NCBI GenBank assembly: GCA_024680925.1 | Contig: JAILBM010000350.1 | Span: 1 to 40,686, forward strand | Length of the DNA: 40,686 bases | From: Butyrivibrio sp. | Lineage (GTDB): Bacteria; Bacillota; Clostridia; Lachnospirales; Lachnospiraceae | Direction of reading: 5' to 3' | Shown here: positions 1 to 40,686 of the stretch, one piece after another | How the letters are laid out: every line of letters starts with the position of its first letter | How positions within the stretch are numbered: the stretch's first letter is position 1 | Made by a program: the position numbers and the translations under genes | Notes under the pieces: generated by a model | The model's input: only the letters and a program-made list of their open reading frames with translations | What the model was told of the DNA's origin: nothing | The model's database searches: none

Positions 1-790
1 CTATTCTGATCTTTTTACAGTCTCTTGGAGCTTTTTTACTTTTTTTACACTGTAATTTCCCTCTGGTCCATTATTCTATTCTGACCTTTTTACAGTCTCT
101 TTGAGGCTTTTTTTACACTGTAATTTCCCTCTGGTCCATTATTCTATTCTGATCTTTTTACAGTCTCTTTAGGGTTTTTTTACTTTCTTACACTGTAATT
201 TCCCTCTGATTCATTATTCTATTCTGACCTTTTTACAGTCTCTTTAGGTTTTTTTTACTTTCTTACACTGTAATTTCCCTCTGGTCCATTATTCTATTCT
301 GACCTTTTTACAGTCTCTTTGAGGCTTTTTTTACTTTTTCCACTGTAATTTTCCTCTAACCTATCAATCTATCCTTCTCTTTTTACAGTCTCTTTTTGGC
401 ATTTTCACTTTTTTCTACTGTAATTCCCCTCAAATGTGTCAATCTGCACTGACCTTTTTACAGTCTCTTTTTGGCATTTTCACTTTTTTCTACTGTAATT
501 CCCCTCAAATCTGTCAATCTATCCTGCTCTTTTTACAGTCTCTTTTTGGCATTTTCACTTTTTCCACTGTAATTTTCCTCTAACCTATCAATCTATCCTT
601 CTCTTTTTACAGTCTCTTTTTGGCATTTTCCCTTTTTCCACTGTAATTTTCCTCTAGCCTATCAATCTATCCTCCTCTTTTTACAGTCTCTTTTTGGCAT
701 TTTCACTTTTTTCCACTGTAATTCCCCTCAAATCTGTCAATCTGCAAATCTGTCAATCTGCACTGACCTTTTTACAGTCTCTTTTGGACG
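1..790. repeat. Tandem array of ~75 bp units with paired inverted arms (>=11 copies)
   Basis: The anchor CTTTTTACAG starts at 11, 86, 154, 229, 304, 379, 454, 529, 603, 677 and 768, so the spacing is 75, 68, 75, 75, 75, 75, 75, 74, 74 and 91. Each of the first ten units has a left arm TTACAGT and a right arm ACTGTAA, perfect reverse complements about 27 nt apart (15-21 and 49-55 in the first unit). The last copy lacks the right arm. Copies 1-5 share a GGTCCATTATTCTATTCTGA-type linker, while copies 6-11 have AATCTGTCAATCT or CCTATCAATCTATCC linkers. Unit 10 carries a small internal duplication (AATCTGTCAATCTGC twice). The plus strand is strongly pyrimidine rich. Stops occur in all frames and no ORF fits, so it is noncoding. 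Position 1 falls inside a unit, so the array continues to the left. Its function is unknown. Confidence 0.95.
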
Positions 791-820
791 TTTTTATTTA
801 ACAATCCCAAATAGACTACT

Positions 821-1135
821 TTATCTATAATTATCAATATTTTCCAATCTGCTGTAAGCCAGTTTGGTATATGCATCAACCCAGCCTTTTTCCTCGGAAG
901 TAATTTGCTGCTGATCAGCACAGTAAGATAAGAAAAATTGATATTGCTTTTTGGCTTCATCATATTTCTTATCATGGTAGAGATTATCTGCAACTTCAAA
1001 TAAAGCCTTGAATCTCATTGGATGATCCGGATTATCATTAAAAAATTGCTGATATATCTTTGCTGACAATTTATAATCACCAATTTTCTGATATTCATTT
1101 GCCTGTATTAATTCCTCAGTAACTAAGTTATTCAT
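821..1135 (-). CDS. Small TPR-repeat protein
   Basis: This 104-residue protein is all helical in appearance. It has two consecutive tetratricopeptide-like repeats, roughly residues 15-45 (GDYKLSAKIYQQFF) and 48-80 (YHDKKYDEAKKQYQFFL). TPR domains mediate protein-protein contacts, and there is no signal peptide or membrane segment, so a cytoplasmic adaptor is likely. The ATG is preceded by GAAGGG about 8 nt upstream, which supports the start. The gene reads toward the repeat array, which begins about 30 bp after its stop, so transcripts could run into the array. The size is short for a TPR protein. It may be a remnant of a longer one, but nothing in the flanks restores a longer frame. Confidence 0.7.
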   Translation of the reverse strand: MNNLVTEELIQANEYQKIGDYKLSAKIYQQFFNDNPDHPMRFKALFEVADNLYHDKKYDEAKKQYQFFLSYCADQQQITSEEKGWVDAYTKLAYSRLENIDNYR

Positions 1136-1336
1136 ATATCTAACCCTTCAATGCCCACTACTTATATACATGCACCTTTACTCGACAACTATATCTTTTC
1201 ATATATCCAAGTCCCAATTCCTTCTACTTATATGCAACTTTTCTCAATAAATCCATTAGTAATATATCCCTAACTCACAGCCCACTCTTTAAATATTCTA
1301 TCCTCAGCAATCATATTACTCACATTTTCCAAAGGT

Positions 1337-1828
1337 TCACTGCTTACTCCTTGTAAGAACCTTCTTATGATAGCCCTTTTCATTACAATATGGACATTTC
1401 ATTTTTCTGCGACGACCGATGTGTGGATCCCACACTACTACTGACATGGTAGGTACATATCTCTCACCGCATGGACATTTTATTTTTCTGCGACGACCTA
1501 TGTGTGGAGCCCACACTACTACTGACATGGTAGGCACATATCTCTCACCGCAATTAGGGCACTCATAATAACCTGCATCATACTCAATTTTAACTCCTAT
1601 AAATGCAGCTCCAAAAATACCGATAATTCCTGCCACCAAAAGCACTATATATAAAGATGTATTACCATCCTCTGCCAGTATATCTGCAATGAATATTATT
1701 ACAAGATATACCGGTATGTTTACAGCCAGCATGTACCATTCAATATTTAGCAGGTTCTTATCAGCTTTTTGCTTTTGCTCCTGTAGCTCAATTAAATTTT
1801 CTTCTGCCATCTTTTTGTATTCTTCCAT
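1337..1828 (-). CDS. Membrane protein with duplicated zinc-ribbon tail
   Basis: This 163-residue protein has a short charged N-terminal helix (MEEYKKMAEENLIELQEQ), two membrane segments at about residues 30-50 and 60-80, and a cytoplasmic cysteine-rich tail. The tail holds CPNC, then CPC, then CPYC, separated by two almost identical 27-residue stretches containing GERYVPTMSVVVW and PHIGRRRK. The ancestral tail would be one CxxC...CxxC zinc ribbon; an in-frame duplication has inserted an extra half-ribbon whose middle knuckle is CPC instead of CPxC. Zinc binding is inferred from the cysteine spacing. GGGGA lies 12 nt before the ATG. It is transcribed toward the TPR gene with about 200 bp between. 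The function is unknown. Confidence 0.75.
   Translation of the reverse strand: MEEYKKMAEENLIELQEQKQKADKNLLNIEWYMLAVNIPVYLVIIFIADILAEDGNTSLYIVLLVAGIIGIFGAAFIGVKIEYDAGYYECPNCGERYVPTMSVVVWAPHIGRRRKIKCPCGERYVPTMSVVVWDPHIGRRRKMKCPYCNEKGYHKKVLTRSKQ
1391..1552 (-). repeat. 81 bp tandem duplication inside the zinc-ribbon gene
   Basis: Copies at 1391-1471 and 1472-1552 differ at about four positions over 81 bp. The length is 27 codons, so the reading frame is kept. Near identity at silent as well as coding positions points to a recent event. Confidence 0.95.
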
Positions 1829-1954
1829 AATGACATGTTCCCCGGTCAGGAGTTCATTATATAATCAAACCTCATATAAAAGCTTCAAAACTTTTTATAG
1901 TACTCAATACAAAAAATCATTATTCATAATAAAATTGCATCTTTCAATCAACAA

Positions 1955-2015
1955 ATAATCCGTTTTAATCAGCAAACTGCATTCATTTAAAGCACTGCCA
2001 ATTAAAACGGATTAT
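1955..2015. other. Inverted repeat downstream of polC
   Basis: ATAATCCGTTTTAAT (1955-1969) is the exact reverse complement of ATTAAAACGGATTAT (2001-2015), with 31 nt between. It lies after the polC stop and before the zinc-ribbon gene. A T-rich run (CTTCTTTTT) follows only on the plus strand, so it is not an obvious terminator for polC; it may be an mRNA 3' end structure or a site for a dimeric protein. Confidence 0.6.
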
Positions 2016-2127
2016 ACTTCTTTTTCCGCCTCTATAAATTAATCTCACAAATAAAGAAAAATATATTTATTACTCACCTAATTCTTCTCAAAAAAGCCAA
2101 CAAAAGAATCTTTACCACATACTGAAT

Positions 2128-5100
2128 TTATCCAAACAAATCAAAAAGAGAAATCTGGTTACTTTCAGGGATATCTCCAAGAAGTCCCATATTAGCCATC
2201 TTTTCTATTACTGCCTGAGGACACTTTGTTCTTTCTCTGAAATCATCCCTTGAAAGGAACGGGCCGTCCTTGGCTGCTTCAACTACCGCATCGGCAGCTT
2301 TTTCACCCATACCGTCAATACTGTTAAGAGCAGGCATGATCTTATCTCCAATAACCTGGAAGGATCTTGACTGAACCTTAAAAATATCTATAGGAACAAA
2401 TTCTATTCCACGTTCATACATCTCTTCTACAAGACGCATATCATAAAGCTCATTCTGCTCGGCATTGGACAAAGAGTCTTTTCTGCTTCTGTACTCATTC
2501 ATAATGCCTCGAAGGTGGGCTTCGCCCTGACACATATGCTCATAGTTAAAAGCTTTGGCTCTTATACTAAACCAGGCAGCATAAAAAGCCTGTGGAATAT
2601 AGGCTTTAAAATATGCAATACGCCATGCCATCATAACGTAAGCTGCAGCATGAGCCTTAGGGAACATGTAAGCTATTTTTTCACAAGACCAGATATACCA
2701 GTCAGGTACACCGTGATCTATCATGTCCTGCTTCCAGGTCGGCCAGTTGCCTTCCTTGCCCTTGGCAACTTTACCTTTACGAACAGCCTCCATGATCTTG
2801 AAGGATTCTGATGGATCAAGTCCCTTCTGGATCAGATAGATCATAATGTCATCACGAGTACAAATAGCTGTATCGATAGTAGCCTTTCCTTCCTGGATAA
2901 GGGTCTGGGCATTTCCAAGCCATACATCCGTACCATGGGCAAGACCTGCAATACGAATAAGGTGAGAAAAGGTTGTTGGCTTGGCATCAATAACCATCTG
3001 CATGGCAAAATCGGTACCAAACTCCGGAAGTCCAAGGCATCCCAGCTTTGTACCACCAATTTGCTCAGGAGTTATATTAAGAGCATCTGTATTCATAAAC
3101 AGGCTCATAACGTTTTTATCATCCAAAGGAACTGTCTTAGGGTCAAGACCTGTACAATCCTGAAGAAAACGAATCATGGTAGGATCATCATGGCCCAGAA
3201 TATCGAGTTTCAACAGGTTGTGGTCGATTGAGTGATAATCGTAATGAGTCGTTATGGTAGCCGTTGTCATATCATTGGCAGGATGCTGTACAGGGGTAAA
3301 AGAGTTAATGTCCTCACCCACAGGTAATACTATAATTCCTCCGGGATGCTGACCTGTACCTCTTCTTACTCCTACAAGTCCCTGTAATACTCTGTTTATT
3401 TCACACTTTCGTTTACTAAGTCCGATTCCATCATAGTACTTTTTGACATAACCATAAGCTGTTTTGTCTGCAAGACCTGCTATAGTTCCTGCACGGAAGG
3501 TCTGTTCATCACCAAAAATAACTTTAGTATAGTTATGTGCTTTAGACTGGTACTCACCGGAGAAGTTAAGGTCAATATCAGGCTCTTTATCTCCCTTAAA
3601 TCCCAGGAAGGTTTCGAAAGGAATATCAAACCCATCCTTTATCATCATAGCTCCGCATTTCGGACATCTCTTATCAGGCATATCACATCCTGAATTTCCG
3701 CCATAGGCTTTGACTTCTTCCGAATCAAAATCACTATACTTACATTTCGGACATACATAGTGAGGGCTCAGGGAATTAACTTCCGTAATACCTGAAGTAA
3801 ATGCCACGAAAGAAGAACCTACAGATCCACGGGAACCAACCAGATATCCGTCCTCATTGGATTTCCAAACCAGCTTCTGGGCAATAATGTACATAACCGC
3901 AAATCCGTTTTTGATAATGGAATTAAGTTCTCTTTCCAGTCGTTCCTGAACTATAGGCGGAAGCTCTTCACCGTAGATTTCATGAGCCTTGTCATAACAA
4001 ATCTTTGTAAGAATCTCATCACTGTTTTCAATAACAGGAGGACATTTATCAGGTCTTACCGGAGATATGCTCTCACACATATCCAGAATCTTTCTGGTAT
4101 TGGTGATTACCACCTCTTCTGCCTTATCACTTCCAAGATAATCGAACTCTCCCAGCATCTCCTCTGTAGTTCTAAGATACAAAGGCGCAGGAGATTCATC
4201 ATCAAAGCCTCGTCCCGCCTGAATAATGGTACGATATATCTCATCGCTTGGATTTAAAAAGTGAGAGTCACAGGTTGCAACTACAGGCTTATTAAACTGT
4301 TCTCCAAGCTTTACTATTTTTTTATTAATTTCTCTTATATCATCATCAGAATGTATGTCATCATATCTGTCTGAATCCACCATGAAATGGTTATTGCCTA
4401 TAGGCTGAATTTCCAGATAATCATAGAAATTCACCAGCTTTGCAATCTCTTCATCCGGTCTTCCCTCTACCACTGCTCCGTAGAGTTCTCCTGCACAGCA
4501 GGCACTTCCCACAATAATACCTTCACGATATTTCATAAGCTCGCTCTTTGGGATAAGAGGAAACCTGTGAAAATACTTTACATGCGAATTACTTACAAGA
4601 GTATACAGATTAACTCTTCCAAGTGTATTCTTGGCAAGCAAAATACAGTGATGAGGACGAAGATGCCTTACAGTCTGAGGTGTGGATACACCAAGGGCAT
4701 TAACGTCTGTTAAAGTCACACAGTTTTTTTCCTTGAGCATAGGTAAGAACTTAAGGAAAATAAGAGCTGTACACTCAGCATCATCTACAGCTCTGTGATG
4801 GTGTTCAAGAACTACATTTAAAGTCTTGGCTACGGCATCAAGAGTATGCTTTGCCTGTAACGGAAAAAATGTTCTTGAAAGACCCAGGGTATCTACGGTT
4901 GTGTAATCTGCAGGAATTCCAAGATTTCTGCAGTTCTGATTTATAAAGCTGATATCAAAGGCAACATTATGTCCTACAATAACGCAGTCCTTACAAAATT
5001 CCACAAACCTTGGAAGTATCACATCGATGGAAGGTGCATTCATAACCATTTCATCCGTAATACTTGTAAGCTTGGTGATTTTAAAAGGAATTGGAACCTT

Positions 5101-6702
5101 AGGATTTACAAATTCGGAAAATCTGTCTATGATCTGTCCGCTTTTTACTTTAACGGCACCAATTTCTATTATTCTGTTTCTAAGAGGCGAAAAACCTGTT
5201 GTCTCAATATCAAATACGACGTAGGTACTGTCATCTACAGATTGTTTCTTGTCATTAACAACAATTTCCTTAAGGTCATCTACAAGATATGCTTCTACAC
5301 CCAGTATCAGCTTAAAGAAATCCTGTCTGTCGGGATTTTCTTCACCGGCTTCCTTACGTGCCTTCTTCTCGGCACTCCACAGATCATCCCATACATGATT
5401 GGCTTCTGTAAGAGCCTGAACAACGCCATGGTCTGTTATGGCAATTCCGGGCATTCCCCACTTATAAGCCTGTTTAACAATATCCTTAACTTCACTTACA
5501 CCATCCATATCACTCATTTTGGTATGGCAGTGCAGCTCTACTCTTTTTACAGGAGCATTATCTGATCTCTTTACCGTAAAATCAGGAATTTTCTTAACTC
5601 CCACTACAGAGCCTATGGTAAGCTCATGATCGAATTTATCAATCATGGTTATTCCCTTAAGCTTAATAAATGCACCTTTCTTGATATTTTTTTCAAGTTC
5701 GGGCACATCTTCTGTATGGGTGAACATTTTAACCGTAATGGTGTCTGTAAAATCAGTCACATCAAAAATAAGAATGGTCTTTTCATTTCTGATATCTCTC
5801 TTATCATAGGCTATAACCTGGCCGTGAACTGTTACTTCACCCATTTCACCTATTATCTCAGACATCTTGATTGTTTCATCATCGAAATCTCTGCCAAAAA
5901 CGACATCGGGATTATCGGACTTTTTGAAGCCTCCCCCAAAACCGCTGCGAGGTTTCCATTTGCTCTTATCAAAGGTTTTTCCACCACCAAAGCCTGAAGA
6001 GGAGCCCTGTTTTCCACCATTTGAATCAGATGAAGGTGCCAAAGCTTTATTTTCTGCAGCTTTTGCAGTTCCTTCTTTTGCCTCTTTTTTCTCAAGAGCC
6101 TGCTTTTTTCTTTCCTCGGATTTTTGCTCGGCAGCTTCGATCCTGGCAGCAATTCTGGCTGATTCAGCAGTGTAATCAGGAGTGTCTTTTTTCTTTTCAA
6201 CCTCTTTAAACTGCGCAGAAAGATTAACATTTAAGCCACAGCGCTCATTCATAACCTTATCAAGAATCCTCATAATATCCTGGGATTTCTGATTGGCTAC
6301 AACAGTATCCTCCATAATGACTATCATTTCTTTTTCCGAAGGATACTCAAAATCAGCATTGTTAAGAATTACATACTCTATTGGGTCATACTCCTTGATT
6401 TCCTCAAAGAGACTCTCCTTATAGATTTCCATCAGCGTCTTTGGATTATATTGCGCTGACAGGTTAAACTTTTCATATATTTTTATAGTCAGATCTTCAT
6501 TAACAAAGAACTGCTTTTTTATCTCTTTTTCAGTCTTATTTATATAGGACTTATCAATAAGAACATTGCTTGATAAATAAATACGGATATAATCCTGCTT
6601 TCTTGTGGTGGAAACCTTGTCAATATTGGTTTCCTGCATTATATCCTTTAAATTCCCCTCTAATTTGAGTGTAGGGAACACATCAAAAAAAGCTTTAGCC
6701 AT
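2128..6702 (-). CDS. polC: DNA polymerase III PolC-type alpha subunit
   Basis: This is the replicative polymerase of low-GC Gram-positives, with built-in 3'-5' proofreading. In order it has an N-terminal domain; a Lys/Ala/Gly-rich low-complexity linker (about 180-265, ending in GFGGG repeats); an OB-fold; a PHP domain (ELHCHTKMSDMDG near 392) interrupted by a DEDDh exonuclease (FDIETTGFSP near 496); a zinc motif (CPKC...CPKC near 985); the polymerase core with PDIDLNFS near 1040; and a C-terminal clamp-binding tail (QISLFDLFG). The ORF track starts at a TTG at 6720, but the ATG at 6702 has GAGGG 4 nt upstream and begins MAKAFFDVFP, so 1524 residues is preferred. It follows ispG with a 14 bp gap and is the last gene of the conserved cluster. 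Confidence 0.97.
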   Translation of the reverse strand: MAKAFFDVFPTLKLEGNLKDIMQETNIDKVSTTRKQDYIRIYLSSNVLIDKSYINKTEKEIKKQFFVNEDLTIKIYEKFNLSAQYNPKTLMEIYKESLFEEIKEYDPIEYVILNNADFEYPSEKEMIVIMEDTVVANQKSQDIMRILDKVMNERCGLNVNLSAQFKEVEKKKDTPDYTAESARIAARIEAAEQKSEERKKQALEKKEAKEGTAKAAENKALAPSSDSNGGKQGSSSGFGGGKTFDKSKWKPRSGFGGGFKKSDNPDVVFGRDFDDETIKMSEIIGEMGEVTVHGQVIAYDKRDIRNEKTILIFDVTDFTDTITVKMFTHTEDVPELEKNIKKGAFIKLKGITMIDKFDHELTIGSVVGVKKIPDFTVKRSDNAPVKRVELHCHTKMSDMDGVSEVKDIVKQAYKWGMPGIAITDHGVVQALTEANHVWDDLWSAEKKARKEAGEENPDRQDFFKLILGVEAYLVDDLKEIVVNDKKQSVDDSTYVVFDIETTGFSPLRNRIIEIGAVKVKSGQIIDRFSEFVNPKVPIPFKITKLTSITDEMVMNAPSIDVILPRFVEFCKDCVIVGHNVAFDISFINQNCRNLGIPADYTTVDTLGLSRTFFPLQAKHTLDAVAKTLNVVLEHHHRAVDDAECTALIFLKFLPMLKEKNCVTLTDVNALGVSTPQTVRHLRPHHCILLAKNTLGRVNLYTLVSNSHVKYFHRFPLIPKSELMKYREGIIVGSACCAGELYGAVVEGRPDEEIAKLVNFYDYLEIQPIGNNHFMVDSDRYDDIHSDDDIREINKKIVKLGEQFNKPVVATCDSHFLNPSDEIYRTIIQAGRGFDDESPAPLYLRTTEEMLGEFDYLGSDKAEEVVITNTRKILDMCESISPVRPDKCPPVIENSDEILTKICYDKAHEIYGEELPPIVQERLERELNSIIKNGFAVMYIIAQKLVWKSNEDGYLVGSRGSVGSSFVAFTSGITEVNSLSPHYVCPKCKYSDFDSEEVKAYGGNSGCDMPDKRCPKCGAMMIKDGFDIPFETFLGFKGDKEPDIDLNFSGEYQSKAHNYTKVIFGDEQTFRAGTIAGLADKTAYGYVKKYYDGIGLSKRKCEINRVLQGLVGVRRGTGQHPGGIIVLPVGEDINSFTPVQHPANDMTTATITTHYDYHSIDHNLLKLDILGHDDPTMIRFLQDCTGLDPKTVPLDDKNVMSLFMNTDALNITPEQIGGTKLGCLGLPEFGTDFAMQMVIDAKPTTFSHLIRIAGLAHGTDVWLGNAQTLIQEGKATIDTAICTRDDIMIYLIQKGLDPSESFKIMEAVRKGKVAKGKEGNWPTWKQDMIDHGVPDWYIWSCEKIAYMFPKAHAAAYVMMAWRIAYFKAYIPQAFYAAWFSIRAKAFNYEHMCQGEAHLRGIMNEYRSRKDSLSNAEQNELYDMRLVEEMYERGIEFVPIDIFKVQSRSFQVIGDKIMPALNSIDGMGEKAADAVVEAAKDGPFLSRDDFRERTKCPQAVIEKMANMGLLGDIPESNQISLFDLFG

Positions 6703-6716
6703 ACTTCCCTCTTTAA

Positions 6717-7778
6717 TCAATCATTCCAATGGTCCAGCTCGTACTTAAGTGTATCTACGAATTCCTCTTCTTTAACCTTGCGAACAACTTCGCCGTGTTT
6801 TATAAGAAGGCCTTCGCCAACACCACCCGCTATACCAAGATCAGCTTCCTTGGCTTCCCCGGGTCCGTTTACGGCACAGCCCATAACAGCTACCTTAATA
6901 TCGAGATTCTCATATTGCTGCACCATGGTTTCAACGCGGTTTGCAAGTCCGATGAGATCAATCTTGGTTCTTCCGCAGGTCGGGCAGGAAACAACCTCTA
7001 TGCCGCCCTTTCTAAGTCCAAGAGTTCTAAGTATTGTTTTGGCAGTTTTGATTTCTTCACAAGGATCTCCTGAAAGAGAAACTCTTATGGTATCGCCTAT
7101 GCCTTCATTTAAGATAATTCCAAGTCCTACGGAAGACTTTATATTTCCACCGTAGAGTGTTCCTGCTTCTGTAATACCTACATGAAGAGGATAATTGGTC
7201 TGTTTTGCAAGAACCTCATGAGCCTTTACACATAACATTACATTGGAAGATTTGATACTGATGACAAGATTGTCATAACCCATATCCTCAATGATATGAA
7301 CCTTATCCAGAGCGCTCTCACAAAGACCTTCTGCTGTAACACCGCCATATTTTTCCACAAGTTCCTTTTCCAAAGAGCCACTATTTACACCTACTCTGAT
7401 AGGTATATTTCTCTCCCTGGCACAGTTAACAACAGCGGCAATTTTTTCTTTGCTGCCTATATTTCCGGGATTTATACGGATCTTATCCGCACCGTTTTCC
7501 ATGGCAGCTATGGCCATCTTATAGTCGAAATGTATATCAGCTACCAGTGGAATATGAATCTGCTTTTTGATCTCCTTAACAGCCTCTGCAGCCTCCTGTG
7601 TAGGGACAGTGCATCTTATGATGTCACAGCCTGCTGCTTCAAGCTTAAGAATCTGATCTACCGTAGCCTTAACATCCTCAGTCCTTGTATTGGTCATGGA
7701 CTGGATCATGATAGGGTTACCACCGCCGATTACTTTATTTCCAATATGTATTACCTTTGTATTATCTCTAATAGCCAT
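6717..7778 (-). CDS. ispG: 4-hydroxy-3-methylbut-2-enyl diphosphate synthase
   Basis: This 353-residue [4Fe-4S] enzyme carries out the penultimate step of the MEP isoprenoid pathway, converting 2-C-methyl-D-erythritol 2,4-cyclodiphosphate to HMBPP. The N-terminal TIM-barrel half (IMIQSMTNT near the start, ADIHFDYKMA, IRINPGNIG) is followed by the C-terminal cluster-binding half with CPTCGRTK and GCAVNGPGEA, whose cysteines ligate the cluster. The short bacterial form without the plant insertion fits this length. The ATG has AGGAG 7-8 nt upstream. It sits 15 bp after rseP and just before polC. With dxr in the same cluster it provides two MEP pathway steps that supply the isoprenoid precursors used by uppS. 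Confidence 0.97.
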   Translation of the reverse strand: MAIRDNTKVIHIGNKVIGGGNPIMIQSMTNTRTEDVKATVDQILKLEAAGCDIIRCTVPTQEAAEAVKEIKKQIHIPLVADIHFDYKMAIAAMENGADKIRINPGNIGSKEKIAAVVNCARERNIPIRVGVNSGSLEKELVEKYGGVTAEGLCESALDKVHIIEDMGYDNLVISIKSSNVMLCVKAHEVLAKQTNYPLHVGITEAGTLYGGNIKSSVGLGIILNEGIGDTIRVSLSGDPCEEIKTAKTILRTLGLRKGGIEVVSCPTCGRTKIDLIGLANRVETMVQQYENLDIKVAVMGCAVNGPGEAKEADLGIAGGVGEGLLIKHGEVVRKVKEEEFVDTLKYELDHWND

Positions 7779-7793
7779 TATTATCTCCTAATT

Positions 7794-8858
7794 TCAATGT
7801 AAAAATCTTCCAATATCATTAAACAGAACTACAACCATAAGTATCATCAGTGCTATCATACCTGCCAGATGAACATAGCCTTCTTTTTCCGGTGGTACAG
7901 GCTTTCCTCTAAGAACCTCAATGAAAAGGAATATAAGCTTTCCACCATCGAGAGCAGGCAAAGGTAAAAGATTCATAACACCAAGGTTAACTGACAATAG
8001 AATTGCCAGATCCAGCATTGTAAGAACCAAAGACGGAAGTCCGTACGGCTTTACAGCCTCATAGGTGTCATCCACCACCTTTACTATACCAACAGGGCCT
8101 GATAGATCATTAATGGTAAAGTGGCCTGTAACAAGCATTGCAAGACTTTTCCAGGTCATCTTAAAGTAATAGGTTACTGTATGCCAGGAATAAGGGATAA
8201 TGTCTATTCCTTTTATATCACCGTATTCTCCCACATAAAGGCCCATGTAATATCTTTGAGCTTCTTCATCATATTTGGGAGTTACAATTGTAGTGTACTG
8301 CTGCCCATCACGTTCATAGACAATTTCCAATGCTTCCCCTGCATTAAGCTGGGATATAAGGGTAACTTCCTGACCCATATAAATCTTTTCGCCGTTTATA
8401 CTTACAATGGTATCTCCGGTCATAAGTCCAGCTTCCGCTGCCGCAGAGTCCTCTGTCATACCGGAAATAACAGGAAATGTCCAGCTTGAAAAGGCTGTTA
8501 CTATCACAGCAAGAAGATATGCCAATATGAAATTGAAAAGAGGTCCCGCAAAAACAGTGGCAATTCTTGACCACACCTTGGCATTTTTGTAGGCATGCTC
8601 ATCATATTCTTCAGTTTCCTCTTCCTTGGCTTCTTCAAGGCCGTCCATTCCATCAAATATGCAGGCACCGCCAAAAGGAAGTAATCTTACACTGTACTCC
8701 GTATCTCCCTTTTTTGTTTTAAAAAGGGCCGGTCCCATTCCTACGGTAAATTCCGCAACTCTTATGCCATTAGCCTTGGCAATAAGAAAATGTCCTCCCT
8801 CATGGGAGATAACCAGGATACCAAAAATCACTAAAAAGATAAGTATACTAACAATCAT
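7794..8858 (-). CDS. rseP: RIP site-2 metalloprotease
   Basis: This is an intramembrane zinc protease of the RseP/RasP family (354 residues). The first membrane helix holds the catalytic HEGGH (near residue 20). A PDZ domain follows at about 125-200 (AAEAGLMTGDTIVSING), and the third metal ligand is in the conserved LLPLPALDGGK near 300. Three to four membrane segments are visible, the last near the C terminus. The family cleaves anti-sigma factors and remnant signal peptides in the membrane; the substrate here cannot be read from sequence. AGGAGG lies an unusually long 12 nt before the ATG, but an in-frame stop just upstream excludes an earlier start. It lies between dxr and ispG, as in many Clostridia. 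Confidence 0.95.
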   Translation of the reverse strand: MIVSILIFLVIFGILVISHEGGHFLIAKANGIRVAEFTVGMGPALFKTKKGDTEYSVRLLPFGGACIFDGMDGLEEAKEEETEEYDEHAYKNAKVWSRIATVFAGPLFNFILAYLLAVIVTAFSSWTFPVISGMTEDSAAAEAGLMTGDTIVSINGEKIYMGQEVTLISQLNAGEALEIVYERDGQQYTTIVTPKYDEEAQRYYMGLYVGEYGDIKGIDIIPYSWHTVTYYFKMTWKSLAMLVTGHFTINDLSGPVGIVKVVDDTYEAVKPYGLPSLVLTMLDLAILLSVNLGVMNLLPLPALDGGKLIFLFIEVLRGKPVPPEKEGYVHLAGMIALMILMVVVLFNDIGRFLH

Positions 8859-8912
8859 TTAAATAAAAATCCTCCTGCGGTTTATCCACAAGTCCAAACC
8901 AAAAACATTTCT

Positions 8913-10064
8913 TTACCATTCCTTAGAGCCAAGATATTCATAAGCCTCAGCTTCAGCTTCAAGTATTTCCTCAACCGAAGGATTCTGAATCACCTTATGA
9001 TGATCCATGGCTTCGCTTATCATATCGTATATTTCAAGGAATCTGATTTTTTCCTGAAGGAACATCTTAACAGCCATTTCATTGGCGGCATTAAATACTG
9101 TAGGAAGACTTCCGCCGACTCTTGCTGCATCATAGGCAAGCTTAAGTCCTACAAAGGTATCTGTATCAGGCTTTTCAAAAGTAATGCAGCCAAGCTCATA
9201 AAAGTCCAGTCTCTTTTCGTCCATAAATACTCTGTCAGGATAAAAAAGAGCATACTGAATAGGAAGCTTCATATCCGGAACTCCAAGCTGTGCCATTACA
9301 GAGCCATCCACATACTGTACCATGGAATGGATAATACTCTGAGGCTGAACAACAACCTGAATCTGATCAAGTGATACATCAAAAAGCCACTTGGCTTCCA
9401 TAACTTCAAGTCCCTTATTTACAAGGGAAGCTGAATCTATAGTAACCTTAGGTCCCATGCTCCAGTTAGGATGCTTTAGAGCATCACTTGCTCTCATATT
9501 CTCAAGCTCAGATCTCTTCTTGCCTCTGAATGGGCCACCTGATGCTGTAAGAAGAATCTTTTCAAGTTTCTTTTTCGGTTCTCCGTTTAAGGACTGAAAA
9601 ATAGCACTATGTTCTGAATCTACAGGAAGAATAGCCACATTCATTTCCTTTGCAAGAGGCATTATTATATGTCCTGCAGTTACAAGAGTCTCCTTATTGG
9701 CAAGTGCTATATCCTTTCCACTTCTGATGGCTGCTATAGTAGGTCTGATACCAATCATTCCTACCACTGCAGTAAGTACTGTATCTGCTTCAGGCACCTG
9801 AACCATTTCTATAAGTCCATCCATGCCTTCCATAATCTCCACAGGCATGTCAGCAAGCTTAACCTTCAAATCCTGTGCAGCCTTGGGATCAAACATGGTA
9901 ACATACTTTGGTCTGAATTCTCTTACCTGTTTTTCAACCATATCTACATTTGTATTTGCAGCAAGGCCTATTATTTCAAGGTCTTCTCTATTAGCTCTTA
10001 CAACGTCCAGCGTCTGAGTACCTATAGATCCTGTTGAGCCTAAAAGTATCAGCTTTCTACCCAT
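8913..10064 (-). CDS. dxr: 1-deoxy-D-xylulose 5-phosphate reductoisomerase
   Basis: This 383-residue enzyme catalyses the NADPH-dependent conversion of DXP to 2-C-methyl-D-erythritol 4-phosphate, the committed MEP step. The N terminus has the dinucleotide-binding motif GSTGSIGTQTLDVV. LANKETLV, PVDSEHSAIFQ, LTASGGPF and KHPNWSMGPKVTIDSASL carry the substrate and metal site, and the C-terminal helical domain is complete. GGAGG is 9 nt before the ATG. It is transcribed after cdsA (20 bp gap) and before rseP. It is full length with all expected motifs. Confidence 0.98.
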   Translation of the reverse strand: MGRKLILLGSTGSIGTQTLDVVRANREDLEIIGLAANTNVDMVEKQVREFRPKYVTMFDPKAAQDLKVKLADMPVEIMEGMDGLIEMVQVPEADTVLTAVVGMIGIRPTIAAIRSGKDIALANKETLVTAGHIIMPLAKEMNVAILPVDSEHSAIFQSLNGEPKKKLEKILLTASGGPFRGKKRSELENMRASDALKHPNWSMGPKVTIDSASLVNKGLEVMEAKWLFDVSLDQIQVVVQPQSIIHSMVQYVDGSVMAQLGVPDMKLPIQYALFYPDRVFMDEKRLDFYELGCITFEKPDTDTFVGLKLAYDAARVGGSLPTVFNAANEMAVKMFLQEKIRFLEIYDMISEAMDHHKVIQNPSVEEILEAEAEAYEYLGSKEW

Positions 10065-10084
10065 TTAATCAATTCCTCCAAATA

Positions 10085-10903
10085 TTACTTTAACAGTAGT
10101 GCGGCAAGGGCATATATCATAGGTGCCACAAAAATCACACTGTCAAATCTATCCATAATTCCGCCATGTCCCGGAATTATATTTCCATAATCCTTAATAT
10201 CATGATCCCTTTTTATGCCCGAAGCTGCAAGATCGCCTATCTGAGCAACTATGGAAGCTGCAAAGGTTATCAACATGAAAGCCGGAATTATAGTGTTATT
10301 ATGCACCTTAAATGTGGATAAAATGTATCCAAATACAGCTCCGGTGATAACACTGGCAACCATGCCTCCAATTGAGCCTTCAATAGTCTTTTTTGGTGAT
10401 AAAACCGGAGCAAGCTTATGTTTACCAAAAGCTCTTCCGGCAAGATATGCAAAGGTATCACATATCCATGCAACAAAAGGAATCCAGCAAATATACGGTC
10501 CATATCCATCTGCAATGCGAAGCATATAAATAAATGAAAGCATTACAGGTGCATATACAAAACAAAATACCGCTGAAATAGCCTGACTTGCTTTATATTT
10601 AGGAAAAGAAAACACATAAGCCGACATTACGGCAAGAAAAGTAAACATTACAGAAATAATAAAGTATTTGGAATCTCCGTAAATCACCATAAGAATATAG
10701 TGCAGAGCTATTCCCAGATACCCCATCATCTCCAGTATATTTATTTTTTTATCCTTTGTATGTACTCCGCATGCCTTTGAAAGCTCATTATAAGCTATGC
10801 ACGAAAGCACAAACAAAACCCCTGCCATAATATAACCACCTGCCAGTAATACTACTAGAAGTGATATAGCTATTATCACACCGCTAATTACTCTGGTTTT
10901 CAC
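10085..10903 (-). CDS. cdsA: Phosphatidate cytidylyltransferase
   Basis: This integral membrane enzyme makes CDP-diacylglycerol from phosphatidic acid and CTP, the branch point for phospholipids. The 272 residues contain about seven to eight hydrophobic segments and the family signature near the C terminus: SGIKRDHDIKDYGNIIPGHG followed by GIMDRFD. SPKKTIEGSIGG is also typical. The start is a GTG at 10903 with GGGAG about 9 nt upstream. It is placed between uppS (26 bp upstream) and dxr, the common Firmicutes order. Confidence 0.96.
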   Translation of the reverse strand: MKTRVISGVIIAISLLVVLLAGGYIMAGVLFVLSCIAYNELSKACGVHTKDKKINILEMMGYLGIALHYILMVIYGDSKYFIISVMFTFLAVMSAYVFSFPKYKASQAISAVFCFVYAPVMLSFIYMLRIADGYGPYICWIPFVAWICDTFAYLAGRAFGKHKLAPVLSPKKTIEGSIGGMVASVITGAVFGYILSTFKVHNNTIIPAFMLITFAASIVAQIGDLAASGIKRDHDIKDYGNIIPGHGGIMDRFDSVIFVAPMIYALAALLLK

Positions 10904-10929
10904 AATAAGGTTCTCCCTTTTATGCTATT

Positions 10930-11661
10930 TTATTTATCTTCCTTGTCCTGCAAGAGACCACCGTACTTTCTGTCTCTTTTACCATAAGAATCGACTGCCA
11001 TTTGCAGCTGCTCTTTATCAAAATCAGGCCATGCTACCTGAGCATAATAAAACTCGGTGTAGGCACACTGCCACAAGAGATAATTGGATATGCGCTGCTC
11101 TCCACAAGTCCTTATCATAAGATCAGGATCAGGCAGCTCCCGGGTGTCCAGATTTTTACTGATCATCTCTTCAGTAATATCCTCTGCCTTAAGCTCGCCC
11201 TTTGCGCACTTTTCCGCAAGCTTTCTTACAGCTCTTGTTATTTCATCCCTGCTTCCGTAATTTATAGCAATAGTAAACTGAAGACCGGTATTACCTGCTG
11301 TTGTGGTCTCAAGCTCTTCAATTGCATTTTTTATATCATCTGAGAGTCTGCTTCTCTCACCTATTACACGACATCTTACGTTGTTCTTCATAGACTTCTT
11401 GATACTTGTCTTAAGATACTGACGAAGAATTGTCATAAGTGCGGAAACCTCAGTCTCAGGTCTGTTCCAGTTTTCAGTTGAAAAAGCATATACCGTAAGG
11501 TACTTAATGCCCATATCACGAGCTACCTCAAGTATATCTTCTACTGCCTTAGCGCCCTGCATATGTCCGTAATTACGAGGCATACCCTTTGCCTTGGCCC
11601 ATCTTCCGTTACCATCAAGTATTATAGCCACATGCTGTGGAATTTTCTTTTCATCTGTCAT
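10930..11661 (-). CDS. uppS: Undecaprenyl diphosphate synthase
   Basis: This cis-prenyltransferase condenses IPP onto FPP to give the C55 lipid carrier for peptidoglycan and wall polymers. The N-terminal signature is HVAIILDGNGRWAKAKG, with the catalytic Asp in LDGN. YLTVYAFSTENWNRP and the C-terminal LPDPDLMIRT/E-Q-R-I-S-N-Y-L-L-W block are intact. The ORF track begins at a GTG (11670), but the ATG at 11661 has AGGTG 6 nt upstream, giving 243 residues starting MTDEKKIPQH. A short hairpin lies in the 69 bp gap after frr. Confidence 0.97.
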   Translation of the reverse strand: MTDEKKIPQHVAIILDGNGRWAKAKGMPRNYGHMQGAKAVEDILEVARDMGIKYLTVYAFSTENWNRPETEVSALMTILRQYLKTSIKKSMKNNVRCRVIGERSRLSDDIKNAIEELETTTAGNTGLQFTIAINYGSRDEITRAVRKLAEKCAKGELKAEDITEEMISKNLDTRELPDPDLMIRTCGEQRISNYLLWQCAYTEFYYAQVAWPDFDKEQLQMAVDSYGKRDRKYGGLLQDKEDK

Positions 11662-11681
11662 ATATGTCACCTAAACATAGA

Positions 11682-11704
11682 GGCTGAAGCTCTTCGCTCC
11701 AGCC
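11682..11704 (-). other. Short hairpin between frr and uppS
   Basis: Read on the minus strand, GGCTGGAGC and GCTTCAGCC form a nine-pair stem (one G-U) around the loop GAAGA. No U-run follows, so it is unlikely to be a terminator. It could stabilise or process the mRNA between the two genes. Confidence 0.45.
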
Positions 11705-11730
11705 CCATAAACCTTCATGTTATATCGAAA

Positions 11731-12282
11731 TCAAACCTTCATGATTTCTTTGTTCTTTTCTTCTACTACAGAATCAATGTTCTTAATGAACTTATCTGTA
11801 AGCTTCTGAAGCTCATCCTCAAGATCTGAAATTTCATCCTCGGAAACCTCTGTTCCCTTAAGCTTCTTAAATGCCTCATTACCATCACGTCTGATATTAC
11901 GAACAGCAACCTTGGCATCCTCACCTTTTTTCTTAATATCCTTAGCAAGCTGTTTTCTTCTTTCCTCTGTAAGCTCAGGGAAAATAAGTCTGATAACAGC
12001 GCCGTCATTACTTGGTGTAATTCCAAGATCAGACATCATAAGAGCCTTTTCAATATCCTTGATAAGAGCCTTATCCCAAGGTGCAATCTGAATCATGCGG
12101 GCCTCAGGAACAGAAACATTACCAACCTGCTGGATTGGTGTAGGTGTTCCGTAGTAATCAACCTTTATTTTATCAAGAACATGTGGATTGGCACGGCCTG
12201 CTCTTATAGCCTGTAAATCTTCGACAAGAAAATTATATGCCTTTTCCATTTTTTCATTATAAGCTTTTATTCTTTCGTTCAT
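11731..12282 (-). CDS. frr: Ribosome recycling factor
   Basis: This 183-residue cytoplasmic factor splits post-termination ribosomes together with EF-G. The protein has the typical long helical bundle (residues 1-30 and 105-183) with the beta domain between. Diagnostic stretches are LQAIRAGRANPHVLDKI, YYGTPTPIQQVGNV and GDxxRLIFPELTEERRKQ-like (here AVIRLIFPELTEERRKQ). AAGGA lies 6 nt before the ATG. It is co-directional with pyrH (18 bp upstream) and uppS, the standard pyrH-frr pair. Confidence 0.98.
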   Translation of the reverse strand: MNERIKAYNEKMEKAYNFLVEDLQAIRAGRANPHVLDKIKVDYYGTPTPIQQVGNVSVPEARMIQIAPWDKALIKDIEKALMMSDLGITPSNDGAVIRLIFPELTEERRKQLAKDIKKKGEDAKVAVRNIRRDGNEAFKKLKGTEVSEDEISDLEDELQKLTDKFIKNIDSVVEEKNKEIMKV

Positions 12283-12300
12283 GGTATTCCTTTCCGTTAC

Positions 12301-12996
12301 TTAGTCACAAGTAACTGTTGTGCCATTAAAATCGCCACTTGCTGCCTTTACAATACTGTTTTCTTCCTGTAATGCAAAAACTCTCATTGGCATCTTATTA
12401 TCTCTTGCAAGAATAGATGCAGTCATATCAACTACCTGAAGATTATTGGCTACAACTTCATCTATTGTAAGCTTATCATAGCGTTTAGCATTCGGATTCT
12501 TGGCAGGATCACTGTCATAAACACCATCAACCGCTTTTGCAAGAAGCAGAACATCTGCTTCAACTTCAACTGCTCTGAGAACAACTCCTGTATCGGTTGA
12601 AAAATATGGATGTCCTGTACCACCCGCAAAGAATACTACCATACCCTTAGAGAAATACTTATTAGCCCTGTCCTTGGAGAAAAGCTTTGTAAATGATCCG
12701 CACTCAAAAGGTGTCAGAATATTTGTAAGTATGCCCTCGCTTCTAAATATCTCTGAGACATAAATACAGTTCATGATAGTAGCAAGCATACCAATCTGAT
12801 CAGCCTTAACCCTGTCAATATTTTCACTGGTACGGCCTCTCCAGAAATTGCCGCCTCCAATAACAATACCAACCTCAGTTCCGGCATCAACAAGCTGTTT
12901 TACCTGCAATGCCACCTTTCTGACAGTTTCCTCATCGAAGCCTGTCTTTTTACTGCCTGCAAGAGCTTCTCCGCTTAGCTTTAATAATATTCTCAT
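12301..12996 (-). CDS. pyrH: UMP kinase
   Basis: This enzyme phosphorylates UMP to UDP in pyrimidine nucleotide synthesis and belongs to the amino acid kinase fold. Motifs are LLKLSGEALAG (N-terminal P-loop-like), GIVIGGGNFWRG, FFAGGTGHPYFSTDT and KAVDGVYDSDP (uridine and ATP sites). The ORF track extends to 13032, but the ATG at 12996 is preceded by GGAGA at a 5 nt spacing and gives the family N terminus MRILLKLSGE, so the 231-residue product is chosen. rpsB-tsf, which precedes pyrH in many Firmicutes, is not here; a bactofilin gene takes that place. Confidence 0.97.
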   Translation of the reverse strand: MRILLKLSGEALAGSKKTGFDEETVRKVALQVKQLVDAGTEVGIVIGGGNFWRGRTSENIDRVKADQIGMLATIMNCIYVSEIFRSEGILTNILTPFECGSFTKLFSKDRANKYFSKGMVVFFAGGTGHPYFSTDTGVVLRAVEVEADVLLLAKAVDGVYDSDPAKNPNAKRYDKLTIDEVVANNLQVVDMTASILARDNKMPMRVFALQEENSIVKAASGDFNGTTVTCD

Positions 12997-13050
12997 ATAT
13001 ATCTCCATTTTATACTGATGTATTAACCGCAAATATAAGCCGGTTTTTCA

Positions 13051-14037
13051 TCATCTATTTTTACTACTCTTAAGTCCTTCAAAGAATTCAGCAGGATTAA
13101 CTTCAGCATATGACTGTGAGCACATACCTTCGATAACAGCACCATTGTTGATCTGAACTGACTGAGACCTGATATTACCCATAACAATAGCTGTGGTATC
13201 AAGGATAACAGGTCCGTGAACATCAATGTCACCCTTAACAGCACCTGCGATAACTGCACTTGTAGCATATATATTGCCTACAATTACTGTACTCTGTCCA
13301 ACCTTAGCAGATCCGTTACTGCGAACCTCACCTGTGATTCTTGCATTCTCTGCATAAATCTCTGCAGCCTTGGAATCACCATCAATTTCTCCTGTGATAT
13401 TAAGCTTTCCAAGAGCTGTTACATTACCTGTCACCTTTCCTACAAGGTCAAGAGAACCGGTTGTCTGGATATCACCGGAAATCACCATATTCTCTGTAAT
13501 AACCGCAGTTTCATCTGTAGCTGACATCTGTTCAAATTCCATTGTTTCAAATCCCCCGTCATTCTTACTTTCTGTTTCTATATTAGTCTCCTGTGCAATC
13601 GTATCCTCAATATGTTCCTTGCCGATAGCTTCGATAGCACTGAGAGTTTCCTTTACCTCATCAACCTTTTGAACTTCTTCCTGTACCCCTGCGTCAAGAT
13701 TTGCCGTAATATAGTCAACAGGTTCAGGTTGTTTTTCTTCAACAACCTCTTCTTCAGGCTTTGCAACCTCCGGCTGTATAACAACAGCTTCCGCCTCTTC
13801 TTCCTCAACCGGTGCCGCAATCTCTTCAGATGCTGTATTAACAACCGTCTCTTCAAGTTTTAAATCATCCAGACGATTAAGCATACTACCTAAATCCTCT
13901 TTCTTTTTTGAAGAAGCGGATGACTTATTAGCAGAATTCTCAGCATCCAGGGCTTTGGCATCTTCATTAGTATCCTCTGGCATTAAAGTATTAACTGCCT
14001 GAGACAGATCGCTTTTCAGCTCTGAAAAAAATCCCAT
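13051..14037 (-). CDS. Bactofilin (polymer-forming cytoskeletal protein)
   Basis: The C-terminal half (about residues 180-310) is a repetitive right-handed beta-helix of the bactofilin family: runs such as VISGDIQTTGSLDLVGKVTG, LNITGEIDG and KGDIDVHGPVILD have the characteristic G-x-[ILV] spacing. The N-terminal 180 residues are unusual: a short helix (MGFFSELKSDL), then a long Glu/Ala/Val-rich acidic low-complexity region (EEEEAEAVVIQPEVAKPEEE). Bactofilins self-assemble into filaments that position cell-wall enzymes. GGAGG sits 8 nt before the ATG at 14037, preferred over the upstream start at 14052. The neighbour 25 bp upstream is a NodB deacetylase, which suits a role in wall remodelling; pyrH follows after 54 bp. 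Confidence 0.9.
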   Translation of the reverse strand: MGFFSELKSDLSQAVNTLMPEDTNEDAKALDAENSANKSSASSKKKEDLGSMLNRLDDLKLEETVVNTASEEIAAPVEEEEAEAVVIQPEVAKPEEEVVEEKQPEPVDYITANLDAGVQEEVQKVDEVKETLSAIEAIGKEHIEDTIAQETNIETESKNDGGFETMEFEQMSATDETAVITENMVISGDIQTTGSLDLVGKVTGNVTALGKLNITGEIDGDSKAAEIYAENARITGEVRSNGSAKVGQSTVIVGNIYATSAVIAGAVKGDIDVHGPVILDTTAIVMGNIRSQSVQINNGAVIEGMCSQSYAEVNPAEFFEGLKSSKNR

Positions 14038-14062
14038 CTCGTGATCCTCCATTTCACTTTTC

Positions 14063-15037
14063 TCATTTGTTTTTGATATGTTGAACCGGTAACGTATCTT
14101 CCGTTATCGGGACTATCACTGTAGCATCCATCTGCTGTATCTGTTCTATTATCTCCGGAAGAGCCTCTACCGTAGTATGCTTATCCGCGGCATCATGCAT
14201 CAGAATAACAACATTGGAATATTTATCGACGCTGCTCATTACATTATTTACTATTTCATCTTTTGTTTTTCCTGAATCCGCGTCACCACAGGAAACATTC
14301 CAGTCAAAATAAGTAATGTTGGATTTATTAAGATAATCTATAAGTACTGCCATATCCACATCGCTCACTTTATTGGAGCTTCCACCGGGAAACCTGTACA
14401 AGTTGGTCCATACACCGGTATTTTCATATATAAAAGTCTGAAGCTTATGAAGATCGGTCTGGAAATTATCAAGCGAACTGTATATTTCCCCATATTTATG
14501 ACTGTAAGAATGCATACCTATGGAATGACCTTCATCAGTAATTCTTTCATACATCTCAAGATATTTATCCTGTTCCCTGCCAACTACAAAAAAAGTAGCT
14601 TTGACATTATACTCTTTGAGTATATCCAGAATTTCTCCCGTGTATATACTGGGTCCGTCGTCAAAGGTAAGATAAACTCTTCTGATATCATCAATGGCAT
14701 CGCTGTCATCATCATCCGTATCTTCTGTAACAGGACTTTGCTCATCATTTTCAGTCTGCTCTTCTTCCTGAGCATTTAAAGACCCGTCAAGTATCATAGT
14801 AGATTCCTGATCCACAACCAAAGTCCGTTCCTGATAATGTTCATGATACCATTCCAAATCTGCTTTCGCATTTTTTAAGCTGGCGCTTAGCCTGTCGCAG
14901 GTTACTGCCAGAGCTACACTTACGCATAAAGGAATAATAATTGCACCGGAAATGGTTCCAATTATCATTTTTCTTAATCTTGCCACCCTTTCAGAGGGTT
15001 GCCTGTCATTGTTTTGAGCCCCGTTTTCTGCCTGCAT
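14063..15037 (-). CDS. Membrane-anchored polysaccharide deacetylase (NodB family)
   Basis: This 324-residue protein has an N-terminal membrane anchor (about 28-48, IIGTISGAIIIPLCVSVALA), a short helical stalk, an acidic linker (EEEQTENDEQ, DTDDDDSD), and a NodB carbohydrate esterase 4 domain from about 115. Motif 1 is YLTFDDGPS (catalytic base and metal Asp), motif 2 is MHSYSHK (metal His pair) and motif 3 is YRFPGGSS. The family removes N- or O-acetyl groups from peptidoglycan or chitin-like glycans; extracellular peptidoglycan is the likely substrate. The ATG at 15037 has GGGAG 9 nt upstream, better than the ORF-track start at 15100. The pairing with a bactofilin suggests localised wall modification. 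Confidence 0.92.
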   Translation of the reverse strand: MQAENGAQNNDRQPSERVARLRKMIIGTISGAIIIPLCVSVALAVTCDRLSASLKNAKADLEWYHEHYQERTLVVDQESTMILDGSLNAQEEEQTENDEQSPVTEDTDDDDSDAIDDIRRVYLTFDDGPSIYTGEILDILKEYNVKATFFVVGREQDKYLEMYERITDEGHSIGMHSYSHKYGEIYSSLDNFQTDLHKLQTFIYENTGVWTNLYRFPGGSSNKVSDVDMAVLIDYLNKSNITYFDWNVSCGDADSGKTKDEIVNNVMSSVDKYSNVVILMHDAADKHTTVEALPEIIEQIQQMDATVIVPITEDTLPVQHIKNK

Positions 15038-15165
15038 TGCATAGTTCTCCCATAATCTAACAGAATTAAGTATATCATATCTGTCAGAATAAAAAAACAA
15101 TTAAGGTTTAAAATATATCTTGGTAAAAATGCTTATTATATAGCGCCAAATCGCCTTATTGTTGT

Positions 15166-15867
15166 TCATTTATCCAATATAAGTGCAGGCTTAAATACCA
15201 GAAAATCTCCCGAAACAAGACTGTATTTTATTCCATCCACTTTTCCCAAAAGGCTGTCATGAAAACGATCTTTGCCATGGCAGTGGGCATAGACAATCTG
15301 TTCTACTCCGTAGGCCTTGGCAATCATGGTAAATCTGCTTTCCTTTTTGCCAATTTCCGTTGGGGGATAATGAAGAAACATGATAAATTTCTCATATCCG
15401 TCTGCCACTGCGGCATCAAAGGATGCTCTAAGCCGCTTACATTCCCTTTCGATGATCATCTCACAGTGTTCACGGGTATCTTTTCCTTCATATACATATC
15501 CCTTGGTACCCACTATGGCATAGTCGCCGTAAGGATAATAATTATTTTGCAAAAAAAAGAGTCTGTCCCTGTACTCATCATTTAGTCTGTCAGTTTTCTT
15601 GGCATCCCAGAACATATCATGATTACCGCGGATCATTACTTTTTTACCGGGAAGGTCACAGATAAATTCCAGATCTTCTCTGCAATCCCTAAGCTTTCTT
15701 CCCCAGGAATGATCTCCCACAACCACCACTGTATCCTCAGGCTTTACCACCTTATTCCAGTATTTCTCTATTTTCTTTTCGTGCTTTTCCCACACACCGC
15801 CATATATATCCATGGTCTTATCACACTGAAAAGCCAGATGCAGATCGCCTATTGCATATAATGCCAT
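15166..15867 (-). CDS. Metallophosphoesterase
   Basis: This 233-residue cytoplasmic calcineurin-like phosphoesterase has the five metal motifs in order: IGDLHL near residue 5, VVVGDHSWG near 50, RGNHDMFW near 78, a central FLHYPP near 165, and HCHGK near 195. The two-metal centre is therefore complete. The substrate cannot be told; relatives act on phosphodiesters or phosphomonoesters. The ORF track begins at a TTG four codons earlier; the ATG at 15867 has GGAGA 5 nt upstream. Upstream lies a leader with several stacked hairpins. It is co-directional with the deacetylase, 128 bp away, so it may or may not share the long operon. Confidence 0.88.
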   Translation of the reverse strand: MALYAIGDLHLAFQCDKTMDIYGGVWEKHEKKIEKYWNKVVKPEDTVVVVGDHSWGRKLRDCREDLEFICDLPGKKVMIRGNHDMFWDAKKTDRLNDEYRDRLFFLQNNYYPYGDYAIVGTKGYVYEGKDTREHCEMIIERECKRLRASFDAAVADGYEKFIMFLHYPPTEIGKKESRFTMIAKAYGVEQIVYAHCHGKDRFHDSLLGKVDGIKYSLVSGDFLVFKPALILDK

Positions 15868-15912
15868 ACAATTCTCCAAAATAAATAAACAAGTTTACTG
15901 TTCTTTTAATCT

Positions 15913-16030
15913 ATGACTTTTTGTCGTTTTGCTCCAAAAGTCATGCAAATAGGCCATTTGAAGGCGACTAACGTCGCAGGGCCTATTTGCCTCTTGAATC
16001 ACTTTCTTACGAAACCCGCAGTAAATGCGG
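15913..16030 (-). other. Structured leader with stacked hairpins upstream of the phosphoesterase
   Basis: Three neighbouring inverted repeats are seen. ATGACTTTT (15913-15921) pairs with AAAAGTCAT (15936-15944). Immediately next to it GCAAATAGGCC (15945-15955) pairs with GGCCTATTTGC (15980-15990), and this encloses GCGAC TAAC GTCGC (15964-15977). CCGCA (16016-16020) pairs with TGCGG (16026-16030). There is no ORF. The order places them in the 5' region of the phosphoesterase mRNA, after a terminator for the preceding gene. It could be a regulatory leader, a small RNA, or a dispersed palindromic repeat; the sequence alone does not decide. Confidence 0.55.
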
Positions 16031-16071
16031 ATTTCTGTAATTAACGTACAAGAATACATTCATTAATTAAA

Positions 16072-16113
16072 AATACCTATACCGGACCATTTTTTCAACC
16101 CGGTATAGGTATT
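16072..16113. terminator. Terminator after the beta-helix surface protein
   Basis: AATACCTATACCGG (16072-16085) pairs perfectly with CCGGTATAGGTATT (16100-16113) over 14 bp with a 14 nt loop. On the minus strand the stem ends in a short U-rich run (GGTATTTTTA), placing the end of the surface-protein transcript here; on the plus strand ATTTTTT follows, so it may work both ways. Confidence 0.8.
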
Positions 16114-16164
16114 ATTTTTTCATCATTTAAATCAGGCAGCTATGTAATATCATTTTACTTCAAA

Positions 16165-17982
16165 TTACTGCTTTTTGCGAAATACGAAGAACAAGGATCC
16201 TGCAATCACTGCAAGAACAGCAACAAACGCAGCCACGAGGCCTGTACTTGAAGATTCCTCTGTAGTTTCTGCTGTATCTGCTGTTTCTGTTTCAGCCACT
16301 ACTGTTTCTGTCTGAGCTTCTGTAGAAACTGCCTCTGAGGCATTTTCTTCAAGAGATGAAGAACCTGTAACAACTGTAAGTTCTTCAGGAACCTCTACTT
16401 CATAATCTTCCCAGGCAACTGTTTCAAGCGCGCCTGATAAGTCTGCTTCCTCACTGTAAGAATCAACTGTAATTGTGTATTCACTTGTGCCCTCTACATA
16501 AGTTGTACCGTCAGAACCCTCGATTGTTACTGTGTTACCGGACTCATCAACTATTGTTCCGGCATTATAAAGATTGGTAATTGTTGAATCTCCTGTAACT
16601 GTCCAGATTGAAGTTTCATCTATATAAACATTTGCATATCCGTCTGAGCCTTCTCCCGCGCAGGATTCATCATCAATGATTGCGCCTGTAAGAGTGCTTC
16701 CGTCTGTCATATAAAAATCAAGTGTTGAAATACTGTCCCAGATAACATCCCCTGACATTACCTGATCAATGGCAGTAAAGTTACACTGTGATCCGTTTGC
16801 TCCTGATGTACCCCAGCCACGCTGATTTTCATTACCGGTAACCTTTAAGAAAAATTCACTGTCATCAGCTGCTGTTATGTCTACACTGTTTAGCAAAATA
16901 GAACACTCAGTATTGGTTGTATAAAAAAGTCCTCCGTTTTTGGACGTAAGACTTCCGTCTACCATATAAAAGCTTGAATTACCAACCTCTGAATCTCCTG
17001 ACATACTCTGGTACAAAATAACAGACCAAGTACAGTCATTCTGATCCTGATCGGGCATATTACTTACAAGGTCCGTATCAAAAAGTCTAAGTGTATTAAG
17101 GCCTTCTATACATATACCCTCTGAACCTGTTGCCTCTAAGCTGGCATCATTTATTGAAATATCAGCAGTAACATAAACTGCAGGTGATCCGGTTCCGTTA
17201 GATGTATAAGTTCCGCCATCTACAACCATTGTACCACCGCCTCTGTCGGAACGGATTGCAGCTGCAGATTCACCGTTTGTTTCTACATCAAGATCCCAGG
17301 CATAAAGGGTTCCGCCGCCTGCCACATGAATACCGCCTGATGTATTCTGCGTAGTTGAAATTGTTGTTCCACCAATATAAGTAACGCCGTCGCCATATGA
17401 AAAAGCACCTGCGCCACCTGCCGAGTCTGTTGTTATGGTTCCACCATTTACATAAGTTGTTCCGTCTGTTGTAAGGATTGCGGCTCCGACACCGTAAAAG
17501 CTTGAGTTATCTCCTCCGGTACTGTCTTCGCTGTTTCTTGTAACTGTTGCATCATTAAGGACTACTGTAGCTGCATTTGAAATATTAACTGCATTTTCAT
17601 CTGTTCCTGTTGAATCATAGCTTTCGCCGTCTGTTGTTGTATCCTCAGTATAGGAAACCACGCTGTCCCATTCGGTTACTGCAGAGGATGAACCACCAGG
17701 CATTCCTCCGCCTTCTCCGCCTTCTCCCGGAGCTCCTCCTGATGGTGCACCACCTGATGGTGCTTCGCCCGATGGCATATCTCCTGATGGAGCTTCGCCC
17801 GATGGCATTTCTCCAGATGGAGCTTCTCCGCTCGGTGCTTCGCCTGAAGGTTTTCCTGTCTGCTGGTTACTTGTATCTGCCGCAAATACTGTAGCTGTTG
17901 TAATATTAGATGACATTGTTGCTGCTGCAACTGCCATTCCAAGAGTACCTGTAAGGACTTTACTTATGTGATTTGCTTTCAT
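16165..17982 (-). CDS. Secreted beta-helix surface protein with C-terminal membrane anchor
   Basis: This 605-residue exported protein has a signal peptide at residues 1-35 (cleavage likely at VFA-AD), then a Gly/Glu/Pro/Ser region of GEAPS repeats (about 43-95) ending in Gly-rich sequence. A long Thr/Asp/Gly-rich repetitive region follows (about 110-490), with short beta-strand turns such as TTYVNGGTITTDS and GGTMVVDGGTYTSNG, typical of parallel beta-helix adhesins. A Thr/Glu-rich stalk then leads to a membrane segment (about 580-600, GLVAAFVAVLAVIAGSLFF) with a KK tail. No LPXTG sorting motif is present, so it appears tail-anchored in the membrane. AAGGAGAT stands about 8 nt before the ATG. 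A role in adhesion or carbohydrate binding is inference from the fold. Confidence 0.82.
   Translation of the reverse strand: MKANHISKVLTGTLGMAVAAATMSSNITTATVFAADTSNQQTGKPSGEAPSGEAPSGEMPSGEAPSGDMPSGEAPSGGAPSGGAPGEGGEGGGMPGGSSSAVTEWDSVVSYTEDTTTDGESYDSTGTDENAVNISNAATVVLNDATVTRNSEDSTGGDNSSFYGVGAAILTTDGTTYVNGGTITTDSAGGAGAFSYGDGVTYIGGTTISTTQNTSGGIHVAGGGTLYAWDLDVETNGESAAAIRSDRGGGTMVVDGGTYTSNGTGSPAVYVTADISINDASLEATGSEGICIEGLNTLRLFDTDLVSNMPDQDQNDCTWSVILYQSMSGDSEVGNSSFYMVDGSLTSKNGGLFYTTNTECSILLNSVDITAADDSEFFLKVTGNENQRGWGTSGANGSQCNFTAIDQVMSGDVIWDSISTLDFYMTDGSTLTGAIIDDESCAGEGSDGYANVYIDETSIWTVTGDSTITNLYNAGTIVDESGNTVTIEGSDGTTYVEGTSEYTITVDSYSEEADLSGALETVAWEDYEVEVPEELTVVTGSSSLEENASEAVSTEAQTETVVAETETADTAETTEESSSTGLVAAFVAVLAVIAGSLFFVFRKKQ
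17741..17845 (-). repeat. 15 bp repeats coding for GEAPS-type pentapeptides
   Basis: Seven consecutive 15 bp units (for example GATGGAGCTTCGCCC and GATGGCATATCTCCT on the plus strand) encode G-[EDG]-[AM]-P-S. Unit length is a multiple of three, so changes in copy number would lengthen or shorten the spacer without a frameshift. Confidence 0.9.
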
Positions 17983-18336
17983 TTACATAATCTCCTTTTT
18001 TATTTATATTTCAGCCTTTCAAATCTTTTTATACTTAAAAAGCCTCAATAGCTTGTTCACAAGTAATAAAATACGCCTTCATCCTTAACTCAACTTAAAA
18101 AGATACATAAAAAAATATAAATTCAATCTTTCTTCAATCTTTCAATGCTATATTTATAATTTTTTCCTGCACAAAAAGAAGCAGTGCGCCTAACCGGGGG
18201 AGGTGGTTAGGCGCACTGCTTCTTTCATCTATTTTATGAAAAATGAACCGGCCCATTTACCGGAACATGTTCAGCAAAGAAGTAAACCCTCGCATGCCTG
18301 GTAAATCATGTCTTAACATTTTTCAAAAAATTCAAA
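17983..18336. other. 354 bp intergenic region
   Basis: It contains the strong terminator at 18175-18225 and, to its left, an A/T-rich stretch that must hold the promoter of the beta-helix surface gene; no convincing -35/-10 pair could be fixed. The stretch 18226-18336 shows a small palindrome GAACATGTTC and no ORF. Confidence 0.5.
18175..18225. terminator. 21 bp-stem terminator after the small secreted protein
   Basis: AAAGAAGCAGTGCGCCTAACC (18175-18195) pairs perfectly with GGTTAGGCGCACTGCTTCTTT (18205-18225), loop of 9 nt rich in G. On the minus strand the stem runs into CTTCTTTTTG, giving a U-tract at the end of the 18337 gene transcript. It is far longer than a normal terminator stem. 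Confidence 0.85.
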
Positions 18337-18996
18337 TCAAGGCACGCACGTAGTATATGTAAGAATATAACTGTCATAATCCGAAACAAGCTGACCTATT
18401 TCCTGAGAATTGGTATTGCCGCTTCCAAGAGTGTATCCGCTATCTGCAATGTTTACGGTATTAAATCCTACTGCTGATCCATCCTTTAAAAATACAGTAC
18501 GGATATTTACACCCTGAACATCTTCATCCGAATAATTTGTTCCTTCTACCTTAAGTGTGTTGCCATTCATAGATACTGCAGTAACATCAACTTCATCATA
18601 AGCGCAATTATCAACAGCCGTAATAGAAAGAGAATATTCTACGTGATCTGTCTGCTCTGCAATATCATTTGGAAACTGTCCGTAGATCATAAATTCCTGA
18701 CCTGCACTTACAGCATCCGTAAAATCACTTACATGATATAAAAATGAATTATCCTTGCCAATAGCATAGAAATCTGCTTCTACACTTATATCAAAGGCTG
18801 TAGCATTTGTAGCAACAAGGACATATCTGGTATTTGTACCTGACTCATCTTCGATTGTATATTTATTTGTAACGGTAATCGCATCACTGGAAAGAGAGGA
18901 AACTGCCACTGCTGACACAGGTGTCAGAATAAAGGTCATCATCATCAGACCGCCTGCCAAAACCGTCACAGCCAACTTACTAAATCCTATTTTCAT
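18337..18996 (-). CDS. Small secreted protein, possibly FxLYD-like
   Basis: This 219-residue protein has a clear signal peptide (MKIGFSKLAVTVLAGGLMMM, cleavage probably near PVSA-VA) and no C-terminal anchor or sorting motif, so it is likely released or held by contacts. The mature part seems to be two beta-sandwich-like halves, each with an alternating strand pattern (YVLVATNATAFDISVEADFY; LKVEGTNYSDEDVQGVNIRT), resembling FxLYD-type repeats; this is a weak fold guess. AAGGAGG lies about 10 nt before the ATG at 18996. The longer ORF start at 19101 has no ribosome site and would bury the signal peptide. It is a single-gene unit with its own terminator. The function is unknown. Confidence 0.75.
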   Translation of the reverse strand: MKIGFSKLAVTVLAGGLMMMTFILTPVSAVAVSSLSSDAITVTNKYTIEDESGTNTRYVLVATNATAFDISVEADFYAIGKDNSFLYHVSDFTDAVSAGQEFMIYGQFPNDIAEQTDHVEYSLSITAVDNCAYDEVDVTAVSMNGNTLKVEGTNYSDEDVQGVNIRTVFLKDGSAVGFNTVNIADSGYTLGSGNTNSQEIGQLVSDYDSYILTYTTCVP

Positions 18997-19253
18997 ACCC
19001 CGTACCTCCTTGTAATACAATGTATAAGTTTCTTTATCCGAAATACTTGAAAAATAAGGCTTTTCAAGTATTTGTATTTTTGCAGGTTCTAAAATTTTCA
19101 TTTCATATTAATACTTTGGATAAAAGAATTTTGTGTTAAAAATATATCTTATACAAATATTATATAACCAAAAAAGGCAGGAAACTATTACCATAAAATT
19201 AAATAACAGTCGAATGTTTTTATAAAATTTTTACTTTGTAAGTACTTTCTTTT

Positions 19254-20006
19254 TTAGTAATCAACCTTCATTAAACAAAGACCTCCGGCGGGGGCTGTAG
19301 GACCTGCTGTTTGTCTGTTTTTGGCATCGAGAATATTCTGAACTTCTTCCACAGAAATGTTTCCGTACCCAACCTCCAGAAGGGTTCCTGTCAGGATTCT
19401 GACCATATTCTGCAAAAAGCCGTTTCCATGAAAATAAAACCTTATATAATTCCCGCTTTCCTCTATTTTTATATTGTCAACGCATCTGACCGTTGACTTC
19501 TTCATCTTGGAATTGCCGCAAAAGCTCTTAAAATCATGGGTTCCCATAAGAATTTCACAAGCCCTTTGCATAAGCTCTATATCAGGCTTTTTTTCCAGTA
19601 CTGTAACATATTTTCTGTCAAAAACCGGTTTGGAAGTCCCAAACCAACAGGTATAACGATATGTCTTACCAATGGCATTGTATCTGCTATGGAATCTATC
19701 CGAACAGATTCTGACTTCATTTACACTTATATCATCAGGAAGGTATTCATTCATATAGCTTTGAATCTCTTCCTCAGTCATATCAGTATCAAGTACCGCA
19801 TTGGCAGTCATAGCCCTGGCGGATACTCCTGCGTCGGTTCTTCCGGCGCCTATTACCTGTACAAGCTTTCCCTCAGGCAGCTCAAGCATTCTGGTAAGAA
19901 CATTCTCAAGCTTTCCCTGAATAGTCATATCATTTCCGGGCTGTCTTTCCCAACCAAAAAATCTTGTACCGTCATAGCTTATTATAAATTTATAATTTCT
20001 TTTCAC
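19254..20006 (-). CDS. truA: tRNA pseudouridine(38-40) synthase
   Basis: This 250-residue enzyme isomerises uridines 38-40 in the tRNA anticodon arm. The catalytic Asp lies in GAGRTDAGVSARAMTA (near 58). RYNAIGKTYRYTCW and the C-terminal FLQNMVRILTGTLLEVG are typical. The start is a GTG placed immediately after the TAA of the upstream permease (TAAGTG), so translation is probably coupled; a GGAG inside the permease's last codons acts as the ribosome site. The gene is complete. Confidence 0.97.
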   Translation of the reverse strand: MKRNYKFIISYDGTRFFGWERQPGNDMTIQGKLENVLTRMLELPEGKLVQVIGAGRTDAGVSARAMTANAVLDTDMTEEEIQSYMNEYLPDDISVNEVRICSDRFHSRYNAIGKTYRYTCWFGTSKPVFDRKYVTVLEKKPDIELMQRACEILMGTHDFKSFCGNSKMKKSTVRCVDNIKIEESGNYIRFYFHGNGFLQNMVRILTGTLLEVGYGNISVEEVQNILDAKNRQTAGPTAPAGGLCLMKVDY

Positions 20007-21218
20007 TTATGATTCTCCAGACTGATCTTCTATTTTTTCTGCAAAAGCAGCATCTTCAACTGCCTTAACAGTCTCTTTTTTAGCTTTTTCTGCCTTTTCC
20101 TTGCGTTCCTGCAATTTTACTATGAAATACTCATCATATACAATTACAAATATTGCTGCAAAAGGAATAGACAAAAGAATACCTGCAACACCAAAAATCT
20201 TTCCTCCCACGATAACGGTTATAAGAACCAGAACACCCGGAAGACCAAGACTGCCGCCAAAAAGCTTAGGCTTAACAATATAAGCATCAATAATCTGTAA
20301 AACAACTGTGAAAATCAAAAAGTATAGAGCATACCATGGATTAACCAGGATAAGGAGAAATGCTCCTATGAAGCCTCCCACAATAGGTCCAAAGGTAGGG
20401 AGCAGATTAAACACGCCTACTATTACCGAAATCAATACCACATAAGGAACTCCTGCTATAAGCATAAAAATAGCATTGGTAACACCTACTATAAGACCAT
20501 CCACCAGATCAAATACTATGTATTTAACAAGAATGTCATTACATCTTTTCCAGAATGAGCTGTAATCATGATATTGCTTATCAGAAAATATCAAATGCAA
20601 AAGCTTTGTGAGACCTTTTTTGATCCTGAATTTATCTGCCAGCAGATAAATGGCTATTATAAAGCCTATAAAACCATCAAAAAAGCTTCTGCCTATAGAA
20701 TAAGAGGTATTGATAATAGTTGAAGAATTAGATGAAATAAAATCTGTAATTCTTCCCAGTAAATTTTCACTAAATAAAGACAGGCTGTTGGCATATCCGC
20801 TTATCTGCGGAACCGTATGTCCAACCTGGGCAATGGCATGAGTAAGTGATCCTGCATAAGATTCAAAATTATCCATAAAGCCCATTACACTGCTCACAAT
20901 CTGCGGAATCATAGAAACAATAAGTATGGTAAGAAGAAATATCAAACAGCACATGGCAGCCAGTATGGACAGATTGTTTCTTGTCTTATCAGACTTTACT
21001 TTTTTAAAAACCTTCTCATAAAAAGCCTTTACTGCAGGATTAAGCACATAGGCAACAACTATGCCTATGGTCACCGGTGCCACTGCATCCAGCACATATC
21101 CCAATAGTGAAAAGAACCAGTCCAGGTGGGATAAGGCCATATACAATATAACAGCCGAACAAGTGGCAATTGTATATCCAACCCATTTAATATCAAGCTT
21201 CTTTTTGTCAAACCTCAT
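20007..21218 (-). CDS. AI-2E family transporter (PerM-like permease)
   Basis: This 403-residue membrane protein has about seven to eight transmembrane segments (for example 35-60, 80-105, 215-240, 245-330) and the AI-2E/PerM family landmarks: ILYMALSHLDWF at the N terminus, GVFNLLPTFGPIVGGFIGA, and LGLPGVLVLITVIVGGKIFG near 325-345. The family includes autoinducer-2 exporters and Na+/H+ antiporters, so the substrate is undetermined. The C-terminal tail is charged and helical (QERKEKAEKAKKETVKAVED). GGGAGG lies before the ATG. The stop codon abuts the GTG of truA, and an upstream GGDEF-EAL gene ends 28 bp before it. Confidence 0.88.
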   Translation of the reverse strand: MRFDKKKLDIKWVGYTIATCSAVILYMALSHLDWFFSLLGYVLDAVAPVTIGIVVAYVLNPAVKAFYEKVFKKVKSDKTRNNLSILAAMCCLIFLLTILIVSMIPQIVSSVMGFMDNFESYAGSLTHAIAQVGHTVPQISGYANSLSLFSENLLGRITDFISSNSSTIINTSYSIGRSFFDGFIGFIIAIYLLADKFRIKKGLTKLLHLIFSDKQYHDYSSFWKRCNDILVKYIVFDLVDGLIVGVTNAIFMLIAGVPYVVLISVIVGVFNLLPTFGPIVGGFIGAFLLILVNPWYALYFLIFTVVLQIIDAYIVKPKLFGGSLGLPGVLVLITVIVGGKIFGVAGILLSIPFAAIFVIVYDEYFIVKLQERKEKAEKAKKETVKAVEDAAFAEKIEDQSGES

Positions 21219-21246
21219 AACAACTTCCTCCCGGCAAGCGGTTAAT

Positions 21247-23907
21247 TTAGTCTTCCCTTATGCTATATCCATGCTTGCCTGAATTTTTTACCTTATACAA
21301 TTCTTCATCTGCGCGCTTTCTAAGCTCAATATCATTTATGTTAAAGCACTTAACAACAGCAATTCCCACACTGCAATACACAGTGTGTTCTCTGCCGTCA
21401 ATTTCAATAACATATGTCAGCTTATCCAGCATATTTTTGGCTTTATTTCTTAGACCATCAAGGGTTTTGTAGTCTTTGGCAAGTACAATAAACTCATCCC
21501 CGCCGTATCTGCCAATTATATCAGACTGTTTAAACAAATGCTTTAATCTTTTGGAAATATTAATAATTACCTCATCTCCAACCTGATGTCCAAAGGTATC
21601 GTTCACAGTCTTAAAATTATCAATATCTATCATAATAAGGGCATGGGTTCCAAACCGTCCTTCGGTATTTAAATAATTTCTGATATTAAGTACTGATGCC
21701 TCATGATTGAGAAGCCCGGTCATACGGTCGCTATCCGCCATTTTAACAAGTCTTTGCTTTTCTCTGTATACGATGTCATTATCCTTTATGACATTATATC
21801 CAATCATTTCACCTGTATTGGTATCTTCTTTGGCATAGAGCTCCCATACCAGCCACTGCTTTTTATCGGAATCCTTCCAGGTTTTCATGAAATTGATTCT
21901 TTGTACAGTTTCTCCGTTTTTAAATTTCCCTCCTTCAAGAAGCTCATCCACATACTTACTTATTATGGCATGCTCCTTTTTGGGAAATTCAAAAAATTCA
22001 GCAACCTTTTTTCTGATTGTTTTTATATCAGCGTTTCTTATTTCCTTGCCAAGCTCCGGAAAAGTAGTTCTGATATCAATGATTTCTCCGGTCTTTAAAT
22101 TATATGATATGAGCAGATATGTTCCCGGAAGAAGCACCACATCGATATTTTTATTAAGCTCATCCTCATCGTCAATTACATTGGCTCCAAGAAGTACCCC
22201 TACCGCTTTTATAGGTGTTCCCTTCTCATCAAATATATTGGTATAGGCTATATGGGAAAGATAATATCGCTGATCCCCATCCTTATTTTTCAGTCTGAAA
22301 AATCCTTCCACATACAATTCACCATTTTCAATGGATTTAAACATTCTGATAAATGCATCTCTGTCATCGGGATGCACCAGTCCTGTATCCGTCATGCTAT
22401 AAGGAACATTTTCCAAAACCGTTCCATAATCCCAAAATGCCCCAACCTTATTATCATTATAAATAGCCTTATGCTTATGGTCATATATCCAGGTCTGAAC
22501 CTCTGCAATTCTTAATGCCACATATGCTAAATGCTCAAAAGAAACTCCTGAAGTTATTTCCTGAAAAAGCACTTCCCTGGAATAACCGTCATCTATTTCA
22601 CCCTTTTCATTAACAATACCTTTTTTGGCATTCTGCTCTTTTAGCAGCATGTCGTATTCCTCTTCCGGAAGCGGCACACTGTAATAGTACCCCTGAGCAT
22701 ACTCGCAATTAATATTCTGCAAAAAACGGACCTGTGCCTTAGTTTCCACTCCTTCGACAATTACAGGCAGTTCCATCCACTTGGCCATGTTTATAAGAGA
22801 AGTGAGAATTTTACCATTTTTTGAGCTGGAGGGATCCTTTGTCAAAAGGCCTTTGTCTATCTTTAATACATCTATAGACAATTCATTTAGCATAGTAAGA
22901 GAAGCAGTACCTTTACCAAAATCATCCAGAAGAATGGTAAAGCCCACCTCATGAAGCTTATCAATAGTAAGCTTTATCAGTTCTTTATTTTCAAACATTA
23001 CACTTTCGGTAAATTCCAGCTGCACTAAATTTATATCCAGATTATATCTGTTGATTTTATCCAGTAGTATCTCTATAAAGTTTGGATTGAAAAGATTTAT
23101 AAGTGATATATTAACAGAAACAGGGAATGGCTCCACTCCCTCATCCAAAAGCTGCCTTAAATGCCTGCAAACCTGCTCAAAAACATAAAAATCCAAATTG
23201 CTTATAACAAGGTTCTTTTCATAAATCGGGATAAATTCGTCAGGCATATGCAATACACCATCAGCATCCTTCCACCTTACCAAAGCCTCTGAGCAATAAG
23301 GTTTTCCGGTGCTGATAACATATTTGGGCTGATAATAAATTATAAATTCCTCCTTTTTGAGAGCTGTATCAAGCCTGTTCATAATGTCCTGCTCTCTTGC
23401 TACCTCACCCCCAATACCGGATGTATAATAGGCAATATATTTTTTGAAATTACCCTTAACCTGCTTACCTGCCATTACGGCATAATTTATCATAAGTTCC
23501 ACAGGGGTATCCATATCAGTTATTACATAGATTCCAAAGCTTGGTTTTATGGTGTAATTAGGCACATGATTTTTAAAGCTTCGTAAAAAGCCTTTGATCT
23601 TCTTATCTATTTTTTCCTCTTCATATTCACAGAAAATAAGAAACTTATCCCCGGATACTCTGCAGGAATTAGCATGAGAAAGGTCTTCACCAAGTTCTGC
23701 AATTTTATTTCCCATATACTGCAGAAGTTCATCGCCTTTTTCCACTCCGAAAAAATAATTGTAGACCTTGAAATTATCTATATCGATTGATATAAGAACA
23801 AATCGCTTATCGGAAAAATCCGACATTACCTTTACTATATTCTTTTTAAAGGCATCTCTGTTCATAAGACCAGTCAACTGATCTATGTCATAAAAGACAT
23901 ATGGCAT
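21247..23907 (-). CDS. GGDEF-EAL-PAS-GGDEF cyclic-di-GMP protein
   Basis: This 886-residue protein has no membrane segments. Residues about 1-160 are a GGDEF domain with a degenerate signature SGDKF (near 84), so probably not a cyclase. Residues about 175-430 form an EAL domain with the catalytic set visible: EALVRW, SVNISL, LEFTES, DDFGKG, KIDKGLL, VEGVET, and AQGYYY, so c-di-GMP phosphodiesterase activity is likely. PAS-like modules follow at about 480-600 and 605-720. The C-terminal GGDEF (about 730-886) has an intact GGDEF (near 803) and DxD-type NDTFGHQVGDE. Hence it may both make and break c-di-GMP. GAGGGG precedes the ATG. It is in the same orientation as the permease gene, 28 bp away. 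Confidence 0.93.
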   Translation of the reverse strand: MPYVFYDIDQLTGLMNRDAFKKNIVKVMSDFSDKRFVLISIDIDNFKVYNYFFGVEKGDELLQYMGNKIAELGEDLSHANSCRVSGDKFLIFCEYEEEKIDKKIKGFLRSFKNHVPNYTIKPSFGIYVITDMDTPVELMINYAVMAGKQVKGNFKKYIAYYTSGIGGEVAREQDIMNRLDTALKKEEFIIYYQPKYVISTGKPYCSEALVRWKDADGVLHMPDEFIPIYEKNLVISNLDFYVFEQVCRHLRQLLDEGVEPFPVSVNISLINLFNPNFIEILLDKINRYNLDINLVQLEFTESVMFENKELIKLTIDKLHEVGFTILLDDFGKGTASLTMLNELSIDVLKIDKGLLTKDPSSSKNGKILTSLINMAKWMELPVIVEGVETKAQVRFLQNINCEYAQGYYYSVPLPEEEYDMLLKEQNAKKGIVNEKGEIDDGYSREVLFQEITSGVSFEHLAYVALRIAEVQTWIYDHKHKAIYNDNKVGAFWDYGTVLENVPYSMTDTGLVHPDDRDAFIRMFKSIENGELYVEGFFRLKNKDGDQRYYLSHIAYTNIFDEKGTPIKAVGVLLGANVIDDEDELNKNIDVVLLPGTYLLISYNLKTGEIIDIRTTFPELGKEIRNADIKTIRKKVAEFFEFPKKEHAIISKYVDELLEGGKFKNGETVQRINFMKTWKDSDKKQWLVWELYAKEDTNTGEMIGYNVIKDNDIVYREKQRLVKMADSDRMTGLLNHEASVLNIRNYLNTEGRFGTHALIMIDIDNFKTVNDTFGHQVGDEVIINISKRLKHLFKQSDIIGRYGGDEFIVLAKDYKTLDGLRNKAKNMLDKLTYVIEIDGREHTVYCSVGIAVVKCFNINDIELRKRADEELYKVKNSGKHGYSIRED

Positions 23908-24030
23908 ATAGCAACCCCTCGTAATTTTATAATCTGATTTTCAGGAAAAAACACCACTTTTATTGTAACATAAATTATTACACGATATTTTGAATTATAA
24001 ATTTTTTATATAAACTTAATCTTATTTAGA

Positions 24031-24059
24031 TTGGTTATGGAATAAAGGCACTGTATAAT
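24031..24059 (+). promoter_or_regulatory. Sigma-A type promoter placing +1 at the start codon
   Basis: TTGGTT (24031-24036) and TATAAT (24054-24059) are separated by 17 bp. The ATG of the next gene is at 24066, seven bases past the -10, where transcription would begin. No Shine-Dalgarno sequence fits between, so a leaderless mRNA is implied. Confidence 0.6.
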
Positions 24060-24065
24060 CTTAGT

Positions 24066-24686
24066 ATGCTTATATCGGGATATGGACAAAGAGTCCTAAA
24101 TACAACAATTCAATTTGCCATGATAGAATCCAAGGATTATCTTCAGGACCCTCATATACAGACGTTTCCAAACGAAGAGGGTAAGATGATCAAGGAGGTT
24201 TATTATTTTTTGGACACAACGGAAGATGATAAACCCATAAGGATTTTTAAGAATGAAAAGTATACTCCGGACAGTAAACTGCCGGGGCTTTTACTTGATA
24301 TTAATCTTAGGGAAACTGATGATTCCTGGTTCTATAACTTTTTTAACGAATGTGAAAATGAGCTTCACAGTTACAGAAATGTTTTCCCAATCATAGCCTG
24401 TAATGATGACTACGATTCCAGTGACGTAGAAGAAGCTATACTTCATTTTCTAAAGGGTGTCCGTTGTTATGAAATGCTGGCCAGAGGTCAGAAAAATGAA
24501 AAAAAGCTAAAAAGAATACATAACTTTTATCAAAAAGACCGGCTGCTTGACTGTGAAATACGGGGAATGAACTGGCAGCCTCACGAAATGCAGTTAAGAG
24601 CCGTACACGACTTTTTGAGGAATAATAAATATGAGCATATAAGAGGTTTGATTGTAGATGCTATGACTGTTTGTGCTCAGTCCTGA
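24066..24686 (+). CDS. Protein of unknown function
   Basis: This 206-residue protein is not recognised. It has no signal peptide or membrane segment. The sequence is mixed alpha/beta, acidic in the middle (DDYDSSDVEEA near 118-128) with a helical C-terminal half (LHFLKGVRCYEMLARGQKNE near 132). It stands alone on the plus strand between a c-di-GMP enzyme gene and a response regulator gene, and it is closed by a bidirectional terminator. The ATG at 24066 coincides with the expected +1 of a good promoter and lacks a ribosome site; an in-frame ATG at 24186 has GAGGG upstream and is the alternative start, which would remove 40 residues. A signalling role is only suggested by the neighbours. Confidence 0.7.
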   Translation: MLISGYGQRVLNTTIQFAMIESKDYLQDPHIQTFPNEEGKMIKEVYYFLDTTEDDKPIRIFKNEKYTPDSKLPGLLLDINLRETDDSWFYNFFNECENELHSYRNVFPIIACNDDYDSSDVEEAILHFLKGVRCYEMLARGQKNEKKLKRIHNFYQKDRLLDCEIRGMNWQPHEMQLRAVHDFLRNNKYEHIRGLIVDAMTVCAQS

Positions 24687-24734
24687 AAAATAAAACCCTT
24701 TACCTGTCAGCAACAGGTAAAGGGTTTTATTTTT
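24686..24734. terminator. Bidirectional terminator, 21 bp perfect stem
   Basis: AAAAATAAAACCCTTTACCTG (24686-24706) pairs with CAGGTAAAGGGTTTTATTTTT (24714-24734), loop TCAGCAA. A-run and T-run flank the GC-poor stem so it works in both directions, between the convergent genes at 24066 and 24733; it overlaps the stop codon of the latter. Confidence 0.93.
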
Positions 24735-25440
24735 ATCCGCGTTTAAAAAAATGAAATTTCTCTTCAAAATCCGCTTTGTACTTATCGCTTACTTCAAGCC
24801 TTATTCCGTTTTTCAACAGAACCTCACTTCCGTCATAGGATAATACCTTATCCAGTGAAACCACAGAAAATCGTGATATCTGTGCATAGTCATTTTTAGG
24901 GAAATCCGTCATGAGCTTGCTTAAAGTCATATAAGTAACGTACTCATCCAAATCTGTATGTATAGCCAGCTTCCTGTACATTGTTTCAACATAATATATA
25001 TCTGAAAGGTAAATCTTTTTGCTCTCACGATTAACAAAGATTTCAATGGATAAAAGCTTTCTGAACTTGCGCATCGCCAAATCCATAGCTTTTATAAACT
25101 TATCCTCTTCCACAGGCTTTTTTAGATAGTACACAGATTCTACTTCAAAAGCCTCCGCAGCAAATTCATTACTGGAGGTAATAAAAATTATCTCAAGATT
25201 ATTACCGTCATTTCGAATCTTCTTGGCAAGCTCTATCCCGGACATACCTTCCATGTATATATCCAGTAGTACTATGTCTATTTTGTCTTTATTTTCGTCC
25301 AGGGTGAATTGCTCACCGCTGTCATATTCAATGATTTCGGCATCTATATTACGACCGGTCATATATTCTTCAAGTCGTTTTCTTATAAGGACTCTTTGAA
25401 TCTGTTCGTCTTCACATATAGCAACTCGTACGGCGCCCAT
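24733..25440 (-). CDS. LytTR-family response regulator
   Basis: This 235-residue regulator has a receiver domain at residues 5-125: the acidic pair EDE near the N terminus, the phosphoacceptor Asp in VLLDIYMEG near 60, a conserved Thr/Ser in FITSSN, and the Lys in KKPV. A LytTR DNA-binding domain follows (about 135-235), with typical features IFVNRESKKIYLSDIYYVE and YAQISRFSVVSLDKVLSY. LytTR regulators often control virulence, bacteriocin or cell-envelope genes. No histidine kinase of the AgrC type is adjacent; the nearest is the hybrid kinase two genes away. GGAGA lies 6 nt before the ATG. A terminator separates it from the following gene. Confidence 0.93.
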   Translation of the reverse strand: MGAVRVAICEDEQIQRVLIRKRLEEYMTGRNIDAEIIEYDSGEQFTLDENKDKIDIVLLDIYMEGMSGIELAKKIRNDGNNLEIIFITSSNEFAAEAFEVESVYYLKKPVEEDKFIKAMDLAMRKFRKLLSIEIFVNRESKKIYLSDIYYVETMYRKLAIHTDLDEYVTYMTLSKLMTDFPKNDYAQISRFSVVSLDKVLSYDGSEVLLKNGIRLEVSDKYKADFEEKFHFFKRG

Positions 25441-25501
25441 ACTTAATCTCCATTATTTCATTTTATAAAATTATTTTACAATATTTTTTTGGCAAAAAAA
25501 A

Positions 25502-25535
25502 GATAGCTCCCTATTCTTTTGAATAGAAAGCTATC
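25502..25535 (-). terminator. Terminator of the REC-GGDEF gene
   Basis: GATAGCT (25502-25508) with AGCTATC (25529-25535), and CTATTC (25511-25516) with GAATAG (25521-25526), form an interrupted 13 bp stem with TTTT loop. On the minus strand the stem is followed by eight T. Confidence 0.88.
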
Positions 25536-25559
25536 GTCTATCTCTTCTCCCCTATATTA

Positions 25560-26897
25560 TTAGCCGCAAATATCCTGCAGTTCATAAACTGCATCATATT
25601 CATCGGAGTAATAATCGCTAATCCAACGTGAAACTATTCTGTTAATGGCAATCATTCCATGATCGCTGTCTGTACCTGTAAGGAGCATCATAACCTGTCT
25701 GTCACCAACTCTTGCAGCCACATCACTTCTTCTTAAGGATTTTTCAACTGCTTTGCTGAACTCAGTTATCACTGCGCCTTTTCTGTCATTACCCTTTTTA
25801 GCATTCTTTTTTGGTTTTAAAGTAAAAATAACGAATTGAACCTTATCATCATTACGTTCTGCGTGTCGTTTCAGGAATCTGTATATATTACAAAACTCAT
25901 TGTAATTAACACTGTAAGCTCCTGCTTCATGACCTCTTTCGCCTATAATCTGCATAGTCATAGGAATATCAATAAATTTAGCCGCTATTTCATCTAAATC
26001 TATGCTGTTTTTTTCTCCCTCGTAAAAGACATAATCGCCTTTGCCATTGCGCTTAGCCTGATACATTGCCTTATCCGCATTCTTGTACAAAGTTTCATAA
26101 TCCGCACCGTCATTTGGAGATCTGCAGGCTCCTATGGAAACTCCTACGTGATATCTAACAGTGGAAGGTAATATGGTATTTAATACCGTTACTATCTTTT
26201 CCTGTATGATCTCACACTTTTTTGCAACCTGTTCTTTATCGGTCAGGCTGTTGTAATATATAACAAATTCATCTCCTCCGACCCGACCTACAATATCTGT
26301 AGACCTGGCACATTTTTTTAAAGCATCTGCTATACATGCAATTATCTGATCCCCTGTGGCATGGCCAAAATTATCGTTGATAGTTTTGAAATTATCTATA
26401 TCTATCATCAAAAATGTTCCATACTCTTTTTTCAGTAGCAGATCCTTTACCTTTAATTCAACTGTCTCTCTGTTGAATATCCCCGTTAGCTTGTCTGTTT
26501 CTGCACCCTTTTCAAGAAATTCATATTTCTCAATATTATTAAGAACAACATCAACTCTTCTAAGTAATATATCCGGGTGGAAGGGCTTATGGATATAATC
26601 AGCCGCTCCCATATCAAAACCTTTTATTTCACTTTGTACATCATCTTCGGATGTCATAAATACCACAGTTGGTGGAATAGGATCATTCCTATTCAATAAA
26701 ACATTAAATACTTCATAACCTGTCATATCAGGCATGTTAATATCCATTAAAACCAGGTCCGGCTTATGCTCGTCATATAAATCGAGAGCTTCGTTGCCAG
26801 AACTTGCGCTTACAATATCATATTTTTTGGATAATGTATTCGCAGCTATTCTGCGTACAATGACATCATCGTCAACTATCAAAACCCTCTTACTCAT
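25560..26897 (-). CDS. Response regulator with GGDEF output and extra degenerate GGDEF-like domain
   Basis: This 445-residue protein begins with a receiver (1-120; DDD near 10, phosphoacceptor in LVLMDINMPDMTG near 51, Lys in HKPFHP near 105). It continues with a diguanylate cyclase domain (about 135-295) having NDNFGHATGDQ and an intact GGDEF near 207. The C-terminal third (about 315-445) looks like a second GGDEF fold with the signature site eroded: SDVAARVGDRQVMMLL (near 397). The receiver-GGDEF pairing indicates phosphorylation-controlled synthesis of c-di-GMP; the tail may be a regulatory or dimerisation module. SD AAGGAGG is close to the ATG. The upstream gene is a hybrid kinase with HPt domain, probably its phosphodonor. 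Confidence 0.9.
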   Translation of the reverse strand: MSKRVLIVDDDVIVRRIAANTLSKKYDIVSASSGNEALDLYDEHKPDLVLMDINMPDMTGYEVFNVLLNRNDPIPPTVVFMTSEDDVQSEIKGFDMGAADYIHKPFHPDILLRRVDVVLNNIEKYEFLEKGAETDKLTGIFNRETVELKVKDLLLKKEYGTFLMIDIDNFKTINDNFGHATGDQIIACIADALKKCARSTDIVGRVGGDEFVIYYNSLTDKEQVAKKCEIIQEKIVTVLNTILPSTVRYHVGVSIGACRSPNDGADYETLYKNADKAMYQAKRNGKGDYVFYEGEKNSIDLDEIAAKFIDIPMTMQIIGERGHEAGAYSVNYNEFCNIYRFLKRHAERNDDKVQFVIFTLKPKKNAKKGNDRKGAVITEFSKAVEKSLRRSDVAARVGDRQVMMLLTGTDSDHGMIAINRIVSRWISDYYSDEYDAVYELQDICG

Positions 26898-26932
26898 AAG
26901 TCCTCCTTAAGAAAGGCTCAGTAAAGAAAAAA

Positions 26933-26973
26933 GGGCCTTGATCTGTACAAGCAAAATGTACAAATCAAGGCTC
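26933..26973 (-). terminator. Terminator between the hybrid kinase and the REC-GGDEF gene
   Basis: GGGCCTTGATCTGTACA (26933-26949) pairs with TGTACAAATCAAGGCTC (26957-26973) with one mismatch and a G-U. On the minus strand CTTTTTTCTTT follows, then about 30 bp later the AAGGAGG of the regulator, so the two genes are separately terminated or attenuated. Confidence 0.85.
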
Positions 26974-27070
26974 AAGAATGGGCGTTCCTTAATTCAATTA
27001 TAATATTAGATTAAAGAATAATTGATAGCAATACAGATTGCACCAAACACCCTTTTAATGTCATCAAACT

Positions 27071-29905
27071 TTATTTTATATATTTTTTTATATATTCCTG
27101 ACATTCCCGAATAGTATCATCAAACAATTTAAGCATTTTTTCCGTGTTTTCAAACACAAATTTCTCGTTTTCCTCAAGGTCCTCACCGTTTTGATATTTC
27201 TTTCCACACATCTCAAGCTGCTTACAAAGCTCAGATAATTGCAGAGCTCCTATAGTAAGGGCTGTGGATTTCAGACCATGTACTCTTGAAATATATCCCC
27301 TGACATTTTTCTCTTTAACATCCTGTCTGATTTTCTCTTTTCTCTCAACGGAGCTTTCAATAAAGAGCTGCAAGACCTCGTTATAAGTAGCTTCATCATT
27401 CATGCAATAGCCAAGTCCTGTTTCATAATCCACCAGACTTTCATCAGAAACTATAGTGCCTGCTCCTCCTATATGAGGCTCATCACTTACTCTTATAAGC
27501 TCTATTCTGTCTGCAGGGAGCCATCTGGCAATTGTGGTTTCAAGGACTTCTCCCTTTACAGGCTTTGCAATATAATCATCAAAACCATATTCCATATATT
27601 CATTTCTTACACCGGAAATGGCATTGGCCGTAAAGCATATTACAGGAGCAAGCGCTGATCTGTTATCAGCCATTTCATGAAGCTTTATGAGGGTTTCTTT
27701 TCCGTCTAACCCCGGCATGAGGTCATCAAGTAAAATCAGATCATATTTTTTAAACCTTACCTTATTCAGACACTCTTCACCGCTTAAAGCATAATCTATT
27801 TTAAGTCCCGTCTGCTTTAACAGTGATCCCACAAGCTTAAGGTTTATTTCATTATCATCTACCGCAAGGATTTCTATATCCGTGGTTCTAAAGCTTTCAT
27901 GATAATTTTTCTTTTCTTTGTTTTCACCATATTTAGCTTCAAAGTCACCTATCACTTCAAAATCCGCTCTCTGCTGAGGAATAAGCACTTCAAAGGTTGA
28001 ACCTTTGCCATATACACTGGCGGTTCTTATATGACCTCCCATAAGCTCGACCATCTGCTTGGTTATGGCAAGTCCAAGCCCCGTACCTTCCACACGACCG
28101 TTATCATTTTCGCTTATACGCTGGAAACGTTCAAATATCTTTTCAAGATTATCCGCGGTAATTCCCATTCCCGTATCTTTTACAATAAAATATATATCCT
28201 CATCTTCCGTGTTTACAGAAACTTTGGAATACACCTTAAAAATTACACTTCCCCGCTTAGTGTATTTAACTGCATTATTTAAGAGATTTACCAGTATTTG
28301 CCTGATTCTTGCAGGATCTCCCACAAGTTTTGAAGGAACCTCAGAATCAATATCCACTATCAGCTGAAGTCCTTTGTTTTCCGCCTGAATCTTTATTATA
28401 TTCAGCACTTCCTGAAGCATTATTCCCGTTTCATAAATTTCCACACTAAGATCAATCTTTCCGGCTTCAAGCTTGGAGAAATCAAGAATCTGATTTATGA
28501 TCTTCATCAGGTTCTGTCCCGCAACATCTATATCACTGGCATACCCTATAATATTTTCTTCAGTACTTTCTCGCAGGATCATCTCATCCATTCCCATTAT
28601 GGCATTTAACGGGCTTCTTATTTCATGAGACATACTGGCAAGGAATTCACTTTTAGCTTGATTTTGTGCCTCTGCCCTAAGTCTTTCATCCACAATAATG
28701 GCATGGGACGTATATTGCTCTCTTAACATACCCACAAAGAATAAAAGCATTCCAAAGGGAAGAAAATATCCCTGAAAGTCAGTGGCAAGGAGGAACATTT
28801 CAAGTAGACCTGTTATAAGAAGAGCAAAGTAACAGGTAAGTGTAATCTGCTTCTTACGGAAAAAAGCTCTGTCACTTTTATAAATTCTGACAAAGGAGAG
28901 TATGGACCATACTCCTGCAATACCGATAGTACAATAGAATATCCACAAAATATCCAAAAAATGTACTATACCAAGAAATACAGAAATCAGAGAATAAAGA
29001 TTAATTAAAAGTATCAGCAGGCATGCCTGTACCGCGCTTTTGTGATCCTTACCTTCTTCAGTCACATCCAAAGACAGAATTGCAGGTACGGGAATCATCA
29101 TTATACTGAAAAATTCCATATTTCTGATAAATAATATATTTTGAAAAAGAAGCTGCCTTGCCGAAGACTGAGATACCAGCCAAAGGCCGCTAAAGAAAGC
29201 ACTTAAGGCCACATAAAGGACACCGTTGTCACCCTTCTCCTTTTTTTGAACCCTATTTCTTACACGAACAAATACTGCAGCTACCATCAGAATAAAGCCA
29301 AAGAGAATAAGAATGGCTGCCATGGCTACCGGAAGAAGGTCAAGTCTTATAAGTCTGTAAAAAATAGCAATGCTGTTACCAAGATATACTGTTCCCAGGG
29401 TTGGTGATCCATCATCCTGTAAAGTCTCAATCACTATTCTTATTTTAGACCCTGTATAGTCACCCGGAATCGCTACTCTAAGCCAGATAGTGGGAGCAAA
29501 TCCCTCATTAATACTTTGAGTAGTGTTGTAGGTGTAAGAATAAACAACACTATCATCAATATAAACAGTTATATTCTGATGGGTAGACTTTATGAACATG
29601 GCTCTGTATAAAAATACATTATCCGGAACCGTATTTTGAAATTCAATAATCTTATTGGTAGCATCACTAACTCTGTAGGGAACCGAAATATCTGTGCCTA
29701 CTCCATTTTCAACAATCTGCCATCCCTTGGTCCATTCCATATAATCATTTGAAGAAAAGCCATATTTGGGATATGGCGTGGTATAGCTAAAAAGGGCAAA
29801 AACAAGGATTATCACTATGATCAGACAATACACCGCCATAATGAGACTGTCAAAGATTTCAGACATTTTTCTTTTTTTGATGTTATTTTTAGAATCTTTT
29901 TTCAT
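27071..29905 (-). CDS. Hybrid sensor histidine kinase with receiver and HPt domains
   Basis: This 944-residue protein is a membrane phosphorelay kinase. Order: membrane segment (about 18-40); extracytoplasmic beta-rich domain (about 42-185); six to seven membrane helices (about 190-395), a layout like 7TM-DISM receptors; HisKA with the phosphorylated His in SMSHEIRSPLNAIMG (near 427); HATPase with NAVKYT, VKDTGMGI and GTGLGLAI; a receiver with the acceptor Asp in LILLDDLMPGLDG (near 727) and Lys in KPVKG; and a C-terminal HPt domain with RVHGLKSTA (near 877). The full set of relay residues is present. GAGGGTTAACAA precedes the ATG. The HPt would pass phosphate to a separate receiver, and the adjacent REC-GGDEF is the obvious candidate. 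The external ligand is unknown. Confidence 0.94.
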   Translation of the reverse strand: MKKDSKNNIKKRKMSEIFDSLIMAVYCLIIVIILVFALFSYTTPYPKYGFSSNDYMEWTKGWQIVENGVGTDISVPYRVSDATNKIIEFQNTVPDNVFLYRAMFIKSTHQNITVYIDDSVVYSYTYNTTQSINEGFAPTIWLRVAIPGDYTGSKIRIVIETLQDDGSPTLGTVYLGNSIAIFYRLIRLDLLPVAMAAILILFGFILMVAAVFVRVRNRVQKKEKGDNGVLYVALSAFFSGLWLVSQSSARQLLFQNILFIRNMEFFSIMMIPVPAILSLDVTEEGKDHKSAVQACLLILLINLYSLISVFLGIVHFLDILWIFYCTIGIAGVWSILSFVRIYKSDRAFFRKKQITLTCYFALLITGLLEMFLLATDFQGYFLPFGMLLFFVGMLREQYTSHAIIVDERLRAEAQNQAKSEFLASMSHEIRSPLNAIMGMDEMILRESTEENIIGYASDIDVAGQNLMKIINQILDFSKLEAGKIDLSVEIYETGIMLQEVLNIIKIQAENKGLQLIVDIDSEVPSKLVGDPARIRQILVNLLNNAVKYTKRGSVIFKVYSKVSVNTEDEDIYFIVKDTGMGITADNLEKIFERFQRISENDNGRVEGTGLGLAITKQMVELMGGHIRTASVYGKGSTFEVLIPQQRADFEVIGDFEAKYGENKEKKNYHESFRTTDIEILAVDDNEINLKLVGSLLKQTGLKIDYALSGEECLNKVRFKKYDLILLDDLMPGLDGKETLIKLHEMADNRSALAPVICFTANAISGVRNEYMEYGFDDYIAKPVKGEVLETTIARWLPADRIELIRVSDEPHIGGAGTIVSDESLVDYETGLGYCMNDEATYNEVLQLFIESSVERKEKIRQDVKEKNVRGYISRVHGLKSTALTIGALQLSELCKQLEMCGKKYQNGEDLEENEKFVFENTEKMLKLFDDTIRECQEYIKKYIK

Positions 29906-30068
29906 TTGTTAACCCTCAACCAATACAATTATACATAATATCTGATTTTTTGTCACTTTATGAAGGGTTGCAAATGTAATCTTTTTCCGACAACATTTTC
30001 CTTAAATACACTTATATTTAGTGCTATATTAATTGTATAAGCGATTGTCATTATATTATGAGGTGTGT

Positions 30069-32009
30069 ATGAGAGATTTAGACTATCTAAAATTGTTAAG
30101 CAAAGAGTTTCCCAACGAACGAAAGGCAGGCGCTGAAATCATAAATCTTCGCGCAATCTGCTCACTTCCGAAGGGAACCGAATATTTTTTCTCTGATCTT
30201 CATGGGGAATACCGTAGCTTCATTCATCTGCTTAGAAGTTCATCAGGTATAGTCAGAGATAAAATTCAGGAAACATTTGGCAATCTTTTATCTGAAAAAG
30301 AGCAGCTCGAGCTTGCCAATCTTATTTATTATCCGCAACGGATCCTTGAAAACTACAGTGTAAACGGAGAAAATACCCCGGAATGGCAGAAACTTACCAT
30401 AAACAGACTAATCCGTATTTGTAAGGTGGCAAGTCACAAATATACCCGTTCCAAGGTTCGTAAAAAGATGCCTGCCGATTATGGTTATGCCATAGACGAA
30501 CTTCTGCATCTGGATGAAAATGATGCTGATAAAAAGCTTTATTACAAAGAAATCCTTAATTCAATAATTGACATTGACAGAGGCGATACCTTTATTATTG
30601 CCCTCTGCGAACTTATTCAGAATCTTACCATTGACTCCCTTCATATTATCGGAGACATTTTTGACAGAGGTCCAAGAGCCGATTTTATCATGGATGAACT
30701 TATGAGATTTCATGATGTGGATATTCAGTGGGGTAATCATGACGTAAGCTGGATGGGAGCTGCAGCAGGAAACCTTGCATGTATTGCAACTGTTCTGCGT
30801 ATTGCCACTTCCTATAACACCTTTGATGTTCTTGAGGATGGCTACGGAATAAACCTAAGACCCCTTAGCATGTTCGCAGCAGAGGTATATGGAAATGATC
30901 CCTGCGACTGTTTCAAACCCCATATTCTTGACGAAAATCTCTATGATGAAGTCAATCCGGAACTCGCTGCAAAAATGTGCAAAGCTATTTCCATAATAGA
31001 GTTCAAGGTAGAGGGACAGCTTATTAAAAGACATCCTGAATATCATTTGGAAAACAGACTTCTTTTAGACAAAATAGATTATCAAAATGGTACCGTAAAC
31101 ATAGATGGCAAGGATTATAAACTTAAGGATACAAACTTCCCTACGATTGATCCGGAAAATCCGTATGAGCTGTCTGCAGAAGAAGCTGATCTGATGAACG
31201 TGCTAAAATTCAGTTTCGTTCACTCACAAATATTGGAAAAACATATCAGATTTATTTATTCCACAGGAAGTATGTATAAAATCTGCAATAACAATCTTTT
31301 ATTCCATGGCTGCATACCTATGAATGAAGACGGTACATTTATGCAGATAAAAACTCCTCACGGAACCTTTGCGGGAAAAGCGCTTCTTGACTTTGTTGGT
31401 CAAAAAATCGTTGATGCTTATTTTCTCGATGAAAAGCTCCAATTCGAGGAAAAAGAAGAAGCCGCAGACCTTACCTGGTATTTATGGTGCGGTCCTAATT
31501 CACCGCTTTTTGGCAAGGATAAAATGGCCACCTTTGAGAGAATTTTCCTGAATGAAAAAGAGCTCTTTGTAGAAAACTACAATCCTTATTATGCCCTTTC
31601 AGATAATGAACAGGTTGTTGATAATATACTAAGAGAGTTTGGCCTTGATCCTGAGGTTTCCCATATTATTAACGGCCATGTTCCGGTTAAGGTCAAAAAG
31701 GGTGAAAGCCCCGTTAAGGCAAACGGAAAGCTCTTTATTATAGATGGTGGTTTATCAAAGGCTTATCATACACAGACAGGAATAGCCGGTTATACACTTA
31801 TATTCAATTCCAAGCATCTGGCACTGGCTGAGCACAAACCCTTTGATCCAAATCGTGAAAACACTCCTGAAATAAAAGTAGTAGAAAAAATGAAAGAACG
31901 AATCCTTGTTAAGGATACAGACAACGGAAAAGAACTTCTTTCTCAAATTGATGATCTTAAAGATCTTCTTGATGCATATCAAAATGGTCTTATTAAGCAA
32001 AAAGGTTAA
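30069..32009 (+). CDS. fbp: Class III fructose-1,6-bisphosphatase
   Basis: This gluconeogenic enzyme hydrolyses fructose 1,6-bisphosphate; it belongs to the Firmicutes class III type with a calcineurin-like fold, about 640-670 residues. Metal and catalytic motifs are FFSDLHGEYR (near 50), GDIFDRGPRAD (near 200), QWGNHDVSWMGAAAG (near 220) and NGHVPVKVKKGE (near 535), with DGGLSKAYHTQTG after it. The ORF track starts at 30033, but the ATG at 30069 has GAGG 5 nt upstream and begins MRDLDYLKLL, giving 646 residues. It is divergent from the hybrid kinase and stands alone with its own terminator. Confidence 0.96.
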   Translation: MRDLDYLKLLSKEFPNERKAGAEIINLRAICSLPKGTEYFFSDLHGEYRSFIHLLRSSSGIVRDKIQETFGNLLSEKEQLELANLIYYPQRILENYSVNGENTPEWQKLTINRLIRICKVASHKYTRSKVRKKMPADYGYAIDELLHLDENDADKKLYYKEILNSIIDIDRGDTFIIALCELIQNLTIDSLHIIGDIFDRGPRADFIMDELMRFHDVDIQWGNHDVSWMGAAAGNLACIATVLRIATSYNTFDVLEDGYGINLRPLSMFAAEVYGNDPCDCFKPHILDENLYDEVNPELAAKMCKAISIIEFKVEGQLIKRHPEYHLENRLLLDKIDYQNGTVNIDGKDYKLKDTNFPTIDPENPYELSAEEADLMNVLKFSFVHSQILEKHIRFIYSTGSMYKICNNNLLFHGCIPMNEDGTFMQIKTPHGTFAGKALLDFVGQKIVDAYFLDEKLQFEEKEEAADLTWYLWCGPNSPLFGKDKMATFERIFLNEKELFVENYNPYYALSDNEQVVDNILREFGLDPEVSHIINGHVPVKVKKGESPVKANGKLFIIDGGLSKAYHTQTGIAGYTLIFNSKHLALAEHKPFDPNRENTPEIKVVEKMKERILVKDTDNGKELLSQIDDLKDLLDAYQNGLIKQKG

Positions 32010-32023
32010 TATGCTTTGTTAAA

Positions 32024-32050
32024 AAATAGCCCGGAAACTCCGGGCTATTT
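32024..32050. terminator. Terminator after fbp
   Basis: AAATAGCCCGGA (32024-32035) pairs with TCCGGGCTATTT (32039-32050), triloop AAC. The A and T flanks allow action on both strands, between the convergent fbp and SpaA-type genes. Confidence 0.88.
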
Positions 32051-32064
32051 ATATGTATTTCCTG

Positions 32065-35000
32065 TTATTTTCTTTTAGATTTCTTTTTATCTGAAAGAAT
32101 AAGAACTGTTGCTGCAATTCCTGCCGCAATAATAACTACAATTCTCATTGCTCTGTTATTGGTATCATCTGTTGCACTTCTTCTTGCACCAAGTACTGCA
32201 GGTTCTTCTACAGTCCTTCTTGCACCAAGTACAGAAGCGACAGTTCCATAAACTTCAGCTGTTTCGGTAGTTGTATCTGTGCTGTCATCAGGATCAGGAT
32301 CCGGATTTTCTTCAGGATCTGGATCAGGATCTTCAGTAGGTATAGTTTTCTTCACATTTGTTATAGTCAATGTGTCTGCATTATAAAATACATATGATAC
32401 ACTATCAGCAGTTTCACCATCCTCAACAATTGTAAATGGAATAAGCTCTTTAGAAATCACATACCCTGAAGGTGCTGTCAGCTCCTTAAGATAATACTGG
32501 GTATTATATTTAAGTGTCCAACCATCAGTTGTATAATCACCTTTTATAGTAGCTTTACCTTCTGAATCGGTTGTAACTGTTACATCATTTCCATCTTTAT
32601 CTGTAACTGCTACTACACCACTTTCTGAACTCATATAAAGTCCAAATACTGCTCCTCCAAGGGCTTTGTTACTATTTGAACTATCACATTTATAAATATC
32701 AATACTAAGTATTACTTCCTTCTCATTAGTAATGGTTAAAGTATCTGCACTGTGGAAAGTATATGAAGCACTGTCTGCAGTTTGAGAGTCCTTTACAATA
32801 GTAAACGGAATTAGTTCTGTAGAAATCACATATCCTGCAGGTGCTGTCAGCTCTTTGAGATAATACTGTGTATTATATGTAAGAGCCCAACCATCTGTTG
32901 TATACTTACCTCTTATTGTTGCCTTACCTGTAGCATCAGTCGTTACAGTAACGGCATTACCGTCCTTATCTGTTACAGCTACTACTTCAGTACCATTTTT
33001 CTTATAGAGTCCGAAAACGGCTCCTTCAAGTGCTACTCCACTGTCCTCTTTATCACATTTATAAATATCAAGACTCTTTACAGATGCACTTCCTGTTCCT
33101 TCAGAAGAAAATACACAAGACTCGCTTATCTTTGACGAATAGGATAAAAGTGAAACTGTATTGCTATAGGTACCACTTTCAATAACCTCTGCATCATAAG
33201 TAATGATAACCTTCTGAGCATCAGGAATTGTCATAACAAGTTTTTCACCATCTAGTGATGGATTACAACTTGAAGTAATATCTTCACCACTTCCGTTTAC
33301 AACCTTGACCGATGATAGGATAAAGGTAAGATTTTCAGGTTCATCAATCAGTTCAAGTTCATCAGTTCCCTCAACCAGGTCAAGAGCAGAAGGGTTAATT
33401 GTAATCTGGAAAGTTGCAACATATCCGTTGGATGCAACCGGAGCCTGAGTAAGCTCCTTGGCTACTCCTGAATATACATACTTGCCGCTTTTATTTGTAG
33501 ATGAAAGTTCATTCCATACAGCAGTATTGTATATATACATACCCGGAACTGTTTCACCGTCAGCATCTATAGTTGAACCATTGGCACGTTCATTAAGAAG
33601 TTGCATATCTTCAACAACAAGTGCACACTGTACCATGTAGTATGGATAATACTCTTCTTTTCCATCTTCATCACTGATATTACATCCTGAAACAGTAATA
33701 TCCACATGTCCTGTAGCGCCTTCGTAACCGCCGTCACCATCAAGCTCTTCACTTACAGTTACATTTCCTGTAGAGGTCTTTCCTATAAGCTCACTGTAAG
33801 GCCATGTTATGTTTGTTCCACCGGATACAATAACCGAAGTGTCGAGTACATCAAACAATTCTGTATCATAGTAATCGGAAATTGTAATACTATCAGTGTT
33901 AACATTTGTCAAAATTATAAAGTATGAATAGTACAATCTTCCATCGGAGGTTCTTCCGCTTCCATGAAAGTTCTTGGCCATGCTGTGATTATCACTGTAT
34001 ACATTTACATAATCACTGGAAGATCCGGTCTTCTTATTGCCCTCAGGATCCTTGGCTGTGACCACTACACTATTGGTGTGCTTGGCATTTTTAGACTCAA
34101 CCCAATCCTGATTTATATCTGTTTTAAGGGTAATGACAATCTGTCTGTCAGCATCTGTTGCATTAAGACCTTTTTCTGTCTTGTCAGCATCTTTATAAAA
34201 AGTGAGAGTTAAAATATCTCTGGTATAATTGCCTCTTTCAGTCAGTTTTGAAGTATACTGTTCACCATCAACAAGTCCTTCAACACTTACAATTTCCGCA
34301 TAGGTATCTTTAAAAACTTCACTTCCATAATAGAAAATAGGAAGATTATCTTCAACAATCAAGGAAGAAAGACCTTCTGCAGGGACATCAATTGTAATTG
34401 TCCATGTTGCCTGTGTATTATCATCGCTTACTTCAACAGCAGTCTTTTTAACATTTATCTTAGATGTACCATCATCGTCATCATCATCATCTTCTTCCTG
34501 AGGATCATCATCTATAACAGGATCCTCGTGGCTTTCTTCGTCATCATCTGTAGTATCTACAGTTCCGATAAAGTCATCTGAAAAAACAATATCTGAAGCA
34601 TCTTCAGCAATCTGAATGCCGAATACCACTTTAAACTCAGCATCTACAGTTTCCTGGAATAAATCATATACATTAACTCCGTCCCGGATGCATTCGTTGT
34701 TGATCACAACCTTAAGTACGTTGTTTTCAAGATAATAATAATTATCGTCAAGAGTATAGTTTTTTCCTTCATAACTTACTATAAAATCAAACTTACCACC
34801 AACCTCTATATCAGAGCTTACAACACCATCAGGCAGGTTATAGTACAGATAATTTGTACCATCCATTTTGCCAAACTGATAGTCAGATTCTCCAAATACA
34901 AGGGTAAGTGTATATTTCTGACCGGGTTTAAAGGAAAACTGATGGACTGAAACCAGTTCACCATCAACGTCAACATATCCTTCTGTAAGGAAATTTACAA

Positions 35001-35625
35001 GATCATAGGATTCCTTATAACCATCAGAATCTGTATCCTCTGTATCTTCTGATGAGCTTTCTGTAGCTGCATCATTTGAAGAAGATCCGCCTGCTGTCGA
35101 ATCATCTGACGATCCGCTGGACGCACTGTTTGAATTATTGGCATCATCTTCTGAGCTTCCGCTAAGAGATGCATTTGATTCATTACTTATGCTTTCTGTT
35201 GAATCATCTGATGATGCGGTATTCATAACATCTGCAGTATACTCTTCGTTATTGTCTGCAGCATCCGGATCATCTGAATTCTCCGTATCATTACCTGCTT
35301 CAGAAGATGCTATGTCATTAATCTCTTCCGTATCCTCTGAATCAAGTTGTTCCGATTCACTTTCCTGATTTTCTAAAGTTTCAGCTTCATCGAACTCTGT
35401 TTCATTTTCCTGCTCTTCTGAAGCTTCCTCTTCATTATTACCATCCTGTGATAATAATGACTCTTCAATTTCTTCTTGAGAATTTGTTTCCTGGGAAACT
35501 GCTTCTTCAGTGGCTTCTATGGCACTTTCAGCATAAGAAACAAAAGAATCCGAATATCCCCCAAGAGATGTAACAGTCAATGCCCCCGCAATCGCTACTG
35601 CGATAAGTCTGCTAAACTTTTTCAT
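32065..35625 (-). CDS. Large SpaA/Cna-B-type surface protein
   Basis: This 1186-residue exported protein has a signal peptide (1-34), then a Ser/Asp/Glu-rich stalk (about 36-205), beta-rich adhesin-like domains (about 205-350 and 390-850) separated by an acidic run (EEDDDDDDDG near 380), and two tandem SpaA/Cna-B domains (about 855-975 and 976-1095). Each SpaA unit has the isopeptide Lys region in IYKCD and the E-box YYLKELTAP[AS]GY. A Pro/Asp-rich segment (EDPDPDPEENPDPDP) and two VLGARR motifs (near 1132 and 1146) precede a membrane helix (about 1160-1178) and a KKKSKRK tail. No canonical LPXTG is visible; the sequence after the second VLGARR is SATDDTN. GAGGG is just upstream of the ATG. 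Adhesion or pilus function is inferred from the domains. Confidence 0.88.
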   Translation of the reverse strand: MKKFSRLIAVAIAGALTVTSLGGYSDSFVSYAESAIEATEEAVSQETNSQEEIEESLLSQDGNNEEEASEEQENETEFDEAETLENQESESEQLDSEDTEEINDIASSEAGNDTENSDDPDAADNNEEYTADVMNTASSDDSTESISNESNASLSGSSEDDANNSNSASSGSSDDSTAGGSSSNDAATESSSEDTEDTDSDGYKESYDLVNFLTEGYVDVDGELVSVHQFSFKPGQKYTLTLVFGESDYQFGKMDGTNYLYYNLPDGVVSSDIEVGGKFDFIVSYEGKNYTLDDNYYYLENNVLKVVINNECIRDGVNVYDLFQETVDAEFKVVFGIQIAEDASDIVFSDDFIGTVDTTDDDEESHEDPVIDDDPQEEDDDDDDDGTSKINVKKTAVEVSDDNTQATWTITIDVPAEGLSSLIVEDNLPIFYYGSEVFKDTYAEIVSVEGLVDGEQYTSKLTERGNYTRDILTLTFYKDADKTEKGLNATDADRQIVITLKTDINQDWVESKNAKHTNSVVVTAKDPEGNKKTGSSSDYVNVYSDNHSMAKNFHGSGRTSDGRLYYSYFIILTNVNTDSITISDYYDTELFDVLDTSVIVSGGTNITWPYSELIGKTSTGNVTVSEELDGDGGYEGATGHVDITVSGCNISDEDGKEEYYPYYMVQCALVVEDMQLLNERANGSTIDADGETVPGMYIYNTAVWNELSSTNKSGKYVYSGVAKELTQAPVASNGYVATFQITINPSALDLVEGTDELELIDEPENLTFILSSVKVVNGSGEDITSSCNPSLDGEKLVMTIPDAQKVIITYDAEVIESGTYSNTVSLLSYSSKISESCVFSSEGTGSASVKSLDIYKCDKEDSGVALEGAVFGLYKKNGTEVVAVTDKDGNAVTVTTDATGKATIRGKYTTDGWALTYNTQYYLKELTAPAGYVISTELIPFTIVKDSQTADSASYTFHSADTLTITNEKEVILSIDIYKCDSSNSNKALGGAVFGLYMSSESGVVAVTDKDGNDVTVTTDSEGKATIKGDYTTDGWTLKYNTQYYLKELTAPSGYVISKELIPFTIVEDGETADSVSYVFYNADTLTITNVKKTIPTEDPDPDPEENPDPDPDDSTDTTTETAEVYGTVASVLGARRTVEEPAVLGARRSATDDTNNRAMRIVVIIAAGIAATVLILSDKKKSKRK

Positions 35626-35646
35626 TCCCTCACCATTCTTTCTATT

Positions 35647-35658
35647 TATACTAGTATA
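35647..35658. promoter_or_regulatory. 12 bp palindrome upstream of the SpaA-type gene
   Basis: TATACTAGTATA is perfectly self-complementary and lies 21 bp before the SpaA-type start, overlapping -10-like sequence on the minus strand. It could be an operator or simply part of an A/T-rich promoter; no -35 element was convincing. Confidence 0.35.
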
Positions 35659-35805
35659 CGTATTTTACTAAAATAATAATCATAAAAACTATCATATTTA
35701 TTACTATTTTTTTAAATAAATAAACTTTTTTTATGATTTAATATTTCCATAATCGTCAGTCACTTCCTTTCCTGATGCCATATTAAATCTGCACCTATAT
35801 TTATA

Positions 35806-35834
35806 TTGATTATTATTAATATCCACTGTAGAAT
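35806..35834 (+). promoter_or_regulatory. Promoter placing +1 at the MATE start codon
   Basis: TTGATT (35806-35811) and TAGAAT (35829-35834) have a 17 bp spacer. The ATG at 35843 lies nine bases past the -10 and no ribosome binding site precedes it, so the transcript would be leaderless or nearly so. Confidence 0.5.
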
Positions 35835-35842
35835 AACTCTTT

Positions 35843-37228
35843 ATGAAGACTAATAAATTAATTGGAACAAAAGAATTTTATATGAAAATGTTGGCAATCG
35901 CAGTGCCAATCATGATTCAAAACGGAATCACAAACTTTGTGGGTATGCTGGACAACATTATGGTAGGTCAGATCGGAACCAATCAAATGTCAGGCGTATC
36001 CATTATCAACCAGCTCATTTTCGTTTTTAACCTCTGCATATTCGGAGGTATTTCAGGAGCCGGTATTTTTTCTGCCCAGTATTATGGACAGGGTAACCAT
36101 GAAGGTGTCCGTTTCACCTTCAGATTCAAGCTTTTGATCTGCGCGTTCATTACACTTATAGGTGCTTTTGTCCTGTCTGTTTTTGGTGAAAATCTTATAT
36201 CTTTATACATTCACTCAGACGGAAATCCTGCAGGTGCAGAAGAAACTATGTATTATGCCAAGCTCTATCTAAGGGTTATGATGTTCAATCTCCTTCCCTT
36301 TGCTCTGGCACAGGCCTACGCAGGTACCTTAAGAGAATGTGATGACACCCTGCTTCCAATGAAAGCCGGTATTATAGCGGTATTCGTAAACCTTGTATTT
36401 AACTATCTTCTTATTTATGGCAAACTCGGCTTCCCAATGCTAGGTGTTGTAGGTGCTGCCATTGCAACGGTGCTTTCAAGAATTATCGAAATGTTGATAA
36501 TAATAGTTTACACCCATACCCACTCAACTCGCCACAAATTTATTAAAGATGCTTATAAAAGTCTGTATATTCCTTCAGAACTCAGAAAAAACATTTTGAT
36601 CAAAGGAACACCTCTTTTACTAAATGAAGCGCTGTGGTCTGCCGGTCAGACAATTCTCCTTCAGAATTATTCCGTAAGAGGTCTTGAGGTTATTGCAGCC
36701 CTTAATATTTCATCAACAATATCCAATGTATTTAATGTTGTATTTATTTCCATGGGCAGCTCGATTTCAATTATTCTGGGACAGGAGCTGGGCTCAGGAA
36801 AGCCTGATGTAAAAGAAGATTCCTATAAACTGGCGGTTTTTGCCGTACTGGCATGTGTATTTACAGGATTTCTTCTGGCTATAGCCGCTCCGTTTTTTCC
36901 TCAAATATACAACACAGAGGAAAATGTTAAGGAACTCGCCCGCAATTTCATACTTATTGCCGCTTTTTTCATGCCTATGTATGCCTATGAAAATGCTGCG
37001 TATTTCACCATAAGGTCCGGTGGAAAAACTTTTATTACATTTTTGTTCGACTCCTGCTTTGTATGGGTATTTTCCATCCCCCTTGCATTTAGCCTTACGC
37101 ATTTTACTGCTCTTCCCATAATACAGATCTACATCTTCTGTCAGCTTATAGAACTGATCAAATGTATAATAGGCTTTAACATGGTAAAAAGCGGCTTTTG
37201 GATAAACAGACTTACTGAGAATTTTTAG
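35843..37228 (+). CDS. MATE family efflux transporter
   Basis: This 461-residue integral membrane protein has twelve predicted helices in two related halves. The N terminus holds the family features IPIMIQNGITN-like sequence (here AVPIMIQNGITNFVGMLDN) and MVGQIGTNQMSGVSI; GISGAGIFSAQYYGQG follows near 75. MATE pumps export cationic drugs or metabolites using Na+ or H+ gradients; the substrate here is not readable. The N terminus is a good match to family starts even though no Shine-Dalgarno is present. It is divergent from the surface-protein gene and upstream of ddh in the same direction. Confidence 0.93.
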   Translation: MKTNKLIGTKEFYMKMLAIAVPIMIQNGITNFVGMLDNIMVGQIGTNQMSGVSIINQLIFVFNLCIFGGISGAGIFSAQYYGQGNHEGVRFTFRFKLLICAFITLIGAFVLSVFGENLISLYIHSDGNPAGAEETMYYAKLYLRVMMFNLLPFALAQAYAGTLRECDDTLLPMKAGIIAVFVNLVFNYLLIYGKLGFPMLGVVGAAIATVLSRIIEMLIIIVYTHTHSTRHKFIKDAYKSLYIPSELRKNILIKGTPLLLNEALWSAGQTILLQNYSVRGLEVIAALNISSTISNVFNVVFISMGSSISIILGQELGSGKPDVKEDSYKLAVFAVLACVFTGFLLAIAAPFFPQIYNTEENVKELARNFILIAAFFMPMYAYENAAYFTIRSGGKTFITFLFDSCFVWVFSIPLAFSLTHFTALPIIQIYIFCQLIELIKCIIGFNMVKSGFWINRLTENF

Positions 37229-37327
37229 GTCTTGTATATATACACTTTAATGATGTACAATAGGAAAGTAATTTTAAGTGTGTACAATCTAATTTGTTCA
37301 TTATTTGTATTACAGAAGGAGTAAAAA

Positions 37328-38314
37328 ATGAATATTCGTATCGGTATAGTTGGCTACGGCAACCTTGCCCGTGGTGTAGAAAGTGCTATCAGACAGAACA
37401 GTGATCTCGAGCTTGTGGCAGTATTTACAAGAAGAGATCCTTCCAGTGTACAGATCAGAACAGAAAATGTTCCTGTGCTTAACGTAAATGAACTTCCTGA
37501 CTGGAAGGATAAAATTGATGTTTTGGTATTAGGCGGAGGAAGTGCTACAGATCTTCCTAAGCAGACACCGGAATTTGCTTCAATGTTTAATGTAGTAGAC
37601 AGTTTTGATACCCATGCTCGTATTCCTGAGCATTTTGCAAATGTTGATGCTGCCTGCAGGAAATCCGGCAAAGTCGGTATCATATCAGTAGGCTGGGATC
37701 CTGGTATGTTCTCACTTCTTCGTATGGTTTCAGATTCAGTTCTTCCTGAAGGCAAGCATTACACATTCTGGGGTCGTGGTGTAAGCCAGGGACACTCAGA
37801 TGCCATCCGCAGAATACCCGGTGTTGTTGATGCAAGACAGTATACAGTTCCTGTAGATGAAACAGTAGCAAAAATAAGAAACGGTGAAACACCGGAGCTT
37901 ACAGCCAGACAGATGCACACAAGAGAATGCTTCGTTGTTGCAGAGGAAGGTGCTGATAAGGCTGAAATAGAGCGTCAGATCAAAACAATGCCTAACTACT
38001 TTGCAGATTATGATACAACCGTTCATTTCATTTCCAAAGAGGAGCTTGATGCTAACCACAAAGGACTTCCTCACGGTGGATTTATTTTAAGAAGCGGTGT
38101 TACAGGTTGGGAAAAAGAAAATAAGCATATCATTGAATATAGCTTAAAGCTTGATTCTAATCCTGAGTTTACAGGAAGCGTACTTGCAGCTTATGCAAGA
38201 GCAGCTTTCAGGCTCAATCAGGAAGGTCAGTGTGGCTGCAAGACCATCTTTGATATTGCACCTGCATATCTTTCAAATAAGAGCGGTGAAGAGCTTAGAC
38301 ATACTTTACTGTAA
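37328..38314 (+). CDS. ddh: meso-diaminopimelate dehydrogenase
   Basis: This 328-residue NADPH-dependent enzyme makes meso-DAP from tetrahydrodipicolinate in one step, for lysine and peptidoglycan synthesis. The N-terminal Rossmann motif is IGIVGYGNLARGVESA; VLGGGSATDLP, VDSFDTHARIPEHF, SVGWDPGMFSLLR and GRGVSQGHSDAIRRIPGV are characteristic of the family active site. GAAGGAG is 5-6 nt before the ATG. The preceding 99 bp contain two TGTACAAT copies, possible promoter elements. A hairpin terminator follows before the HicB-like gene. Confidence 0.96.
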   Translation: MNIRIGIVGYGNLARGVESAIRQNSDLELVAVFTRRDPSSVQIRTENVPVLNVNELPDWKDKIDVLVLGGGSATDLPKQTPEFASMFNVVDSFDTHARIPEHFANVDAACRKSGKVGIISVGWDPGMFSLLRMVSDSVLPEGKHYTFWGRGVSQGHSDAIRRIPGVVDARQYTVPVDETVAKIRNGETPELTARQMHTRECFVVAEEGADKAEIERQIKTMPNYFADYDTTVHFISKEELDANHKGLPHGGFILRSGVTGWEKENKHIIEYSLKLDSNPEFTGSVLAAYARAAFRLNQEGQCGCKTIFDIAPAYLSNKSGEELRHTLL

Positions 38315-38383
38315 TTCCTGCTTTTCTGATTTTGTGAATCTTACTTACACAGGATTTGCAAAGCAAATAACTATAGCATACAA

Positions 38384-38421
38384 TAGCCTTGTAGATTTTT
38401 CTGCAAGGCTAATAATTTTTT
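38384..38421 (+). terminator. Terminator or attenuator between ddh and the HicB-like gene
   Basis: TAGCCTTG (38384-38391) pairs with CAAGGCTA (38404-38411), followed by T-run 38416-38421, and the ribosome site AGGAG of the next gene begins directly after it. The close fit means it would end ddh transcription or regulate read-through into the small gene. Confidence 0.8.
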
Positions 38422-38433
38422 AGGAGAATAATT

Positions 38434-38712
38434 ATGACATTGGTATTTCCAGCAGTTTTTAAAGAGCATGACAACGGCTCTTATGATTGTTATTTCCCGG
38501 ATCTTGAATGCTGTACAGCTGAAGGTGATTCCTTTGATGATACAGTCCGTAACGCAATTGATGCAGCCTATAACTGGATCATGGTTGAGCTTGAAGAAGA
38601 CGAACCTGATCTTCCTACTGTATCAAGTATAGAAGATATTCACTTAAATGAAGGTGAAAGTATACACAACATAAGTGTTCATATACGCTTAAACGAAGGC
38701 TGGGATGAATAA
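38434..38712 (+). CDS. Orphan HicB-like protein
   Basis: This 92-residue protein has the HicB partial RNase H-like fold: a strand pair with F-x-A-V-F-K-E-H-D-N-G-S-Y-D-C-Y-F-P-D-L, then GDSFDDTVRNAIDAAYNWI (helix). HicB is normally the antitoxin of a HicA RNase. No HicA gene (60-odd residues) is found on either side, and no C-terminal helix-turn-helix or ribbon-helix-helix is evident, so it may be a stand-alone member. AGGAG lies 7 nt before the ATG. A large palindrome follows the stop. Confidence 0.8.
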   Translation: MTLVFPAVFKEHDNGSYDCYFPDLECCTAEGDSFDDTVRNAIDAAYNWIMVELEEDEPDLPTVSSIEDIHLNEGESIHNISVHIRLNEGWDE

Positions 38713-38733
38713 GCTAAACAGAGCATGAACCAA

Positions 38734-38804
38734 ATGAGCCAGGGGACGTGTTACATAGCTCAAAATTACATTTTGAGCTATGTAACACGTCCCCCCTGGC
38801 TCAT
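38734..38804. repeat. Large palindrome, 32 bp stem
   Basis: Left arm 38734-38765 (ATGAGCCAGGGGACGTGTTA...) and right arm 38771-38804 are complementary over 32 pairs with a TTACA loop and a two-base C bulge (GGGG facing CCCCCC). It lies between the convergent HicB-like gene and carB. A T-rich flank makes it a possible bidirectional terminator, but the length and GC-rich ends resemble a dispersed palindromic element. Confidence 0.85.
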
Positions 38805-38822
38805 ATTTTAATTATTTAATCA

Positions 38823-40686
38823 TCAGATCTTTGCTATATCTACCAGTTCAAGGCCTTCAACTGTACAAGCATTTTCAAGTGATGATACAAGAGCCTTGGC
38901 TGTATCAAGGGCTGTTATAACATTAACACCTGTCTCGATGGATGTACGTCTGATAAGGAATCCGTCACGAGTCTTATCTCTTCCCTGAGTAGGAGTATCA
39001 ATTACCAGGTCAATCTTATGACCAAGGATAAGATCCATAACAGTAGGTGATTCCTGATTTATCTTGTTTACCTTACGAGCCTTTACACCGTTCTCGTTAA
39101 GAGTATCTGCCGTTGAACGTGTAGCATAGATAATATATCCAAGCTTCTCATATCTGCGGGCAATATCTATTATCTCACCCTTATCGGCATCCTTTACAGT
39201 GATGATCATCTGCTTATATTTAGGAAGATCCATTCCTGCTCCAAGGAATGCCTTGTAAAGAGCTTCATTAAAGTTCTTGCTGATACCAAGACACTCACCT
39301 GTAGACTTCATTTCAGGTCCAAGGCTGATCTCTGCTCCTCTGATCTTTTCAAAGGAGAATACAGGCATCTTAATAGCCACATAATCAGCTTCAGGCTGAA
39401 GTCCCGGCTTGTATCCAAGGTCAACAAGCTTATGTCCCATCATAACTTTTGCAGCAAGGTCAACGATTGGAATACCTGTCACCTTACTGATATATGGTAC
39501 TGTACGAGAAGAACGTGGGTTGGCCTCGATGATGTAAACCTCTTCTCCTACTGCGATAAACTGAACATTTATAAGACCAATTATATGAAGGGCTTTTGCA
39601 AGTCTTTCTGTATAATCTGCAATCTTCCTCTTAACATTATCACTAAGTGACTGTGCAGGATATACGGAGATTGAGTCACCTGAGTGTACACCGGATCTCT
39701 CAATATGTTCCATGATACCGGGGATTACAATGTTGTCACCATCGCATACGGCATCAACTTCAGTCTCAATACCCTGGAGATATTTATCTACAAGGATAGG
39801 GTGATCTTGAGAGTATCTGTTAATGATATTCATGAACTCTTCTATCTCGCTGTCTGAAAGAGCAATCTGCATGCCCTGTCCTCCAAGTACATAGGAAGGA
39901 CGAACAAGTACAGGGTAGCCAAGTCTGTTGGCAACCTCTTTGGCTTCCTGGGCTGTATATACAGTAGCACCTGCAGCTCTTGCAATGCCTGTCTTTTCAA
40001 GGATCTCATCAAAGAGCTCTCTATCCTCAGATGCATCAACATCCTTGGCATCTGTTCCGTAGATTGGAACTCCCATCTTCATAAGGTCCTGAGTGAGCTT
40101 GATTGCTGTCTGACCACCAAACTGAACTACAGCTCCGTCCGGCTTTTCAAGTCTTACGATATTCTCAACATCCTCTGCTGTAAGTGGCTCAAAATAAAGC
40201 TTGTCAGCTATATCAAAGTCGGTACTTACTGTTTCAGGGTTGTTATTTATAATGATTGTTTCATAACCGGCCTTTTTAAATGCCCATGTAGCATGAACTG
40301 AGCAATAATCGAACTCAATACCCTGTCCGATTCTGATAGGTCCTGAACCAAGAACAAGAATCTTTTTCTTGCCGGATTTGCCTGTTGCCTCATCTCCTGC
40401 TTCATTTTCAGAGTCAGGTCCGTTATATACGGAATAGTAATAAGGTGTCTCAGCAGCAAACTCTGCAGCACAGGTATCAACTATTTTATAGGTGGCAAAA
40501 ATGTTATTGTCTTCGCGGAGCTTTTTGATATCCTCAACTGTCTTGCCTGTAAGTCTTGCAATTACATTATCAGGATACTCAAGACGCTTAGCTTCCATGA
40601 GTGTATCAGCTGTAAGTGGCTCATTTTTAAGCTTTGTCTCCATCTCAACAAGAACAGCGAGCTTATCAATAAACCAGTGGTCTATC
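38823..40686 (-). CDS. carB: Carbamoyl-phosphate synthase large subunit, partial
   Basis: This is the C-terminal part of the glutamine-dependent carbamoyl-phosphate synthase large chain, which supplies pyrimidine and arginine synthesis. The frame is open to the window edge (codons before the listed ATG read IDHWFIDKLAVLVE, typical mid-CarB sequence), so the N-terminal ATP-grasp half is outside. Visible parts are the oligomerisation region; the second ATP-grasp domain (GSGPIRIGQGIEFDYCSVH, NNNPETVSTDFD, VLVRPSYVLGGQGMQI, EANPRSSRTVPYISK); and the C-terminal allosteric MGS-like domain (about the last 140 residues, IIYATRSTADTL, DLVIDTPTQG). About 620 of an expected 1070 residues lie in the window. 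Confidence 0.97.
   Translation of the reverse strand, partial: IDHWFIDKLAVLVEMETKLKNEPLTADTLMEAKRLEYPDNVIARLTGKTVEDIKKLREDNNIFATYKIVDTCAAEFAAETPYYYSVYNGPDSENEAGDEATGKSGKKKILVLGSGPIRIGQGIEFDYCSVHATWAFKKAGYETIIINNNPETVSTDFDIADKLYFEPLTAEDVENIVRLEKPDGAVVQFGGQTAIKLTQDLMKMGVPIYGTDAKDVDASEDRELFDEILEKTGIARAAGATVYTAQEAKEVANRLGYPVLVRPSYVLGGQGMQIALSDSEIEEFMNIINRYSQDHPILVDKYLQGIETEVDAVCDGDNIVIPGIMEHIERSGVHSGDSISVYPAQSLSDNVKRKIADYTERLAKALHIIGLINVQFIAVGEEVYIIEANPRSSRTVPYISKVTGIPIVDLAAKVMMGHKLVDLGYKPGLQPEADYVAIKMPVFSFEKIRGAEISLGPEMKSTGECLGISKNFNEALYKAFLGAGMDLPKYKQMIITVKDADKGEIIDIARRYEKLGYIIYATRSTADTLNENGVKARKVNKINQESPTVMDLILGHKIDLVIDTPTQGRDKTRDGFLIRRTSIETGVNVITALDTAKALVSSLENACTVEGLELVDIAKI

Follow-up and report, generated by a model that had tools for sequence, protein, structure and literature searches.

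The first 790 nucleotides of a Butyrivibrio contig carry a tandem repeat in which short complementary arms alternate with diverged linkers. What kind of repeat this is, and whether its arms are kept as a hairpin, as paired protein sites or simply through slippage, is the question addressed here. The window that was analysed (the whole stretch of 40,686 nucleotides) is the entire contig C362 of a Butyrivibrio MAG of 449 contigs, which is 88.5% complete with 7.3% contamination and has its closest named relatives in Butyrivibrio.

Architecture and setting of the array

The features of the window are listed in Table 1. TRF reported a period of 75 bp with 10 copies and a score of 770 at positions 1-743. 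The left arm TTTTTACAGTCTCTTT was found in 11 copies with at most one mismatch, and 10 ATTACAG...CTGTAA units were counted. Written on the A-rich strand, the type unit is GGRAATTACAG-N28/29-CTGTAAAAAG, followed by an outer gap of about 34 bp. The mean pairwise divergence among 6 full units was 0.09 for the left arm with its flank and 0.00 for CTGTAAAAAG, compared with 0.21 for the inner and 0.31 for the outer linker. Units of 74 and 75 bp are intermixed and the array therefore keeps no long reading frame; its AT skew is -0.49. The original prediction, made from the letters of this contig, was thus correct in describing 11 left and 10 right arms at regular spacing, linkers that diverge faster than the arms, a strong strand bias and the lack of an ORF.

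A coding repeat was ruled out, since the array periods (74, 52, 53 and 55 bp, including the arrays of other species described below) are not divisible by three. A CRISPR array was ruled out as well because the linkers are repeated and not unique spacers, and no cas genes were present among the annotated genes flanking the arrays.

The array had also been predicted to run past the left edge of the window. This edge is the contig end, and the 3' end of contig C275 has three additional array units. C275 encodes tRNA-Glu and rimP-nusA, and the window encodes polC. From the gene order and the matching units we infer that C362 and C275 join, and that the array probably fills the gap from polC to tRNA-Glu and rimP. 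The assembly broke at this gap because of the array. Elsewhere in the window an 81-bp tandem duplication (1390-1552, 95% matches) lies within a 163-aa ORF (1337-1828).

Table 1. Positions of the array, of selected units and of the neighbouring genes in the window
Feature	Position	Strand	Basis
Tandem array of 10 full units and one terminal half-site	1..790	-	TRF, unit table, spacing
Shortened unit, inner spacing reduced by 7 bp, local period 68	83..130	-	
Representative unit with both arms, ATTACAGT ... ACTGTAAAAA	376..430	-	
16-bp duplication (729-762), then outermost single half-site (769-784)	729..784	-	TRF and arm search
104-aa ORF with weak TPR similarity, between array and polC	821..1135	-	
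polC (DNA polymerase III PolC); with C275 it sets the array between polC and tRNA-Glu/rimP	2128..6720	-	Pfam

Recurrence and turnover of the arrays

The search of the unit in related genomes that had been proposed with the prediction showed that the arms and their spacing recur at further loci of the source genome, and that analogous arrays built from different arms exist in other species. In the source genome the identical arm pair and spacing were found on C9 (6 units), C22 (4 units) and C185 (5 units). The consensus units of the four arrays have arms that are 100% identical and linker segments that are 46-67% identical, with an inner spacing of 34-35 bp and an outer spacing of about 34 bp almost throughout. 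The extended arm pattern gave 24 matches inside the four arrays and one isolated match. Among 78 other Butyrivibrio genomes, the source arm pattern had single matches in 8 and formed no array.

Arrays were sought at 34 Butyrivibrio RimP loci, and each arm pair was then used for genome searches. Most of these loci had no array, but polC-rimP arrays with other arms were present in VCB2006, INlla18, RUG513 and INlla14. The polC-rimP position is common to all four array-bearing species, or five when INlla18 is included. In INlla14 the arm is RTSATGCA with a spacing of 29-30 + 14 (arm start to arm start + outer gap), in VCB2006 it is GKTATTAC with 21 + 23 and in RUG513 CTRCCTAT with 27 + 19/20. Arrays occur at 6-8 or more loci in each of these three genomes. 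The searches gave 31 matches of GTGATGC...GCATCAC in INlla14 with 0 control matches, 13 of GKTATTAC...GTAATAMC in VCB2006 and 19 of CTACCTA...TAGGTAG in RUG513, the genomes searched having been assigned to these three strains by their identical arrays. Each arm pair was found at many loci of its own genome and at chance level in nearly all other genomes searched. Arm pairs at array spacing fell almost exclusively inside arrays and are therefore unlike a regulon of single promoter sites.

Some further repeats were seen on the way. Two or three unit types alternate in INlla14 (L180, L182, L184 and L185) with super-periods of 103 or 156 bp, as in eukaryotic satellites. Simple tandem repeats directly adjoin two arrays, the 14-bp GTAAGAAAAATAAT on C9 (L003 1364-1418) and 7-bp AATTTGA x16 in the cdsA-dxr gap of INlla14 (L404). 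Upstream of rimP, an Acetatifactor MAG has a related-looking two-unit array, TTACGCCA...TGGCGTAA, with a period of 52, and the uncultured Butyrivibrio SRR1206671 bin.68 has a possible GGTACCAC/GTGGTACC array at a contig end (L044 1-170). The 91-bp repeats of Lachnospiraceae RGIG3002 (L080 5539-5776), with several hairpin-like inverted stretches, are probably a different element, and a tandem repeat of 59 bp close to the polC end in RUG513 (L041 4865-4976) is unrelated to the half-site array. Viral contigs scanned with three array patterns contained single chance matches only and no arrays, and a distant blastn against a plasmid collection gave no match. In the open-access literature searched we found no description of such Butyrivibrio repeats.

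Between arrays of one genome, arm identity was 0.83-1.00 versus 0.28-0.67 for the linkers in the four genomes. The spacing is nearly constant in each genome, with outer gaps almost invariant and inner gaps varying by about 1 bp. In RUG513 and the source genome the linker similarity between arrays exceeded the shuffled level, so that the arm identity there goes back in part to common descent. A neutral minisatellite, propagated by slippage and gene conversion and with conversion alone keeping its arms alike, would account for the period-homogeneous units, the higher-order repeats of 103 and 156 bp in INlla14 and the simple repeats beside two arrays. Yet the same units keep arms and spacing while their linkers are replaced in four genomes, and gene conversion would have made the linkers uniform as well. 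The original prediction had reserved this explanation for arms that mutate as freely as linkers, whereas the arms are kept while the linkers diverge, and we regard it as very unlikely.

The arrays are quickly gained or lost, as two comparisons indicate. SIG348, the closest relative of the source genome (96% over RimP+NusA), has no array at rimP, and arrays in the cdsA-dxr and livJ-livH gaps (977 and 929 bp) are present in INlla14 only, the corresponding gaps of the other genomes examined, including VCB2006, being array-free and 1-409 bp long. INlla14 and VCB2006 fall into one tight group of the RimP+NusA tree (SH-aLRT 97) and share 92% identity in DXR. The arms and spacing of these near-sisters are nevertheless entirely different, and hence the arm code turns over in its entirety. 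VCB2006 and INlla18 have common arms, yet they are not sisters in this tree.

Pairing of the arms, transcription and DNA phasing

The arrays are intergenic and their neighbours are ordinary genes that vary by locus (polC, rimP, livJ/livH, cdsA/dxr, mfd, ptsI, flgK/flgL, fucose-type genes, carB and others). Several arrays are contained in apparent operons (livJ-livH, cdsA-dxr and flgK-flgL), and several others sit in convergent or divergent gaps. Thirteen arrays have co-directional neighbours, and the coding strand is A-rich in each of them, which fits transcription through the array or a leading-strand bias equally well.

The operon positions and the coding-strand rule would agree with a transcribed structured RNA, whose arms would pair within mRNA leaders or intercistronic regions as hairpins, with a function in stability or attenuation or as a protein sponge. 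Strong folds were indeed obtained for a single unit of INlla14 (z -4.8) and for the flg array (z -14). The window unit, however, formed a weak stem of -4.9 kcal/mol (z -1.6), the source-genome units folded weakly in two arrays (z -1.6 to -1.8), and Rfam had no match to the array. The arrays in convergent or divergent gaps do not fit this explanation, and a hairpin needs no identical arm sequence across loci.

Selection on pairing should make the variable arm positions covary. In covariation tests, for which distinct units were counted per array with shared descent uncorrected, two variable arm positions of VCB2006 paired less than shuffled ones (0.995 and 0.996 of the shuffles reached the observed pairing), the variable position of RUG513 was independent with no compensatory excess (P 0.28), and INlla14 had a weak compensatory excess at one arm position (P 0.011). 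The variable arm positions thus change largely independently and not in a compensatory manner, which weakens the hairpin as the conserved feature, and a structured RNA is improbable. The arms rather appear, from their sequence variation, to act as two independent inverted half-sites that are often slightly different in form. Within a unit of the VCB2006 arrays (L187-L192) one arm tends to GGTATTACA and the other to GTTATTACT, an asymmetry opposite to pairing. The original prediction had suggested selection on a hairpin or on paired protein sites instead of slippage, and had proposed a covariance analysis of the arms. The protein sites are favoured by the arm identity of 83-100% next to linkers of 28-67% and by the near-fixed spacing, whereas the hairpin is not, given the weak stem and the lack of general covariation.

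The array periods of 52, 53, 54.5 and 74.5 bp correspond to about 5 or 7 helical turns. In an exploratory analysis in which 11 harmonics were inspected, a phasing of AA/TT steps close to the helical repeat was seen for INlla14 (Fisher P 8e-5) and RUG513 (1e-3), and a weaker one for the source genome (0.024); this A-tract phasing was absent in VCB2006. Helical phasing of the single arms was dropped as a common rule, as the inner spacings differ (34-35, 30, 21 and 27).

A proposed binding platform and its relation to known repeats

We favour the reading that the arrays are multi-site platforms of tandem inverted half-site pairs for a putative sequence-specific DNA-binding protein, and give it a probability of about 0.52. 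Each unit would offer an inverted half-site pair (ATTACAG and CTGTAAA in the source genome) at fixed inner and outer spacing. The distance from unit to unit would be close to an integral number of helical turns (about 7 in the source genome and about 5 in the three other species), so that successive units would lie on one side of the DNA and might be bound cooperatively. The length of the A-rich linkers would matter, and perhaps their curvature, but little their sequence. One trans-acting reader of the half-sites would explain why arms and spacing are common across a genome while the linkers differ, and a change of the reader protein would explain the different arms in another species. Counted against the platform are the ordinary, locus-specific neighbours and the lack of a candidate protein; Pfam and NCBIfam annotation of the flanking genes revealed neither a shared neighbour nor a DNA-binding protein that recurs. 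The absent A-tract phasing in VCB2006, the coding-strand rule and the linker similarity in RUG513 and the source genome also weigh against it. The purpose may be the organisation of the chromosome or of transcription, or a self-propagation like that of BIMEs.

Bacterial interspersed elements of the BIME type have regularly spaced sites in alternating orientation, and their inter-site segments differ between clusters (PMC2817692). The Butyrivibrio arrays resemble the BIME, REP and REPIN elements of enterobacteria, Stenotrophomonas and Pseudomonas in being extragenic, with alternating regularly spaced sites, tandem modules, strain-specific families and non-homologous inter-site segments between clusters (PMC2817692). 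In contrast, a REP is an imperfect palindrome of 20-40 bp with a GTAG or CGTC tag, whereas the Butyrivibrio arms are 6-11 bp long and their consensus has neither an internal palindrome nor a REP-type tag. The arrays also occur at few loci and are always long, and their spacing is fixed at about 5 or 7 helical turns. No RAYT (Y1 transposase) is flanked by the arms, though gaps in the MAGs leave some doubt here: PF01797 was absent in RUG513 (88% complete) and present only as a contig-end fragment in the source genome, and the Y1 genes examined in INlla14 and VCB2006 had no arms within about 1.5 kb. The arrays are therefore BIME-like in layout but are not members of the REP/RAYT family.

This layout (PMC2817692) also suits a selfish non-autonomous repeat of the BIME or REPIN type, whose units would be copied and multiplied, with no gain for the host, by a nuclease or transposase that recognises the arms. 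The recent lineage-specific gains at cdsA-dxr and livJ-livH in INlla14 and the weak common ancestry of the RUG513 linkers would fit as well. The transposase findings speak against it, as does the polC-rimP position shared between the species, and we consider such an element less likely than the platform, but more likely than a structured RNA or a neutral minisatellite.

In sopC of plasmid F and other type Ia centromere sites, short inverted repeats lie in longer tandem iterons and are bound by a sequence-specific protein (PMC5016525). The Butyrivibrio arrays are also tandem iterons each with an inverted repeat, but they are chromosomal and lie between housekeeping genes at 4 to 8 or more loci, and no par genes were found beside them (the flanks are polC, rimP, liv, dxr, mfd, flg, car and others). 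Their arms are 12-28 bp apart, whereas the inverted-repeat arms of sopC are nearly contiguous. The neisserial dRS3/RS (NIME) arrays are intergenic and consist of short inverted repeats with variable sequences between them (PMC3898611). Unlike dRS3, which is ATTCCC-N8-GGGAAT with nearly 700 copies in meningococci, the Butyrivibrio repeats have a longer spacing and an arm sequence that changes between species. BIMEs are thus closest in layout, and the sopC-type centromeres and dRS3/NIME arrays are looser parallels. The original prediction could not name the type of the array; this holds only in part, as BIMEs offer a near analogue in layout, and the pattern recurs in Butyrivibrio with species-specific arms.

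The arrays resemble satellite DNA with a putative, rapidly changing binding protein. A tentative and rather doubtful extension is that they are a bacterial counterpart of satellite DNA, in which all arrays of a lineage would use a half-site and spacing code particular to that lineage. The code would be replaced wholesale even between near-sisters because the array and its cognate DNA-binding protein coevolve, as in centromere or PRDM9-type turnover.

The arrays explain why assemblies of rumen Butyrivibrio break at particular intergenic places. With four half-site and spacing codes in four related species at one common locus, they provide a simple handle on the putative reader protein, and they would show the exchange of a repeat family together with its reader in a bacterial chromosome between near-sister species.
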